Positions 1 through 64,000 of a stretch of DNA of 64,000 nt are shown piece after piece (within the stretch, counting starts at the first letter, position 1; each line of letters opens with the position of its first letter). The stretch lies in contig NZ_JAQZAO010000001.1 in NCBI RefSeq assembly GCF_028737315.1, forward strand, positions 682,001 through 746,000. Reading direction: 5' to 3'. Origin of the DNA: Actinomycetospora lemnae. GTDB lineage: Bacteria; Actinomycetota; Actinomycetes; Mycobacteriales; Pseudonocardiaceae. Below the pieces are notes generated by a model. That model was not told the DNA's origin. It worked only from the letters and a program-made list of their open reading frames with translations, and did not search any database. The position numbers and the translations under genes are program-made.

Positions 1-504
1 TACAGCTCCGTCGGCGGCGCCGACCGGCGCACCGGCATCCCGCACTTCGAGAGCAAGCGCCGGGTCGAGGAGCACATCGAGGGCCTCGACCTGGCGGCGA
101 CGTTCGTGCGGCCGGTGTTCTTCATGGAGAACCTGTCCCCGACCGCCGAGGGCGGCGCGACGATCCTACGGCTGCCGCTGCCCGCCGACGTGCCCGTGCA
201 GATGGTCGCGGTGGCGGACATCGGGCGGGTCGCGGCCGCCGTGCTGCTCGACCCGTCCCGCGTGCCGGGCGGCGCGATCGAGATCGCCGGCGACGAGCTC
301 ACCGGGGCGCAGGCCGCCGAGGTGCTCGGCGGGCGCTACGAGGCGCTGCCGGTCGCCGTGCTGGACGACCCGGACCTGCGCGCCATGTTCACCTGGTTCG
401 TCGAGGCGCGACCGGCCTACCAGGCCGACTTCGCCGCGACCCGGGCGCTGGATCCGCAGGTCCTGGACCTCGCGGCGTGGGCGGCGCAGCGGGCGACCGC
501 CTGA
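1..504 (+). CDS. NmrA-like NAD(P)-binding protein, C-terminal part (5' end outside window)
   Basis: The reading frame is open from the first base and ends at TGA 502-504, leaving 167 residues of a longer protein. The visible stretch has the late-Rossmann pattern of NmrA/atypical short-chain dehydrogenases: SKRRVEEHIEGLDLAATFVRPVFFMENL (the SK..VE..I helix followed by the RP..F.EN motif), then a DIGRVAAAVLLDP segment and a GDELTGAQAAEVLG segment. Such proteins bind NAD(P)H and act as redox sensors or quinone/sugar-nucleotide-type reductases; the substrate cannot be told. The NAD(P)-binding glycine motif would lie upstream of the window. It converges on ffh with a 10-bp gap. Confidence 0.75.
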   Translation, partial: YSSVGGADRRTGIPHFESKRRVEEHIEGLDLAATFVRPVFFMENLSPTAEGGATILRLPLPADVPVQMVAVADIGRVAAAVLLDPSRVPGGAIEIAGDELTGAQAAEVLGGRYEALPVAVLDDPDLRAMFTWFVEARPAYQADFAATRALDPQVLDLAAWAAQRATA

Positions 505-514
505 CCGCCGTGCC

Positions 515-2134
<1,620 letters not shown>

Positions 2135-2231
2135 GGCGCTCGCTCTCCTTGTTCTCGCCGGCGGCGCGGAGCCCCGGCGGGCCGGTGGCACCGCCGAGGA
2201 CGAACACCCAGCTTAACGGTCGGCCGCCGAC

Positions 2232-2255
2232 GGCCCGGGCGTGCGCCCTCGGGCC
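2232..2255 (-). terminator. Hairpin downstream of glnD
   Basis: GGCCCG-GGC (2232-2240) pairs with GCC-CT-CGGGCC (2245-2255) around loop GTGC, with a two-base bulge. It lies 35 bases past the glnD stop, so it could end glnD transcription before ffh. No T-run follows, as is usual at this GC content. Confidence 0.35.
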
Positions 2256-2289
2256 GCCCCCGCGCCGCACCCGTGGGGCTGTCCGGGCG

Positions 2290-4758
2290 TCATCCCGCCG
2301 ACGAGCGCTCCGGGGCCACCAGCCCGGCGTCGGCCGCGGCCAGCACCGCCTCCTCGACCGCCTTCCGGCGGTCGTCGTCGAGGCCCTCGTGCTCGGCGGT
2401 CTCCAGGCAGAAGGCGTCGAGCACCGAGCTGCCGATCGTCGACACCCGCGCCCACCGCACGTCGAGGTCCTGGGCCTCGAGCGCGGCCGCGACGCGGTGC
2501 AGCAGCCCGATCCGGTCGGAGGTGCGCAGCTCGAGCACCACCGCGCCCGTGGCCTCGTCGTCGAACCACACCACGCGGCTCGGGGCGGGCGCGGGGCCGG
2601 GACGGTCGTAGTCGCGCTCCTTGGCCGCGAGCCGCGCGGGCAGGTCGAGCGAGCCGCGCAGCACGCGCACGAGGTCCTCGCGCAGCAGCGACGCCTCGGG
2701 CAGGCGACCGAAGCGCGGCGACACCGTGAACGCGTCGACCGCGACGCCGCCGTGCTCGCCGAGGTCGGCCGTGTGGACCTGCAGCGAGTGCAGCGCCAGC
2801 ACGCCCGCGGCGCGGGAGAGCAGGCCGGGGCGGTCGGGGGCGGCGACGGTCATGGTGATCGTGGTGAGCTCGCCGTCGCCGTCGATCGACACCTCCGGCC
2901 GGCCGTTGGCGGCCACCACCCGCGCCAGCGCGAGGGCGTCCTCGGACAGCGGCGACGGCCCGGGCGCCGGGTCGCCGGCCATGACCACGCGGCAGCGGCG
3001 TACGAGGTCGCCCATGAGCGTCGCGCGCCACGGCGTCCACACGCCCGGTCCGGTGCCCAGGGAGTCGGCCTCGGCGAGGGCGTGCAGGAGCTCGAGCAGG
3101 ATCGGGTCCTCGCCCAGGGTCTCGACGACCCGCTCCACCGTCGCCGGGTCCTCGGGGTCGCGGCGCGAGGCGGTGTGGGGCAGCAGCAGGTGGTGGCGCA
3201 CCATCGCCGCGAGCGTGTCCACGTCGGCGGGCCACAGCCCCAGGCGCTTGCCGAGGTGCGCGGCCAGGCGCTCGCCGACCACGGAGTGGTCCTCGTCGCG
3301 GCCCTTGCCGATGTCGTGCACGAGCGCGCCGAGCAGCAGCAGGTCGGGCCGCGAGACCCGCGTCGTCAGCTCCGCGGCGCGGCGGGTGACCTCGACGAGG
3401 TGGCGGTCGACGGTCCAGACGTGCTGGCGGTCGCGCGGGGGCAGGTCGCGCACCGCGCCCCACTCGGGGAACAGCCGCCCCCACAGGCCCGTGCGGTCGA
3501 GCGCCTCGACGACGTCGACCATCCCCTCCCCCGCCCCGAGCAGCGCGAGCAGCTCGGAGAGCGCGGCGCGCGGCCACGGCTCGCGCAGCTCCGGGGCCGC
3601 CTCGGCGAGCCGGTGCAGGGTGCTCGCGGCGATCGGCAGGCGGGTGCGGGCCGCGGTCGCGGCGAGGCGCAGCACCAGGGCCGGGTCGCGCGAGACCTGG
3701 GCGTCGCGGGCGAGCACGACCTCGCCCCCGTGCTCCACCACGCCGTCGTCGAGGGGGCGGCGCGCGGGCGCCCGGCGCAGCGCGGCCAGGCCGCGGCGCG
3801 GCAGCGCGGCGCGGGCCGAGCGCAGGGCGGCGTCGGTGGCGAAGACGACGGTGCGGGCGGCGCCGGACAGGGCCCGGGCGAGGTCGAAGCGGTCGGTCAC
3901 GCCGAGGTCGCCCGCCGCGTTGGCGACCACCTCGTGGGCGTCCTCGGCCTGCATGACGTCGCGGGCGCGGCCGGCGCGGCGGTGCAGCTCGACGCGCAGG
4001 TCGAGCATGAGGCGGCGGGCGTCCTGCACGTCGACGGTCGGGCGGTCGACGAGCTGCGCGGCGGCCAGGGCGTCGAGGAGCTGGACGTCGCGCAGGCCCC
4101 CGTGCCCGTTCTTGAGGTCGGGCTCGATGCGGTGGGCGACCTCGCCGGAGCGCGACCAGCGCGCCTCCGTGGCGGCGACGAGGTCGTCGAAGCGCTGGCG
4201 GATACCCGCCCGCCAGGCCTGGCGCGCGGTGGCGGCGAGGCGCTCGGCGAGCTCGGGGTCGCCCGCGAGGTGGCGGACCTCGAGCAGCCCGAGGGCCACG
4301 CGCAGGTCGGTGGTGGCGACCTCGATCGCCTCGCCGACCGTGCGCACCGAGTGGTCCAGCCCGATCCCCGCGTCCCACAGGGGGTACCAGAGCGCGTCCG
4401 CCACCTGCGAGATCTGCTCCCGCCCGCCGCGGCGTCCCCGCCCGTCGTGGACGAGGACGAGGTCGAGGTCGGAGTACGGCGCGAGCTCCCGGCGACCGAG
4501 CGCGCCGACTGCGACCAGCGCCGAGCCCTCCCCCACGCCCACCGCCGCGGCGCGCGAGGAGAGCCAGAAGTCGTGCAGCTCGACCAGGGCCTCCCGCAGC
4601 GCCGCCGGACCGAGTCGGCGCGCGCCGGGCGGCGGGTCGAGCAGGGCGGCGCGGGCACGGACGAGGTCGACGGCGTCGCCGTTGGTCGTCCCCCGTTCGC
4701 CGTCGAGGCCGGAGGGACCCCCGCTGGTCCCGCCCCGTCCCGCGTCCGCCACGGCCAC
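2290..4758 (-). CDS. glnD: PII nucleotidyltransferase GlnD
   Basis: Bifunctional enzyme that modifies and demodifies the PII protein in response to nitrogen status. In 822 residues it has the nucleotidyltransferase motif GALGRRELAPYSDLDL (about 85-100), a helical segment with KNGHGGLRDVQ, an HD phosphohydrolase domain with VHDIGKGRDEDHS near residue 480, and two ACT domains near 620-700 and 745-815 that would sense glutamine. In studied actinobacteria (Streptomyces, Corynebacterium) this enzyme adenylylates rather than uridylylates PII; that is family knowledge, not visible here. GTG start at 4758 follows GAGGGG. It lies downstream of amtB-glnB but is separated from glnB by a strong hairpin. 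Confidence 0.96.
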   Translation of the reverse strand: MAVADAGRGGTSGGPSGLDGERGTTNGDAVDLVRARAALLDPPPGARRLGPAALREALVELHDFWLSSRAAAVGVGEGSALVAVGALGRRELAPYSDLDLVLVHDGRGRRGGREQISQVADALWYPLWDAGIGLDHSVRTVGEAIEVATTDLRVALGLLEVRHLAGDPELAERLAATARQAWRAGIRQRFDDLVAATEARWSRSGEVAHRIEPDLKNGHGGLRDVQLLDALAAAQLVDRPTVDVQDARRLMLDLRVELHRRAGRARDVMQAEDAHEVVANAAGDLGVTDRFDLARALSGAARTVVFATDAALRSARAALPRRGLAALRRAPARRPLDDGVVEHGGEVVLARDAQVSRDPALVLRLAATAARTRLPIAASTLHRLAEAAPELREPWPRAALSELLALLGAGEGMVDVVEALDRTGLWGRLFPEWGAVRDLPPRDRQHVWTVDRHLVEVTRRAAELTTRVSRPDLLLLGALVHDIGKGRDEDHSVVGERLAAHLGKRLGLWPADVDTLAAMVRHHLLLPHTASRRDPEDPATVERVVETLGEDPILLELLHALAEADSLGTGPGVWTPWRATLMGDLVRRCRVVMAGDPAPGPSPLSEDALALARVVAANGRPEVSIDGDGELTTITMTVAAPDRPGLLSRAAGVLALHSLQVHTADLGEHGGVAVDAFTVSPRFGRLPEASLLREDLVRVLRGSLDLPARLAAKERDYDRPGPAPAPSRVVWFDDEATGAVVLELRTSDRIGLLHRVAAALEAQDLDVRWARVSTIGSSVLDAFCLETAEHEGLDDDRRKAVEEAVLAAADAGLVAPERSSAG

Positions 4759-4813
4759 GCTGTCCCCTCTCCGGTGGTGGTCCTCCTCGACGTCGCCCCG
4801 AGCGCCGCCGTGA

Positions 4814-4858
4814 CGACGACGCCGGGTCCCCGAGATGAGGGGGGACCCGGCGTCGTCG
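4814..4858 (-). terminator. Perfect 18-bp stem between glnB and glnD
   Basis: Arm CGACGACGCCGGGTCCCC (4814-4831) is exactly complementary to 4841-4858, with a 9-base loop. It starts 14 bases after the glnB stop and ends 55 bases before the glnD start, all on the minus strand. It should act as a terminator or attenuator that lowers glnD expression relative to amtB-glnB; it could also protect the upstream mRNA 3' end. No T-tract follows. Confidence 0.65.
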
Positions 4859-4872
4859 CGATCTGCGAGCTC

Positions 4873-6542
<1,670 letters not shown>

Positions 6543-6623
6543 GGCCAGCAGCATCCTTTCGTCGCGGGGGCGGCTTCGCTGAGCGAGGATGCGCAGGGCG
6601 TGTTTCGGGAGGCGTCGCGGTTC

Positions 6624-6671
6624 GTTTCGTGGCAGTTAACAGCCCGCTCGGCCGTGTCACCATCATGTTTC
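6624..6671 (-). promoter_or_regulatory. GlnR-like operator upstream of amtB
   Basis: On the minus strand GAAAC-N6-GTGAC (6671-6656) is followed by TTAAC-N6-GAAAC (6639-6624). These match the a-site/b-site pattern (gTnAC-N6-GaAAC repeated at 6-base intervals) reported for actinobacterial GlnR. One half-site between them is weak (GAGCG) and the next is shifted by one base. It lies about 80-130 bases before amtB, so GlnR probably activates amtB-glnB under nitrogen limitation. The match is by eye to the consensus. Confidence 0.6.
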
Positions 6672-6783
6672 GCAGGCGGGCATTTCCGCCCAGGCCCGTC
6701 CGGGGTGAGACGCCGGTCATGACGCTGCGCGATCACGACCCCTGACAGGGGTGCGCGGGGCGTCCCGATCGGAGCACACGCTC

Positions 6784-7170
6784 TCACGCTCCTCCCACGA
6801 CGTCGCTGCCGGCGAGCACGAGGCAGAAGGGGTTGCCGTCGGGGTCGAGGAACACCCGGAACGTCGTCCCCGGCTGCGTCTCCGGCTTCGTCGCCCCGGC
6901 CTCGAGCACGGCTGCCTCGCCGATGTCGAGGTCGCCGACCTCGAGGTCGAGGTGGAAGTGCAGCGCGCCCTCCTCGGGCCACGCCGGGGCACGCTTCTGC
7001 GGCGCGCGCTGGAACGCCAGGGTGGCCGCACCACCGGCGTCGAGCTCGACCCAGTCGTCCTCGGAGTCCTCGGCCACCGGGAGGCCGGTGAGCGCCGAGT
7101 AGAAGCGCGCGAGCGCGAACGGATCAGGGGTGTCGATGGCGGTCAGCTGCAGGCGGGCGATGGCGGTCAT
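6784..7170 (-). CDS. VOC (glyoxalase/bleomycin-resistance-like) family protein
   Basis: A 128-residue protein with the two beta-alpha-beta-beta-beta modules of the vicinal oxygen chelate fold: module one begins LQLTAIDTPDPFALARFYSALTGLPV, module two includes LHFHLDLEVGDLDIGEAAVLEAGA and ends with the FLDPDGNPFCLV motif typical of the family. Members bind metals or sequester drugs, but the substrate here is unknown. ATG at 7170. It sits alone between ftsY and amtB, transcribed in the same direction as both. Confidence 0.85.
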   Translation of the reverse strand: MTAIARLQLTAIDTPDPFALARFYSALTGLPVAEDSEDDWVELDAGGAATLAFQRAPQKRAPAWPEEGALHFHLDLEVGDLDIGEAAVLEAGATKPETQPGTTFRVFLDPDGNPFCLVLAGSDVVGGA

Positions 7171-7210
7171 GGGCGCAGGCTAGGGGCGCGCCCCGACGGC
7201 GTCCGCGCGG

Positions 7211-9241
7211 TCAGCGGAGCAGCGCGTCCACGAACGCCTCGGGCTCGAACGGCGCGAGGTCGTCGGGACCCTCGCCGAGGCCCACGAGCTTCACCGGCAC
7301 GCCCAGCTCGCGCTGCACCTGGAAGACGATGCCGCCCTTCGCCGTGCCGTCGAGCTTGGTGAGCACGACGCCGGTGACGTCGACGACCTCGCGGAACACG
7401 CGCGCCTGGGTCAGGCCGTTCTGGCCGGTGGTGGCGTCGAGGACGAGGAGGACCTCGTCGACCTCGGCCTGGCGCTCGACGACGCGCTTGACCTTGCCGA
7501 GCTCGTCCATGAGGCCGGTCTTGGTGTGCAGGCGCCCGGCGGTGTCGAGCAGGACGGCGTCGACGCCGGATTCCGTGCCGCGCTTGACGGCGTCGAACGC
7601 GACGCTCGCGGGGTCGGCGCCCTCCTTGCCGCGCACGGTCTCCGCGCCGGCGCGCTCGCCCCACGTCGCGAGCTGCTCCGCGGCGGCGGCGCGGAAGGTG
7701 TCGGCCGCGCCGAGGAGCACGACGAAGCCGTCCGCCACGAGGACGCGGGCGAGCTTGCCGGTGGTCGTGGTCTTGCCGGTGCCGTTGACGCCGGCGACGA
7801 GCACCACCGCGGGCCGCCCGTCGTGGGCCAGCGCGTGCACGGAGCGCTCCATGTCGGGCCCGAGCTGCTCCACGAGCACCTCGCGCAGCAGCTCGCGGGC
7901 CTGCTCGGGCGTGCGGACGCCGCGGGAGGCGATGCGCTCGCGCAGCTTGCCGACGATCTCCTGCGTGGTCGACGAGCCGAGGTCCGCCAGCAGCAGCGTG
8001 TCCTCGACCTCCTCCCACGAGTCCTCGTCGAGGTCCCCGGCGCCGAGCAGACCCAGCAGACCCTGCCCGAGCGTCGACCGCGACCGGCCCAGCCGGCCCC
8101 GCAGGCGCTCCAGCCGCCCCTCGGACGGCGCGATCTCCTCGGTCGGCGCCGCCGGCGCGACGGTGTCGCCCGTGGGGGGCGGGATGACCTCGGTGGTGTC
8201 CTCGGTGGTGGTGGTCGCGGTCGTGGGCGTGCTCGGGGCCGTGGGCGTGCTGGGGGCTGTGGGCGTGCTGGGGGCCGTGGGCGTGCTGGGGGCCGTGGGC
8301 GGCGCGGGCGGGGCCTCGGCGGCCTCAGGCGGGGCCGTGGCCTGGGGTCCGGCGAGCTCGGGCTCGTCGAGGACGCCGGGGCCGGTGGTGGCGGTCCCGG
8401 TGGTCGTGTCGGTGTCGGTGTCGGTGTCGAGGTCCGGGGGCGCCGTCGTGCCCGTCGTGCCCGTGGTGGCCGTGGTGGCCGTGGTGGGGGTGGTGGGCGC
8501 GGGCGGGGCCTCGGCGGCCTCGGGCGGCGCCGTGGCCTGGGGGCCGGCGACCTCGGGCTCGGCCGGTGCCTCGGTGCCGGTCGTGCCGGTGCCGGGGGCG
8601 CGCTCGGTGGTGGTGCCGGCGGTCGGCGCGGCCGGCGTCGTCGGCGCGGTCGGCGCGGGCGGGGCCTCGGCGGCCTCGGGTGGCGCCGTGGCCTGGGGGC
8701 CGGTGAGCTCGGGCTCCTCGAGCACGCCCGGGCCGGTCGCGGCGGTGTCGGGGGTGGTGTCGGTGTCCGGGGTGGCCGTGGCCGCCGAGCCCGCGGGTGC
8801 CGACACCGGCGGCGCCTCGGCCGCGCCGGGCGGGGCGGTGCCCTGGGGGCCACCGGCCTCGGGGCGTCCGGCGGGCTCGGCCGGTTCTGCGGGTTGCGCG
8901 GGCTCCTCGGGCGGTAGAGCGCTCGGCCCGCGCCGGGGTGGTGTGAGCGTCGACCCGCCCGTGCCCGCGCTGAAGCTGAAGCCGCCGCCGGCCTTGTAGG
9001 TGCCCTTCGTCGGCTTCGGCGGCTCCTCCGGCTCGGGCTCGGCGAGCGAGACCTGCCGACGTCGGCGCAGGTAGAGGCCGATGCCCAGGATGATGAGCAG
9101 GAGGACGACCACCGCGATGACCACGATCGTGGCGATCAGCCCCGGCGACAGCCCCGCGGCCGGAGCCACGACGGCGAGCGCCGCGGGGTCCGCGGCGGTC
9201 AGGTCGAGCGGGGAGGTCAGCGACGAGCTCCGGAACGACAC
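7211..9241 (-). CDS. ftsY: Signal recognition particle receptor FtsY with membrane anchor and long repeat linker
   Basis: SRP receptor GTPase that receives Ffh-ribosome complexes at the membrane. GTG at 9241 is chosen because TGGGAG lies 9-10 bases upstream; the product is 676 residues. One membrane segment spans about 34-57, followed by basic RRRR. Residues about 65-370 are an Ala/Pro/Thr/Glu low-complexity linker with four near-copies of a GPQATAPPEAAEAPPAP unit and an APSTPT array. The C-terminal ~300 residues are the NG domain: GVNGTGKTTTTGKLA, DTAGRLHTKTGLMDEL, TKLDGTAKGG, GLGEGPDDLAPF. The linker is much longer than in E. coli-type FtsY. Confidence 0.96.
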   Translation of the reverse strand: MSFRSSSLTSPLDLTAADPAALAVVAPAAGLSPGLIATIVVIAVVVLLLIILGIGLYLRRRRQVSLAEPEPEEPPKPTKGTYKAGGGFSFSAGTGGSTLTPPRRGPSALPPEEPAQPAEPAEPAGRPEAGGPQGTAPPGAAEAPPVSAPAGSAATATPDTDTTPDTAATGPGVLEEPELTGPQATAPPEAAEAPPAPTAPTTPAAPTAGTTTERAPGTGTTGTEAPAEPEVAGPQATAPPEAAEAPPAPTTPTTATTATTGTTGTTAPPDLDTDTDTDTTTGTATTGPGVLDEPELAGPQATAPPEAAEAPPAPPTAPSTPTAPSTPTAPSTPTAPSTPTTATTTTEDTTEVIPPPTGDTVAPAAPTEEIAPSEGRLERLRGRLGRSRSTLGQGLLGLLGAGDLDEDSWEEVEDTLLLADLGSSTTQEIVGKLRERIASRGVRTPEQARELLREVLVEQLGPDMERSVHALAHDGRPAVVLVAGVNGTGKTTTTGKLARVLVADGFVVLLGAADTFRAAAAEQLATWGERAGAETVRGKEGADPASVAFDAVKRGTESGVDAVLLDTAGRLHTKTGLMDELGKVKRVVERQAEVDEVLLVLDATTGQNGLTQARVFREVVDVTGVVLTKLDGTAKGGIVFQVQRELGVPVKLVGLGEGPDDLAPFEPEAFVDALLR
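8223..8294 (-). repeat. Four tandem 18-bp repeats in ftsY
   Basis: The 18-base unit GTGGGCGTGCTGGGGGCC (plus strand) is repeated four times with single-base differences, encoding APSTPT repeats in the FtsY linker. The length keeps frame, so copy number can vary without breaking ftsY. Confidence 0.8.
8300..8855 (-). repeat. Four dispersed long repeats in the ftsY linker
   Basis: Near-identical segments of roughly 60-70 bases recur at about 8300-8370, 8496-8565, 8657-8725 and, more diverged, 8808-8855. Each encodes a GPQATAPPEAAEAPPAP-type stretch preceded by an LE/DEPEL-type spacer. They look like internal duplications of one linker module. Confidence 0.7.
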
Positions 9242-9327
9242 CCCGCCAGTCTCCCAGTCGCGCGGGCTGGTGGCGCGCGGCCGGGGTCGTCGACGGCCGG
9301 GTGCCGCCCAGGTTCCCGGTCGCCCGC

Positions 9328-9394
9328 CGTGATCGCTCCGGCTGCTCCGGGGACCCTGCGTGACGAGGTCGTGGGAGCACCCGGAGCGATCACG
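9328..9394. repeat. Long inverted repeat upstream of ftsY
   Basis: CGTGATCGCTCCGG-C-TGCTCC (9328-9348) pairs with GGAGCA-C-CCGGAGCGATCACG (9374-9394): 21-base arms with one mismatch and a 25-base spacer. It lies about 90-150 bases ahead of the ftsY start in a 278-bp non-coding gap. It may be a structured leader, a REP-like element or an operator; nothing in the sequence decides. Confidence 0.6.
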
Positions 9395-9519
9395 AGCACC
9401 CGTCGGTCGATGTGGAGCGAGCGTCGTCCGGGTCCTTGTCCGGGTCACGGGCGACACCACGCGCCACGCGTGGCCTCGCGGGGAGCGTCAGGTACTCGTG
9501 ATCACCCGGGACGGGGCCC

Positions 9520-10146
9520 TCAGGCGACGAGCAGGACCAGCGCCGTCACGAGCAGGGTCAGCGCGGCGAGGACGGCCACGCCACCGACCAGCAACAGCGC
9601 CGCGCACAGCGAGAACCCCGCCGTGCGCTGGCGCGACGGGCCCAGGGAGCCGGCGAGGCGCGGGAGGGCGGGCGCGCGGTAGAAGACCTCGACGGTGTGG
9701 CCGGCGGCCACGGGGACGGCGTCGGCGACGTGACCCCAGGCGCGGCGGCCGGCGCGCCCGTGCTCGACCTCGATCTCGACGAGGTGCCGCCCGGCGGGCA
9801 GGTCGATCGGCGTGCGCCCCCACGCGAAGCGCCAGGGCAGCCCGTCGACGCTCACGGCGACCCGCCGCGCGCCGAGGTGCGGGGTCAGGCGGCTGTAGGA
9901 GCTGTCGATCACCAGGCGGCCCGACGCGACCTCGGGTGCGCGCTCCGGCTCGGGCGCCCGGACGACCGTGCGCAGCGGCACCAGCGGGCCCGACGGCGCG
10001 CCGGTCTCACGGCGGGCATGGCGACCGGTGGTCCCGCCCGGCGGGGTCGGTGGGGCGGGCCGCACGACACCGGGTGCGGGCGTCGCAGCGGTGGTCGGGG
10101 CGGCGCCGGGGGCTGCGTGCTCCGGACCGGATCGCACCGCCGTCAT
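9520..10146 (-). CDS. Unrecognised protein with a C-terminal membrane segment
   Basis: The product has 208 residues and I do not recognise the family. Residues 1-75 are Pro/Ala/Thr-rich and probably disordered. Residues about 76-160 form a predicted beta-rich stretch (GRLVIDSSYSRLTP, VAVSVDGLPWRFAWG, IDLPAGRHLVEIEVEH) that resembles small PEGA-like or accessory beta domains. A strongly hydrophobic C-terminus (about 175-208) is consistent with one or two membrane segments. It lies between ftsY and smc, in their direction, but with wide gaps on both sides. High confidence that it is coding, none on function. Confidence 0.7.
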   Translation of the reverse strand: MTAVRSGPEHAAPGAAPTTAATPAPGVVRPAPPTPPGGTTGRHARRETGAPSGPLVPLRTVVRAPEPERAPEVASGRLVIDSSYSRLTPHLGARRVAVSVDGLPWRFAWGRTPIDLPAGRHLVEIEVEHGRAGRRAWGHVADAVPVAAGHTVEVFYRAPALPRLAGSLGPSRQRTAGFSLCAALLLVGGVAVLAALTLLVTALVLLVA

Positions 10147-10291
10147 GTCCGCTCCCCCCCGGGTCCTCGCGCGCCCTCACCAGCACGGTAGAGGCGCCGA
10201 CCGCACGCCGGGAGGCCACGACAGCGTCGTCCTCACCGCTCGAACGATGACCCCGACGATACTCACAGCAACGTAGCAGCACGCTGCGTGA

Positions 10292-13200
10292 TCACGTTGG
10301 GGTGGTCTGCGCGAACGGTCCCGGTGCGTCGCTTCCCCGCAGGCGCTGGGAGATGACGGCGGTGATGCCGTCGCCGCGCATGCTCACGCCGTAGAGGGCG
10401 TCCGCGATCTCCATCGTGGGCTTCTGGTGGGTGATGATGACGAGCTGGGAGCTGCGGCGGAGCTCGGCGAGCAGGCCGATGAGGCGGCGCAGGTTGGCGT
10501 CGTCGAGCGCCGCCTCGACCTCGTCCATGACGTAGAACGGCGAGGGCCGCGCGCGGAAGATCGCGACGAGCATGGCGACGGCCGTCAGGGACTTCTCCCC
10601 GCCCGAGAGCAGCGAGAGCCGCTTGACCTTCTTGCCGGGCGGGCGGGCCTCGACCTCGACGCCGGTGGCCAGCAGGTCGTCGGGGTCGGTGAGCACCAGC
10701 CGCCCGTCGCCACCCGGGAAGAGCACCGGGAACACGGCCTCGAACTCGCGGGCGACGTCGGCGAAGGCGGACGCGAAGACCTCGAGGATCGTCGCGTCGA
10801 CCTGCGAGACCACCTCGAGGAGGTCCTTGCGGCTGTTCTTGACGTCCTCGAGCTGCGTGGACAGGAAGCGGTAGCGCTCCTCGAGCGCCGCGTACTCCTC
10901 GAGGGCGAGCGGATTGACCTTGCCGAGCGTGCCCAGCTCCTTCTCCGCGCGGGTGGCCCGACGCTGCTGGGTGGCCCGGTCGAACGGCTCGGGCGGGGGC
11001 ATGACGACCTGCTCGCCGCGCTCGCGGGCCGCCTCGACCTCGGCGACCTCGCCGGCCGGCGGCGGGATCGGGACGTCCGGCCCGTACTCGGCGACGAGGT
11101 CGTCGAGCCCGATGCCGAAGCGCTCGCCGATCCCCGCCTCCATCTGCTGCAGCCGCGTGCGCTGCTCGGCGCGCACGACCTCGTCGCGGTGGACGGTGTC
11201 GGTGAGCCGCTCGAGGCTGGCCTGCAGCTCGCGCTGGCGCTCGCGGGCGGTGTCCAGCTCCCCGGCACGCGCGGTCCGCACGGCGGCCGCGGCGTCGCGG
11301 GCCTGCGCGGCGGCCGCGAGCGAGGTCTCCAGGCGCGCGAGGGCCTCCTGCCCGTGGCGGACGGCCTCCTCGGTGACCGCCGCGGCCCGCGCCCGTGCCC
11401 GCGCGCGCTCCTCCGCCCGGGCCCGCGCCTCGCGCTCGCCCTCGGCGCGGCGGCGCAGCCCCTCGGCACGGCCGGCCACGGCGCGCAGGCGCTCCTCGGC
11501 GGTGCGCAGGGCCAGGCGCGCGTCGACCTCGGCCGCACGGGACGCGGTCAGCGCCGCGGAGGCCTCGTCGCGCGCCGCCGCGTACTGGTCGGTCTCGTCG
11601 CCCGCAGCGTCGTCGGCGGCCTCGTCCTGGGCCATCGCGAGCCGCTCGGTGAGCTCGTCGAGCTCGTCGCGGCGCTCGTCGCGCGTGCGCTCGACGGCCG
11701 CGCGCCGCTCGGTGAGCCGCTGGGCCTCGGCCTCCGCGGCGCGCACGGTCTCGCTGAGCCGCCCGTGGCGGCGAGCGGCCTCGGCGCGGGCGGCGTCGTC
11801 GGCGGCCCGGCGGGCGTCGGCGGCCCGGCGCGCCTCGGCGTCGGCGCGGCGGCGGTCGTCGCGGACCTGCCGGGCCACCCCGACCTCGGCGCGCGCCCCG
11901 GACTCGGCCTCCCGCGCGGTCTCGAGCGCGGCGTGGGCCTCGCGGACGTGGCGCTCGGCCGCGGCGAGCCGGTCGCCCGCCTCGTCGGCGGCGGCCTGCA
12001 TCTCGAGCAGGCTCTGGTTGCCCGACGGGCCGCCGGCCGCCCAGTCGGCGCCCAGGAGGTCGCCGCCGCGGGTGACGGCGCGCAGGTGTGGATGGTCGCG
12101 CACCACGGCCCGGGCGGCCTCGCGGTCCTCCACGACCACGACCCCGGCCAGGACGCGGGCGACGGCGCCGGCGAGCTCGTCGGGGGCGACCACGAGGTCG
12201 GCGGCCCAGCGGGTGCCCGCGGGCGGCGGGCCGGGCGACGCCGGCGGCGGATCCCCACCGCCGACCAGCAGCCCCGCGCGGCCACCCTCGCTGTCGTGCA
12301 GGCGGTCGAGCGCGTCCGCGGCCGCCTCCGGCCCGCGGACCGCGACCGCGTCGGCGGCCGGCCCGAGCGCGGCGGTCACCGCGTCCTCGTCGCCCGCCCC
12401 GACCCGCAGCAGGGCGGCGACCGACCCGAGCACCCCGGACGACGCGTCGGCGGCGGCGAGCAGCGCGCCGGCGCCGTCGCGGCGGGTCAGGCCCAGGGCG
12501 AGCGCGTCGGTGCGCGCCTTCCAGTGGGCACGGTCGCGCTCGGCGTCGCGGTGGGCCGCGCTCGCGGCGTCGACCGCGGCCCGGGCGGCCTCGTGGCGCT
12601 CGACCGCGGCGTCGAGGGCGGCCTCCGGGTCCGGGGCGTCGGGCGCGGCGTCGTCCGGGCTCTGCTCGACCTGCCCGGCCTGCTCGACCGACGGCTCGGC
12701 CACCGGCTCCGGGCCGGCCTCCTCCTCCACGGCGGCGAGCTCCTCGCGCGCGGTGGCCGCCCGCTCGTGGGCCTCGGTGAGCGACGACGCGAGCTGCTCC
12801 AGCTCCTCGGTGGACGACGCCAGCCGCCCGCGCAGCGTCTCGACCTGGCCCGCGAGCCGCGCCACGCCCTCGCGGCGGTCGGCCGCGGCACGCGTCGCCG
12901 CGGCCAGGCGACGTTCGGCGGTGGTCAGCGCGTCCTCGGCGCGCTCGCGCCCCTCGGCGTGCCCATCGAGCACGGCCCGCGCCTCGGCGACCTCGGCCTC
13001 CAGCGCCGCCTCGTGCTCGGCGGCCTCGCCGGCGCGGCGCTCGAGCTCGTCGGGGTCGGGCCCCGACGGCGCGTCCTCGACGCCGGCGACGTGCCGATGG
13101 CGCTCGGCGGCCAGCGCCACGGTGCCGCGCAGGCGCTCCTGCAGCGCCGAGAGCCGGTACCAGCCCTCCTGGGCGCGGGTGTGCGCCGGCGTCGCGGCCT

Positions 13201-14029
13201 CGACCGCGGCCTCCAGCGCCGCCACCTGCTCGCCGGCCTCGGCGAGCGCCCGCTCGGTCTCGTCGCGACGGCGGCGGGCGGCGTCCTCATCGGCCTGGTC
13301 GCGCTCGATGGTGGTCCGCAGCGTCACCAGGTCGTCGGCGGCGAGGCGCAGCCGGGCGTCGCGCAGGTCGGCCTGGATGGTCTGGGCGCGCCGGGCGATC
13401 TCGGCCTGGCGCCCGAGTGGCTTGAGCTGGCGGCGCAGCTCGGTGGTGAGGTCGGACAGGCGGGTGAGGTTCGCCTGCATCGCCTCGAGCTTGCGCAGCG
13501 CCTTCTCCTTGCGCTTGCGGTGCTTGAGGACGCCCGCGGCCTCCTCGATGAACGCCCGCCGCTCCTCGGGACGCGACTGCAGGATGGTGTCGAGCTGCCC
13601 CTGGCCGACGAGGACGTGCAGCTCGCGACCGATGCCGGAGTCCGACAGCAGCTCCTGGACGTCGAGCAGGCGACAGCTGCTGCCGTTGATCTCGTACTCG
13701 CCCGCCCCGGACCGGAAGACCCGCCGGGTGATCGAGACCTCGGAGTACTCGATCGGCAGCGCGCCGTCGGCGTTGTCGATGGTCAGCGTGACCTCGGCCC
13801 GGCCGAGCGGGGCGCGCCCCGACGTGCCGGCGAAGATGACGTCCTCCATCTTCCCGCCGCGCAGCGCCTTGGCCCCCTGCTCGCCGAGCACCCAGCTGAT
13901 GGCGTCGACGACGTTGGACTTGCCCGACCCGTTGGGCCCGACGACGCACGTGATGCCCGGCTCGAAGCGCAGGGTGGTGGTGGACGCGAAGGACTTGAAG
14001 CCCTTCAGCGTGAGGCTCTTGAGGTGCAC
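10292..14029 (-). CDS. smc: Chromosome segregation ATPase SMC
   Basis: Condensin subunit that compacts and segregates chromosomes with ScpA/ScpB. The 1245-residue product has an N-terminal ATPase head with Walker A GPNGSGKS (31-38), two long coiled coils very rich in Ala, Glu and Arg, a central hinge (about 505-660, with GVLGSVAALL and GRAGLLVGG), and a C-terminal head with signature LSLLSGGEKSLTAVAM, Walker B FYVMDEVEAALDD and ITHQKPTME. GTG at 14029 is preceded by AGGAGGA at ideal spacing and yields the conserved MHLKSLTLKGFKSF start. Slightly longer than the usual ~1190 residues because of extra coiled-coil sequence. Confidence 0.97.
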   Translation of the reverse strand: MHLKSLTLKGFKSFASTTTLRFEPGITCVVGPNGSGKSNVVDAISWVLGEQGAKALRGGKMEDVIFAGTSGRAPLGRAEVTLTIDNADGALPIEYSEVSITRRVFRSGAGEYEINGSSCRLLDVQELLSDSGIGRELHVLVGQGQLDTILQSRPEERRAFIEEAAGVLKHRKRKEKALRKLEAMQANLTRLSDLTTELRRQLKPLGRQAEIARRAQTIQADLRDARLRLAADDLVTLRTTIERDQADEDAARRRRDETERALAEAGEQVAALEAAVEAATPAHTRAQEGWYRLSALQERLRGTVALAAERHRHVAGVEDAPSGPDPDELERRAGEAAEHEAALEAEVAEARAVLDGHAEGRERAEDALTTAERRLAAATRAAADRREGVARLAGQVETLRGRLASSTEELEQLASSLTEAHERAATAREELAAVEEEAGPEPVAEPSVEQAGQVEQSPDDAAPDAPDPEAALDAAVERHEAARAAVDAASAAHRDAERDRAHWKARTDALALGLTRRDGAGALLAAADASSGVLGSVAALLRVGAGDEDAVTAALGPAADAVAVRGPEAAADALDRLHDSEGGRAGLLVGGGDPPPASPGPPPAGTRWAADLVVAPDELAGAVARVLAGVVVVEDREAARAVVRDHPHLRAVTRGGDLLGADWAAGGPSGNQSLLEMQAAADEAGDRLAAAERHVREAHAALETAREAESGARAEVGVARQVRDDRRRADAEARRAADARRAADDAARAEAARRHGRLSETVRAAEAEAQRLTERRAAVERTRDERRDELDELTERLAMAQDEAADDAAGDETDQYAAARDEASAALTASRAAEVDARLALRTAEERLRAVAGRAEGLRRRAEGEREARARAEERARARARAAAVTEEAVRHGQEALARLETSLAAAAQARDAAAAVRTARAGELDTARERQRELQASLERLTDTVHRDEVVRAEQRTRLQQMEAGIGERFGIGLDDLVAEYGPDVPIPPPAGEVAEVEAARERGEQVVMPPPEPFDRATQQRRATRAEKELGTLGKVNPLALEEYAALEERYRFLSTQLEDVKNSRKDLLEVVSQVDATILEVFASAFADVAREFEAVFPVLFPGGDGRLVLTDPDDLLATGVEVEARPPGKKVKRLSLLSGGEKSLTAVAMLVAIFRARPSPFYVMDEVEAALDDANLRRLIGLLAELRRSSQLVIITHQKPTMEIADALYGVSMRGDGITAVISQRLRGSDAPGPFAQTTPT

Positions 14030-14198
14030 GGCCCGGTCCTCCTCCCCGCCCCGGGTGCGCCAGACGCTACGCGAGCCCCCCGACACGGTGACGGGCGCGG
14101 TGAAACGTCGTCCGGATCGGTCGAGCCGGTGTGCCGCGTCGCACGGACGGGCCGGACCGCCCGGTTTCGGGCCCGCGACAGCGCGTCAACCCGTCGGT

Positions 14199-14648
14199 AT
14201 GGCTACCGCAACGCACTACCTCGAGGTCAACGCCCCGGCCGCCCAGTGCTACCAGTGGTGGCGGCCGCTGACCCATCTGCCGCAGATCATGGACGACGTG
14301 AAGTCGGTGGAGCCGAAGGACGGTTCGGCGGACGTCACGCACTGGGTCGTGGACGGTCCGCTGGGCAAGGCCATCGAGTGGGACGCCAAGATCATCGATG
14401 AGGAGACCGACCGCAAGATCGCGTGGAAGTCGCTCGAGCAGAGCAACAACCACGTCGAGACCGGCGGCGCGGTCCGGTTCGACCCGCACGGTGACACCAC
14501 CGGCGTCGAGGTCAGCCTGCACGTGAACACCCCGGGCGGTGCCGCGGGCGACGCCGTCGCCAAGCTCTTCGCCGACCCGCAGAAGAAGGTCGAGAAGGCG
14601 CTCGAGGAGTTCAAGCAGCTCATGGAGCGCTCCTCCCAGAACGTCTGA
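14199..14648 (+). CDS. SRPBCC (START-like) family protein
   Basis: A 149-residue protein with the helix-grip pattern of polyketide-cyclase/dehydrase-like SRPBCC proteins: N-terminal strand THYLEVNAPAAQCYQWW, the LPQIMDDVKSVEP loop, repeated strands (VTHWVVDGPLGKAIEWDAKI, RKIAWKSLE) and a long C-terminal helix KKVEKALEEFKQLMER. Such proteins bind a hydrophobic ligand in a central cavity; the ligand is unknown. ATG at 14199 has no strong ribosome site upstream. It is divergent from smc and ends at a strong terminator hairpin. Confidence 0.85.
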   Translation: MATATHYLEVNAPAAQCYQWWRPLTHLPQIMDDVKSVEPKDGSADVTHWVVDGPLGKAIEWDAKIIDEETDRKIAWKSLEQSNNHVETGGAVRFDPHGDTTGVEVSLHVNTPGGAAGDAVAKLFADPQKKVEKALEEFKQLMERSSQNV

Positions 14649-14667
14649 GCAGCACCCAGCACGGTCC

Positions 14668-14701
14668 CGGGCCCCGTTCCGCTCCCGCGGAACGGGGCCC
14701 G
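14668..14701 (+). terminator. Strong hairpin after the SRPBCC gene
   Basis: CGGGCCCCGTTCCGC (14668-14682) pairs perfectly with GCGGAACGGGGCCCG (14687-14701) around a TCCC loop: a 15-bp stem 20 bases after the SRPBCC stop. It separates that gene from the next small gene. Confidence 0.8.
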
Positions 14702-14730
14702 ACGCGTGTCCGGGCCGCTAGGCTGGGGGC

Positions 14731-14943
14731 GTGACCGAGCCGGGATACACCGAGGACGGCGTGCCCACGTTCGAGCACGTCCGCGAGACCATCGAGCGCC
14801 GCTCCGCCACCGCGGCGGGCTACGAGGAGCTCGTCGCCGAGAGCCCCGCGGGTCGCGAGCGCGCCGAGCGCGAGGCCGACCACGACGCCGCCGCCCGCGA
14901 CAAGCTCGAGGAGATCCGCCGCTCGCTGCGCGGCGACGGCTAG
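14731..14943 (+). CDS. Small charged helical protein
   Basis: A 70-residue product (MTEPGYTEDGVPTFEHVRETIERRS...) that is mostly charged and predicted helical, with no Cys and no membrane segment. It begins with GTG 30 bases after a terminator hairpin and ends 18 bases before the convergent LuxR-type gene. I do not recognise the family; the codon use is typical of real genes here (third position almost always G/C). Confidence 0.6.
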   Translation: MTEPGYTEDGVPTFEHVRETIERRSATAAGYEELVAESPAGRERAEREADHDAAARDKLEEIRRSLRGDG

Positions 14944-14961
14944 GTCACGGCGGCCGGGACG

Positions 14962-15489
14962 TCACCCCGCGCCCACTCGCATGGCCGCCGACGTGCGGTC
15001 GTGCACGCCGAGGGTCGTGTAGACGTTCTCGAGGTGCTTGCCGACGGTGCGGCAACTGATGCCGAGCTCGTGGGCGATCGCGCGGTCCGTGGCGCCGCGC
15101 GCCACCATCGCCAGGATCCGGCGCTCGCGCGGCGTCAACCGTACGGGCGCGCCGCCCCCGGCGACCCGCCAGAGGGCGTCGGCGAGGTGGGGGCGCACGA
15201 GGCGCAGCAGCGCGAGGTCCCGGTCGTCGAACGGCGCTGCACGGTCCAGCACGACCCGGGCGCGCGCCCCGGCCCGCTCGAGGTCGACCGCGACCCGGTG
15301 CCCGCCGGCCGGGCGTGCCCCCGGCCACGCCAGCGTCGCGCCGTCGAAGCCGGTGGCCCGGACGCCGGCGCACGGCACGAGGTCGGCGAGGCGCGGCCAC
15401 AGGTGCGCGGCGAGGTCGCCCGGGGTCCGCACCGCGGCGGCCCCGGCGGCGAGGGCCAGCGCGGCGGTCAGGACCGGTTCCGGGGTCAT
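14962..15489 (-). CDS. LuxR-type transcriptional regulator
   Basis: A 175-residue protein with an unassigned N-terminal region (about 1-110, GAF-like or degenerate sensor) and a C-terminal LuxR helix-turn-helix: VRLTPRERRILAMVARGATDRAIAHELGISCRTVGKHLENVYTTLGVHDRTSAAM (about 117-170). The T-P-R-E-R start and the GISCRTVGKHL recognition helix are diagnostic. It has no receiver domain with a phospho-acceptor Asp. It is divergent from the DUF1059 gene, with a TACGGA-N4-TCCGTA palindrome between them that it might bind. Confidence 0.87.
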   Translation of the reverse strand: MTPEPVLTAALALAAGAAAVRTPGDLAAHLWPRLADLVPCAGVRATGFDGATLAWPGARPAGGHRVAVDLERAGARARVVLDRAAPFDDRDLALLRLVRPHLADALWRVAGGGAPVRLTPRERRILAMVARGATDRAIAHELGISCRTVGKHLENVYTTLGVHDRTSAAMRVGAG

Positions 15490-15570
15490 CGGGCACGCTC
15501 ACAGCGGAGGCGGGCCACCGAGTGTGGACCGCCGCCCCGCGTGCCCGGCATCGCCGTCACCCGTCTGGCC

Positions 15571-15586
15571 TACGGAGTCCTCCGTA
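15571..15586. promoter_or_regulatory. Palindrome between the LuxR and DUF1059 genes
   Basis: TACGGA-GTCC-TCCGTA is a perfect 6-bp inverted repeat in the 171-bp divergent gap, 75 bases before the DUF1059 gene. Its place suggests an operator, possibly for the adjacent LuxR-type protein; that is inference. Confidence 0.35.
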
Positions 15587-15660
15587 TCGCTCACGGACGC
15601 GGGCTGCTGCTTCATGGGACGCACCGCCGTCCGTGTCCGCAGGAGTCCCAGGAGGTCCCC

Positions 15661-16152
15661 ATGACCCGCCGCATGCTCGACTGTCGCGAGGTCCCCAGCG
15701 ACAGCGGCTGCTCACTGACCCTCACCGGCACCGAGGACGAGGTCCTCGACGCCGGCGCCGCGCACGCCGTCGCGGTCCACGGGCACACCGACGGCCCCGA
15801 GCTCCGCGAGGCCCTGCGCGCCCACCTGCGCACCGCGCCCGTCGCCGCGGGCACGGGGTCGTTCGTGCAGGTCCTCGAGTTCCGGACCACCGAGCCGGAG
15901 CGCTTCGACGAGCTCGTCGCGGGGTGGGTCGAGGCGATCGGGGGCGAGCGGACCGCGCAGTGGTACGTGCTCGGTGCCGACCGCGAGTCCCCGGGCACCT
16001 ACGTCGAGGTGGTCGGCTTCCCCGACCACGAGGCGGCGATGCGCAACTCCGACCACCCCGCGACCGTCCAGTTCGCGGCCAAGCTCGGCGACCTCTGCGA
16101 AGGACCGCCGACCTTCCGCGACCTCGACGTCGTCAGCGCGATGACGCCCTGA
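15661..16152 (+). CDS. DUF1059 domain fused to a second alpha/beta domain
   Basis: A 163-residue protein. Residues 1-55 (MTRRMLDCREVP..., TEDEVLDAGAAHAVAVHGHTD) match the small DUF1059 pattern with its conserved Cys pair and AA.HA..VHG helix. Residues about 70-160 (GSFVQVLEFRTTEPERFDELVAGWVEAIG, YVEVVGFPDHEAAMRNSDHP) look like an antibiotic-monooxygenase-like dimeric alpha/beta-barrel half. DUF1059 usually stands alone, so this is a fusion. ATG at 15661 is preceded by AGGAGG at ideal spacing. Function unknown. Confidence 0.8.
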   Translation: MTRRMLDCREVPSDSGCSLTLTGTEDEVLDAGAAHAVAVHGHTDGPELREALRAHLRTAPVAAGTGSFVQVLEFRTTEPERFDELVAGWVEAIGGERTAQWYVLGADRESPGTYVEVVGFPDHEAAMRNSDHPATVQFAAKLGDLCEGPPTFRDLDVVSAMTP

Positions 16153-16161
16153 CCGGCGCAC

Positions 16162-17031
16162 TCACGGGTGCCGGCGCCGCGGCCGCGGCTGGCAGTGCGG
16201 GCACCAGTACGACGACCGGTTCATGAACGGCGCGCGCCGCACGGGCGTGCCGCAGCGCGGGCAGGGCCGGTCCTCCTGCCCGTAGACCGCGAGGGTGCGG
16301 TCGAAGTAGCCGGACTCGCCGTGGACGTCGACGTAGAGCGCGTCGAACGACGTGCCGCCCGCGGCCAGTGCCTCCCCCATCACCTCGGTCGCCGCGGCGA
16401 GCACCCGCCGGCCCTCGGGGCGCGACAGGGTCGCCGTCGGCCGCTCGTAGTGCAGCTTCGCGCGCCACAGCGCCTCGTCGGCATAGATGTTGCCGATGCC
16501 CGAGACGAGGGTCTGGTCGAGCAGCGCCCGCTTGAGACCGGTCCGGCGCCGGCGCAGCCCCGCGACCGCGGCCTCGCCGTCGAACGCGGGGTCGAGCGGG
16601 TCGCGGCCGATGTGGGCCACCGGCACGGGCAGCGCCTCCGGACCGGCGACGTCGACGACGGTCAGCCCGCCGAAGGTGCGCTGGTCGACGAAGCGCAGCT
16701 CCGGACCGTCGTCGACGAAGCGCAGCCGGATGCGCAGGTGCTTCTCGTCGGGGCGCTCGGCGGGCTGGACCAGCAGCTGGCCACTCATCCCGAGGTGCGC
16801 GAGCAGCGCCGCCTCGGGGGCGTCCTCGCCGAGCTCGACCCACAGGTACTTGCCCCGACGGCGGACGTCACGCAGGACCTGGCCGGTCAGGCGCTCGACG
16901 AGCTCGGGGCCGCCGCCGGGCTGGCGGCGCACCGAGCGCGGGTGGAAGACCTCGACCTCGCGGACCCGGCGGCCCAGCACGTGGTCGGCGAGCCCTCGCC
17001 GGACGACCTCGACCTCGGGGAGCTCAGGCAC
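16162..17031 (-). CDS. mutM: Formamidopyrimidine-DNA glycosylase MutM
   Basis: Base-excision repair enzyme that removes 8-oxoguanine and FaPy lesions and nicks the abasic site. The 289-residue protein begins M-PELPEVE with the catalytic Pro2 and Glu3, has [16 protein letters not shown] and the helix-two-turn-helix stretch with [13 protein letters not shown], and ends with a zinc finger CPRC...CPHC. GTG start at 17031 overlaps the rnc stop by 8 bases, so it is translationally coupled to rnc. Last gene of DUF177-rpmF-rnc-mutM. Confidence 0.97.
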
Positions 17032-17758
17032 GGGTCGCCGACGACCCGTCGTCCCCTTCCAGGAACTGGTAGGCCGAGCGGGCGGCCTTCTGCTCGGCTT
17101 CCTTCTTGGTGCGCCCGACCCCGGTGCCGCGTTCCTCGCCGGCGACGACGACCGTCGCCGTGAACTCCTTGAGGTGGTCGGGGCCCTGCTCGGCCATCCG
17201 GTACTCGGGGACGCCGAGGTCGCGGGCGGCGGTGAGCTCCTGCAGGCTCGTCTTCCAGTCGAGCCCGGCGCCCAGCAGCGGGGCGGTGCGCAGCAGCTCG
17301 CCGAAGAGGCGCTCGACCAGCAGGCGCGAGGTCTCGATGCCGTGCTGGAGGTGGACCGCGCCGAGCACGGCCTCGACCGCGTCGCCGAGGATGCTCGGCT
17401 TGTCGCGGCCGCCGGTGAGCTCCTCGCCGCGGCCGAGGTACAGGCGGTCGCCGAGGCCGAGCTCGCGGGCGACCCCGGCGAGCGCGTGCATGTTGACCAC
17501 GCTCGCGCGCAGCTTCGCCAGCTGCCCCTCGGGCAGGTCGGGGTGCTCGCGGTAGAGCCGTTCGGTCACGACGACGCCGAGCACGGCGTCACCGAGGAAC
17601 TCGAGACGCTCGTTGGTCGGCAGCCCGCCGTGCTCGTAGGCGTACGAGCGGTGGGTCAGGGCGAGCTCGACCAGCTGCGGGTCGAGCTCGACCTGCAGGA
17701 CCTCGGTGAGCGTCGGCTCCTGGGGAGGCTCCACCGCCTCCGCACTCGTGGCCGTCAC
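17024..17758 (-). CDS. rnc: Ribonuclease III
   Basis: Endonuclease for double-stranded RNA that processes rRNA precursors and some mRNAs. The 244-residue product has the RNase III signature NERLEFLGD (49-57), the second catalytic motif [11 protein letters not shown], and a C-terminal double-stranded RNA-binding domain (about 170-235, [14 protein letters not shown] ... [18 protein letters not shown]). Starts with GTG at 17758, 19 bases after rpmF. Confidence 0.97.
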
Positions 17759-17777
17759 GGCGACGTCGGGTGCGGCC

Positions 17778-17960
17778 TCAGGCCGGGGTGACGGCGCGGC
17801 GACCGGCGTACTGGCCGCAGTGGGGGCACGCGACGTGCGGCGGCTTCGGCTTCGCGCAGGCCTTGTTCTGGCACGCCTCCAGCTGCGGCACCGACGCCTT
17901 CCACTGCGAGCGGCGGGCGTGGGTGTTCGCGCGGGACATCCGGCGCTTGGGGACGGCCAC
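17778..17960 (-). CDS. rpmF: 50S ribosomal protein L32
   Basis: Small large-subunit ribosomal protein of 60 residues with the canonical start [21 protein letters not shown] and two cysteine pairs (CQNKAC and CPHC) that would bind zinc. It sits between DUF177 and rnc, the standard order. Confidence 0.97.
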
Positions 17961-17974
17961 GGTCTTGTCTCTCC

Positions 17975-18562
17975 CTAGTTCTCGGTGCGGCCGGTGCCGC
18001 CGTACTTCTCCTGCAGCGCGGCCCAGCGAGGATCGATTCTCTCACGGGCCTCTCCGGCCGGGACGAAGGCCCATGCCTCGGGGTCCGGGGTCGCCACGCC
18101 GGGGCAGTCCTCGCGGCACAGCGGGGTCACCGGCAGCTCCAGCAGGACCGCGTCGCGCACGGCCGGCTCGAGGTCGATCCGCTCGTCGACGATGCGGCTG
18201 ACCTCGTCCTCGTCGGCCGTGTCGTCGGTGACCGAGTCGGGGTAGGCGTAGAGCTCGGTGAGCTCCACGTCGACGTGGTCGGTGAACGGCTCGAGGCAGC
18301 GCGAGCACTCGCCGCTCACGTCGGCCTCGACCGTGCCCGACGCCAGCACGCCCTCCATCACCGACTCGAGGCGCAGGTCGAGGTGGATCGGCGCGCCCAC
18401 GGGCACACCGACCATCTCCAGGCCGAAGCCCTCGGGGGCGGGCACGTCGCGGCGCAACGTCTTCATCTGGCCGGGGCGGCGCAGCAGCTCGCGCGCGACG
18501 TCGACCACCCAGGGGCTGGTCGCGTCGACGGACGACTCGGGGCTCTTCTTCTCGCTCGTCAT
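17975..18562 (-). CDS. YceD/DUF177 family protein
   Basis: A 195-residue member of DUF177, the family found beside rpmF and linked to large-subunit rRNA biogenesis. It shows CSRCLEPF (paired cysteines near residue 85), acidic [41 protein letters not shown] and the C-terminal [11 protein letters not shown] ending typical of the family. ATG at 18562 (MTSEKK) is preferred; a GTG at 18604 in frame would add 14 residues. The rpmF start follows after 14 bases. Confidence 0.93.
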
Positions 18563-18634
18563 CTCACTGCTCGTGACGGTGGTGCTCGGCGGGCACGTGA
18601 TCACGGCCCGACGAGCCAGTCTACGCGAGCACGA

Positions 18635-19390
18635 TCAGGCGCCCAGGCGCTCGGTCCAGCGCCGCCAGCCCTCGCGCGGCGCCTCGTCGCGCGGCTCCGG
18701 CTCCTCGTCCCGCCGTGGCGGACCCGCGGCGGCCGGACCGACCGGCGCGCTCATCCGCAGCTGGTGGCGGTGGCGCCCGACGGTGTCGAGGACCGACTCG
18801 AGCGTCTCGGAGAAGTCGGCGAGGGTGCCGTCGACGTAGTGATCGCACTCCGCGCGGCGGCGGTCGGCCTCGTCGGTGGCCGCGTCGACGATCCGCTCCG
18901 CCTCCGCCTGGGCCGCGCGCGTCACCTCGTGGGCCTCGACGAGCCGCGCCTGCTCGGCGCGCCCGTCGGCCACCGAGCGCTCGTAGTCCTGTCGGCCGGC
19001 CTCGACCATGCGCTCGGCCTCGGCCTCGGCGCGCTCGGTCAGCTCGGCGTACTCGCGGCGCCCGCGGCCGACCGTGCGCTCCGCCTCGTGCTCGGCTTCG
19101 GCGATCATCTGCTGGGCCTGCTCGCGCGCCTCGGCCAGCAGGCGGTCGGCCTCCTCGCGCGCCTCGCGGCGCGCGGTCTCGGCCTCCTCGGTCGCGTCGG
19201 CGATCAGCTTGTCGCGGTGGTCCAGGACGTCCTGGGCGTCGTCGAGCTCGCCCGGGATCGCCTCGCGGACGTCGTCGAGGAGCTCCAGCACGTCGCCGCG
19301 CGGGACGACGCAGTTGCTGGTCATGGGGAGCCCGCGCGCCTCTTCGCAGAGGGTCACGAGCTCGTCGAGAGCCTCGAACACGCGGTACAC
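18635..19390 (-). CDS. sepIVA: SepIVA-like DivIVA-domain coiled-coil protein
   Basis: Resembles mycobacterial SepIVA (Rv2927c), a cytoplasmic coiled-coil protein needed for septation and envelope growth. The 251-residue product starts YRVFEALDELVTLCEEARG, continues PRGDVLELLDDVREAIPGELDDAQDVLDHRDKL, then a long Ala/Glu/Arg coiled coil (about 60-200), and CDHYVDGTLADFSETLESVLDTVGRHRHQLR. GTG at 19390 is chosen because translation then opens at the conserved YRVFEALDEL; no clear ribosome site is visible, and GTG 19417 is an alternative. Position beside DUF177-rpmF-rnc matches mycobacteria. Confidence 0.9.
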   Translation of the reverse strand: MYRVFEALDELVTLCEEARGLPMTSNCVVPRGDVLELLDDVREAIPGELDDAQDVLDHRDKLIADATEEAETARREAREEADRLLAEAREQAQQMIAEAEHEAERTVGRGRREYAELTERAEAEAERMVEAGRQDYERSVADGRAEQARLVEAHEVTRAAQAEAERIVDAATDEADRRRAECDHYVDGTLADFSETLESVLDTVGRHRHQLRMSAPVGPAAAGPPRRDEEPEPRDEAPREGWRRWTERLGA

Positions 19391-19478
19391 GGCGGACAGT
19401 GTGGCCCCGGCGATCACCGGGACCGGGGATTGCGCACCTGCGTCGGCGTGTCGGGCGGGGCTCGATCCGGGTGCGGCC

Positions 19479-19952
19479 TCAGCCGATCCGCTCGCACAGG
19501 CGGCGGTGCACCTCGGGGTGCAGGAAGGCGCTGACGTCGCCGCCGCCGCGCGCGACCTCCTTGACCAGCGAGCTCGAGACGTACGACCACCGCGGGTCGG
19601 TGATGAGGAACGTGGAGTCGACGCCGGTCTGGTGGCGGTTCATCTGGGCCATCGGCTCCTCGAACCCGAAGTCGACGGACGAGCGCAGCCCCTTGACCAG
19701 GGTCGCGGCGCCGATCGCGCGGCAGTAGTCGACGACGAGGCCCTCGAACGCGTCGGTGCGGACGTTGGGGACGCCCTCCAGCGCCGTGGCGAGCAGCTCG
19801 CGGCGCTCGTCGACGGTGAACAGGCCCTGCTTGGAGGGGTTCACCGCGACGGCGACGACCACCTCGTCGAACAGCGCCGCCGCGCGGGTGACGACGTCGA
19901 CGTGCCCGAGCGTGACGGGGTCGAACGAGCCGGGGCACACCGCGATCGCCAT
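19479..19952 (-). CDS. coaD: Phosphopantetheine adenylyltransferase
   Basis: Fourth step of coenzyme A synthesis: 4'-phosphopantetheine + ATP to dephospho-CoA. The 157-residue protein has the nucleotidyltransferase GSFDPVTLGH motif (8-17), NPSKQGLFTVDERREL, VKGLRSSVDFGFEEPMAQMN and the SSSLVKEVARGGGDVSAFLHP C-terminal motif. In many genomes rsmD is immediately upstream; here rsmD lies 5 kb away next to pyc, with the intervening segment carrying the disordered-protein genes. Confidence 0.97.
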   Translation of the reverse strand: MAIAVCPGSFDPVTLGHVDVVTRAAALFDEVVVAVAVNPSKQGLFTVDERRELLATALEGVPNVRTDAFEGLVVDYCRAIGAATLVKGLRSSVDFGFEEPMAQMNRHQTGVDSTFLITDPRWSYVSSSLVKEVARGGGDVSAFLHPEVHRRLCERIG

Positions 19953-19979
19953 GGCGCCTGATCATTCCAGAGCGCGACG

Positions 19980-20651
19980 ATGACCGACGTGGACGCCGAC
20001 CTCCTGCGCGCCGACCTGGCCGCGCTCTACCCGCAGTTCGGGCTGCGGGTGGCCCACGCCGGGACCGTGCTCCTCGGGCCGACCGACGAGGAGCTGCTCG
20101 AGCTCGCCGACATCGTCGCCGAGCCCGGCGGGGTGGTGGAGCCGGGGCGCGAGGGCGAGCTCCTGGGGTGGACGCCCGAGAGCGGCGAGGGGGCCGCCCG
20201 GCGCTTCCTCGAGTGGGCGTGGCGGCTACGGGAGGCGCCGTCGCCCGCGCGCTGGCGGGTGCCGCTGGCCGTCCTCGACGGCGGCCGCGCGCTCGGGCTG
20301 GCGGTGCTGGCGCACGAGCTCGACGATCCGGCGGGGACGGTCCGCACGTCGTCGTGGCTGGCGCGCGCCGAGCAGGGGCGCGGGCTGGGGCGCCGGGTGC
20401 GGCTGATGCTCCTGGAGCTGGCGTTCGCGCACCTCGGGGCCACGCGGGCCGTCACCGGCGCGGCCGAGGGCAACGCCGCCTCGCGGGCCGTGACGGCGCG
20501 GCTCGGCTACCGCGAGACGCACCGCGCCACGGGTGGCGACGGTGTCGTCGAGGTCCACGCCGCGATCACCCCGGCGACCTGGCGGCGGCGACGCCTGCCC
20601 GACGTCGACGTCGAGGGCGTGGACGCCTTCCTGGCGGCCGTCACGTCGTGA
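19980..20651 (+). CDS. GNAT-family N-acetyltransferase
   Basis: A 223-residue protein. The N-terminal ~85 residues resemble those of RimJ/RimL-like enzymes and the acetyl-CoA site is in ASWLARAEQGRGLGRRVRLMLLELAF (seen as TVRTSSWLARAEQGRGLG), followed by GATRAVTGAAEGNAASRAVTARLGYRE, the classic GNAT motif B. The acceptor is unknown. It is divergent from coaD by 27 bases and overlaps the convergent lipoprotein gene by 11 bases. Confidence 0.9.
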   Translation: MTDVDADLLRADLAALYPQFGLRVAHAGTVLLGPTDEELLELADIVAEPGGVVEPGREGELLGWTPESGEGAARRFLEWAWRLREAPSPARWRVPLAVLDGGRALGLAVLAHELDDPAGTVRTSSWLARAEQGRGLGRRVRLMLLELAFAHLGATRAVTGAAEGNAASRAVTARLGYRETHRATGGDGVVEVHAAITPATWRRRRLPDVDVEGVDAFLAAVTS

Positions 20652-21006
20652 AGGCGGTGACCGTCAGCTCGCCGGGCCCGCCGGTGGCCGACCGGAAGAC
20701 GATCGCGCCGTCGGGGTTCGCGACGCGCTGCTGGGCGTCGTCGGGCGGGAGCCCGGACGCGGCGCGCCACGATCCGGCGTCGGCGAGGCGGACCGCGAGG
20801 ACCACGCGGGTGTCGATGCCGCTCTGGGTCTCCAGCCGTGTCACCACCGCGTCCGCCGGCAGCGGGGCGAGCGCGGCGAAGCGCAGGGCCCGGTCGACCT
20901 GGGCGGGAGTGGGCGGAGCGTCGCGGGGCTGTGGCGGCGCGGTGGTGCAGGCGCCCAGGGCGACCAGCAGCGCCGTCAGGAGCACGGGCACGAGGTTCGA
21001 CCGCAC
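20641..21006 (-). CDS. Small putative lipoprotein
   Basis: A 121-residue protein with a lipoprotein signal: MRSNLVPVLLTALLVALGAC, where LGAC is a lipobox with the modified Cys at about residue 20. The remainder (VDRALRFAALAPLPADAVVTRLETQSGIDTRVVLAVRLADAGSW, ending GPGELTVTAFTT) contains beta-strand patterns but no family I recognise. It should be anchored outside the membrane. Convergent with the acetyltransferase gene. Confidence 0.75.
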   Translation of the reverse strand: MRSNLVPVLLTALLVALGACTTAPPQPRDAPPTPAQVDRALRFAALAPLPADAVVTRLETQSGIDTRVVLAVRLADAGSWRAASGLPPDDAQQRVANPDGAIVFRSATGGPGELTVTAFTT

Positions 21007-21135
21007 GTCGTCGATCGTGGCAGGTGCTCCGTGGCGAGGAGCCGCCGCGCGCAGCAGGCCCTGACCGTCGGCGCGTGGGGCGGGTCCGGCTGGGCCGACC
21101 GGCGCCGTTTCCGCACCTCACGGGGACGGCGACCC

Positions 21136-21151
21136 TGTGGGGTACCCCACA
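21136..21151. promoter_or_regulatory. Perfect 16-bp palindrome before the repeat-protein gene
   Basis: TGTGGGGTACCCCACA directly precedes the AAGGAGG ribosome site of the 21164 gene. It would overlap the transcription start or leader, so repressor binding is plausible. It contains GGGTAC, like a stress-sigma -10, but no matching -35 at proper distance. Confidence 0.35.
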
Positions 21152-21163
21152 AGGAGGCACAGC

Positions 21164-22356
<1,193 letters not shown>

Positions 22357-22360
<4 letters not shown>

Positions 22361-22596
22361 GCGACGACCGCCCGCCGGACCTCGAGTTCCGGGCCACGGT
22401 GCGGGCGCGCCGGCTGCGCTTCCACGAGGAGCCGCAGGTCCGGGTCGACCTGACCGGCGACCAGGACGACGCCTCGTCCTCGGGGAGCCGGCGTCGCGAC
22501 CTCCCCGACCGCGTCCAGGCCCACACGACCTACCGGGACGTGCGCATCGACGAGGCGATCCTGTCCTGGGTCGACGCGCCAGACGACCCGACCTGA
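22357..22596 (+). CDS. Small unknown protein coupled to the repeat-protein gene
   Basis: A 79-residue protein whose ATG overlaps the upstream stop as ATGA, so it is translationally coupled. The sequence (DLEFRATVRARRLRFHEEPQVRVDLTGDQ..., VQAHTTYRDVRIDEAILSWVDAP) has an N-terminal beta-strand pair and a short C-terminal helix. The strand pattern R-x-L-R-x-x-x-x-x-V-R-V-D-L loosely resembles the N-terminus of the convergent acidic protein (GGRRVRIDITTEED), which might mean a shared small domain; that is weak. No known family recognised. Confidence 0.75.
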
Positions 22597-22600
22597 CCGC

Positions 22601-22639
22601 TCCCGGGCGGCCGGCACCGCGCCCGCCGGCCGCCCGGGA
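22601..22639. terminator. Bidirectional hairpin between the two disordered-protein genes
   Basis: TCCCGGGCGGCCGGC (22601-22615) pairs perfectly with 22625-22639 around a 9-base loop. It fills the 49-bp gap between the convergent genes ending at 22596 and 22646 and can terminate both. Confidence 0.82.
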
Positions 22640-22645
22640 CGTCGA

Positions 22646-24031
22646 TCAGCCCGCCGACCCCGACGAGCTGCGACGACGGCGGGTCGTCGGCTGCTCCTGG
22701 TCCCCGGCCTCCGTCGACTGCCGGGGACGCCGCGGCGAGCGCGGACGGGCCGGCTCGTCGGTGCCCGACTCCGACGGCCGCCGGCGCCGCGCTCCCCCGC
22801 TGCGGCCCGGCTGCGCGTCGGGCGTCTCCTCGGGGCGCTTGGAGCGGCGGGGCTGGGTCGACGACTGCGACGACCGGGTCGACCCGGACGAACCCGCGGA
22901 CTCGGACGACCGCGAGGACCCGGACGCCTCCTCGGGCCGGCGGGGGCGACGCAGGTGGAGCCGCTCGGCGAGGCCGTGGCGGCCGTCGCCGTCCTGCCCC
23001 TCGTCGGTGCCGTCTCCGTCGGAGCTCCCGGCGCGGGCGCCGGACTGGTCCGCGGCCTCGTCGACGTCGACGCCCTGGTCGCGGGAGGCTCCGGCGGCCG
23101 GCGCCTGGTCCTCCTCGTCGGCGTCCTCAGCCTCGGCGTCCTCCTCCGCGTCGTCCTCGGCGTCCTCGGCGTCGGCGTCCTCGGCGTCGGCGTCCTCGGC
23201 GTCGGCGTCCTCGGCGTCGGCGTCCTCGGCGTCGGCGTCCTCGGCGTCGGCGTCCTCGGCCTCGGCGTCGTCCTCCGCCTCGAGGTCCTCGGTCTCGTCC
23301 TCGAGGTCCTCGGTCTCGTCCTCGGTCTCGTCCTCGAGGTCCTCGGTCTCGTCTGCCTGGTCCTCGACCTCGTCGTCCGCCTCGTCCTCAGCCTCGTCGT
23401 CGGCTTCGTCGTCGGCTTCGTCGTCGAGATCGCTCTCGGCCTCGGCGTCCGCGTCCGCGTCGTCGGCCTCGTCGTCCGCCTCGTCGTCGAGGTCCTCGGC
23501 CTCGGCGTCCTCGGCGTCCTCGGCCTCGAGATCCTCGGCCTCGAGATCCTCGGCCTCGAGATCCTCGGACTCGTCGTCGCCCTCGTCCTCGTCAGCCGCC
23601 TCGGCGTCCTCCGCCTCGTCGTCCGCCCGGTCGTCGGCCTCGGCCTCGGCGTCCTCGACCTCGTCGTCGCCCTCGTCCCCGGCGTCCTCCGCCTCGAGGT
23701 CGTCGTCCTCCGCGTCCTCGGCGTCGAGATCCTCGGCCTGGTCCTCGTCGGCCTGGTCCTCGTCGGCCTGGTCCTCGTCCTCGACGTCGGCGCTGTCCTC
23801 GACGTCGCCGTCCTCGCCGGTGTCCTCGTCGCGGGCCTCGCCCGTCTCCTCACCCCCGAGCCCGTCGGACCGCACGCCGACGCCGTCCTGCTCGCCGGTG
23901 CCGTCCTGGCTCTGTCCGGTGACGCGCTGCTGGCCGTCCTCCTCGGTCGTGATGTCGATCCGCACCCGCCGTCCGCCGATGACGACGGAGCCGTGGAGGT
24001 CGATCGATTCGATGCCGAGCGCTTCGGTCAT
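22646..24031 (-). CDS. Hyper-acidic repeat protein with basic C-terminus
   Basis: The 461-residue product starts MTEALGIESIDLHGSVVIGGRRVRIDITTEED, a plausible small folded unit, then about 230 residues almost entirely Asp, Glu and Ala (DADAED, EDLEAED, DEDQADED and EDLEDETED units), then a Ser/Arg/Pro-rich region with several [10 protein letters not shown] clusters. It is therefore strongly bipolar: acidic middle, basic end. ATG 24031 follows GAAGGA at 8-9 bases. No signal peptide or membrane segment. I do not recognise a family; possible roles are DNA mimicry, chaperone-like or metal/polycation binding, all untested. Confidence 0.8.
   Translation of the reverse strand: MTEALGIESIDLHGSVVIGGRRVRIDITTEEDGQQRVTGQSQDGTGEQDGVGVRSDGLGGEETGEARDEDTGEDGDVEDSADVEDEDQADEDQADEDQAEDLDAEDAEDDDLEAEDAGDEGDDEVEDAEAEADDRADDEAEDAEAADEDEGDDESEDLEAEDLEAEDLEAEDAEDAEAEDLDDEADDEADDADADAEAESDLDDEADDEADDEAEDEADDEVEDQADETEDLEDETEDETEDLEDETEDLEAEDDAEAEDADAEDADAEDADAEDADAEDADAEDADAEDAEDDAEEDAEAEDADEEDQAPAAGASRDQGVDVDEAADQSGARAGSSDGDGTDEGQDGDGRHGLAERLHLRRPRRPEEASGSSRSSESAGSSGSTRSSQSSTQPRRSKRPEETPDAQPGRSGGARRRRPSESGTDEPARPRSPRRPRQSTEAGDQEQPTTRRRRSSSGSAG
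23161..23265 (-). repeat. 15-bp tandem repeat array in the acidic gene
   Basis: CGTCCTCGGCGTCGG is repeated six times exactly and once with one change, encoding DADAE units. Shorter 15-bp arrays of other units occur at about 23521-23566 (EDLEA) and 23740-23775 (DEDQA). All unit lengths are multiples of three, so copy changes keep the frame. Confidence 0.85.
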
Positions 24032-24377
24032 GGGTGGGTCCTTCCCGATGATCGGACGTCGCCGTCCGAGGGAGCGGGCAGGGCCGTGGTGGTCGACCCG
24101 CCGCGTGGGAGCCCGGCATTCCCGGCGCACGGACGGGTGACGCCGTGCGGGCGGCCGTCGCGACGAAGTGGCTCCGAGCGGCGCAGCCGGTGCGCCCCGC
24201 CACTGCGCGGCGCTGCGCCGCCGTCGCGCGGCCGTCCGTCCGGACGGCGCGACCGACCGCTCCCTCTGTTGCGGCGTGTCGCGTCGGCGAGCAGGTGGCG
24301 ATCCTGACGTTCAACGCCAGCGTGGACGCCACGCTGGCACACCCCGTGTGCCACTCGGGCTCGGTGCGGGGGCCGGG
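24032..24377. other. 346-bp gap between the acidic gene and rsmD
   Basis: No convincing gene. The left part should hold the promoter and GAAGGA ribosome site of the acidic-protein gene; the right end holds the tandem hairpins after rsmD. Short open frames cross it on both strands but their products are Arg/Ala-rich and typical of GC-rich non-coding DNA. The middle (about 24150-24290) shows nothing I can name. Confidence 0.5.
24316..24352 (-). terminator. Two adjoining hairpins downstream of rsmD
   Basis: GCCAGCGTGG-ACG-CCACGCTGGC (24316-24338) and GGCACAC-CCC-GTGTGCC (24336-24352) are both perfect and share two bases, so they would compete or stack. They lie 26 bases after the rsmD stop and probably end the pyc-rsmD transcript. 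Confidence 0.6.
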
Positions 24378-24917
24378 TCAGGTCGGGGCGGTGGCGAGGT
24401 GGAGGGTCGTCTCGCCGTAGGTGCGGGGCACCTCGGGGTCGAGGCCCTCGGGCCAGGTGGGCGCGGGCGAGCGGGTGTCCCGCTCGACGACCACGAGCCC
24501 GCCCCCGCGCACCCAGCGCGGCAGGAGGGCGAGGACCGCATCGACGGGGTCGGCGTAGGGCGGGTCGACGAAGACGAGGTCGACCGGGCCCGGCGTCCGC
24601 TTGAGGTACGCGAGCACCGACGACCGCCGCACCAGCGCGCCCCGCACCCCGGCCACCCCGACGTTGCTCTGGATCACCGCGCAGGCCCGCGGGTCCCGCT
24701 CGACGAGCAGCGCGGTGGACGCCCCGCGCGAGAGCGCCTCGATGCCCAGCGCGCCGGAGCCGGCGAAGAGGTCGAGGACCTCCGCGTCCTCCAGCGCGTC
24801 GCGCGCCTCGAGCGCGGAGAACAGGGCCTCGCGGACCCGGTCCGCGGTCGGGCGGGTGCCGGTCGGCGGCACGGCGATCTGACGACCGCCGGCCACGCCG
24901 CCGATGATGCGCGTCAT
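24378..24917 (-). CDS. rsmD: 16S rRNA (guanine966-N2)-methyltransferase RsmD
   Basis: SAM-dependent enzyme that methylates G966 of 16S rRNA in the assembled small subunit. The 179-residue protein starts MTRIIGGVAGGRQIAVP, has motif I LDLFAGSGALGIEALSRGA, and the N-methyltransferase active-site motif FVDPPY. ATG 24917 directly follows the pyc TAG with no gap, so it is co-transcribed with pyc. Confidence 0.96.
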   Translation of the reverse strand: MTRIIGGVAGGRQIAVPPTGTRPTADRVREALFSALEARDALEDAEVLDLFAGSGALGIEALSRGASTALLVERDPRACAVIQSNVGVAGVRGALVRRSSVLAYLKRTPGPVDLVFVDPPYADPVDAVLALLPRWVRGGGLVVVERDTRSPAPTWPEGLDPEVPRTYGETTLHLATAPT

Positions 24918-27900
24918 CTACGCCAGCACCACGACCAGGTCGCCGCCCTCCACCTGCTGGACCGACGCGATCGCCAGGCGCTCCACCGTGCCGGCCCTCG
25001 GCGCGGTGATCGACGCCTCCATCTTCATCGCCTCGATCGTCGCGACGGTGTCGCCGGCCTCGACCCGGTCGCCCTCGCCCACCTGCAACGTCACCACGCC
25101 CGCGAACGGCGCCGGCACGTGGCCCGGGTCGCTGCGGTCGGCCTTCTCGGCGGCCTTGACGTCGGTGTGGACGGCGCGGTCACGGACCTGCAGCGGCCGC
25201 AGCTGCCCGTTGAGCGACATCAGCACCGTGCGCATCCCGCGCTCGTCGGGCTCCGAGATCGCCTGCAGCTCGATGAGCAGCTGCACGCCCGTGTCGATGT
25301 CGACGGCGTACTCGCGCTCGGACTCCAGCCCGTAGAAGAACTCCTGGCTGCGCAGCACCGAGGTGTCGCCGTAGGAGTGACGATGCTCGCGGAAGTCCTT
25401 CGTCGGCCCCGGGAAGAGCAGCTCGTTGAGCGTCGCGGCGCGGTCGGCCTCGAGGCCCTTGCGGTCGTCGTCGCTCAGCTCCGCGAGCCCCGGGCGCTCG
25501 GTGCGGCCCTCGAGCGCCCGCGAGCGCAGCGGCTCGGGCCAGCCGCCGGGCGGGTCGCCGAGCTCACCGCGCAGGAAGCCGATCACCGAATCGGGGATGT
25601 CGTACTTCGACGGCTCCGCCTCGAACGCCGCCGGGTCGACGCCGGCGCCGACGAAGTGCAGCGCGAGGTCCCCGACGACCTTCGACGACGGCGTGACCTT
25701 CACCAGGTGCCCGAGCATCCGGTCGGCGGCCGCGTAGGCGTCCTCGACCTGCTCGAACCGGTCCCCCAGCCCCAGCGCCACGGCCTGCTGGCGCAGGTTC
25801 GACAGCTGCCCGCCGGGGATCTCGTGGGTGTAGACGCGCCCGGTCGGCGACGCCAGCCCCGCCTCGAACGGCGCGTAGACCCTGCGGACCAGCTCCCAGT
25901 ACGGCTCGAGGGCGTTGACGGCGTCGAGCGAGAGCCCCGTCGGGCGGTCCGAGTGGTCGGTCGCGGCGACGAGCGCCGACAGCGACGGCTGCGACGTCGT
26001 CCCGGCCATCGACGCCACCGCGGCGTCCACCGCGTCCACGCCCGCGTCGATCGCCGCGGTCAGCGTCGCGAGCTGGCCGCCGGCGGTGTCGTGGGTGTGC
26101 AGGTGCACGGGCAGGTCGAAGCGCTCCCGCAGGGCCGTCACGAGCCTGCGCGCGGCGGGCGGGCGCAGCAGCCCCGCCATGTCCTTGATCGCCAGCACGT
26201 GCGCGCCCGCCTCGACGATCTGCTCGGCGAGGCGCAGGTAGTAGTCGAGCGTGTAGAGCTTCTCCGACGGGTCGTCCAGGTCGCTCGTGTAGCAGAGCGC
26301 GACCTCGGCGACCGCCCCGCCGGACGCGCGCACGGCGTCGATCGCCGGGCGCATCTGCGAGACGTCGTTGAGCGCGTCGAAGATCCGGAAGATGTCGATG
26401 CCGACGCGGGCGGCCTCGGCGACGAAGGCGTCGGTCACCTCGGTCGGGTAGGGCGTGTATCCGACGGTGTTGCGCCCGCGCAGCAGCATCTGCAGGCACA
26501 GGTTGGGGACGGCCTCGCGCAGGCGGGCGAGGCGCTCCCACGGGTCCTCGGCGAGGAAGCGCAGCGCGACGTCGTACGTCGCCCCGCCCCAGCACTCGAG
26601 CGAGAGCAGCTCCGGGGTGGTGCGCGCGACGTGCGGGGCGATGTCGATCAGGTCGCGGGTGCGCACGCGCGTCGCGAGCAGCGACTGGTGGGCGTCGCGG
26701 AACGTCGTGTCGGTGACCGGGACCGTCGACTGCTCGCGCAGCCACGACGCGAACCCCTCGGGGCCCAGCTCGGCCAGGCGGCGGCGCGACCCGTCCGGCG
26801 GCGCCGCCGACAGGTCGACCGCGGGCCGCTTCTCGCGCGGGTCGACGAGGCGCGGCGGCTCGCCGTAGGGCTTGTTGACGGTGACGTCGGCGAGGTAGGC
26901 CATCAGGCGCGTGCCGCGGTCGGCGGGGGCGCGCGCGGAGAGCAGCTCGGGGTGCTCGGCGATGAAGCTCGTCGTCACGCGGCCCTCGCGGAAGTCCGGC
27001 TCGTCGAGCAGGGCCATGAGGAACGGGATGTTGGTGGCGACGCCGCGCACGCGGAACTCGGCGAGCGCCCGGCGGGCCCGGCGCACCGCGGTGGTGAAGT
27101 CGCGCCCGCGGCACGTGACCTTGACCAGCAGCGAGTCGAAGTGCGCGCTGATCTCCGCGCCGGCGTAGGCCGTCCCGCCGTCGAGGCGCACGCCCGAGCC
27201 GGACGCCGAGCGGTAGGCCGAGATCATCCCGATGTCGGGGCGGAACTCGTTGGCCGGGTCCTCGGTGGTGATGCGGCACTGGACGGCGAACCCGTGCAGG
27301 GCGACCGAGTCCTGGGAGAGCTCGAGGTCGGCGAGCGTCTCCCCCGACGCGATGCGCATCTGGGCGGCCACGAGGTCGACGTCGGCGACCTCCTCGGTGA
27401 CCGTGTGCTCCACCTGGATGCGCGGATTCATCTCGATGAAGTGGTGGTGGCCGTCGGCGTCGAGCAGGAACTCGACGGTGCCCGCGTTGACGTAGCCGAT
27501 GGCCTCGGCGAACTTGACCGCGTCCGCGCAGATGCGCTCGCGCAGCTCGGACGAGAGGTGCGGCGCGGGCGCGATCTCGACGACCTTCTGGTGACGCCGC
27601 TGCACCGAGCAGTCGCGCTCGAAGAGGTGCATGACGTGCCCGGCGCCGTCGGCGAGGATCTGGACCTCGATGTGGCGCGGGTCGATGACCGCCTGCTCGA
27701 GGATCACGGTGGCGTCGCCGAAGGCGCCCGACGCCTCGTTCATCGCCGCCTGCAGGGCGTCGCGCAGCGCGCTCGGCTCCTTGACCAGCCGCATGCCGCG
27801 CCCGCCACCGCCCGCGACGGCCTTGACGAACACCGGGAAGGTCATCGACTCGGACGCCGCGAGCAGGGTGTCGAGGTCGTCGGACGGGTCGGACGAGTCG

Positions 27901-28295
27901 AGCACCGGGACGCCGGCCTCGCGGGCGGCGGCGACCGCGCGGTGCTTGTTGCCGGCCATCGCGAGCACCCGCGGCGGCGGACCGATGAACGTGATGCCCG
28001 CCTGCTGGCACGCCGTGGCGAGCCCCGGGTTCTCCGACAGGAACCCGTAGCCGGGGTAGACGGCGTCGGCGCCGGAGCGCTGCGCGGCCGCGATGATCTC
28101 CTCGATCGACAGGTACGCGCGGACCGGGTGGCCGACCTCGCCGATCTGGTAGGCCTCGTCGGCCTTGAGCCGGTGCTCGGAGTTGCGGTCCTCGTGGGGG
28201 AACACGGCCACGGTGGCCGCGCCGAGCTCGTAGGCCGCCCGGAAGGCCCGGATCGCGATCTCGCCACGGTTGGCGACGAGCACCTTGCGGAACAT
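24918..28295 (-). CDS. pyc: Pyruvate carboxylase
   Basis: Biotin enzyme that carboxylates pyruvate to oxaloacetate (anaplerosis). All domains are in one 1125-residue chain: biotin carboxylase (about 1-455; MFRKVLVANRGEIAIRAFRA, KAVAGGGGRGMR, HFIEMNPRIQVEHTVTEE), carboxyltransferase (about 530-810; DTTFRDAHQSLLATRVRT, IKDMAGLL, HLHTHDTAGGQ), the tetramerisation/PC-specific region, and a biotin carrier domain ending with the biotinylation motif EAMKME. Starts ATG 28295. Confidence 0.98.
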   Translation of the reverse strand: MFRKVLVANRGEIAIRAFRAAYELGAATVAVFPHEDRNSEHRLKADEAYQIGEVGHPVRAYLSIEEIIAAAQRSGADAVYPGYGFLSENPGLATACQQAGITFIGPPPRVLAMAGNKHRAVAAAREAGVPVLDSSDPSDDLDTLLAASESMTFPVFVKAVAGGGGRGMRLVKEPSALRDALQAAMNEASGAFGDATVILEQAVIDPRHIEVQILADGAGHVMHLFERDCSVQRRHQKVVEIAPAPHLSSELRERICADAVKFAEAIGYVNAGTVEFLLDADGHHHFIEMNPRIQVEHTVTEEVADVDLVAAQMRIASGETLADLELSQDSVALHGFAVQCRITTEDPANEFRPDIGMISAYRSASGSGVRLDGGTAYAGAEISAHFDSLLVKVTCRGRDFTTAVRRARRALAEFRVRGVATNIPFLMALLDEPDFREGRVTTSFIAEHPELLSARAPADRGTRLMAYLADVTVNKPYGEPPRLVDPREKRPAVDLSAAPPDGSRRRLAELGPEGFASWLREQSTVPVTDTTFRDAHQSLLATRVRTRDLIDIAPHVARTTPELLSLECWGGATYDVALRFLAEDPWERLARLREAVPNLCLQMLLRGRNTVGYTPYPTEVTDAFVAEAARVGIDIFRIFDALNDVSQMRPAIDAVRASGGAVAEVALCYTSDLDDPSEKLYTLDYYLRLAEQIVEAGAHVLAIKDMAGLLRPPAARRLVTALRERFDLPVHLHTHDTAGGQLATLTAAIDAGVDAVDAAVASMAGTTSQPSLSALVAATDHSDRPTGLSLDAVNALEPYWELVRRVYAPFEAGLASPTGRVYTHEIPGGQLSNLRQQAVALGLGDRFEQVEDAYAAADRMLGHLVKVTPSSKVVGDLALHFVGAGVDPAAFEAEPSKYDIPDSVIGFLRGELGDPPGGWPEPLRSRALEGRTERPGLAELSDDDRKGLEADRAATLNELLFPGPTKDFREHRHSYGDTSVLRSQEFFYGLESEREYAVDIDTGVQLLIELQAISEPDERGMRTVLMSLNGQLRPLQVRDRAVHTDVKAAEKADRSDPGHVPAPFAGVVTLQVGEGDRVEAGDTVATIEAMKMEASITAPRAGTVERLAIASVQQVEGGDLVVVLA

Positions 28296-28438
28296 CTCTG
28301 CGACACACCCCTCCCACCGGCACCACCCGGCACCCGGGTCGGCGGAGGCTATCGCGACCGGGCGGTGTCATGAGGGCGACGTGTGTCATGGCGGTGCGGT
28401 ATCAAGGAGGGTGAGAGCAGAGCCAGGAGGAGGACATC

Positions 28439-29161
28439 GTGGACCGACCCCGACGTTCCGCCGCCCCGTGGCTGTTCGGCCTCGCCGCGCTGCTCACGCT
28501 GCTCTCGCCCGTGGTCTTCCTCGCCGTGTGGGTCGCCGCGGGCGACATCGAGGGCGTGGGCGTCGCCCTCCTGGCCGCGGTGGTCGACCTCTTCCTCGCC
28601 GCCGTCGCGGCGATCACCGCCACCGTCCTCGCCGTGCGCCGCGGCGTCACCCGCGTGCGCACGGTGGTGCACGGCCACCCCCAGGGCCGCGCCGGGCGCA
28701 TGGCCGAGCACGACGCCGCCCGCTGGCACCTCGCGCGCGACCGCTTCGCGAAGCTCCAGGCCGAGTACGCCGCGTTCGAGGCCGACCCGCGCGCCGTCGC
28801 CGCCCGCCCCGCGCTCGCCGACGTCACCGTCCCGGCCACCGCGCGCTTCGTGCAGGCGATGGGCGACGCCGAGTTCCTCGCCACCGAGACCGAGCCCGCC
28901 GGCCCCCGCCGCGCCGAGTTCGCCGCCGCGGTGGACCGCGCCGAGACGGCCTGGCAGGACGCCCAGCGCGTCGCCGAGGGCCTCGCGCAGTCCCGTCACG
29001 AGGCCCCGCCGGCGCGCGAGACCCGCGCGGTCGACCCCGCTCCCCCGCGCGTCGTGGGGGCCGGGGCGCCGCCCGGGTCGGAGTACACCCAGGCCGCCGA
29101 CGCCGTGCGCCGCGCCGCCGTCCGCGGGGCCCGCGACCTGCGCGACCGCCTGCGCGCCTGA
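28439..29161 (+). CDS. Two-pass membrane protein of unknown function
   Basis: The 240-residue product begins with two hydrophobic segments (about 11-33 and 42-66: [50 protein letters not shown]) then a long Ala/Arg/Glu helix-rich cytoplasmic part (AEHDAARWHLARDRFAKLQAEYAAFEADP, EFAAAVDRAETAWQDAQRVAEGLAQ). GTG 28439 follows AGGAGGAGG. No family recognised. Divergent from pyc, convergent with the hydrolase gene. Confidence 0.8.
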   Translation: MDRPRRSAAPWLFGLAALLTLLSPVVFLAVWVAAGDIEGVGVALLAAVVDLFLAAVAAITATVLAVRRGVTRVRTVVHGHPQGRAGRMAEHDAARWHLARDRFAKLQAEYAAFEADPRAVAARPALADVTVPATARFVQAMGDAEFLATETEPAGPRRAEFAAAVDRAETAWQDAQRVAEGLAQSRHEAPPARETRAVDPAPPRVVGAGAPPGSEYTQAADAVRRAAVRGARDLRDRLRA

Positions 29162-29167
29162 GGATCC

Positions 29168-29190
29168 GCAGCGAACGCGCTGTTCGCTGC
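29168..29190. terminator. Hairpin between convergent genes
   Basis: GCAGCGAAC-GCGCT-GTTCGCTGC is a perfect 9-bp stem, 6 bases after the stop of the membrane-protein gene and 26 bases before the hydrolase stop. It can terminate either transcript. Confidence 0.6.
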
Positions 29191-29216
29191 TCCTAGGCGT
29201 CCGAAGTCCCCGTTGA

Positions 29217-30113
29217 TCACCCCGCGCGCACGGCGTCCGCGAACGCCGCCGGCTGCTCGACGAGCGTGTAGTGCCCCGCCCCGGGCACGACGACCACCCG
29301 CCGGTCGGGGCGCAGCGCGCTGACGGTGGCGGCGCTGATGTCCGGGGCGCCGCCGGCGACGACGAGCACCGGCATCGCCAGCGGCCTGGGGTCGGCGCGC
29401 TGGGCCACGGCGTCCCGGTCGAGCGCCCGGTAGCGACCCATCGCGGCGTCCAGGCGCCCGGGCGGGGCGTGGGCGGCGACGGCGTCGTCGAGCGGGAAGG
29501 CCGGCGTGCCGGTGAAGGCGGCGAGGAAGGCGCGCAGCCGCGGGCGTTCGGCGGCCTCCACCACTCCGGGCGGCGCGTCGCCGAAGGTCCGCAGGTGCGC
29601 CGGGCCGAGCTCCGCCAGCCCGTACCCGGGGACGCCTCCGCCGGAGAGCACGAGCCGTGCCACCCGGTCGGGGCGGGCGCGGGCCCAGGCGACGGCGGCC
29701 ATCGCGCCGAGGTCGTGCCCGACGACCGTGGCCGCCGGCAGGTCCAGGGCGCGCGCGAGGTCGGTGAGGTCGGCCGCGAGGTCCGCGGCGGCGTAGGCGT
29801 CGGTGCCCGGCGGGGCGAAGCCCGAGCAGCCGGCGCCGCGCAGGTCCGGGACGACGACGTGGTGGTCGGCGGCGAGATCGGTGGCGACGGCGCGCCAGGT
29901 CGCCGACGTCTCGGGGAAGCCGTGCAGGAGCACGACGGCCGGCGCATCCGGCGGCCCCGCGAGGGTCACGTGGAGGCGCGTGCCGGCCGCGTCGACGGAC
30001 CGGGTCATCCCGCCAGCCACGATCGGAGCACAGGGCTCAGGACCGTTCGGCGCAGCACATGCGCCCAGTGGCACCACCAGCACCAGCAGTACAGCCGCCA
30101 CGACACGTGCCAC
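29217..30113 (-). CDS. Exported alpha/beta hydrolase, epoxide-hydrolase-like, probable lipoprotein
   Basis: The 298-residue protein starts with a lipoprotein-type signal (ARVVAAVLLVLVVPLGAC; lipobox LGAC, Cys 19). The rest is an alpha/beta hydrolase: HGFPETSATWRAVA oxyanion motif, nucleophile elbow VVGHDLGAMAA where the nucleophile is Asp not Ser, and a C-terminal GAGHYTLVEQP with the catalytic His. HGFPE and an Asp nucleophile fit epoxide hydrolases and haloacid/haloalkane-type enzymes. Export as a lipoprotein is unusual for that group. Substrate unknown. Confidence 0.85.
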   Translation of the reverse strand: MARVVAAVLLVLVVPLGACAAPNGPEPCAPIVAGGMTRSVDAAGTRLHVTLAGPPDAPAVVLLHGFPETSATWRAVATDLAADHHVVVPDLRGAGCSGFAPPGTDAYAAADLAADLTDLARALDLPAATVVGHDLGAMAAVAWARARPDRVARLVLSGGGVPGYGLAELGPAHLRTFGDAPPGVVEAAERPRLRAFLAAFTGTPAFPLDDAVAAHAPPGRLDAAMGRYRALDRDAVAQRADPRPLAMPVLVVAGGAPDISAATVSALRPDRRVVVVPGAGHYTLVEQPAAFADAVRAG

Positions 30114-30250
30114 TCGCCCAGGGTGACCGGTCGGCGCACGAGAACGACCGATCGGCCGCGGCAGGGATGTTTGTCACGGTCCCCGTGGGGCATCCGACCC
30201 GTGCGCGGACCAGGTGGGTGGGAGCTGGGGAGCCTCCGGCCACCGTATGG

Positions 30251-30283
30251 TCCGGGCCCGTCGTTCTGGGCGACGGGCCCGGA
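30251..30283 (-). terminator. Hairpin downstream of the NlpC/P60 gene
   Basis: TCCGGGCCCGTCG (30251-30263) pairs perfectly with CGACGGGCCCGGA (30271-30283) around TTCTGGG, 30 bases after the NlpC/P60 stop. The rest of this 199-bp gap shows only the upstream region of the hydrolase gene. Confidence 0.7.
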
Positions 30284-30312
30284 CTCCGCCTACCTCGCGG
30301 CCACGGCGGTGC

Positions 30313-31230
30313 TCAGAGGACCCGGCGCACCGTGTTCACGTCGTCCATGCGCCGCTCGACCTCCGAGATCTTGACGTCGGAGCCGGTGCGCGGCGCCTCG
30401 ATCATCTTGCCGCCGCCGATGTAGATGCCGGCGTGGCTGACCGGTTCGTTGAAGAAGATCAGGTCGCCGGCCCGCATGTTGTCCACGCTGACCTCCTGGC
30501 CCTCGGTGGCCTGGGCGCGAGAGGTCCGCGGCAGCTCGACGCCGGCCTTCTCGTACGCGAACTGGATCAGCCCGGAGCAGTCGAACCCGTCCGGGGTCGT
30601 GCCGCCCCAGACGTAGGGCACGCCCAGCTGGGCGCGCGCCGCCGAGATCGCCTGCTGCGCGGCGGACGAGCCCGCCGACGAGGACGACTCCTCGCGGCTC
30701 TCCGACGACTGCGAGCTGCGCGCCGACTGCCGCTCGCCCTGCTGCGAGCTGCTCGCCGCGGCCCGCGTCTGCGGCGAGTCGTGCTTGATCGACGGGGCGG
30801 CGGCCGCCGCCGGGCTGATCACCGGCAGCACCGAGGAGGTCGCGGCGTCCGTGCTGGGCGACGCGGGCGCGGCCGGCGCGACGGCGAGGGCCGCCGAGGC
30901 CAGCTCCGGGGCGGCCGCGAACTCGCCGGTGGCCGGGGGCTCCTCGTCGCCCAGGAGACCGTGCGTGGCCATCCCGCCGGCGGTCGCGACGGCACCGAGG
31001 GCGGCCAGCGAGAGGCCGGCGGTGCGCGCGGCCCGCGAGACGGGGGAGGTCGCCGAGCCGTGGCGGCCCGTGGGACCGGCCGGACGGCCGTGACGGCCGT
31101 GGGCGGAGCGGGAGCGGCGGTCGGCGGGGACGATGCCCATCGAGCCGGTCGTCGCGTCCTCGGGAGCGCGGTGGCGTCCGGCGGGACGCGGCGCGGCACC
31201 CTCGGCGATCTCGGGCAGCACAGCCGTCAT
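30313..31230 (-). CDS. NlpC/P60 peptidoglycan endopeptidase with N-terminal membrane segment
   Basis: A 305-residue cell-wall hydrolase. The C-terminal NlpC/P60 domain (about 195-305) has YVWGGTTPDGFDCSGLIQFAYEKAGVELPR with the catalytic Cys in DCSG, then GDLIFFNEPVSHAGIYIGGGKMIEAP with the catalytic His. Before it lies a Ser-rich linker (ESREESSSSAGSSAAQQ) and a hydrophobic segment near 67-90 after a basic stretch, so it is secreted or anchored outside. It probably cleaves the D-Glu-mDAP bond as do RipA-like enzymes. A 399-bp leader region precedes it. Confidence 0.92.
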   Translation of the reverse strand: MTAVLPEIAEGAAPRPAGRHRAPEDATTGSMGIVPADRRSRSAHGRHGRPAGPTGRHGSATSPVSRAARTAGLSLAALGAVATAGGMATHGLLGDEEPPATGEFAAAPELASAALAVAPAAPASPSTDAATSSVLPVISPAAAAAPSIKHDSPQTRAAASSSQQGERQSARSSQSSESREESSSSAGSSAAQQAISAARAQLGVPYVWGGTTPDGFDCSGLIQFAYEKAGVELPRTSRAQATEGQEVSVDNMRAGDLIFFNEPVSHAGIYIGGGKMIEAPRTGSDVKISEVERRMDDVNTVRRVL

Positions 31231-31629
31231 GCGCGATCTCCTCGCCCGCCGGGCGGCGCTCGCCGGACTCGCGGCCGCGGGGACGGCCGGGGTCCGCGGA
31301 CGGCGGGCCGCTGGGGAGCTGCGGCTCGACGTCGGTCACCCGCCCCGTCCTGGGAGGTCGTGCGCTCCGGGGAGGCCGCCGGACGGGGAGTCGGACGAAG
31401 CGGCCGAGCGCGCCGCCACGCTGATGCCTGGCGACCACCGGAACGTAACCGATCCGTGACCCTCGTCCGCCACGCCACGCCGTCACAGCGCGCTCACCGG
31501 TCATCGCACCGCGCTCACTGGTGCGCGGGGTTGACCCGGGACCGCTCAGCGCGGAGCTGGCCCGATCCGGTGACGACGAGCGGACGTGTTCACACCCCGT
31601 CGCCGCCGTGCGGCCGGACGAGCAGGGGC
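31231..31629. other. 399-bp gap upstream of the NlpC/P60 gene
   Basis: The stretch between recG and the NlpC/P60 start should hold that gene's promoter and a long leader, with GAGGAGA 9 bases ahead of its ATG. Genes of this type in other actinobacteria are often controlled by a c-di-AMP riboswitch; I looked for its conserved boxes and could not align them, so I do not call one. Two GCGCTCAC direct repeats lie at about 31491 and 31513. No gene seen. Confidence 0.45.
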
Positions 31630-33921
31630 CTACAGCCGATCGAGGAACGCCGCCTCGGCCTCGCCGACCACCGACCGCACGAGTCCGGCCAGTCCCGGGT
31701 GACGGGCGAGCAACGGGTCGTCGGCCATCACCGCGCGGGCCTCCTCGCGCGCCTCGGCCACGAGGTCGCCGTGCTTGAGCACCGAGAGCATGTGCAGTCC
31801 CGACCGGCGCCCGGACTGCTGGGCGCCGAGCACGTCGCCCTCGTCGCGCACCTCGAGGTCGATGCGCGAGACCTCGAACCCGTCGGGCGTCGCCGCCAGC
31901 CGCTCGAGGCGCTGGAGGGCCGGTGAGCCCTCCGCGGCCTCGGTGACGAGCAGGCACGACGACGCCGCCGCGCCGCGACCCACGCGGCCGCGCAGCTGGT
32001 GGAGCTGGGAGACGCCGAACCGGTCGGCATCCATGATGATCATCATCGTGGCGTTCGGGACGTCGACACCCACCTCGATGACCGTCGTCGCGACGAGCAC
32101 GTCGACCCGGCCCTCCGAGAAGGCGCGCATCACCGCGTCCTTCTCGTCGGTGGGCATCCGGCCGTGGAGGATCTCGAGCCGCAGCCCGGCCAGCGGGCCC
32201 TCGGCGAGCATCGGCCCGACGTCGGTGACGGCGAGCGGCGGGCGCGCGGCCTCCTCCTGCTCCTCCTCGTCCGGCGGGCGCAGCTTGCGGAGGGCCTCCT
32301 CGAACTCGTCGGGCCCCGGCGCCTCCGGGTCGAGCAGGTCGCCGGCCGGCGGCTCGGGCCACTGCTCGCCGGGCTCGCCGCCTTCGTCGCCGATCCGCGG
32401 GCACACGACGTAGGCCTGGTGGCCCGCGGCGACCTCCTCGCGCACCCGCTCCCACGCCCGCTCCAGCCACCGCGGCTTGACGCCCGCCGGCACCGCCGTC
32501 GTGGCGATCGGCTTGCGTCCCGTCGGCAGCTCGTCGAGCACGGAGATGTCGAGGTCGCCGTAGAGGGTCAGCGCCACCGTGCGCGGGATCGGCGTCGCGG
32601 TCATGACGAGCACGTGCGGCGTCGTCGGGCCCGACCGCGAGCGCAGCTCGTCGCGCTGGTGGACCCCGAAGCGGTGCTGCTCGTCGACGACGACCAGCCC
32701 CAGGTCGGCGAAGCCCACGCCCTGCTGGATCACCGCGTGGGTGCCGACGACGATCCCCGCCGCCCCCGACTGGGCGTCGAGCAGCGCCTGCCGCCGGGCC
32801 TTCGCCCCCAGCGAGCCGGTCAGCAGGGTGACGCGTGTGGCGTGCTCGGGGTCGGCAGCGGGATCGTCGGAGAGCTCGCCCGCCCGGCCCAGCGGCCCGA
32901 GCATCGCCTGCAGCGACCGGGCGTGCTGGGCCGCGAGGACCTCCGTCGGCGCGAGCAGCACCGCCTGCCGCCCGGCGTCCACCACCTGGAGCATCGCCCG
33001 CAGCGCCACGACCGTCTTGCCCGAGCCGACGTCGCCCTGCAGCAGGCGGTTGAGCGGCTCCTCGCCGGCCAGCGCCTCGCTCAGCGACTCCCCCACGGAT
33101 CGCTGCGCGCCGGTGAGCGCGAAGGGCAGGCGCGCGTCGAACGCCGCCGCGAGCCCGTCGTCGCGGCGCGGGCAGGCGGGCGCGGGCCGGGTGGTCGCGC
33201 TCGCCCGGCGCCCGGCCATCGCGAGCTGCAGGCCGAACGCCTCGTCCCACACGAGCCGGCGCCGCGCCTCGCGCTCCTCCTCACGGGTGTCGGGCAGGTG
33301 GACCCGGCGCAGCGCGTCGCCGAGCGAGGCGAGACCGTGGGTGGCGCGCAGGGTGTCGGGCAGCGGGTCCTCGGGCTCGTCGAGCAGGTCGAGCACCTGG
33401 CGCACCGCCAGCATCACCACCCAGGACCGCAGCTTGCGCGTGGCCGGGTAGATCGGGATGAGGCCGGGCAGCTGCGCCTCGGCCCCCGCGTTGAGCACGA
33501 TGAACTCGGGCGCCGCGAGCTGCCAGCCGCCGCGGTAGCGGCTCAGGTCGCCGGAGAACAGCGCGCGCGTGCCGGGGGCGAGGTCGCGCTCGCGGTAGGG
33601 CTGGTTGAAGAACGTGCAGGTGAAGCGCTGGGCGCCGACCGACACGGTGGCCTCGACGATGTGGCCCTTGCGGTGGCGCATCCGGCGGCCCGCGACCTTC
33701 TCGACCGTGCCCAGCAGCGTCACGTGCTCGCCGGGCCGGAACCGCTGGTCCTCGCGCTCCGAGGTGTGGGTGACCGTGGCGTGCTCGATGTACTTGCGCG
33801 GATAGTGACGCAGCAGGTCGCCCACCGTCTCCAGCTCGAGCTGGCGGGCGAGCGGCCGCGCGGTCTTGTCGCCCAGGGCCGTGCGCAGCGACGTGTCCAT
33901 CCCGACCACGGCGACGAGCAT
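31630..33921 (-). CDS. recG: ATP-dependent DNA helicase RecG
   Basis: Branch-migrating helicase that reverses stalled forks. The 763-residue protein has the N-terminal wedge/OB domain (about 60-160), motif [17 protein letters not shown], motif II as DEQH in [22 protein letters not shown] (motif III), motif [14 protein letters not shown] and QLRGRVGRG (motif VI), plus the C-terminal [16 protein letters not shown]. An acidic insert of about 60 residues (near 520-580, [19 protein letters not shown]) lies between helicase motifs IV-side elements; such inserts occur in actinobacterial RecG. ATG 33921; Met8 is a possible alternative start. Confidence 0.97.
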
Positions 33922-34086
33922 GTCATCCCGGTCCGACAGCGCCGGGGCGAGCGTCGGCGAGCCCGTGCCCGCGACCCCGCCGGACGCCCGCGGGGCGGGC
34001 CTCGGTTACGCTGGTCGGGAGTGCGCACCACCGTCCGGTGTCCGTGCGCCTGCGGAAATCTCATCAGCGTGTCGAGGAGTTCAGCC

Positions 34087-34275
34087 GTGAGTGCCGTCTG
34101 TGACGTGTGCGCGAAGGGCCCCGGGTTCGGGAAGTCGGTGTCGCACTCGCACGTGCGCACGAACCGCCGTTGGAACCCGAACGTGCAGGTCGTCCACACC
34201 CGCCTGGCCAACGGCAACCGCAAGCGGATGAACGTCTGCACCTCGTGCCTCAAGGCTGGCAAGATCGCGCGCTGA
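34087..34275 (+). CDS. rpmB: 50S ribosomal protein L28, zinc-binding form
   Basis: Large-subunit ribosomal protein of 62 residues: [32 protein letters not shown], ending [14 protein letters not shown]. The two CxxC pairs (CDVC, CTSC) mark the zinc-containing C+ form, whose paralogues in actinobacteria are exchanged under Zur control. GTG 34087 follows GAGGAG. Divergent from recG; no Zur-like palindrome was obvious in the 165-bp gap. Confidence 0.96.
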
Positions 34276-34298
34276 GCGCGTCCACCGGTTGAGCCGGC

Positions 34299-35234
34299 CT
34301 AACGGCCGAGTTCGTCGCGCAGCGTCCGCAGGGCGTCCCGGGTCCCGTCCGGGGGCAGCGCCTGGACGCGGAGCAGCTCCATGGTGGCGAGGTAGTCGTC
34401 GACGTCGGCGCGCTTGTCGAGGTACAGCGCGCTGGTGAGCTGCTCGAGGTAGACCACGTCGGGCACCCCGGCCTCGCGCGGGAAGCGCAGGATGCTGAAC
34501 GGTCCGCCGGCGCCCGCGTGCCCGCCGAGCCCGAGCGGCACCATCTGCACGACGACGTGGCGTTGCTCGGACACCTCGAGCAGGTGGTCGATCTGGGCCT
34601 GCATGACCTCGACCCCGCCGGTGGGCCGCCGCAGCGCCGCCTCGTCGAGCACCGCCCACAGCGTCGGCGGGTCGTCGCGGTCGAGGACCTCCTGGCGACG
34701 CAGCCGCAGCTCCACGCGCCGCTCGTGCTCGCCGGCCGGCATCGACCCGAGCAGCAGCGCGGTGACGTGCCGGACCATCGCCTCGGTCTGCAGCAGCCCG
34801 GGGACGAACTGGGGCTCGTAGGTGCGGATGTGGTCCGCGGCCTGCTCGAGCCCGACGTAGGTCTCGAACCACGGGGGCAGCAGGTCGGAGTACTGGTGCC
34901 ACCAGCCCGGCGTGTTGGCCTGCCGCGCCAGCCCGAGCAGCGCCTCGCGCTCGTCGGCGTCGTGCACGCCGTAGAGCGTCAGCAGGTCGCCGACGTCGCG
35001 CTCCTTGAAGCCGGTGCGCCCGTTCTCGAGCCGGCTGATCTTGGCGTGGGACCCGCGGATGCGGTCGCCCGCGGCCTCGCGCGTCACCCTCGCCCGCTCG
35101 CGCAGGGCCCGCAGCTGCTGGCCCAGCATGATCCGCAGCACGGTCGGTCCCCCGCCCGGCGCGTCGCGGATGTCACGGGCACGGTCCGGGACCTGCTCGG
35201 CCGCCACCCCCGCGGGCTCCTGGGGTGGGACCAC
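34299..35234 (-). CDS. XRE-family regulator with DUF5753 domain
   Basis: The 311-residue protein has a helix-turn-helix at about 36-95 (LGQQLRALRERARVTREAAGDRIRGSHAKISRLENGRTGFKERDV) and a DUF5753 domain at about 115-290 (QYSDLLPPWFETYVGLEQAADHIRTYEPQFVPGLLQTEAMVR, RRQEVLDRDDPPTLWAVLDEAALRR, VVYLEQLTSALYLDK). This is the WhiJ-like class of streptomycetes and relatives that pairs with DUF397 proteins in developmental or stress control. The start is uncertain within the first ~35 residues (Met36 is internal). A DUF397 gene is directly upstream. Confidence 0.93.
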   Translation of the reverse strand: MVPPQEPAGVAAEQVPDRARDIRDAPGGGPTVLRIMLGQQLRALRERARVTREAAGDRIRGSHAKISRLENGRTGFKERDVGDLLTLYGVHDADEREALLGLARQANTPGWWHQYSDLLPPWFETYVGLEQAADHIRTYEPQFVPGLLQTEAMVRHVTALLLGSMPAGEHERRVELRLRRQEVLDRDDPPTLWAVLDEAALRRPTGGVEVMQAQIDHLLEVSEQRHVVVQMVPLGLGGHAGAGGPFSILRFPREAGVPDVVYLEQLTSALYLDKRADVDDYLATMELLRVQALPPDGTRDALRTLRDELGR

Positions 35235-35288
35235 GCCGGTACCTCCACCAGCCTCGCCTCGCCGTGCGCACGGGGGCGCGCCCGGTCA

Positions 35289-35315
35289 GGGGGCCGACCC
35301 TAGCAGTCGGTCCCC
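35289..35315 (-). terminator. Hairpin between DUF397 and XRE genes
   Basis: GGGGGCCGAC (35289-35298) pairs with GTCGGTCCCC (35306-35315), with one G-U-type mismatch and a 7-base loop. It follows the DUF397 stop by 35 bases and would make expression of the XRE gene partly independent. Confidence 0.5.
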
Positions 35316-35349
35316 GGCGATCCGGCCCCGTTCGGCGCGTCGGACGGCG

Positions 35350-35625
35350 TCAGGCGCCCTCGGCGAGGAGGTCGTCGAAGTCGCCGTCCTTCGCGCCCAG
35401 CAGGAAGGCCGTCATCTCCGCGCGCGTGTAGACGAGCACGGGGCCCTCCCGGTGGCGCGAGTTGCGCACGGCCACCCCGCCGTCGGGGAGCGGGGCCACC
35501 TCCACGCAGTTGCCCTTCGGGTTGCTGCGGCGGCTCTTGCGCCAGGGGACGCCGTCGGCGACCGTGCCGTGGGCTCCCGGTGCCGGCGCTCCCGATGGTC
35601 CCGTCGGCCCCGTCTGCTCCGTCAT
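35350..35625 (-). CDS. DUF397 domain protein
   Basis: A 91-residue protein with the DUF397 core at about 27-85: VPWRKSRRSNPKGNCVEVAPLPDGGVAVRNSRHREGPVLVYTRAEMTAFLLGAKDGDFDDL. The WRKS..S...G.CVEVA and VR.S......L.FT..EW.AF pattern is the family signature. In streptomycetes such proteins pair with XRE/DUF5753 regulators, behaving as modulators. It is upstream of the XRE gene and divergent from the 35747 gene. Confidence 0.95.
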   Translation of the reverse strand: MTEQTGPTGPSGAPAPGAHGTVADGVPWRKSRRSNPKGNCVEVAPLPDGGVAVRNSRHREGPVLVYTRAEMTAFLLGAKDGDFDDLLAEGA

Positions 35626-35660
35626 GCGACCTCCCCCTGGCCGTGCAACAGCTCTCGGCG

Positions 35661-35684
35661 GTGCAGATGTTCTTGCATCTGCAC
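35661..35684. promoter_or_regulatory. Perfect inverted repeat in the DUF397 divergent promoter
   Basis: GTGCAGATG-TTCTTG-CATCTGCAC is a 9-bp perfect inverted repeat with a 6-base spacer, 36 bases before the DUF397 start and 63 before the divergent gene. It is the likely operator of the nearby XRE regulator, able to control both directions. Confidence 0.55.
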
Positions 35685-35746
35685 ACTACGTCGGTCAGGA
35701 TCGAGGACGTCGCCGACGTCGGGGAGTGCGACGAACGGAGGTCCAC

Positions 35747-36148
35747 GTGAGCCAGCCGGGACGCCCAGGATCTCCAGGGCGTGCACCTGCGCCGCTCCGT
35801 GTCACCTCCGAACGTCTCGGTGAGGACGAGGCCCGGGAGGCCCGGGAGGCCGACGCGGTGTCCGTCGCCACACCGGCCCGCACCGCCACCGTCACGGCCG
35901 CCGGCCCGCTCCCGGCCGGCCCGCCGCAGCCCGCGTCCGCGTCTGTGTCTGCGGCGCCCGTCGTCGCACCCCGTCCGGCCCTGCCGGTGATGGCTCCGCG
36001 CCCGCGGCGCCGGTGGTCCGACCTGTGGCGGATGGTGTTCGCGCGCCGCCGCGCGGGGCGCCACCGTCCGGAGACCACGCCGCCGCAGAGCTGGAGCATG
36101 ATCTCGCCGCAGCGTCGGCGGCGCACCCGCCGCTGGGGCCGGTACTGA
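35747..36148 (+). CDS. Unknown small basic protein divergent from DUF397
   Basis: A 133-residue protein from GTG 35747, which follows GGAGG at 6 bases. The first ~85 residues are Pro/Ala/Thr-rich; the last ~50 are very basic (RPRRRWSDLWRMVFARRRAGRHRP, ending SPQRRRRTRRWGRY). No family is recognised and there is no signal peptide. Its promoter region shares the inverted repeat with DUF397, so it may belong to the same regulon. It converges on ung with a 4-bp gap. Confidence 0.6.
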   Translation: MSQPGRPGSPGRAPAPLRVTSERLGEDEAREAREADAVSVATPARTATVTAAGPLPAGPPQPASASVSAAPVVAPRPALPVMAPRPRRRWSDLWRMVFARRRAGRHRPETTPPQSWSMISPQRRRRTRRWGRY

Positions 36149-36152
36149 TCGT

Positions 36153-36833
36153 CTAGGGCAGGCGCCAGTCGACCGGCTCGTCCCCGAGCTCGGTCAGGTA
36201 CTCGTCGACGCGGCTGAACGGCCGCGAGCCGAAGAACCCACGGTCCGCCGACATCGGGCTCGGGTGCGCGGACTCGACGGTCGGGACGTCCTCGCCGAGC
36301 AGCGGCTTCACCGTCTGCGCGTCCCGCCCCCACAGCACCGCGACGAGCGGCTGGTCGGGGCGCGCCACCAGCGCCGCGACGGCCGCCTCGGTGACCTTCT
36401 CCCAGCCCTTGTTGCGGTGCGACCCCGGCGCGCCGGGCCCGACCGTCAGCACGCGGTTGAGCAGCAGCACCCCGTTGGCGGCCCACGGCGAGAGGTCGCC
36501 GGTGCTCGGCGGCGGGTGGCCGAGGTCGTCCGTGTACTCGCGGAAGATGTTGACCAGGCTCTTCGGCAGCGGCCGCACGTCCGGCGCGACCGAGAACGAG
36601 AGCCCGACGGCGTGGCCCGGGGTCGGGTAGGGGTCCTGGCCCATGACCAGCACCCGCACGTCGTCGAACGGCTGCTGGAACGCGCGCAGCACGTTCGGCC
36701 CCGCCGGCAGGTACCTGCGGCCCTCGGCCACCTCGGTGCGCAGGAAGTCACCCATCGCCGCCACGGTGTCCGCCACCGGCGCGAGCGCCTCGGCCCACCC
36801 GGCCTCGACGGATTCGGAGAGGGGACGGGCCAC
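36153..36833 (-). CDS. ung: Uracil-DNA glycosylase
   Basis: Removes uracil from DNA (base-excision repair). The 226-residue family 1 enzyme has the water-activating motif GQDPYP (65-70, Asp67), [19 protein letters not shown] and the C-terminal [18 protein letters not shown] with the catalytic His. GTG start at 36833 is in agreement with family N-termini. Confidence 0.97.
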
Positions 36834-36964
36834 GGTACGAGCCTCCGGACAGGCGCGGGAGCGGGGACGGCGGGTGACGGGACCCGGCTCGGGCGACGCT
36901 AGCGCCCGTCGGCGGCGTCGCGGTCGCCGACCCTCGTCCGGGCCGACGCGGCGGAGCGCGAGGC

Positions 36965-37102
36965 TCAGCTCGACGCGCCGGCGAAGCAGAGGCTGCTCGG
37001 CTCGTCGCGGTAGGTGCCGAAGCGTGGGATCGGGACGTAACCCCGCGCGCGGTAGAAGGCGAGCGCCTCGGGCTGCTCGGTGCCGGTCTCGAGGACGGTC
37101 CG
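36965..37102 (-). pseudogene. 3' remnant of a GNAT acetyltransferase gene
   Basis: Forty-five codons ending in TGA read [29 protein letters not shown]...[13 protein letters not shown], the exact C-terminal pattern (LETG..Q..A..LY...GY..I..FG.Y...P.S.CF...) of a GNAT subfamily. No start or acetyl-CoA-binding half precedes it in frame: upstream codons change frame and are not GNAT-like. The gene was therefore deleted at its 5' side. The 377-bp gap (36834-37210) contains this remnant and the promoter region of the HAD gene. Confidence 0.75.
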
Positions 37103-37210
37103 GCGGTGATCTCCTGCCCGTCGTCGAGCTCGATGTCAGGGTGGGTCCACTGCCCCGAGCGGTGTCGGTCTCGGGGCCGCGTCGCGCTCCGGTCCCGAGG
37201 AGGAGGTCCG

Positions 37211-37957
37211 ATGACGGTCCGGGTCGCCGTCTGCTGGGACGTCGACGGCACGCTCCTGCGCGCCGGACGGGTCGGGGGCGCCGTGCTGCGCACCGCGTTC
37301 GCCGAGGTCACCGGCCTGGACGCGCCCGAGGGCGTCGTCATGGGCGGGCTCACCGACCGCTTGGTGGCCGACGCCTACCGCGACCTGCTGCCCCCCGACG
37401 CCGCCGCGGCCCTGCACGCCCGCGGCGACGAGTACGGCGTGGCCTTCGCCGAGGCCGTCACCCGCGCCTGGGCCGGGCGCGACGCCGAGCTCGCCGCCGT
37501 CACCGCGCCGCTGCCCGGGGTGCCCGAGACCGTCGCCGCCCTGGCCGCGGAGCCCGGCGTCACCCAGGTCGTCGTCACCGGGAACGTCCGGGCCGGCGCC
37601 GAGGCCAAGCTGCGCGCCGCCGGGCTGGGGCGGTACCTGGACCTCGACCGCGGCGCCTACGGGCACCTCGGTGGGCCGCGGGCGACGCTCGTGCACGCGG
37701 CGCGCGCCGCGCTCCGGACCCACCACGGCGCCTCGGTGACCCTCGTCGTCGTGGGCGACACCCCCCGCGACGTCGAGGCCGCGCACGCCGCCGGGGCGGT
37801 CGCGGTCGGCGTCGCGACGGGCGCCGCGAGCACCGGGGATCTGCACGCCGCGGGCGCCGAGCACGTCTTCGACGACCTGTCCGACCCGTCCCGTCTGGTG
37901 GCGGTGGTCCGCACCACGCGCGAGGATTCGTGGCACACCACGCAAGGAGGCTCGTGA
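37211..37957 (+). CDS. HAD-superfamily phosphatase, phosphoglycolate-phosphatase-like
   Basis: The 248-residue protein has the HAD motifs WDVDGTLL (nucleophile Asp), VVVTGN (motif II), a Lys in the following helix, and [17 protein letters not shown] (motif IV), with a helical cap like Gph. ATG 37211 follows AGGAGG. Its stop overlaps the glcD start by one base, so it is the first gene of a glycolate operon: making glycolate from 2-phosphoglycolate would feed GlcDEF. The substrate is inferred from context. Confidence 0.87.
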
Positions 37958-39483
37958 TGCCCGAGCGGACGATGGAGGCCCCCCACGGCGGCACCGGGAG
38001 CGACGCCCCCTCGGCGGCGACCCCGCCCGCGGCGGTGGGACCGGAGCTGGCCCGGGACTTCCGCGACGTCCTGCCCGCCGATCTGGTGATCACCGACGAG
38101 GTGGGACGGCGCAGCTACGAGTGCGACGGGCTCACCGGGTTCCGGCAGGTCCCGGCCCTGGTCGTGCTGCCGCGCGACGCCGAGGAGGTCGCCGCCTGCG
38201 TGCGGATCTGCGCCCGCCACGGCGTCCCGTTCGTCGCCCGCGGCGCCGGCACCGGGCTGTCGGGCGGCGCGATGCCCGTCGCCGACGGCGTCGTGATCTC
38301 GGTGCAGAAGCTGCGCCGCATCCTCGAGATCGACGTGGAGAACCGGCGCGCGGTGCTCGAGCCCGGCGTCTACAACCTCGAGATCTCGAAGGCCGCCCAG
38401 CCCCACGGCCTCTACTACGCGCCCGACCCGTCGAGCCAGCAGGTCTGCACCATCGGCGGCAACGTGGCCGAGAACTCCGGCGGCGCGCACTGCCTGAAGT
38501 ACGGCTTCACCACCAACCACGTCCTCGAGATGGAGGTCGTGCTCGCCGACGGCTCGGTGGTCACCCTCGGTGGTCCCACCGGCGAGCAGGCCGGCCCCGA
38601 CCTGCGCGGGTTGTTCATCGGCTCCGAGGGCACGCTCGGCATCTGCACCAGGGTGACCGTCCGGCTGCTGCAGACCCCGGAGACGGTCCGCACGGTGCTG
38701 GCGGACTTCCCGTCGATCGAGGCCGCGGGCGACACCGTCGGCGACATCGTCGACGCGGCGATCATCCCGGCCGCGGTGGAGATGATGGACTCGCTGTCGA
38801 TGGAGGCCTCCGAGGCCGCCACCGGCGCCGGGCTCACCGTCGACGCCCCCGCCGCGCTGATCATCGAGCTGGACGGTCCGGCCGACGAGGTCGAGGCCGA
38901 GTTCGAGCACCTCACCGCCATCTGCGAGCGCCACGGCGCCACGCGCCTGCACGTTCCGACCGAGGCCGAGGAGCGCCAGAAGGTGTGGAAGGGGCGCAAG
39001 GCCGCCTTCGCCGCGGTCGGGCGGATCAGCCCCGACTACATCGTCCAGGACGGGGTCGTCCCCCGGACGCGGCTGGCCGAGGTGCTCACGCGCATCGCCG
39101 AGATGGGCCGCGACGCCGGCCTGCGCGTGGCCAACGTCTTCCACGCGGGCGACGGCAACCTGCACCCGCTGGTGCTCTACTCGGAGTCCGCGGGCGAGCA
39201 CGACGCCGCGGAGAAGCTCTCCACCGACATCGCCGAGCTGTGCGTCGAGCTGGGCGGGTCGCTGTCGGGCGAGCACGGCATCGGCACCGACAAGGCCTGC
39301 TCGATGCCGGTGATGTTCTCCTCCGACGACCTCGGCGTCATGCACCGCGTGCGGCTCGCCTTCGACCCGGACTCGCGCTGCAACCCGGGCAAGCTCTTCC
39401 CGACGCCCCGGCTCTGCGGCGAGCGGCCCGGCAAGTACCAGCCCCACCCCCTCGAGGAAGCAGGAGTGATCGAGCGCCTGTGA
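37957..39483 (+). CDS. glcD: Glycolate oxidase, FAD-linked subunit GlcD
   Basis: The catalytic flavoprotein subunit that oxidises glycolate (or D-lactate) to glyoxylate. The 508-residue chain has a PCMH/FAD-binding domain: VPFVARGAGTGLSGGAMPV, GLYYAPDPSSQQVCTIGGNVAENSGGAHCLKYG, and GSEGTLGICTRVTV, followed by a C-terminal FAD-linked oxidase domain with VFHAGDGNLHPLVLY and GSLSGEHGIGTDK, and CNPGKLFPTP at the end. ATG 37957 overlaps the preceding gene by one base. Confidence 0.95.
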   Translation: MPERTMEAPHGGTGSDAPSAATPPAAVGPELARDFRDVLPADLVITDEVGRRSYECDGLTGFRQVPALVVLPRDAEEVAACVRICARHGVPFVARGAGTGLSGGAMPVADGVVISVQKLRRILEIDVENRRAVLEPGVYNLEISKAAQPHGLYYAPDPSSQQVCTIGGNVAENSGGAHCLKYGFTTNHVLEMEVVLADGSVVTLGGPTGEQAGPDLRGLFIGSEGTLGICTRVTVRLLQTPETVRTVLADFPSIEAAGDTVGDIVDAAIIPAAVEMMDSLSMEASEAATGAGLTVDAPAALIIELDGPADEVEAEFEHLTAICERHGATRLHVPTEAEERQKVWKGRKAAFAAVGRISPDYIVQDGVVPRTRLAEVLTRIAEMGRDAGLRVANVFHAGDGNLHPLVLYSESAGEHDAAEKLSTDIAELCVELGGSLSGEHGIGTDKACSMPVMFSSDDLGVMHRVRLAFDPDSRCNPGKLFPTPRLCGERPGKYQPHPLEEAGVIERL

Positions 39484-40649
39484 GCACCCCACGGGTAGAG
39501 ACCGTCACGCCCACCACCGTCGACGACCTGCGCGCCGCCGTCCTCGACCGCCCCGGCACGATCCGCCTCGCCGGCGCCGGCACCGCCGCCGACTGGGCGG
39601 GCACGCCCGCACCCGCGGACACGGTCCTCGACCTCACGGGGCTGTCCGGGATCGTCACGCACAACCCCGGCGACATGACCGTCGAGGTCCACGCCGGCAC
39701 GCCGTTCGCGCAGCTCCAGGAGGAGCTGGGCGAGCACCACCAGCGCGTCGCCGTCGACCCCGCCCGGGTCGCCGAGGGCGCCACCCTCGGCGGGCTGTTC
39801 GCCACCGCCGACTCCGGTCCGCGCGCGCTGCAGTACGGCTCCCTGCGCGACCTCGTCATCGGCGCGACGATCGTGCTCGCCGACGGCACCGTCGCCCGCT
39901 CCGGCGGACACGTGATCAAGAACGTCGCGGGCTACGACCTCACCAAGGTCCTGCACGGCGCCCATGGCACGCTCGGCGTCGTCGCCCGGCTCGTGCTGCG
40001 CCTGCACCCGACGCCGCAGGCCACGGTCACCGTCGCGGTGCCGTGCGAGCGGTCGGGGTCGGCGGACCTCGCCCGGCGGGTGGCCGACAGCCCGGTCGAG
40101 GCCACGGCGATCCAGTGGCACGGGTCCGATCAGGGTGACCGGCTCCTCGTCCTCGTCGAGGGCTCCGAGAGCGGCGCCGACGCCCGGGCCCGGCGGCTCG
40201 TCGACGCCGTGGGCGGCGAGCTCCTCGCCCCCGACGACGCCGGGGCGGCGTGGGAGGCGCACGCGGCGTCGGTCCGCGCGCGCCCGGCGGACCGTGCCGT
40301 GTTCCGCTTCGGCGTCATCCCCTCCTCGCTGACCGGCGTGCTCGACGGCCTGGAGGCCGACACCGGCGGGCTCACCGAGGTCACCACGTCGCCGCGCACC
40401 GGCGTCGCCACCGTGGCGGTCCCGGCCGACGCCGACGTCGTCGCCGCCGCGCACCGCCGGGTCGCCGACGCCGGGGGCACGTCCTCGCTGCGCCAGCGCC
40501 CGGCCGGTGCCGAGCTGCCCGCGTTCGGGCCCGCGCCCCCGTCGGCCGCGCTGCTGCGCGCCGTCGCCACGTCCCTCGACCCCGACCAGCGCCTGGGCCG
40601 CGGACGGCTCGCGCCCTGGATCCCTGCACCGACCGGAGTGAGCGCATGA
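39480..40649 (+). CDS. glcE: Glycolate oxidase, FAD-binding subunit GlcE
   Basis: Second, smaller flavin subunit of the GlcDEF complex (389 residues). It carries a degenerate FAD domain: IRLAGAGTAADWAGTP, DLTGLSGIVTHNPGDMTVEVHAGTP, GATLGGLFATADSGPRALQYGSLRDLVIGATIVLADG, GYDLTKVLHGAHGTLGVV. GTG 39480 overlaps the glcD stop as GTGA. Confidence 0.93.
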   Translation: MSTPRVETVTPTTVDDLRAAVLDRPGTIRLAGAGTAADWAGTPAPADTVLDLTGLSGIVTHNPGDMTVEVHAGTPFAQLQEELGEHHQRVAVDPARVAEGATLGGLFATADSGPRALQYGSLRDLVIGATIVLADGTVARSGGHVIKNVAGYDLTKVLHGAHGTLGVVARLVLRLHPTPQATVTVAVPCERSGSADLARRVADSPVEATAIQWHGSDQGDRLLVLVEGSESGADARARRLVDAVGGELLAPDDAGAAWEAHAASVRARPADRAVFRFGVIPSSLTGVLDGLEADTGGLTEVTTSPRTGVATVAVPADADVVAAAHRRVADAGGTSSLRQRPAGAELPAFGPAPPSAALLRAVATSLDPDQRLGRGRLAPWIPAPTGVSA

Positions 40650-42058
40650 CCACCCACCCCACCACCGGTCCGACGCCCGACTTCTCCTCCGAGCGCGGCG
40701 AGAAGCCCGCCCCGGAGCGCGCCGACCTGCTCGGCGGCGAGTTCGGCTCGTTCGACGACCACCACCCGCCGGCCCAGGAGCTGCTCGACGACTGCGTGCA
40801 CTGCGGCTTCTGCCTGCCGACGTGCCCGACGTACGCGCTGTGGGGCGAGGAGATGGACTCCCCCCGCGGGCGCATCTACCTCATGGAGATGGCGGAGAAG
40901 GGCGAGATCCCGCTCGAGGGCGCGTTCACCACGCACATCGACCGGTGTCTGGGCTGCATGGCCTGCGTGACGGCGTGCCCGTCGGGCGTCCAGTACGACC
41001 GTCTGCTCGAGGCCACCCGCCCGCAGATCGAGCGCAACGTGCGCCGGTCGCGCTCCGACCGGCTCTTCCGCGAGGCGATCTTCGCGCTGTTCCCCTACAA
41101 GCGACGGCTGCGCGCGGCGTCGCTCGGCGGCGCGCTGTACCAGAAGCTGCGGCCGAAGAGCATGGAGAAGCTGCTGGCCAGGGTGCCGGAGCGCTTCGGG
41201 CGGCTGGTCGCCATGGAGTCGCTGCTGCCGCCGGTGAGCGTGCGCGACGCGTTCCGGCGGATGCCCGAGCGCACCCCGGCGGTGCTCGACCCCGCCCACC
41301 CCGAACGCCGGGGCCGGGTCGGCCTGCTCACCGGGTGCGTGCAGGACGTGTTCTTCCACCCGGTCAACGAGGCCACCGCGCGGGTGCTCGCCGCCGAGGG
41401 GTGGGACGTCATCGCCCCGCGCGAGCAGGCGTGCTGCGGGGCGCTGGGGCTGCACGCGGGCCGGGAGGCCGAGGCCGTCGAGCGGGCGAAGAAGCTCATC
41501 GCGACGTTCGAGCGCGCGCAGGTCGACACGATCGCCACCAACGTCGCCGGTTGCGGGTCGTCGATGAAGGAGTACGGCGAGCTGCTGGCCGACGACCCGG
41601 AGTGGGCGGACCGCGCGCAGGCGTTCGCGGCCAAGGTGCGCGACATCTCCGAGGTCGTCGACGAGACCCTCGCCGACCCGCGGGCGCGCCGGCACCCGCT
41701 CGAGGCGACGGTCGTCTACCACGACGCCTGCCACCTCGGGCACGCCCAGAAGATCCGCAGCGAGCCGCGCCGGGTGCTGCGCGCGATCCCGGGCGTCGAG
41801 CTCGTCGAGTTGCCCGAGGCGGAGATCTGCTGCGGGTCGGCGGGGATCTACAACATGCTCCAGCCGCAGGCCGCGAGCGACCTCGGCCGGCGCAAGGCCG
41901 ACAACATCAAGGGCACCGGCGCCGACGTCCTCGTCACCGCCAACCCGGGGTGCCTGCTGCAGATCCGGAAGTACCTGGACGGCGAGCTGCCGATGCTCCA
42001 CCCGATCCAGCTCGTCGACGCCTCCATCCGCGGCGTCCGGCCGCCGGAGATGGGCTGA
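40646..42058 (+). CDS. glcF: Glycolate oxidase, iron-sulfur subunit GlcF
   Basis: The electron-transfer subunit (470 residues) that passes electrons from GlcDE to the quinone pool. Two 4Fe-4S motifs lie at Cys50-Cys60 (CVHCGFCLPTCP) and Cys101-Cys111 (CLGCMACVTACP), followed by two CCG domains (LTGCVQDVFFH...EQACCGALGLHAG and HDACHLGHAQ...EICCGSAG). ATG 40646 overlaps the glcE stop as ATGA. The gene ends 10 bases before a perfect 40-bp palindrome. Confidence 0.96.
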   Translation: MTTHPTTGPTPDFSSERGEKPAPERADLLGGEFGSFDDHHPPAQELLDDCVHCGFCLPTCPTYALWGEEMDSPRGRIYLMEMAEKGEIPLEGAFTTHIDRCLGCMACVTACPSGVQYDRLLEATRPQIERNVRRSRSDRLFREAIFALFPYKRRLRAASLGGALYQKLRPKSMEKLLARVPERFGRLVAMESLLPPVSVRDAFRRMPERTPAVLDPAHPERRGRVGLLTGCVQDVFFHPVNEATARVLAAEGWDVIAPREQACCGALGLHAGREAEAVERAKKLIATFERAQVDTIATNVAGCGSSMKEYGELLADDPEWADRAQAFAAKVRDISEVVDETLADPRARRHPLEATVVYHDACHLGHAQKIRSEPRRVLRAIPGVELVELPEAEICCGSAGIYNMLQPQAASDLGRRKADNIKGTGADVLVTANPGCLLQIRKYLDGELPMLHPIQLVDASIRGVRPPEMG

Positions 42059-42067
42059 CACCGCCTC

Positions 42068-42107
42068 GTGAGTACTTTCCGCGGCTATAGCCGCGGAAAG
42101 TACTCAC
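42068..42107. repeat. Perfect 40-bp palindrome between glcF and thiL
   Basis: Every base from GTGAGTACTTTCCGCGGC to its complement matches around a central TATA. It sits between the convergent glcF and thiL genes, so it may serve as a bidirectional terminator. It has the same length, ends (GTGAG...CTCAC) and centre style ((T/G)ATA) as the palindrome inside the MocR gene at 47117-47156, though the stems differ. This suggests a dispersed palindrome family. Confidence 0.85.
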
Positions 42108-42114
42108 ATAGGGG

Positions 42115-43173
42115 TCAGCGCCAGTGCCGCCAGCCCGGGTCGCCGGCGCCGCCCCAGCGGTCGGCGTCGACGGTGACGCCCGTGCCGGCGCGGATCTCCC
42201 CGCACACCGCCCACCCGTCGGGCACGACGTCCTCGCTCGGGAAGGTGGCGACGAGCGCGTGGTCCTCGCCGCCGGTCAGGGCCCAGCCCAGCGGGTCGCC
42301 GCCGAGCGCCGAGGCCACGTCACGCAGCTTGTCGGCCACCGGCAGCAGGCGCGAGGACAGGTCGACGTGGACCCGTGAGGCGGCGGCGACGTGACCGAGG
42401 TCCGCGAGCAGGCCGTCCGAGGTGTCGATCATCGACGTCGCCCCGGCCCGCGCGGCGACCGGGCCCTCGCGCCACGGCGGGCGGGGCGTCCGGTGGGCGG
42501 CGACCATCGCGACCGGCGAGCGGAAGCCCCGGCGCAGCACCGCCATCCCGGCCGCCGACCACCCGAGGTCGCCGCGCACCGCCACCACGTCGCCCGGCCG
42601 CGCGCCGGAGCGCGTCACGGGCGCCCGACCCTCGAGATCGCCCAGCGCCGTGATCGAGACCACCATGGTGTCGGCGGACACGGTGTCGCCCCCGACGACG
42701 CCGATCCCGGCGTCCGCCGCGGCGTCCCACACGCCCGCCGCGAGGCCGTCGAGGACCTCCGTGCTCGTCGTCCCGGGGCAGGCCAGCGAGAGCAGCAGGG
42801 CCGTCGGGACCGCGCCCATCGCGGCGACGTCGGCCAGGTTGGCCGCGACCGCCTTGCGCCCGACCTGCTCGGGCGCGGACCAGTCGAAACGGAAGTGCAC
42901 GCCCTCGACCAGCGTGTCCACCGTCGCGACCACGCGCCCGTCCGGGGCCGCGACCAGCGCCGCGTCGTCCCCGGGACCCAGCAGCACGGGCTCGGGCTGG
43001 AAGCGGTCCCCGGTGAGCCGCTCGATCACGCCGAACTCGCCGAGCTCCCCGGCCGTGTCCGCGGCAGCCGGGACCGACCGGCCGGCTCCTGCGCCGCCCG
43101 GCACGCTCGCGCTCCGTCGGGTGGACCCCTCGGTACGTCCGTGTCCCCCGCGCCCGTTCGCCGTCCGGCTCAC
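42115..43173 (-). CDS. thiL: Thiamine-monophosphate kinase
   Basis: Phosphorylates thiamine monophosphate to the active diphosphate. The 352-residue product from GTG 43173 (behind GGAGACG) has GELGEFGVIERLTG, LLGPGDDAALV, VEGVHFRFDWSAPEQVGRKAVAANLADVAAMGA (the metal-binding and ANLSDLAAMG motif), GGDTVSAD, MIDTSDGLLADLGHVA and LTGGEDHALVATF. The first 40 residues before GELGEFG are longer than needed and could be removed if a later start is used. Confidence 0.95.
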   Translation of the reverse strand: MSRTANGRGGHGRTEGSTRRSASVPGGAGAGRSVPAAADTAGELGEFGVIERLTGDRFQPEPVLLGPGDDAALVAAPDGRVVATVDTLVEGVHFRFDWSAPEQVGRKAVAANLADVAAMGAVPTALLLSLACPGTTSTEVLDGLAAGVWDAAADAGIGVVGGDTVSADTMVVSITALGDLEGRAPVTRSGARPGDVVAVRGDLGWSAAGMAVLRRGFRSPVAMVAAHRTPRPPWREGPVAARAGATSMIDTSDGLLADLGHVAAASRVHVDLSSRLLPVADKLRDVASALGGDPLGWALTGGEDHALVATFPSEDVVPDGWAVCGEIRAGTGVTVDADRWGGAGDPGWRHWR

Positions 43174-43251
43174 CCCTCGTCTCCCTGCGGTACCTTCCCT
43201 GCCACCCTGGCCGGCGTCACCGTCGGCCCGTTCCCCCGAGGAGGCACATCC

Positions 43252-43488
43252 GTGGTCCAGGCCTACATCCTGATCCAGACCGAGGTGGGTCGTGCCGCCG
43301 CGGTCGCCTCGGACGTGGCCGGCATCGACGGTGTGACCCGGGCCCAGGACGTCACCGGACCCTACGACGTCATCGTCACCGCGGAGGCCGATGACGTCGA
43401 CACGCTCGGGCGGGATGTCGTCGGCGCGGTGCAGAAGGTCCCCGGTATCACCCGCACGCTCACCTGCCCCGTCGTCTCGACCGACTGA
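43252..43488 (+). CDS. Stand-alone Lrp/AsnC ligand-binding (RAM) domain protein
   Basis: A 78-residue protein that is only the RAM/ACT-like effector domain of Lrp/AsnC regulators: VQAYILIQTEVGRAAAVASDVAGIDGVTRAQDVTGPYDVIVTAEADDVDTLGRDVVGAVQKVPGITRTLTCPVV. No helix-turn-helix is encoded in front. Such proteins oligomerise and bind amino acids; they may modulate other regulators. GTG 43252 follows GAGGAGG. Divergent from thiL and just ahead of the DUF3515 gene. Confidence 0.92.
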   Translation: MVQAYILIQTEVGRAAAVASDVAGIDGVTRAQDVTGPYDVIVTAEADDVDTLGRDVVGAVQKVPGITRTLTCPVVSTD

Positions 43489-43490
43489 GC

Positions 43491-44048
43491 GTGGTCCTGC
43501 GCAGCGCGCCCGAGGTGGCGCGCCGGCTCCCCCGTGTGCTCGTCGTGCTCGTGCTGACGGTGCCCGTGCTCGTGGTGGCCGGGGTGTTCGTGGCGTCGCT
43601 GGTGCTGGTGCGCGAGCCCGTGCCCGACGCCGACACCGTGCGCCTGCGGGTCCCCGCCGTCCCGACGCCCGCCGCCGCGAGCGCCGACTGCTCACGCCTG
43701 CTCTCCGGCCTGCCCGGCGAGATGGCCACCGAGCAGGGCATGCTGGCGCGCCGCGTGCTCGCCGACCCCGTGCCGCCGGCGACGGTGGCCTGGGGCGGCG
43801 AGGAGGGGGCTGCGCCCGTCGTCCTGCGCTGCGGCCTGCCCCGGCCGGCGGCGATGACCGCGGGGGGCTCGATGACGGTCGTCAACGGCGTCGACTGGGT
43901 CGAGGTCGACGACGGCGTGCCGGGCAGCGCGACCTGGGTGACGACCGACCGCGCGGTCTACGTCGGGGTCACGGTGCCCGACGGCATCGGCACCGCCCCG
44001 ATCCAGGACGTCTCGCGCGGCGTCAAGATCTCGCTCGTGAGCCGTTGA
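43491..44048 (+). CDS. DUF3515 family membrane-anchored protein
   Basis: The 185-residue protein has one N-terminal membrane segment (about 15-42) and an extracytoplasmic DUF3515 domain with two cysteines: [24 protein letters not shown] and [31 protein letters not shown]. It is found beside thiL and ddl across actinobacteria; its role is unknown. It overlaps the convergent ddl gene by 26 bases and begins two bases after the Lrp-like gene. Confidence 0.93.
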
Positions 44049-45192
44049 GCGCGGTCTCGACCAGCGTCGTGAGCAGCGTCGGGTAGTCGATGCCCGCCGT
44101 CGCCCACATCCGCGGGTAGAGCGAGGTCGCCGTGAACCCGGGCATGGTGTTGAGCTCGTTGACGAGCAGCCGCCACGACGGTCGGGCTCCGCTGCGCTGC
44201 GTCTCCACGTCGCCGGTGAGGAAGAAGTCGACGCGCGCGAGGCCCTCGACGCCCATCGTCCGGAACACCTCGATCGCCCGGGTGCGCACGGTCTCGGCCA
44301 CCTCGTCGTCGAGCTTCGCGGGCACGTCGAGCTCGCAGGCGTCGTCGAGGTACTTGGTGTCGAAGTCGTACCAGCCGGCGTCGCCACCGACGACGCGGAT
44401 CTCGGCCGGCACGCTCGCCTCGACGCGGCCGTCGGGGTGCTCGAGCACGCCGCACTCGATCTCGCGCCCGACGATCGCGGCCTCCACCAGGACCTTGGGG
44501 TCCTCCCTCCGCGCCGTGGCGATGGCCGCGTCGAGGCCGGCCCAGTCGGTGACCCGCGTGATGCCCACCGACGACCCGGCCCGCGCGGGCTTGACGAACA
44601 CCGGCAGGCCCAGGCGCTCGCGCTCGGCGGCGGTGAGGTCCGTCCCTCCCGGGCGGTCCGGGGTCAGCACGACGGCGTCGCCGACGGCCAGCCCGGCGTC
44701 GCGGAGCAGGCGCTTGGTGACGTCCTTGTCCATCGAGGCCGCGCTCGCCAGCACCCCGGCGCCGACGTAGGGGACGCCGGCCGACTCGAGCAGGCCCTGG
44801 ACGGTGCCGTCCTCGCCGCCGGGGCCGTGCAGCACGGGCACGACGACGTCGACGCGGCCCAGCGACGCGCCGTCGTCGAGCGCGACGAGCTCGCGGCGCG
44901 TGTCGGCGGGCAGGGCCACCGGGCGCCCGGAGGTCACCTCGGGCAGCTCGCGGCCGCGCAGGCGCAGCTCGGCGGGGTCGGTGGGCCCGAGCACCCAGGC
45001 GCCCGCGGGCGTGATGCCGACGGGGAGGACGTCGTAGCGCTCCCGGTCGAGGTGCGCGAGCACGCTGCCGGCCGACAGACACGAGATCTTGTGCTCGCTG
45101 CTGCGGCCGCCGAAGAGCACGACGACGCGGGGGCGGTGCGGCTCCCCCTGCGGGGTCGAGCTCCGCTCCGCTCCGTCTCCCGGGCCCGTCAT
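44023..45192 (-). CDS. ddl: D-alanine--D-alanine ligase
   Basis: Makes the D-Ala-D-Ala dipeptide for peptidoglycan. The 389-residue ATP-grasp enzyme has [97 protein letters not shown] and [21 protein letters not shown] with the metal-binding E-N pair. The GGRSSEH and PGFT motifs are complete. ATG 45192. Sits between DUF3515 and kynA. Confidence 0.96.
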
Positions 45193-45213
45193 GGCGGCGG
45201 AGCCTACGCGCTG

Positions 45214-46011
45214 CTACAGCGCCGTCCGCACGGCGTAGAGCTCGGGGAAGAATGTCAGGTCGAGGACGCGGCGCAGGAACGAGGCGCCGGTCGTCCCGCC
45301 GGTGCCGGTGCGGAAGCCGATGGTACGCTCGACGGTCTTGAGGTGGCGGAAGCGCCAGAGCTGCAGGTTGTCCTCGACGTCGACGAGCTCCTCGCACGCC
45401 TCGTAGACGTCCCAGTTCCGCTCCGGCGCGTCGTAGATCGCGCGGAACACCTCGACCAGCCGCGGGTCCTCCTCGTGCGCCGCGCGGACGTCGCGCTCGA
45501 GCAGGTCGGCGGGCACGGGGTGGCCCCGGCGCGCGAGCAGGCGCAGGAACTCGTCGTAGAGGCTGGGCCGTTCCAGCGCGGCGGTGAGCAGGGCCCGCGC
45601 GGCCTCGTCCTTGCCCAGCACCTCGATCATGGCCGGGTCCTTGGCGCCGAGCAGGAACTCGACGGCCCGGTACTGGTAGCTCTGGAACCCCGACGACGTC
45701 CCGAGGAACCCGCGGAACTGCTGGTACTCGGTGGGCGTGAGCGTCGCGAGCACCGACCACTGCTCGATGAGCTGCTTCTGGACGTGCTTGACGCGCGCCA
45801 GGCGCTTGAGGGCGAGCGGGAGGTCGTCGCGGGCCAGGTCGTCGCACGCGCCGGTGAGCTCGTGCAGCGCCAGCTTGAGCCAGAGCTCCGAGGTCTGGTG
45901 CTGGACGATGAACAGCAGCTCGTCGTGGGCCTCGGGACGCGAGAGCGGGTGCTGCGCCCCGAGCAGCTCGTCGAGGTGCAGGTACTGCCCGTAGGTCAGG
46001 GACTCGGCCAC
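45214..46011 (-). CDS. kynA: Tryptophan 2,3-dioxygenase
   Basis: Haem enzyme for the first step of the kynurenine path (tryptophan to N-formylkynurenine). The 265-residue protein has YGQYLHLDELLGAQHPLS, HDELLFIVQHQTSELWLKLALHEL (with the distal-pocket residues), RGFLGTSSGFQSYQYRAVEFLLG, LWRFRHLKTVERTIGFRTGTGGTTGASFL. GTG 46011 follows GAGGAGGA. It overlaps the MocR gene end by 16 bases and is downstream in the same direction, so the two are co-expressed. No kynurenine formamidase or kynureninase gene is nearby. Confidence 0.95.
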   Translation of the reverse strand: MAESLTYGQYLHLDELLGAQHPLSRPEAHDELLFIVQHQTSELWLKLALHELTGACDDLARDDLPLALKRLARVKHVQKQLIEQWSVLATLTPTEYQQFRGFLGTSSGFQSYQYRAVEFLLGAKDPAMIEVLGKDEAARALLTAALERPSLYDEFLRLLARRGHPVPADLLERDVRAAHEEDPRLVEVFRAIYDAPERNWDVYEACEELVDVEDNLQLWRFRHLKTVERTIGFRTGTGGTTGASFLRRVLDLTFFPELYAVRTAL

Positions 46012-47420
46012 GCCCCCGATCCTCCTCCCCGACGGGCCCCCAGCACGTCCCCGAGTCGCGCGAGCGCCCCGTCCAGGTCCGACGCCGCCGGCCCCGCCCA
46101 GCCGACGAGCACCCCGCGCGCGGCGTCCGCGGCGCCGGGGTCGAGGTGGGTCTCGACGAGGCCGACGAGGAGCAGGCCCCGGTGCGTGGCGTCGGCGAGC
46201 ACGGCGTCCTCGGTCGACCGGTCGGGCAGCGGGACGACGAGGTGCGCGCCCGCCCGGTCGCCGCGCACGGCGTGCCCCGCCGCCCGCACCACGTCCACCA
46301 CGCGGGCCCGGCGCGCGGCGAGCTCGCGGCGCAGGCGGGCGAGGTGGCGGGCGAGCGCGCCGTCGGCGTGCAGGGCGGCGACCACCTGCTGGCCCGCCGG
46401 CGACGGGCGCACCGACGTGGCCCGCCGCCGCGCCAGCACCTCGTCGCGGACCTCCGGCGGCGCGACCATCCAGCCCGCGCCGAGGTCCGGGGTCAGGATT
46501 TTGCTCGTGGTGCCGAGGTGCACGGTGACGTCGGGCGCGAGGCCCGCGAGCAGCGGCAGCGGGGCGACGTCGTAGCGGAGCTCGCCGTCGTAGTCGTCCT
46601 CGAGCAGCAGCAGGCCCTCGGCGCGGGCACGGGCGACGAGCGCGGCGCGCCGGGCGACGGGCAGGCGGGCGCCGAGCGGGTACTGGTGCGCGGGCGTCAG
46701 GTACACGGCGTCGACGCCGGCCGGGAGGTCGTCGACCCGCACGCCCTGGCCGTCGACGCCCACGCCGACCGGCTCCGCGCCGGCGTCCCGCAGCAGGGCC
46801 GTGGCGCGGGGGTAGCCGGGCTCCTCGACCGCGACGCGGGGCGCCCGCCCGGTCCGCACCCGGAGCAGGGTCACGATCTCGGCGAGCCCGTCGGTGGTGC
46901 CCGCGGTGGCGAGCACGTCGTCGGGCGCGGCGGCCAGCCCGCGGTGGTGGAGCAGCAGGCGCGCGACGGCCTCGCGGTACGCGGGCACCCCGGCGTGCTC
47001 GGGGCGGGCGGTGGGGTCCCGGTCCCCGGCACGCCGCCAGGCCCGGCGCCACGCCCGCCGGTCGAGGACCGCGAGGCACGGGACGCCGGGGCGCAGGTCG
47101 ACCGGCTCCACCCCACGTGAGCGAACTTCTGAGCGATAGCTCGGGAGTTCGCTCACGTGGGCCGTCGCCAGCACGTACGTGCCCGCGCCGCGGCGGGGGC
47201 CGAGCCAGCCCTCGGCGACGAGCTGGTCGTACGCGGCGGCGGTGACCGTGCGGCTCACGCCCAGCTCCGTCGCCAGCGCGCGGGTCGAGGGCACCCGCTC
47301 GCCGACCCGCAGCGCCCCGCGCGCCACCGCCCCGCGCAACCCCTCCGCGAGCTGCACGGCGAGCGGGGTCGGCGCGCTCCGGTCGAGCGGGAGGGCGAGC
47401 TCCGGGGACACGCCGCGCAC
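45996..47420 (-). CDS. MocR-family regulator (GntR HTH fused to aminotransferase fold)
   Basis: The 474-residue protein joins a GntR winged helix-turn-helix (about 12-84: PLAVQLAEGLRGAVARGALRVGERVPSTRALATELGVSRTVTAAAYDQL) to a PLP-dependent aminotransferase-like domain (from about 105; TAGTTDGLAEIV, DDYDGELRYD, LGTTSKILTPDLGAGWMVAP with the PLP-binding Lys). GTG 47420 follows GGAGG. Residues 87-104 (VSELPSYRSEVRSRG core) are encoded entirely by a near-perfect palindrome inserted in the linker between the domains. Direct repeats in the divergent gap upstream look like its operator. Confidence 0.93.
   Translation of the reverse strand: MRGVSPELALPLDRSAPTPLAVQLAEGLRGAVARGALRVGERVPSTRALATELGVSRTVTAAAYDQLVAEGWLGPRRGAGTYVLATAHVSELPSYRSEVRSRGVEPVDLRPGVPCLAVLDRRAWRRAWRRAGDRDPTARPEHAGVPAYREAVARLLLHHRGLAAAPDDVLATAGTTDGLAEIVTLLRVRTGRAPRVAVEEPGYPRATALLRDAGAEPVGVGVDGQGVRVDDLPAGVDAVYLTPAHQYPLGARLPVARRAALVARARAEGLLLLEDDYDGELRYDVAPLPLLAGLAPDVTVHLGTTSKILTPDLGAGWMVAPPEVRDEVLARRRATSVRPSPAGQQVVAALHADGALARHLARLRRELAARRARVVDVVRAAGHAVRGDRAGAHLVVPLPDRSTEDAVLADATHRGLLLVGLVETHLDPGAADAARGVLVGWAGPAASDLDGALARLGDVLGARRGGGSGAWPSP
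47112..47161. repeat. 50-bp palindrome inside the MocR gene (40-bp GTGAG/CTCAC core)
   Basis: CCCACGTGAGCGAACT (47112-47127) is exactly complementary to 47146-47161; the inner TCTGAGC/GCTCGGG pairs with G-U and one C-C mismatch, around GATA. The 40-bp core 47117-47156 has the same ends and length as the palindrome at 42068. It adds a whole number of codons and lies in the protein linker. Confidence 0.85.
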
Positions 47421-47421
47421 G

Positions 47422-47452
47422 AGTGGCCTCCTGACTCCGCGCCGAAGTGGCC
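47422..47452. promoter_or_regulatory. AGTGGCC direct repeats between mocR and the PNPOx-like gene
   Basis: AGTGGCC occurs at 47422-47428 and 47446-47452, 24 bases apart, with an inverted copy (TGCCACC) at 47463-47469. MocR/PdxR regulators bind direct repeats, some with AGTGG cores, so this 60-bp gap is a plausible operator for both directions. Confidence 0.5.
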
Positions 47453-47480
47453 GTTCGAGGATGCCACCTCGGCGTCGACG

Positions 47481-48152
47481 ATGGTGCGCGTGACCGCACC
47501 GCCCCTCTCCCCCACCGACCGCTCACGGGTCCGCCGCCACCGCGACCGCCAGCGCAGCGACCGTGCCGAACTGCACGCCGTCCTCGACGAGGCCCTGGTC
47601 GCGCACCTCGGCCGCGTCGTCGACGGCGAGCCCGTCGTGCTGCCGACGCTGCACGCCCGCCTCGGCGAGACGCTCTACCTGCACGGATCGAGCGGCGCGG
47701 GGAGCCTGCGCGGCGACGAGCCGGTGTGCGTCACCGTCACGCTCATCGACGGGCTCGTCTACGCCCGCCGCTGGTTCACCCACTCCGCGAACTACCGCAG
47801 CGCGGTCGTGCGCGGCCACGCCCGACGCGTCACCGACCCGGACGAGGCGCTGGCCGCGCTGCGGGCGCTCGTGGCGCAGGTCGCGCCGGGCCAGGAGGAC
47901 CACGCCGAGGCGCCGAGCCGCAAGGAGATGGCCGCGACGTCGGTGATCGCCGTCGACCTCGACGAGGCCAGCGTGAAGGTCCGCACCGGCCCGCCCGGCG
48001 ACGGCGACGCGGTGGCGGCCGGCGACGACCGCTGGGCCGGTGTGGTGCGGCTGGAGACGCGCGTGGCCGAGATCACGACCTGTCCCGCGCTGCCGGCGGA
48101 CACGCCCGTCCCGGCCCACGTCCCCCGCCGCGGGACGACGCTCCGGGTCTAG
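47481..48152 (+). CDS. Pyridoxamine 5'-phosphate oxidase-like (flavin/F420-binding) protein
   Basis: A 223-residue split-barrel protein of the COG3467 type: DRAELHAVLDEALVAHLGRVVDGEPVVLPTLHARLGETLYLHGSSGAGSL, VCVTVTLIDGLVYARRWFTHSANYRSAVVRGHARRV and DLDEASVKVRTGPPGDGD. The HLGRVVDGEP..LPT and THSANYRSVV patterns are typical. These enzymes bind FMN or F420, and true pyridoxamine phosphate oxidation is not assured. It is divergent from the MocR gene, which hints at a vitamin B6 or cofactor link. ATG 47481 lacks a strong ribosome site; inner GTGs are possible. Confidence 0.88.
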   Translation: MVRVTAPPLSPTDRSRVRRHRDRQRSDRAELHAVLDEALVAHLGRVVDGEPVVLPTLHARLGETLYLHGSSGAGSLRGDEPVCVTVTLIDGLVYARRWFTHSANYRSAVVRGHARRVTDPDEALAALRALVAQVAPGQEDHAEAPSRKEMAATSVIAVDLDEASVKVRTGPPGDGDAVAAGDDRWAGVVRLETRVAEITTCPALPADTPVPAHVPRRGTTLRV

Positions 48153-48622
48153 GCGCGGACGAGGGCCTCGGCCCGCGCGGGGACCGGCACGCGGCGACGC
48201 AGCTGCACCGTGGTGCCCTGCTCGCCGGGCAGCACGGCGGTGGAGTGCATCAGCTCGCGCATCAGCGGCAGCCCGCGCCCGCGCCAGCCGGGACCGGTGC
48301 TCTGACGCCAGGCACCCTCGTCGACGACGGTGACGACGAGGTCGCGGCCGGTCAGCAGCGGGCAGGACACGGCCGCCCACAGCGTCATGAGGCCCGGCGC
48401 GCCGCGGTCGGCGTAGGCGTGGTCGACGACGTTGGCGAGCGCCTCGTACACCGCGAGCGCGAGGTCGTCGGCGGTGTCGACGTCGGTGATGTCGCCGACC
48501 CAGCAGCGGAAACGGCGGCGCAGCGTCGCGGCGTTCTCGGTCGTGGCGAGCGCGCAGAGCTCCAGCGGAGCCACCGCCGTCGCCGGCGCGGTCCGCGGTC
48601 CCATGCGCTGCAGCACGTCCAT
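48149..48622 (-). CDS. RsbW-like anti-sigma-factor/ATP-binding protein
   Basis: The 157-residue protein has a GHKL ATPase fold of the SpoIIAB/RsbW class: VDTADDLALAVYEALANVVDHAY (N box), VVTVVDEGAW (G1), RGRGLPLMRELMHSTAVLPGEQGTTVQLRRRV (G2 and lid). Such proteins usually bind sigma factors or anti-sigma antagonists; no partner gene is adjacent. ATG 48622 is preferred over an in-frame upstream TTG; neither has a good ribosome site. It overlaps the PNPOx-like gene end by 4 bases. Confidence 0.87.
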   Translation of the reverse strand: MDVLQRMGPRTAPATAVAPLELCALATTENAATLRRRFRCWVGDITDVDTADDLALAVYEALANVVDHAYADRGAPGLMTLWAAVSCPLLTGRDLVVTVVDEGAWRQSTGPGWRGRGLPLMRELMHSTAVLPGEQGTTVQLRRRVPVPARAEALVRA

Positions 48623-48689
48623 CCCGGCCAGTGTTCCCGGGCCCGGTGGCGGCAAACGTGAGGGGTGGCGCTCGACCCGGGGAGATCCG

Positions 48690-49721
48690 CTACTCGACCT
48701 TCAGCTCCCGGTTGATCAGCTCGTCGCCGACCTCCTTGGCCGACACCTCGCCGTCGCACACCCGCCGCACCGCGTCCACGATCGGGGTGTCCACGCCGTG
48801 GCGGCGGGCCAGCTCGCTGATCGCGTCGCACGACTTGACGCCCTCGGCGACCTGCCCGTGGTTGGCCTCCTCCGCCTCGGCCACGCTCATCCCGCGGCCC
48901 AGCGCCTCGCCGAAGCGGCGGTTGCGCGACAGCGGCGAGGAGCAGGTCGCGACCAGGTCGCCCATGCCCGCGAGGCCGGCGAGCGTCAGCGGCTCCGCGC
49001 CCAGGGCGACCGCGAGCCGGGAGATCTCGGCGAGACCGCGGGTGATCAGCGAGGCCATGGTGTTGTCGCCGTAGCCGAGACCCACCGCGGTCCCGCAGGC
49101 GAGCGCGATGACGTTCTTGCACGCCCCGCCGAGCTCGCAGCCCACGACGTCGGTGTTGGTGTAGGGCTTGAAGTAGCCGGTCGAGCAGGCGTGCTGCACG
49201 GCGACGGCGCGGTCGTGGTCGCGGCACGCGACGACGGTCGCGGTCGGCTGCTCGGCGGCGATCTCGCCCGCGAGGTTCGGCCCGGACACCACCGCGACGC
49301 GGTCGGCGCCGGCGTCGGTGACCTGGCAGATCACCTCGCTCATCCGCAGCAGCGTGCCGCGCTCCACGCCCTTGGCGAGGCTGACCAGCGTCACGCCCTC
49401 GGGCAGGTGCGGGCGCCAGTGCTCGAGGTTCTCCCGCAGCCGCTGGGCGGGCAGGGCCAGCACGACGGCCTCGGCGCCGGCGAGCGCCTCGTCGGCGTCG
49501 GCGGTCGCGGCGAGCTCCGCGGGCAGCGTCACGTCGGGCAGGTACTCGGGGTTGCGGTGCTCGCGCGCCACCGCCTCGGCGACCTCGGCCCGCCGCGCCC
49601 ACAGCGTCACGGGCGTGCCGGCGTCGGCCAGGACCTTGGCGAACGTCGTGCCCCAGGACCCGGCGCCGAGCACCGCGACCCGCCGCAGGGGCGCCACGCC
49701 GTCGGGGGGTGCCGTGCTCAC
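48690..49721 (-). CDS. gpsA: Glycerol-3-phosphate dehydrogenase [NAD(P)+]
   Basis: Makes sn-glycerol-3-phosphate from dihydroxyacetone phosphate for phospholipid synthesis. The 343-residue product has the dinucleotide motif [55 protein letters not shown], the catalytic [41 protein letters not shown] and [25 protein letters not shown] 49721 overlaps the plsC stop as GTGA, so both phospholipid genes are coupled. Confidence 0.97.
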
Positions 49722-50512
49722 TGCTCGCTGCCCCGCGACCCGCGGACGGGCGCCGGCACCGGCTCGCCGCGGACCTCGCCGAGCAGCTCGCGCACGGCGG
49801 TCATCATGCGGTCGGTGGCCTCGCGCAGCGCCGAGACCTCCGCGCTGCGCTCGCGTCCGGGCTCGGCGTCGCGCACCCGCGCGCGCAGGTCGTCCATGGG
49901 GATCGGTTCGCCCGCCTTCACGGTGATCGTCTTGCGGGGCGAGGGCCGGAAGCGGCGCCGGTAGTGGTCGTAGACCGACTTCGTGCCCCAGTGCACGACC
50001 GGGACCACGGGGACGCCCTCGCCCTGCAGCGCCAGGCGCGCCGCGCCGGACCGGGCCGCCATCGGCCACCCGGTCTCGTCGCGGGTGATGGTGCCCTCGG
50101 GGTAGATGACCACGACGCCGTCGTCGTCGAAGGACGCACGCGCCGCCTCGAGGCTGGCCCCAGCGTCCGCGGAGCCCCGGCTCACCGGGATCTGGCGGCT
50201 CCCGCTCAGCACGCGACCGAAGAACGGCACCTTCCACAGCGACGCCTTGGCGAGGAAGCGCGGCACACGCCGGGCGCGGTGCACGAACACCGCGGTGTAC
50301 ACCGGGTCCAGGTACGAGACGTGGTTGCACACGAGCAGCGCAGGCCCCTGTGCGGGCACGTGCTCGAGGCCCTCCATGCGGCGCCTGGCCAGCAGCCACG
50401 TGAGGGGATAGAAGACCGCGGCGGCCAGCGCCACCCACGGCCCGCCCTTCTCGCGCGCCCGTGCCACCGGCTCGCCACCTCCGCCTGCGTTCTCGGGATT
50501 CGGTTCGGGCAC
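49718..50512 (-). CDS. plsC: 1-acyl-sn-glycerol-3-phosphate acyltransferase
   Basis: Acylates lysophosphatidate to phosphatidate. The 264-residue PlsC-domain protein has a hydrophobic segment near 27-43, the active-site NHVSYLD (His64-x4-Asp69), [25 protein letters not shown] and [11 protein letters not shown]. Translational coupling with gpsA supplies its substrate path. GTG 50512. Confidence 0.93.
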
Positions 50513-50627
50513 GGAGGAGTCCGCCCCGACGCGCGCAGTCTCTCCCGGGCCCGGCGAGCGGTCCAGCGAGACCCGCCACCGTCACTCGCTCCGTCCCCGC
50601 TGCGCCGACCGGGGGCAGACTGGGGCG

Positions 50628-51329
50628 GTGGACGTCGCGGTCGACCTGGTGGTGCCGGTCAAGGAGCTCCGCCGGGCCAAGTCGCGTCTCGCGCCGGCGG
50701 TGGCCGACCTCCCCGGCGACGACGTCGACCGCGAGCAGGCCCACCGCGCCCTCGCGCTCGCCCTGGCCCGCGACACCCTGCGCGCCGCCCGGGCCGCGGG
50801 CCGCGTGGGGCGGCTGGTCGTCGTCACCGCCGAGCCCGCGGGCCGCCTGGGTGCCGCCGGCGAGCCGCGCGAGCTCGTGCCCGACGAGGGCGGCGGGCTC
50901 AACGCCGCCGTCCTGCGCGGGGCGGCGCACCTGTACCGCCCCGGCGCCCGGGCCGTCGCCGCCCTCCAGGCCGACCTGCCGGCCCTGCGGCCCGAGGAGC
51001 TCGACGACGCGCTGGCGCGGGCGTCGGCGCTGTTCGCGGGCGGGGTCGACGCGGCCTTCGTCGCCGACCACGACGGCACGGGCACGACGCTGCTGATCGC
51101 CGCTCCCGGGCGCTCGCTGTGGCCCCGCTTCGGCCCCGGCTCGGCGCGGGCCCACGCCCGGTCCGGCGCGGTGGCCCTGGACGGCGACTGGCCGGGGCTG
51201 CGCGGCGACGTCGACACCGCGGCCGACCTCGCCCGCGCCCGCGCGCTGGGCACCGGGCCGGCGACGTCGGCCTGGTCCGACGACCACGCGCCCGTCGCCG
51301 ACCACGCGCCGGCACCCGGCGGCTACTGA
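50628..51329 (+). CDS. fbiD: F420 biosynthesis guanylyltransferase (CofC/FbiD)
   Basis: Activates phosphoenolpyruvate or 2-phospho-L-lactate with GTP in coenzyme F420 synthesis; actinobacterial FbiD prefers PEP. The 233-residue nucleotidyltransferase begins [18 protein letters not shown], and has [39 protein letters not shown] and [31 protein letters not shown]. It sits between plsC and ppk as in mycobacteria. Confidence 0.93.
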
Positions 51330-51427
51330 CCGACGCGGCCACGGGACGACGCGGGAGGACGCGGGAGGACGCGGCACGGGTCGCGGTCGCTCGCGGCCGG
51401 CCGCCGCCTCGGGCACCATCGGACGTC

Positions 51428-53749
51428 GTGAGCCATCCCGCCTCCTCCGCGACGTCCACGGCCGCCCCCGGGTCGGCCGACGAGACCCACGGCGTGCTCG
51501 AGCGGGAGGCGGACGGCGCGCACGCGGACGCCGCCGACCTCACCGGTCCCCGCCCGCCGGCCGCCGCGGACGAGACCACCCGCAGCGTCCGTCGCACGCC
51601 GGGCGCCCCGGCGGCCCCGACCGCGGGCCCGGCGGCCGCCGCGGACCTGCCCCCGGACCGCTACGACAGCCGCGAGCTGTCGTGGCTCGAGTTCAACGCG
51701 CGCGTGCTCGCCCTGGCCGAGGACCCCAGCCAGCCGCTGCTCGAGCGGGCGAAGTTCCTGGCGATCTTCGCGTCGAACCTCGACGAGTTCTACATGGTCC
51801 GCGTGGCCGGGCTGAAGCGCCGCGACCAGGCCGGGCTCGCCGTGCGGGGCGCCGACGGCCTCACCCCGCGCGAGCAGCTGGCGCGCATCTCCGCCCGCAC
51901 CCAGGAGCTCGCGCACAAGCACGCACGGGTCTTCCTCGACGAGGTCGCCCCGGCCCTCGCCGAGGCCGGCATCCACATCATCGACTGGTCGCAGGTCACC
52001 GAGGCGGCCCGCCCGCGCCTGTCGGACTGGTTCGCCCGCCAGGTCTTCCCGGTGCTCACGCCGCTGGCCGTCGACCCGGCGCACCCGTTCCCCTACATCT
52101 CCAACCAGTCGCTGAACCTCGCGGTCGCCGTCCACGACCCGCAGACGGGCACCGAGCACTTCGCCCGCGTGAAGGTGCCGAACAACGTGCCGCGGCTGGT
52201 GCGCGTGGGGCGCGACCCCGACCCCGGTGCCGACACCGACGGCGTCGGCGACACCGACCGCCAGGCCTGGTTCCTGCCGATCGAGGACCTCATCGCCGAG
52301 AACCTCGACCAGCTCTTCGAGGGCATGCGGGTCACCGAGCACCACGTCTTCCGCGTGACCCGCAACGCCGACCTCGAGGTCGAGGAGGACCGCGACGAGG
52401 ACCTGCTGCAGGCCCTCGAGCGGGAGCTGGCGCGGCGGCGCTTCGGCCCGCCGGTGCGCCTCGAGATCACCGACACGATGAGCGAGCACATGCTCGAGCT
52501 CCTGCTGCGCGAGCTCGACGTGGACCCGCACGACGTCGTCAAGGTGCCGGGGCTGCTCGACCTCTCGGCGCTCATGGAGCTGCAGGGCCTCAACCGCCCC
52601 GAGCTCAAGGACCCGGTGTTCGTGCCGGCCACGCACCCCGCGTTCAGCGAGGGCGAGACGCCGAAGAGCGTGTTCGCCACCCTGCGCGAGGGCGACGTCC
52701 TCGTGCACCACCCCTACGACTCGTTCTCCACGAGCGTCCACCGCTTCATCGAGCAGGCCGCGGCGGACCCCAAGGTGCTGGCGATCAAGCAGACGCTCTA
52801 CCGCACCTCCGGCGACTCCCCCATCGTCGAGTCGCTGATCGACGCCGCCGAGGCCGGCAAGCAGGTCGTGGCCGTGGTCGAGATCAAGGCGCGGTTCGAC
52901 GAGCGCGCCAACATCGGCTGGGCCCGGGCGCTGGAGCGGGCGGGCGTGCACGTCGTCTACGGCCTCGTGGGCCTCAAGACCCACTGCAAGGCCGTGCTCG
53001 TCGTGCGCCAGGAGGGCTCGACGATCAAGCGGTACTGCCACCTGGGCACCGGCAACTACAACCCGAAGACCGCCCGGCTCTACGAGGACATGGGCGTGTT
53101 CACCGCCGACGAGACGGTGGCCGCCGACCTCACCGACCTGTTCAACGTGCTCACCGGCTACGCCCGGCGCACCTCCTACCGCAAGCTGCTCGTCGCGCCC
53201 TACGGCCTGCGGCGCGGCATCGTCGAGCGGATCGACGGCGAGCGCGAGCGGGCCGAGCGCGGCGAGACCGCCGGCATCCGGATCAAGGTCAACGGGCTGG
53301 TCGACGAGCAGGTCATCGACGCGCTCTACCGCGCCTCGGCCGCCGGGGTGTCGATCGACCTCGTCGTGCGCGGGCTGTGCTCGCTGCGGGCGGGGGTGCC
53401 CGGCCTGTCGGAGAACATCCGGGTGCGCTCGGTGCTCGGGCGCTTCCTCGAGCACTCGCGGATCTTCCACTTCGTGGGCGCCGACGAGTACTGGATCGGC
53501 AGTGCCGACATGATGCACCGCAACCTCGACCGCCGCGTCGAGCTGCTCGTCCCGGTCACCGACCCTCGCCTGACCGCCCAGCTCGACCTCGTGCTGGACT
53601 CGACGACGGCCCCGTCGACCCGGTGCTGGGTCCTCCAGCCCGACGGCTCCTGGGACCCCTGGCCGGTCGCGTCCGGCCAGGACCACGAGGGGATGGCCGT
53701 CTGCGACCACCAGGTCCAGCTGCTGGCGCGGCGGCAGGGAGACAAGTGA
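51428..53749 (+). CDS. ppk: Polyphosphate kinase
   Basis: Reversibly makes polyphosphate from ATP. The 773-residue PPK1 has [33 protein letters not shown], the autophosphorylated His519 in [11 protein letters not shown] and His676 in EHSRIFHF (157 apart, the same spacing as the catalytic pair of the E. coli enzyme), and [17 protein letters not shown]. The N-terminal ~75 residues before YDSRELSW are Ala/Pro-rich and extra. GTG 51428 is used because it opens this frame in agreement with the coding bias. Stop overlaps the mutT1 start. Confidence 0.97.
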
Positions 53750-54642
53750 CCACCCACGCTGCCGGTGCCGTCCTCTGGCGTCCCACCGCCGACGGGGTCG
53801 AGGTGGCCGTCGTCCACCGCCCGCACCACCGTGACTGGAGCCTGCCCAAGGGCAAGGTCGACCCCGGCGAGTCCCGCGCCGACGCCGCGGTCCGCGAGCT
53901 CGCCGAGGAGACCGGGTTCGCCGCGGTGCTCGGCCGGCACCTGCGCACCGTGCGCTACGCGGTGAACGGCGAGGAGAAGGTCGTCGAGTTCTGGGCCGCG
54001 CGCGCCGGGGAGGGCCACTTCCACCCGGGTGACGAGACGGACGAGCTGCGCTGGCTGCCACCTGCCGAGGCGTCGGCGCTGCTGAGCTACCCCTCCGACC
54101 GCGAGGTGCTCGACGCCTTCACCGCGCGCCCGGCGGACCTGCGCACCCTGCTGCTCGTGCGCCACGCGCTGGCCGGCAAGCGCTCCGAGTGGGAGGGCCC
54201 GGACAGCGAGCGCCCCCTCGTCGACGAGGGCCGGGTGCAGGCGCAGCACCTGGTCGCGCTGCTCGCGCGGTTCGGGGTGGAGGTGCTCCACGCGGTGCCG
54301 AAGACCCGGTGCCGGCAGACGCTCGAGCCCTACGCCGAGGCCACCGGGCTGACCGTCCACGACGCCCCCGAGCTCGGCGACGGCGCGGTGGCGCGCGACG
54401 ACGGCCCGGCGCGGGCCACGCTCGCGAAGCTCGTCGCCGGCGAGGCCACCGCGGCGGTGTGCGCCCAGGGCGACGGCATCCCGCACCTCGTGCGCGTGCT
54501 CGCGGCCGCGGCCGACGAGCCCCCGGTCGCCGAGCGCGACCTCACCGACCCGCCGTGCCGCAAGGGCAGTGTCTGGGTCCTGTCGTTCACGCCCGCCGGC
54601 GACCTCGTCGCCGCCGACTACGTCCGCGACGCCGCCGTCTGA
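53746..54642 (+). CDS. mutT1: MutT1-like NUDIX hydrolase fused to a histidine phosphatase
   Basis: The 298-residue protein has two domains. The N-terminal NUDIX domain shows the box [23 protein letters not shown] exactly (GX5EX7REUXEEXGU). The C-terminal domain (from about 130) is a phosphoglycerate-mutase-like phosphatase: [18 protein letters not shown] and the later HLVRVLA. Mycobacterial MutT1 with this layout hydrolyses 8-oxo-GTP and diadenosine polyphosphates. GTG 53746 overlaps the ppk stop as GTGA and follows GGGAG. Fits the ppk-mutT1 order of mycobacteria. Confidence 0.95.
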
Positions 54643-54821
54643 CGAGATCTCCGTCGCAGGACGAACCGGTCTTCGGAGCACGGACGGGGAGGGATCGGGG
54701 CGGGCGCGGTCACGCCTCCTGCCTGGGCTAACGTCGCCCGCACCCCCAGCCCCTCCCCCTCCCGCTGCCCTCCGAGCGGCAGCGGCCGTCGTTGCCGCCG
54801 ACCCCGCAGGAGCCCTCCCCG

Positions 54822-56759
54822 GTGCGTCCGTCGAACTCCCGGCGTGTCCGACAGGCCGTCCTCGTCGTGGTCGCGGCGGTCGTCCTCCTGGGCGTCAACG
54901 TCCCGCCGGCGTGGTCCTACATCAGCGAGTGGCGGCACGAGCAGCTGATCAACAGCCCGGAGTACGTGCGGCAGTACGGGCACTGGGACGTCGTCGACGT
55001 CCCCGAGGAGAGCCGGGTCAACGCGATCCACGCGGCGCTGCTGTCGTCGGGCAAGGTCCTGCTGATCGCCGGGTCGGGCAACAAGGAGGACATGTTCGCG
55101 ACGCGGGCGCTCAAGAGCCTGCTCTACGACCCGGCCACCGGGCGGACGCGGATGATCCCGGTCCCCGACGACATGTTCTGCGGCGGCCAGACGACGCTGC
55201 CCGACGGCCGCCTGCTCGTCGCGGGCGGCACCCAGCGCTACGAGAAGCTCGACGGCGCGGTGACCAACGCCGCGGGCGCGATGACCGTCAAGAACGAGGA
55301 CCCGAACGTCCCGCGGGTGCTCCCCGCGGGGACGGTCTTCGTCGGCCCGACCGGGCTGCGCTACCGCGCGACGCAGGAGGTCCGCCTCGACCCGGCGCAG
55401 AAGACCGGGCAGGGCCGGCGCACGACCGTGACCGCCTCGGAGGAGCAGGTCTTCGTCGAGGCCGTGGACCCCGGGCCCGCCGCGGTGACGCCGCCGGAGA
55501 AGTACCAGGTCGAGGGCCTGCCGCCCGACGTCGCGCGCAACGTCTACGGGCAGGGCCAGGCGATGACCCTGCGCAAGCAGGACTACCAGGGCACGGACCA
55601 GGCGTACACGTTCGACCCGGTCGGCGAGACGTGGTCGCGGGTCTCGGACATGGAGTTCCACCGCTGGTACGCGACGCTGACGCCGATGTCCGACGGCCGG
55701 GTGCTGACGACGGCCGGGCTCGACGGGGTCGGCGAGGTCCTCGCCGGGCAGACCGAGGTCTTCGACCCGACGACCAACGCCTTCACCGAGCGCAAGGACC
55801 TCCAGCACTACTTCCCGACCTACCCGGCGATCTTCGAGACCGCGCGGGCCGGGCGGATGGTCTACACCGGCGCGAACGCCGGCTACGGCCCGGCCGACCG
55901 GGGCCGCGAGCCCGGGTTCTGGGACCTCGACACCGGCGCCTTCACCGCGATCCCCGGCCTGCGCGATCCCGACCTGCTCGAGACGGCCGGCTCGGCGTTC
56001 CTCGGCCCGGTCAACGACCAGCGGATGGCCGTCGTGGGCGGGGGCGGCGTCGGCGAGAGCCCCCGCTCGACGGGGCGCATCGACTACCTGGACCTCACCG
56101 ACCCGGCGCCGCACTTCACCCCGGGCCCGGCGCTGCCCGAGGGCGTGCGCTACCCGAACCTCGTCGACCTCCCGGACGACACCCTCCTGATCTCGGGCGG
56201 CTCGCGGGACTACCGCGGCAAGGGTGGCACCAACAACCACATCGCACGGCTGCTGCACCCCGACACCGGCGCGCTGGCCCCCGCCGCCGACCCGGCCGTC
56301 GGCCGCGACTACCACACCGAGGCGCTCCTGCTGCCCGACGGCCGCGTGCTCACCGCCGGCTCGGACCCGCTGTTCGACGACGAGCAGAACCTCGTCCCGG
56401 GCACCTTCGAGCAGCGCATCGAGATCTACAGCCCGCCCTACCTGTTCCAGGGGGCGCGCCCCACGATCACCGAGGCGCCGCCGACCCTGGCCCGCGACCA
56501 GACGGCGACGATCCCGACCCCCGACGCCGGGCACATCCGCGCCGCGCGGCTGATCAAGGCGTCGACGGCGACGCACGTGACCACCACCGACATGCGCTCG
56601 GTGGCCCTCGACGTCGCCCCCACCGCGGACGGGGTGTCGGTGCACGTGCCGGAGAACCCGGCGCTCACCCCGCCCGGGCCGTACATGCTCTTCCTCGTCG
56701 ACGACCGCGGCGTGCCCTCGGTGGCGAGGATGGTGTCGGTCAGCGCACCTCCGCGGTGA
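54822..56759 (+). CDS. glxA: GlxA-type copper radical oxidase, membrane-anchored
   Basis: The 645-residue protein has a signal-anchor helix (about 10-28) and a beta-propeller of galactose oxidase-like repeats followed by an E-set domain. Residues that should form the copper radical site are in place: Cys120 (DDMFCGG) and Tyr283 (HRWYATL) for the cross-linked cofactor, Tyr497-His498 (GRDYHTE) and His585 (STATHVTTTDMR). In Streptomyces GlxA acts with the CslA synthase at hyphal tips to make or modify a glycan. GTG 54822 follows CAGGAG. It converges on the GH16-like gene, overlapping by 20 bases; a GT2 synthase is 2 kb away. Confidence 0.93.
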   Translation: MRPSNSRRVRQAVLVVVAAVVLLGVNVPPAWSYISEWRHEQLINSPEYVRQYGHWDVVDVPEESRVNAIHAALLSSGKVLLIAGSGNKEDMFATRALKSLLYDPATGRTRMIPVPDDMFCGGQTTLPDGRLLVAGGTQRYEKLDGAVTNAAGAMTVKNEDPNVPRVLPAGTVFVGPTGLRYRATQEVRLDPAQKTGQGRRTTVTASEEQVFVEAVDPGPAAVTPPEKYQVEGLPPDVARNVYGQGQAMTLRKQDYQGTDQAYTFDPVGETWSRVSDMEFHRWYATLTPMSDGRVLTTAGLDGVGEVLAGQTEVFDPTTNAFTERKDLQHYFPTYPAIFETARAGRMVYTGANAGYGPADRGREPGFWDLDTGAFTAIPGLRDPDLLETAGSAFLGPVNDQRMAVVGGGGVGESPRSTGRIDYLDLTDPAPHFTPGPALPEGVRYPNLVDLPDDTLLISGGSRDYRGKGGTNNHIARLLHPDTGALAPAADPAVGRDYHTEALLLPDGRVLTAGSDPLFDDEQNLVPGTFEQRIEIYSPPYLFQGARPTITEAPPTLARDQTATIPTPDAGHIRAARLIKASTATHVTTTDMRSVALDVAPTADGVSVHVPENPALTPPGPYMLFLVDDRGVPSVARMVSVSAPPR

Positions 56760-57420
56760 ACGTCACCCGCTCGACGGTCGTGGCCCGGTCCGAGGCCGGC
56801 GGGCCGCCGTCGAGCCAGGTGGGGAACCACGCGTTGAGGTAGAGCGGCAGGGCCTCCCCCGGCACACCGTCGGTCCACGTGACGAGCGCGCGGCCGTCGA
56901 CGGCGAAGGTCACCGTGCCGGGTGCGCGGGTGATCGTGTACTCGTGGGCGTCGGCCGTGGGGTCGAAGCCCAGCTCCTGCTCGGTGGTGTGGGTCGTCCG
57001 GCCCCCCGCGTGGGTGGTGAACAGCACCCGCCCCCGGCGCTCGCCGTGGACCTCGATGTCGACCTCGTGGGCGAGGTCGGGCGGGGCGTAGAAGAAGAAG
57101 CCCGTGAGCGAGCCCGGGGCGTCGGCCACCCGGAGGCGGGCGGTGGCGACGCCCGTCGCCGGCAGCGGCCCGGTGGCCACCTCGGCCCCGTCGAGCCGTC
57201 CCGCCGGCAGGACGAGCTCGAGCCGGCCGCCGGTCACCCGCACGTTCGCCGGGTCGACCCGGCCCCGGCCGAGGGCGTGGTCGCCGCGGGTCCAGCGCTG
57301 CGGGTCGAGTCCGTCGAACTCCTCGACGAACCCGCCGGGGCCCGGGGCGTCCACCGGGGCAGCCTCGCACGCCGGGGTGAGCGCGAGCAGGAGCACGAGG
57401 GCGAGCAGGGACGCCCTCAC
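56740..57420 (-). CDS. Secreted GH16-like protein
   Basis: A 226-residue protein with a signal sequence (RASLLALVLLLALTPACEAAP; Cys18 could be lipid-modified though the lipobox TPAC is poor). The body is a concanavalin-like beta sandwich with the GH16 catalytic signature EVDIE (119-123, in LAHEVDIEVHG) flanked by GFFFYAPPD and VLFTTHAGG, and ends DRATTVERVTFTAEVR. GH16 enzymes cut or transglycosylate beta-1,3/1,4-glucans and similar. GTG 57420 overlaps the kinase stop as GTGA. Last gene of the five-gene operon. Confidence 0.83.
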   Translation of the reverse strand: MRASLLALVLLLALTPACEAAPVDAPGPGGFVEEFDGLDPQRWTRGDHALGRGRVDPANVRVTGGRLELVLPAGRLDGAEVATGPLPATGVATARLRVADAPGSLTGFFFYAPPDLAHEVDIEVHGERRGRVLFTTHAGGRTTHTTEQELGFDPTADAHEYTITRAPGTVTFAVDGRALVTWTDGVPGEALPLYLNAWFPTWLDGGPPASDRATTVERVTFTAEVR

Positions 57421-58625
57421 GCGGACGGGAGGGTGATCCGGACGGTCGTCCCACCGTCGAGGCCGTCGTCGAGGGCGATCGTCCCGCCGTGCGCGGTGAC
57501 GATCCGCCGGCACGTCGCGAGCCCGATGCCCGAGCCGCCGTCGACCGTGCCCGGCTCGTGGACCTGCCGCAGCAGCGCGAACGCCTCCTCCCGCCGGGCC
57601 GGGGGGACGCCACGGCCGTTGTCCGCGATCTCCACCACCCACCGGTCGCCCGCCGGCCGCGCCCGCACCCGCAGCACGAGGCGGCGGTCGGGACGGGCGT
57701 ACCGGACGGCGTTGGCGACGACGTTGGCCAGCACGGCCCGCAGCTGCGTCCGGTCCCCGCGCACCGGGGGCAGGACGCCCAGGTCGAGCTGCGCGGCGTC
57801 GAGGGTGCCGGGCGGGAGGTCGTCGAGCACCTCGCGCAGCAGCTCGCCGAGGTCGACGCGCCCGACGCGCAGGGTGCCGCCGACGCGGGCGTAGGCGAGG
57901 AGGTCGTCGACCATCTCGCGCATCCGGCCGGCGGCGGCGAGGGCGCGGGAGACGTGCCGGCCCGCCGCGGGTCCGGCGTCGACGGCGGGGTGGTCGGCGA
58001 GCAGTTCGAGGAAGCCGACGACCCCGGCGAGCGGGTTGCGCAGGTCGTGGCTCACCTGGCCGGCGAACGCGGCGAGCTGGCTGTTGGACCGCTCGAGCTC
58101 GTCGCGGGCGTCCGCCAGGTCCCGCGTCGTCGCGGTGAGCGCCCGGTAGGCACGGCGGAGCTCCAGCGCGGCGACGGCCTGCCCAGCGAGCAGGTCGAGG
58201 GCGTGGCGCTGGGCGTCGGTCAGCTCCCCCGTCGCCTCGTCGAACACGCACAGCGTGCCCAGCACCGCCCCCGACGGCGACCGCAGCTGGCTCGCGGCGT
58301 AGAAGCGGACGAGGCCGAGGCGCCCGGTGACGAACGGGTTCGCCGCGAACCGCGGGTCGGCACGCGCGTCGGGGACCTCGACCGGTTCCGGGGTCTCGAT
58401 CGTCACCGCGCACATCGCGTCCTCCCGGGCGCAGACCGCCGGGGTGATGCCGACGGCGGCGACCTGGTGCTGGAAGTGCTCGCTGATGAGGTTGACGACG
58501 GCGTACGGCACGCCACAGACGTGGCTCGCGAGCGCGGCCACCGACCGCAGGTCGGGCTCGTCGAGGGCACCGTCGACGTCGTAGGGGGCGAGCAGGGCGT
58601 CGCGGTCGAGCTGGTCAGCGGGCAT
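57417..58625 (-). CDS. Soluble GAF-domain histidine kinase
   Basis: The 402-residue kinase has an N-terminal GAF domain (about 25-155; FQHQVAAVGI, CAVTIETPEPVEVPDARADPRFAANPFV, FYAASQLRSPSGAVLGTLCVFD), a short coiled coil, a HisKA with phospho-acceptor His193 (AGQVSHDLRNPLAGVVGF) and an HATPase domain (NVVANAVRYA, IADNGRGVP, GSGIGLATC, GGTTVRITLP). No membrane segments. The GAF type is the one of phytochrome/cyclic-nucleotide-like light or redox sensors; Cys37, Cys65 and Cys72 are candidates for redox or chromophore roles. Overlaps the GT2 stop by 11 bases. Confidence 0.92.
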   Translation of the reverse strand: MPADQLDRDALLAPYDVDGALDEPDLRSVAALASHVCGVPYAVVNLISEHFQHQVAAVGITPAVCAREDAMCAVTIETPEPVEVPDARADPRFAANPFVTGRLGLVRFYAASQLRSPSGAVLGTLCVFDEATGELTDAQRHALDLLAGQAVAALELRRAYRALTATTRDLADARDELERSNSQLAAFAGQVSHDLRNPLAGVVGFLELLADHPAVDAGPAAGRHVSRALAAAGRMREMVDDLLAYARVGGTLRVGRVDLGELLREVLDDLPPGTLDAAQLDLGVLPPVRGDRTQLRAVLANVVANAVRYARPDRRLVLRVRARPAGDRWVVEIADNGRGVPPARREEAFALLRQVHEPGTVDGGSGIGLATCRRIVTAHGGTIALDDGLDGGTTVRITLPSA

Positions 58626-60144
58626 CCACGACCTCGACGGGTCCGAGGACGGGGCCGGCCGCGGGGACGGGGCCGCCGGGGGCCGGGGTCGGGCCCGGGG
58701 TCGGGGTCGGGGTCGGGGCCGGGGAGGCGGTGAAGCCCACCCGCGTCATCTGTCCCCACCGTGCGCGGCGCCGCAGCAGCGAGTCGACGAGCCCGCGCAG
58801 CCGCCACCACGCCGTCACCTGCCGGTAGCCGAGGTTCTCCACCACGGTGGCCCCGAGCGCCGCGGCGAGGTCGCGCCAGCCGCGGTAGCGGTGGAACGAG
58901 AACTCCTCGACGACGAGCGCGACCAGGCTCAGCGCGAGGCCGTAACCGACGGCGACGAGGAAGAACAGCACGGCGAACGTCCCGTCGATCGCGCCCAGCA
59001 GGAGCCCCAGGAGCAGCGCGACCAGCCCGCCGATCTCGACGACCGGTGCGAGCAGCTCGAACAGCACGTAGAACGGCAGCGCCAGCACGCCGACGGCGCC
59101 GTAGCGCGGGTTGCCGATCATCGTCCGGTGACGCCACAGCGTCTCGACGAGGCCGCGGGACCAGCGCCGCCGCTGCCGGCCGAGCACCCGCACGGTCTCG
59201 GGCACCTCCGTCCACGCCACCGGCTCGGGCAGGAACACCAGCCGGTGGCGACGCCGCGCCGCGCGCAGGTGGCGGTGCAGGCGGACGACCAGCTCGGCGT
59301 CCTCGCCGAGGGTGTCCAGGTCGAACCCGCCGACCTCGACCACGGTGTCCCGGCGGAACAGCCCGAAGGCGCCCGAGATGACGACCAGGGCACCCACGGC
59401 CGACCACCCGGACCGGCCGAGGAGGAACGCCCGCAGGTACTCGACGACCTGGATCCGCGCGATCCACCGCCGGGGCATGCGCACCTCGGTGACCCGGCCG
59501 GCACTGACGGGGCTGTCGTTGACGGCGCGGACGACACCGCCGGCCGCGACGACGTGCTCGGGGTCGTCGGCGAAGGGCCGCGCCATCGCCAGCAGCGCGT
59601 CCGGGTCGAGGACGCAGTCCGCGTCGACCATGCAGACCAGCGGGTGGCGCGCGGCGTTGATGCCGGCGTTGTTCGCCGACGCCTTGCCGCCGTTCTCGGT
59701 GTGGACCACGACGAGGGGCAGGGCGGCGCGCGGCGCGTGCACCGACCGCACGGCGCCGCGGGTGGGGACGTCGTCGGGGACGACGCGGGGCACCTCGACG
59801 AGGTCGAAGTGCTCCACCAGCACCTCGAACGTCCGGTCCTTCGCGCCGTCCACGACGACGACCACCTCGAACCGCGGGTGCTGCAGCGAGAGCATCGCCC
59901 GGACGCTCTCGACGATCGTCGCCTCCTCGTCGTACGCCGGCATCACGACCGACACCCCGAGGGTGAGGGGGTCGGCGTAGGCGTCGTCGAGGTCGGCCCA
60001 GGCGCGCCGCCGCAGGTGGTGCCGGAACTCCCGCACCGCGAGCGCGATGAGGACGAGGTAGCTCGTGTTGAGGGCGACGAAGTAGCCCAGCACCACCCAG
60101 TTCGTCGCGACGACGAGGACCGAGACGACGTCGAGGACCGTCAC
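58615..60144 (-). CDS. Processive family 2 glycosyltransferase (BcsA/hyaluronan-synthase-like)
   Basis: The 509-residue membrane enzyme has one N-terminal helix (about 6-37), a GT2 domain, and at least three C-terminal membrane segments (about 348-413). The processive-synthase motifs are complete: Asp99 (VVVDGAKD), DAD 174-176 (MVDADCVL), Glu-Asp 281-282 (TLGEDAEL) and QRRRW 324-328. The tail (TASPAPTPTPTPGPTPAPGG) is Pro/Thr-rich. It should polymerise a beta-linked sugar and thread it across the membrane; no PilZ domain is visible. GTG 60144 overlaps the HEAT-repeat stop as GTGA. Confidence 0.92.
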   Translation of the reverse strand: MTVLDVVSVLVVATNWVVLGYFVALNTSYLVLIALAVREFRHHLRRRAWADLDDAYADPLTLGVSVVMPAYDEEATIVESVRAMLSLQHPRFEVVVVVDGAKDRTFEVLVEHFDLVEVPRVVPDDVPTRGAVRSVHAPRAALPLVVVHTENGGKASANNAGINAARHPLVCMVDADCVLDPDALLAMARPFADDPEHVVAAGGVVRAVNDSPVSAGRVTEVRMPRRWIARIQVVEYLRAFLLGRSGWSAVGALVVISGAFGLFRRDTVVEVGGFDLDTLGEDAELVVRLHRHLRAARRRHRLVFLPEPVAWTEVPETVRVLGRQRRRWSRGLVETLWRHRTMIGNPRYGAVGVLALPFYVLFELLAPVVEIGGLVALLLGLLLGAIDGTFAVLFFLVAVGYGLALSLVALVVEEFSFHRYRGWRDLAAALGATVVENLGYRQVTAWWRLRGLVDSLLRRRARWGQMTRVGFTASPAPTPTPTPGPTPAPGGPVPAAGPVLGPVEVVDAR

Positions 60145-61238
60145 GCCGCCGCCCCCGCCCCGGGCGCCGCGGTGAGCGCCTCGCGCGCGTGCTCCGCCGC
60201 CACGCCGCACCGGTCGGCGGCCCGGCCCAGCTCGTGCAGGGCGGCCACCCCGTCGGGGCCGACCGCGACGAGCGCCGCCGCGGCGGTGTGGGCCACCCAG
60301 TGGTGCGGGTCCGCGACGAGCCCGGCGAGGACGGGCACCGCGCGGCGGGCACCGAGCACGCCCAGCGCCTGGGCGGCGGTCACGCGCAGCGCCGTCGGCT
60401 CGTGGCCGCCGGTCGCCGCGAGGAGCGGGTCGACCGCCGCGGGGACCCCCAGCCGCCCGAGGGCCCGGGCGGCGCGCAGGCGGACGTCCGCGGCGCCGTC
60501 GGACTCCAGCGCCCGGACCAGGCGCGGGGCGGCGTCGACGGCGCCGACCAGGCCGAGCGCCTCCACGACACGGGCCCGCACCGTCGGGTCGGGGTGGTCC
60601 GCGGCGGCCAGGAGGGCCGTGCGGGCCGGTGGGCCGATCCGGGCGAGCGCCGGCACGACGGCCTGGTGGGGTACGCCGGCGCTCGTCCCGGTCAGGGCGC
60701 GCACCAGGGGCGACGCGGCCGACGGGTCGCCGAGACGTCCCAGCGAGCGGGCGGCGACGGCGCGGACGTCGGCGTCGCGGTCCGCGAGGAGGACGACCAG
60801 GCGCGCCGTGGCGCCGGGTCCGCCGACCAGGCCCAACAGGTGCGCCGCCCGGGCGCGCACGGCGGGCCGGCGGCGGCGGGCGTCGCGGAGCGCGCGGTCC
60901 ACGGCACCCCGCCGTTCGAGCAGGCCCACGAGCACCCCGCGCGCGTCGCCGCGCAGCTTCCCGAGCATCGACACCACGACCGGCTCGAGGGCGCGCCACT
61001 GCGACCGCGGCAGGGTGGCCAGCCGGTCCAGGAGGGTCGGGTCCCCGTCGCCGGCCGCCAGCGCGACCAGCGCGGGTCGCCCGGGGGCGATGCGGGCAGC
61101 GCGCCGCGCGGCGGCCCGGCGCTGCCACCAGCGCCCGGTCAGCAGGACGACGGCGAGGACGGCCAGCACCACGACCAGGACCAGCACCGCCACCAGCAGG
61201 ACCGTCCGATCGACGACCGGGCCCGCCCGCGGTGTCAC
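60141..61238 (-). CDS. Membrane-anchored HEAT-repeat protein
   Basis: A 365-residue protein with an N-terminal membrane helix (about 12-34, TVLLVAVLVLVVVLAVLAVVLLTG) followed by basic WWQRR and then about six to eight HEAT/PBS-lyase-like repeats (for example VRARAAHLLGLVG, DVRAVAARSLGRLGD, VRARVVEALGLVG, DVRLRAARALGRLG, ALRVTAAQALGVLG). Such repeats form curved scaffolds for protein contacts. No enzyme motif is present. It lies between the response regulator and the synthase with GTGA overlaps at both ends, so a coupling role between phospho-signal and synthase is likely but inferred. Confidence 0.9.
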   Translation of the reverse strand: MTPRAGPVVDRTVLLVAVLVLVVVLAVLAVVLLTGRWWQRRAAARRAARIAPGRPALVALAAGDGDPTLLDRLATLPRSQWRALEPVVVSMLGKLRGDARGVLVGLLERRGAVDRALRDARRRRPAVRARAAHLLGLVGGPGATARLVVLLADRDADVRAVAARSLGRLGDPSAASPLVRALTGTSAGVPHQAVVPALARIGPPARTALLAAADHPDPTVRARVVEALGLVGAVDAAPRLVRALESDGAADVRLRAARALGRLGVPAAVDPLLAATGGHEPTALRVTAAQALGVLGARRAVPVLAGLVADPHHWVAHTAAAALVAVGPDGVAALHELGRAADRCGVAAEHAREALTAAPGAGAAA

Positions 61239-61609
61239 CGCGCGCTGCGCGCGAGGACGGCCCGGACGCGGCTGTCCAGCTCGCGCGGGCTGAACGGCTT
61301 GGTCAGGTAGTCGTCCACGCCCCACGCGAACCCGGTCTCGATGTCGCCCTCCTGCGCGCGGGCGGTGAGCAGGATGATCGGCATCCCCGACGTCGCGGGA
61401 TCGGCGCGCAGCTCGCGACACACGTCCAGGCCGGTCATCCGCGGCATCATCACGTCGAGGACCGCGAGGTCGGGGCACGCACGGCGGGCGAGGTCGAGCG
61501 CGGCGCCGCCGTCCTCCGCGACGAGCACGTCGTGCCCGGACTGCTCCAGCTTGAACACCACGACGTCCCGGACGTCCGGGTCGTCGTCGGCCACCAGCAC
61601 CGTCGCCAC
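61235..61609 (-). CDS. Single-domain response regulator receiver
   Basis: A 124-residue stand-alone receiver: acidic pair Asp8-Asp9 (LVADDDPD), phospho-acceptor Asp52 (AVLDVMMP), Thr82 (LLTARA) and Lys104 (YLTKPFSPREL) are all present. No DNA-binding or enzymatic output domain follows, so it must act by protein contact, as CheY does. GTG 61609 is chosen for a spaced AGGGG and a normal MATVLVADD start; an in-frame TTG at 61645 and GTG 61615 also exist. First gene of the operon; its stop overlaps the HEAT-repeat start as GTGA. Confidence 0.93.
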   Translation of the reverse strand: MATVLVADDDPDVRDVVVFKLEQSGHDVLVAEDGGAALDLARRACPDLAVLDVMMPRMTGLDVCRELRADPATSGMPIILLTARAQEGDIETGFAWGVDDYLTKPFSPRELDSRVRAVLARSAR

Positions 61610-61750
61610 CGCCACCCCCTGGGCGCGCTCCGTCTTACGGCCCAATCATAGGAGGCTGAATGGACCAGCGCGCGAGCGGACCCGCGGGGCGTCGGCGCCC
61701 GGGGCGGGACGGCGAGCTCGACGTCCTCGTCGTGCGGCTCGGGGAGACCC

Positions 61751-62344
61751 TCAGGTCGCGAGCGTCACCGGCTTGTGCGCCGGCCGCCGCGCCTCGTACG
61801 CGTCGATGTCCTCGGCGTGGCGCAGGGTCAGGTCGATGTCGTCGAGGCCCTCGAGCAGCCGCCAGCGGGTGTACTCGTCGACGGTGAAGCGCACGGTGAG
61901 GTCGTCGGCGGTCACCGTGCACGCCTCGAGGTCGACGGTGAGCTCCAGGCCCGGGCGCTCCTCGATCTTCTTCCATAGCAGCTCGACGTCGGACTGCTCG
62001 ACGGTGGCCGCGAGCAGGCCGGCCTTCGACGAGTTGCCCTTGAAGATCTCACCGAAGCGCGACGAGATGACGGCCCGGAAGCCGTAGTCCATGAGCGCCC
62101 AGACGGCGTGCTCGCGCGACGACCCGGTGCCGAAGTCCGAGCCGGCGACCAGCACGGAGCCGCGCGAGTAGGGCTCGGTGTTGAGCACGAACGACGGGTC
62201 GAGGCGCCAGGAGGCGAACAGGCCGTCCTCGAACCCCGTGCGCGTCACGCGCTTGAGGTAGACGGCCGGGATGATCTGGTCGGTGTCGACGTTCGACACG
62301 CGCAGCGGCGTGCCGATGCCGGTGTGGGTGGTGAAGGCCTGCAT
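61751..62344 (-). CDS. leuD: 3-isopropylmalate dehydratase, small subunit
   Basis: Swivelling subunit of isopropylmalate isomerase in leucine synthesis. The 197-residue protein starts [31 protein letters not shown] and contains [42 protein letters not shown] and the family C-terminus. ATG 62344 follows AGGAGG. It lies 28 bases after leuC, so leuCD is an operon. Confidence 0.97.
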
Positions 62345-62372
62345 ATCGTCCTCCTGGCTGTCGCCGCGCCCG

Positions 62373-63809
62373 TCAGGCGGGCTGCAGCGTGGTGGTACCG
62401 GCACGGTCGTCGATCAGGTCCTCGGGCGAGGAGAGCGTGCCGCGCACGGCCGTGGCCGCGGCGACCAGCGGCGAGACGAGATGGGTGCGCCCACCCTTGC
62501 CCTGCCGGCCCTCGAAGTTGCGGTTCGACGTCGACGCGCACCGCTGGCCCGGGGAGAGCTGGTCGGGGTTCATGCCGAGGCACATCGAGCAGCCCGCGGA
62601 GCGCCACTCGGCGCCGGCCTCGGTGAACACCGCGTCCAGGCCCTCGGCCTCGGCCTGCGCCTTGACCTGCATCGAGCCGGGCACGACGAGCATCTGCACC
62701 GAGTCGGCGACGTGGTGGTCCTTGAGGACCTCCGCCGCCGCGCGCAGGTCCTCGATGCGCGCGTTGGTGCACGAGCCGAGGAAGACCACGTCGACGGCGA
62801 TGTCGCGCAGACGCGTGCCGGGCTCCAGGGCCATGTACTCGAGCGCCTTGCGCGTCGCGGCCGCGTCGTCGTCGCCCATGGTGGCGGGGTCCGGGACCGA
62901 CTCGCCGAGCGGCAGGCCCTGCCCGGGGTTGGTGCCCCACGTGACGAACGGCGTGAGCGCGTCGGCGTCGATGTGCACGACCGCGTCGAACTCGGCGTCG
63001 TCGTCGGTGCGCAGCTCGCGCCAGGCCGCGACGGCCTCGTCCCACTGCTCGCCCTTCGGCGCGTGGGGCCGGTCGCGCAGGTAGGCGAACGTGGTCTCGT
63101 CCGGGGCGATCATGCCCGCGCGCCCGCCCGCCTCGATCGACATGTTGCACATGGTCATGCGGGCCTCCATCGACATCTGCCGCACGGCCTCGCCGCGGTA
63201 CTCGAGCACGTAGCCCGCCCCGCCGCCGGTGCCGATCTGGGCGATGACCGCGAGGATGACGTCCTTGCTGGTCACGCCCGGGCGCAGCGTCCCGGAGATC
63301 TCGATCGCCATCGTCTTGAACGGCCGCAGCGGCAGCGTCTGGGTGGCGAGCACGTGCTCGACCTCGGAGGTCCCGATCCCGAAGGCGAGCGCGCCGAACG
63401 CGCCGTGGGTGGAGGTGTGCGAGTCGCCGCAGACCACCGTCGTGCCCGGCTGCGTCAGGCCCTGCTCCGGGCCGATCATGTGCACGATCCCCTGGTCCTG
63501 CGTGCCCATGGGGAACAGGCGCACCCCGAAGTCCTCGCAGTTGCGCCGCAGGGTCGACACCTGGGTCGCCGAGGTCTCGTCGGCGATCGGCAGGTGGAGG
63601 TTCTTGGTGGGGACGTTGTGGTCCTCGGTCGCGAGGGTCAGGTCGGTGCGCCGCACGCGCCGCCCGGCCAGGCGCAGGCCGTCGAACGCCTGCGGGCTCG
63701 TGACCTCGTGGACGAGGTGGAGGTCGATGTAGAGGAGGTCGGGCTCCTGACCCTGGCCGTGGCGGACCACGTGCTGGTCCCAGACCTTCTCCGCGAGCGT
63801 GCGTCCCAC
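62373..63809 (-). CDS. leuC: 3-isopropylmalate dehydratase, large subunit
   Basis: Aconitase-fold subunit holding the 4Fe-4S cluster of isopropylmalate isomerase. The 478-residue product has [62 protein letters not shown] and [10 protein letters not shown] (cluster cysteines) and [15 protein letters not shown] 63809 follows GAAGG at 7 bases and gives the usual N-terminus; GTG 63842 is an in-frame alternative that would overlap the operator. Confidence 0.97.
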
Positions 63810-63836
63810 TTCTCCGCCTTCTTCCACACCCAGAAA

Positions 63837-63851
63837 TCCCACACCGTGGGA
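63837..63851. promoter_or_regulatory. Inverted repeat in the leuC/IclR divergent gap
   Basis: TCCCAC-ACC-GTGGGA is a perfect 6-bp inverted repeat between leuC and the IclR-type gene. NdgR/LtbR-type IclR proteins regulate leuCD, so this is a candidate operator; the direct match to their consensus was not tested. Confidence 0.45.
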
Positions 63852-63853
63852 CT

Positions 63854-63859
63854 ACGATG
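63854..63859 (+). promoter_or_regulatory. -10-like box for a leaderless IclR transcript
   Basis: TACGAT lies 7 bases before the GTG of the IclR-type gene and no ribosome site intervenes. TAnnnT boxes at this distance commonly mark leaderless transcripts in actinobacteria, so transcription may begin at the start codon. Confidence 0.45.
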
Positions 63860-63866
63860 TCGTCCT

Positions 63867-64000
63867 GTGGGACAGGGTAGCGGTATCGGCGTGCTCGACA
63901 AGGCGGTGGTCGTCCTGCGGGCGGCCGCGGCGACGCCGTGCGCGCTGGGTGAGCTCTGCGAGCGCACCGGCCTGCCGCGCGCGACGGCCCACCGGCTCGC
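63867..64000 (+). CDS. ndgR: IclR-family regulator, NdgR/LtbR-like (3' end outside window)
   Basis: The first 44 codons run off the window: MGQGSGIGVLDKAVVVLRAAAATPCALGELCERTGLPRATAHRLA. The GVLDKA..VL......ALGEL...TGL.R.TAHRLA pattern is the winged helix of IclR proteins, specifically the NdgR/LtbR group that lies divergently beside leuCD and controls leucine and other amino-acid genes. The effector domain is not visible. Confidence 0.88.
   Translation, partial: MGQGSGIGVLDKAVVVLRAAAATPCALGELCERTGLPRATAHRL

Follow-up and report, generated by a model that had tools for sequence, protein, structure and literature searches.

Organization of the locus

Five genes transcribed from the minus strand stand beside a converging copper radical oxidase gene of the glxA type in the genome of Actinomycetospora lemnae, which raises the question of whether all six serve one glycan and what would control its synthesis. 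The whole stretch of DNA analyzed, 64,000 nucleotides, is referred to as the window. All six genes are open, at the coordinates first given for them (Table 1). The minus-strand genes overlap, in order, by 4 (GTGA), 4 (GTGA), 11 (ATGCCCGCTGA) and 4 (GTGA) bases, while glxA runs toward the GH16 gene from the other side and shares 20 bases with it (56740–56759). Both arrangements had been claimed in the first-pass annotation and are borne out by the gene coordinates, and its proposal that the five tightly packed genes form one coupled unit is supported. The sequence shows EVDIE in the GH16 protein, DAD and QRRRW in the GT2, and Asp52 and Lys104 in the receiver. A TTG at 61645, upstream of the receiver gene, is a possible alternative start.

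Table 1. Genes of the locus, with positions in the window
Feature	Position	Strand	Remarks
Stand-alone receiver (single-domain response regulator)	61609–61235	minus	GTG start; no output domain
HEAT-repeat protein	61238–60141	minus	HEAT_2 124 bits; N-terminal membrane segment
GT2 membrane glycosyltransferase	60144–58615	minus	Glyco_tranf_2_3 92 bits
GAF-like/HisKA/HATPase_c histidine kinase	58625–57417	minus	HisKA 53, HATPase_c 84 bits
Exported GH16 protein	57420–56740	minus	Glyco_hydro_16 53 bits (cut-off 22)
glxA-type radical copper oxidase	54822–56759	plus	NF052501 927 bits (cut-off 800); judged a resident neighbor

Position of glxA

The GlxA protein can be aligned end to end with structure 4unm. 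In the first-pass annotation it had been joined to the GT2 and the GH16 protein in a system resembling CslA–GlxA of Streptomyces, in which one glycan would be polymerized, trimmed and oxidized. The overlap of glxA with the operon, its adjoining position in the window and in loci L004 and L006, and the working synthase complex that CslA and GlxA form in Streptomyces lividans (PMC11022532, in the text available) all speak for such a system. Nevertheless, seven genomes of the same genus that lack the operon carry the glxA orthologue at the same place, between mutT/ppk and leuDC, and in one draft contig the 3′ end of the operon (GT2, kinase and GH16) lies beside mutT with no glxA between. Among the 94 related loci described below, GlxA was found near the module in three, all of this genus (the window, L004 and L006), and at no locus outside it; 91 were without the gene. 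The same genome also holds a separate cluster of CslA-like, GlxA and GH6 genes on one strand (locus L061), and the window GT2 is far from this CslA-like protein, which scores 28 bits with the GT2 family profile. A CslA–GlxA-like system is considered highly improbable at this locus.

As an operon component, glxA was rejected on account of its unchanged place in the seven operon-less genomes and its linkage at 3/94 loci; it is probably a resident neighbor and not part of the five-gene unit. The claim that the oxidase belongs to the system was thus not upheld, and an oxidized glycan product finds no support here, because glxA is a resident gene and, across the 94 loci, no other lineage has it near the synthase. 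A glxA gene adjoining a synthase gene need not mean a CslA–GlxA system. A remnant of the operon in the operon-less genomes was also rejected, as the seven glxA–leuD gaps gave no tblastn match and a single 59-base blastn match (in L072).

The Streptomyces cslA–glxA cluster, which includes an endoglucanase, likewise combines genes for a GT2 synthase, a glycoside hydrolase and an oxidase of the GlxA type. However, its layout is without receiver, HEAT and kinase genes as described in the accessible part of PMC3543389, whereas the window operon has all three. The GlxA oxidase of such a system was found; a CslA/cellulose synthase partner and a unit linked across genomes were not. The GT2 of the operon is not CslA-like, and L061 of the same genome is closer to the Streptomyces cluster than this operon is.

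A conserved receiver–HEAT–GT2 module

Related loci were gathered by GT2 similarity and form an uneven set of 94 (the window, L004–L056 and L109–L148), of which 22 are haloarchaeal, 14 of them from Halorubrum; three weak short matches (L057–L059) were left out. One locus search, which scored 3 candidates per genome, pointed to 60 places beyond the own genome, and 40 of these were taken in; another search scored 10 per genome, and the counts of both may be low. A gene is called absent near a locus when it is missing from the stretch examined there. Because these loci had also served to iterate the profiles, the downstream side was used as a control.

Enough upstream sequence was available at 84 loci: at 83 of them the gene directly upstream of GT2 codes for HEAT, and at the remaining one both are in one frame. 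Of these 84, 74 also have a receiver no more than 2.3 kb upstream (divergent in 8 of the 74); downstream, the figures were 0/83 for HEAT and 1/83 for the receiver. Of the ten loci without an upstream receiver, nine come from the phylum sample, which contributed 37 testable loci. Both genes are upstream in all 22 haloarchaeal loci, and the upstream receiver is present in 23/24 non-halophile loci of the genome scan. Among 42 gene-called loci, the HEAT and GT2 genes overlap at 25, and at 36 they are less than 30 bases apart. The loci span Actinomycetota, Gemmatimonadota, Krumholzibacteriota and haloarchaea, and the window follows the same plan, with HEAT directly upstream of the GT2 and the receiver upstream of both.

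Receiver–HEAT–GT2, followed in many lineages by a histidine kinase, is a conserved module that extends across phyla into archaea. As for conservation outside close relatives, named in the first-pass annotation as a requirement of its reading, the five-gene order in full does not show it, having been seen in the genus of the window alone (window, L004 and L006), while the three-gene core does, recurring across phyla and in archaea. No description of the module was found in searches of an open-access literature library; PMC13390465 and PMC5898192, in the portions available, concern other systems. The single HEAT–GT2 frame, of 935 aa, is one case and could be a frameshift. Fusion as a common arrangement was rejected, since by Pfam labels the query stood alone among the 16 matches listed from at most 8000 candidates.

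Identity of the proposed synthase and its hydrolase-like partners

The DxD and QxxRW motifs are catalytic in GT2 processive polymer synthases. Both are present in the window GT2, and residues D174, D176, D282, Q324, R325, R327 and W328 are invariant in 41 relatives. The best named match was PgaC/IcaA, the poly-N-acetylglucosamine synthases, at 127.7 bits (far under the NCBIfam cut-off of 422.3), followed by NodC (49), CelA/BcsA (39.8; CelA cut-off 699), HpnI (20) and ArnC-type proteins (17.5). The GT2 family profile gave 131 bits for E. coli PgaC and 193 and 188 for two deacetylase–GT2 proteins of the own genome, against 47 for BcsA and 29 for E. coli ArnC. CslA and BcsA were rejected as identities on the CelA and CslA-like scores. 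The likeness to BcsA implied by the earlier label "BcsA-like" is a loose one, with PgaC/IcaA scoring higher. Unlike the PgaC/IcaA enzymes, the window GT2 has no PgaA, PgaB or PgaD partner, and HEAT and a receiver are found instead. In the GT2 tree, from which OpgH is absent owing to its lack of a match to the profile, the reference proteins other than two from the own genome have branches of 3.5 to 7.8, and BcsA falls in a polytomy.

The GT2 might instead load lipid or protein carriers with single sugars. No characterization of the family was found in the literature consulted, its N-terminal part also matches lipid- and metabolite-type transferases among solved structures, and the family profile places ArnC level with the own CslA-like protein and not far under BcsA, all of which would fit. 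Nevertheless, the named-family scores do not group the protein with the lipid glycosyltransferases, with PgaC/IcaA well ahead of HpnI and ArnC-type proteins, and the high profile scores of PgaC and the two deacetylase–GT2 proteins, the invariant QRxRW and the recurrent hydrolase-like partners also argue against single-sugar transfer, which is regarded as improbable. The GT2 is a candidate polysaccharide synthase with a putative polymer product.

The GH16 protein has an N-terminal hydrophobic segment (residues 5–23) and its EVDIE conforms to the ExDxE motif. It matches beta-glucanase structures at E 1e-10 and reaches only 60.6 of 300 bits with NCBIfam BglS. The same GH16 subfamily occurs near HEAT–GT2 in a distant actinobacterial family (L117, L119 and L123; two distant families in total), in agreement with the earlier view that GH16 belongs with the synthase, and a trimming or releasing role is proposed for it. 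At 31/94 loci a glycosidase-like protein of 730 aa was found, which had 0 matches in a PDB profile search; in L114, L122 and L133 it shares one frame with the GT2.

Possible control of the synthase

The receiver matches Response_reg (100 bits) over residues 4–115 of 124, and 72 of 75 related receivers retain the phospho-acceptor Asp, with Glu in the other three. The HEAT protein has a hydropathy peak at residues 13–31; assignment as a phycobilin lyase or NblB was rejected (57 bits against a cut-off of 300). The kinase has HisKA and HATPase_c domains, which with the receiver Asp52 are the features expected of a two-component pair, and its GAF_2 score of 26.6 is just under the cut-off of 28.6. 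A histidine kinase lies within 6.5 kb on either strand at 51/94 loci, including 20/22 haloarchaeal ones, with 11 of these 20 kinases encoded on the opposite strand; the stretches without one (43/94) are in many cases short. The sensor parts of these kinases vary (GAF, CHASE3-HAMP-GAF, CHASE-PAS, a hybrid with Hpt, CheA plus MCP). The earlier assignment of the kinase–receiver pair to the synthase is supported.

The reading favored here, with reserve, is that the GT2 of the operon is a membrane polysaccharide synthase set post-translationally by the two-component pair through a HEAT adaptor, with glxA as a resident neighbor. The GAF kinase would phosphorylate the stand-alone receiver, which may dock on the membrane-anchored HEAT adaptor. 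This adaptor would in turn contact and gate the GT2, the GT2 would make and extrude a glycan, and the exported GH16 protein might trim or release it. Recurrent linkage, the kept receiver Asp, the variety of kinases, the HEAT–GT2 frame and the hydrolase partners were counted in favor of this reading.

Two precedents were also counted. In Halobacterium, the HEAT_PBS protein OE2401F binds CheY and is needed for CheY output, and so links a receiver to a machine as the proposed adaptor would; there, however, the machine is the archaeal flagellum, and for OE2401F nothing beyond HEAT-like repeats is reported in the available text (PMC2666748). Receivers fused to BcsA-like PF13641 glycosyltransferases occur in Methanobacteriaceae (MTH_548 type). 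These tie a receiver to such an enzyme in one protein, with no mention of HEAT in the accessible sections (PMC5847659), whereas the module has separate genes.

Alternatively, the receiver may not gate the enzyme: HEAT would be an assembly or localization scaffold for the GT2, and the kinase and receiver would pass phosphate elsewhere or merely be co-expressed. The linkage of HEAT to GT2 (83/84) is tighter than that of the receiver (74/84), the nearest receiver is divergent in eight loci, and at some loci the module is paired with a REC-GGDEF protein or a DNA-binding regulator. The ten loci without an upstream receiver, the 43 without a kinase in the stretch, the opposite-strand kinases, the REC-GGDEF loci and the possible frameshift in the single HEAT–GT2 frame were counted against the reading favored above. 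Against the scaffold explanation stand the near-constant upstream receiver of the haloarchaeal and genome-scan loci, compared with a single downstream one, the retention of the receiver Asp and the methanogen fusions (PMC5847659, as far as available), and it is considered unlikely.

If gating by the pair is general, phosphorylation of a stand-alone receiver acting via a membrane-anchored HEAT protein, with interchangeable kinases, may be a second post-translational switch for GT2 polymer synthases, distinct from c-di-GMP and PilZ and common to Actinomycetota, other phyla and haloarchaea. This wider proposal is tentative. It would be a phospho-controlled equivalent of the control that c-di-GMP exerts on surface glycans, and one that extends to archaea, for which an absence of GGDEF response regulators is reported (PMC5847659, available text). 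Biochemistry on one GT2 would inform many genes, because its relatives number at least 7853 (E up to 1e-20, from at most 8000 candidates and counted by GT2 similarity alone) and mostly have no specific name among the 120 matches listed.

BcsA is a c-di-GMP-gated synthase controlled via PilZ. It is likewise a membrane GT2, and the window GT2 may share with it post-translational control by signaling. However, a domain search of the window GT2 gave no PilZ match, and what recurs as regulator is a receiver together with HEAT. REC-GGDEF proteins are present in addition at some related loci, where c-di-GMP may be involved.

Gene content of the window

Translation recovered the six genes where the first-pass annotation had placed them, with operon overlaps of 4, 4, 11 and 4 bases, and domain scans bore out the receiver, HEAT-repeat, GT2, kinase, GH16 and GlxA identities. 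The kinase GAF match was slightly under the family cut-off in these scans. By translation, the GH16 gene and glxA are convergent with a 20-base overlap. Upstream of the operon lie genes that we take from their translations to be leuD and leuC and, past glxA, presumably mutT and ppk.

Conservation of the receiver–HEAT–GT2 core

Scanning a genome collection with the GT2 gave 56 loci. The GT2 subfamily (E up to 1e-60) occurs in at least 58 of 396 sampled Actinomycetota genomes and at least 44 of 237 genera. Of the 60 places that this draw gave beyond the window's own genome, 40 were retrieved. Distribution within the window's own family is patchy (at least 7 of 150 genomes).

Linkage was assessed at the 84 of 94 loci where 2.2 kb or more of sequence precedes the GT2. 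Of these, 83 have a HEAT gene directly upstream and 74 have a receiver in the preceding 2.3 kb, the nearest receiver being divergent in 8; the downstream control gave HEAT at 0 of 83 and a receiver at 1 of 83. The upstream counts for HEAT and receiver were 22/22 and 22/22 for haloarchaeal loci, 24/24 and 23/24 for the remaining genome-scan loci, and 36/37 and 28/37 for phylum-sample loci. HEAT and GT2 genes overlap in 25 of 42 gene-called loci and are less than 30 bases apart in 36, and the receiver Asp is conserved in 72 of 75 related receivers. The sole HEAT miss, L123, encodes a membrane-anchored HEAT protein and GT2 in one 935-aa frame, a single case that could be a frameshift. On comparative sequence evidence, the core is old. 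No description of it was found among the titles, abstracts and passages covered in the open-access literature.

Nature of the GT2 and its control

The top named family for the window GT2 was PgaC/IcaA (127.7 bits, well under cut-off), compared with 20 bits for HpnI and 17.5 for the ArnC-type family. A profile of the GT2 family scored E. coli PgaC at 131, BcsA at 47, ArnC at 29 and the genome's own CslA-like protein at 28, while its two own deacetylase–GT2 proteins scored 193 and 188. Reference proteins sit on long branches of the GT2 tree, and solved-structure relatives are distant, including chondroitin, cellulose and hyaluronan synthases and also lipid-type enzymes. Judged by sequence, the GT2 is likeliest a membrane polymer synthase.

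The GT2 has a histidine kinase no more than 6.5 kb away at 51 of 94 loci, including 20 of 22 haloarchaeal ones (opposite strand in 11 of the 20). Sensor types vary (GAF, CHASE3-HAMP-GAF, CHASE-PAS, hybrid kinases with Hpt). REC-GGDEF proteins occur at some bacterial loci, L126 additionally having an OmpR-type regulator. Since GGDEF response regulators are reported absent from archaea (PMC5847659), we infer that receiver phosphorylation is the common denominator. At L128, a CheA-type kinase and an MCP adjoin GT2–HEAT, which would fit a chemosensory array as a possible input to this kind of synthase.

Intact motifs, the gene set and its linkage are shown by the sequences. In the proposed mechanism, the kinase would transfer phosphate to the receiver, which would control the GT2 through the HEAT protein; the GT2 would export a glycan and the GH16 protein would trim it. 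Two of these ties are supported by precedent: a HEAT protein acting as receiver adaptor (PMC2666748) and fusions of receivers with this type of glycosyltransferase (PMC5847659).

Hydrolase-like partners

P0131, a frame that contains HEAT and is possibly a run-on, has a GH16 part with 42% identity to the window GH16. The subfamily of the window protein occurs near HEAT–GT2 in L117, L119 and L123, all of family f19. A protein of about 730 aa lies near the GT2 at 31 of 94 loci, in bacteria and haloarchaea; in L114, L122 and L133 it is joined to the GT2 as the C-terminal portion of a single frame. Two tested members had no Pfam/NCBIfam match and a 14-member profile none in the PDB; conserved acidic and Trp positions suggest a glycosidase-like protein. 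Across 12 f19 loci, GH16 occurs in 3 and the ~730-aa protein in 5, never together, a pattern expected by chance about once in six with numbers this small.

Features located in the compared loci
Feature	Position	Strand	Context
glxA–leuD stretch	window 56760-61753		variable in genus
Cellulose-synthase-like GT2, GlxA, GH6	L061:165-6433		own genome; domain matches
Further glxA	L060:8740-10641		own genome; adjoins BCCT transporter and F420H2-dependent reductase genes
~730-aa protein	L027:10399-12603	+	near GT2
~730-aa protein	L112:8771-10951	-	near GT2
~730-aa protein	in frame L114:5142-8873	+	C-terminus of GT2 frame
HEAT–GT2 frame	L123:4985-7789	-	
CheA-type kinase, MCP	L128:1228-5044	-	adjoin GT2–HEAT

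Relation of glxA to the operon

Of 18 same-genus genomes, 3 have the GT2 and 4 the GH16, whereas 17 have GlxA relatives. Locus order was compared in ten same-genus stretches (L070–L079). Seven (L070, L071, L072, L073, L076, L078, L079) share the order ppk–mutT–glxA ... leuD–leuC without the operon, their glxA genes being 70–96% identical; their glxA–leuD gap holds other genes and no protein-level operon remnant. L075 keeps this order with the operon inside the gap, and L074 has operon, glxA and leuDC, with no match to mutT or ppk within the stretch. On L077, a 5.5-kb draft contig, GT2–kinase–GH16 directly adjoins mutT (tblastn matches 11 bases apart), and tblastn found no glxA between the GH16 end and mutT.

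The first-pass annotation had made glxA part of the glycan system; its presence at the same spot without the operon in seven genomes, and its absence beside the operon end in L077, speak against this. The window glxA is probably a neighbour of the operon, not a component. Given these gene orders, the operon is best read as a variable cassette that either entered the gap next to a resident glxA or was lost from it. Across the genus, the glxA–leuD stretch carries the five-gene operon in three genomes and unrelated genes in seven.

The A. lemnae genome has three glxA genes. One sits in L061, where the set of GT2, glxA and GH6 hydrolase genes is similar to the cslA–glxA–endoglucanase arrangement of Streptomyces; the hydrolase gene is on the same strand in L061, whereas the endoglucanase gene converges on glxA in Streptomyces (PMC3543389). 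The L061 GT2 scored 106.6 bits against TIGR03030 (cut-off 699). Two further loci of this genome, L063 and L064 (C24 and C27), encode polysaccharide deacetylase–GT2 fusions, one with an acyltransferase domain too.
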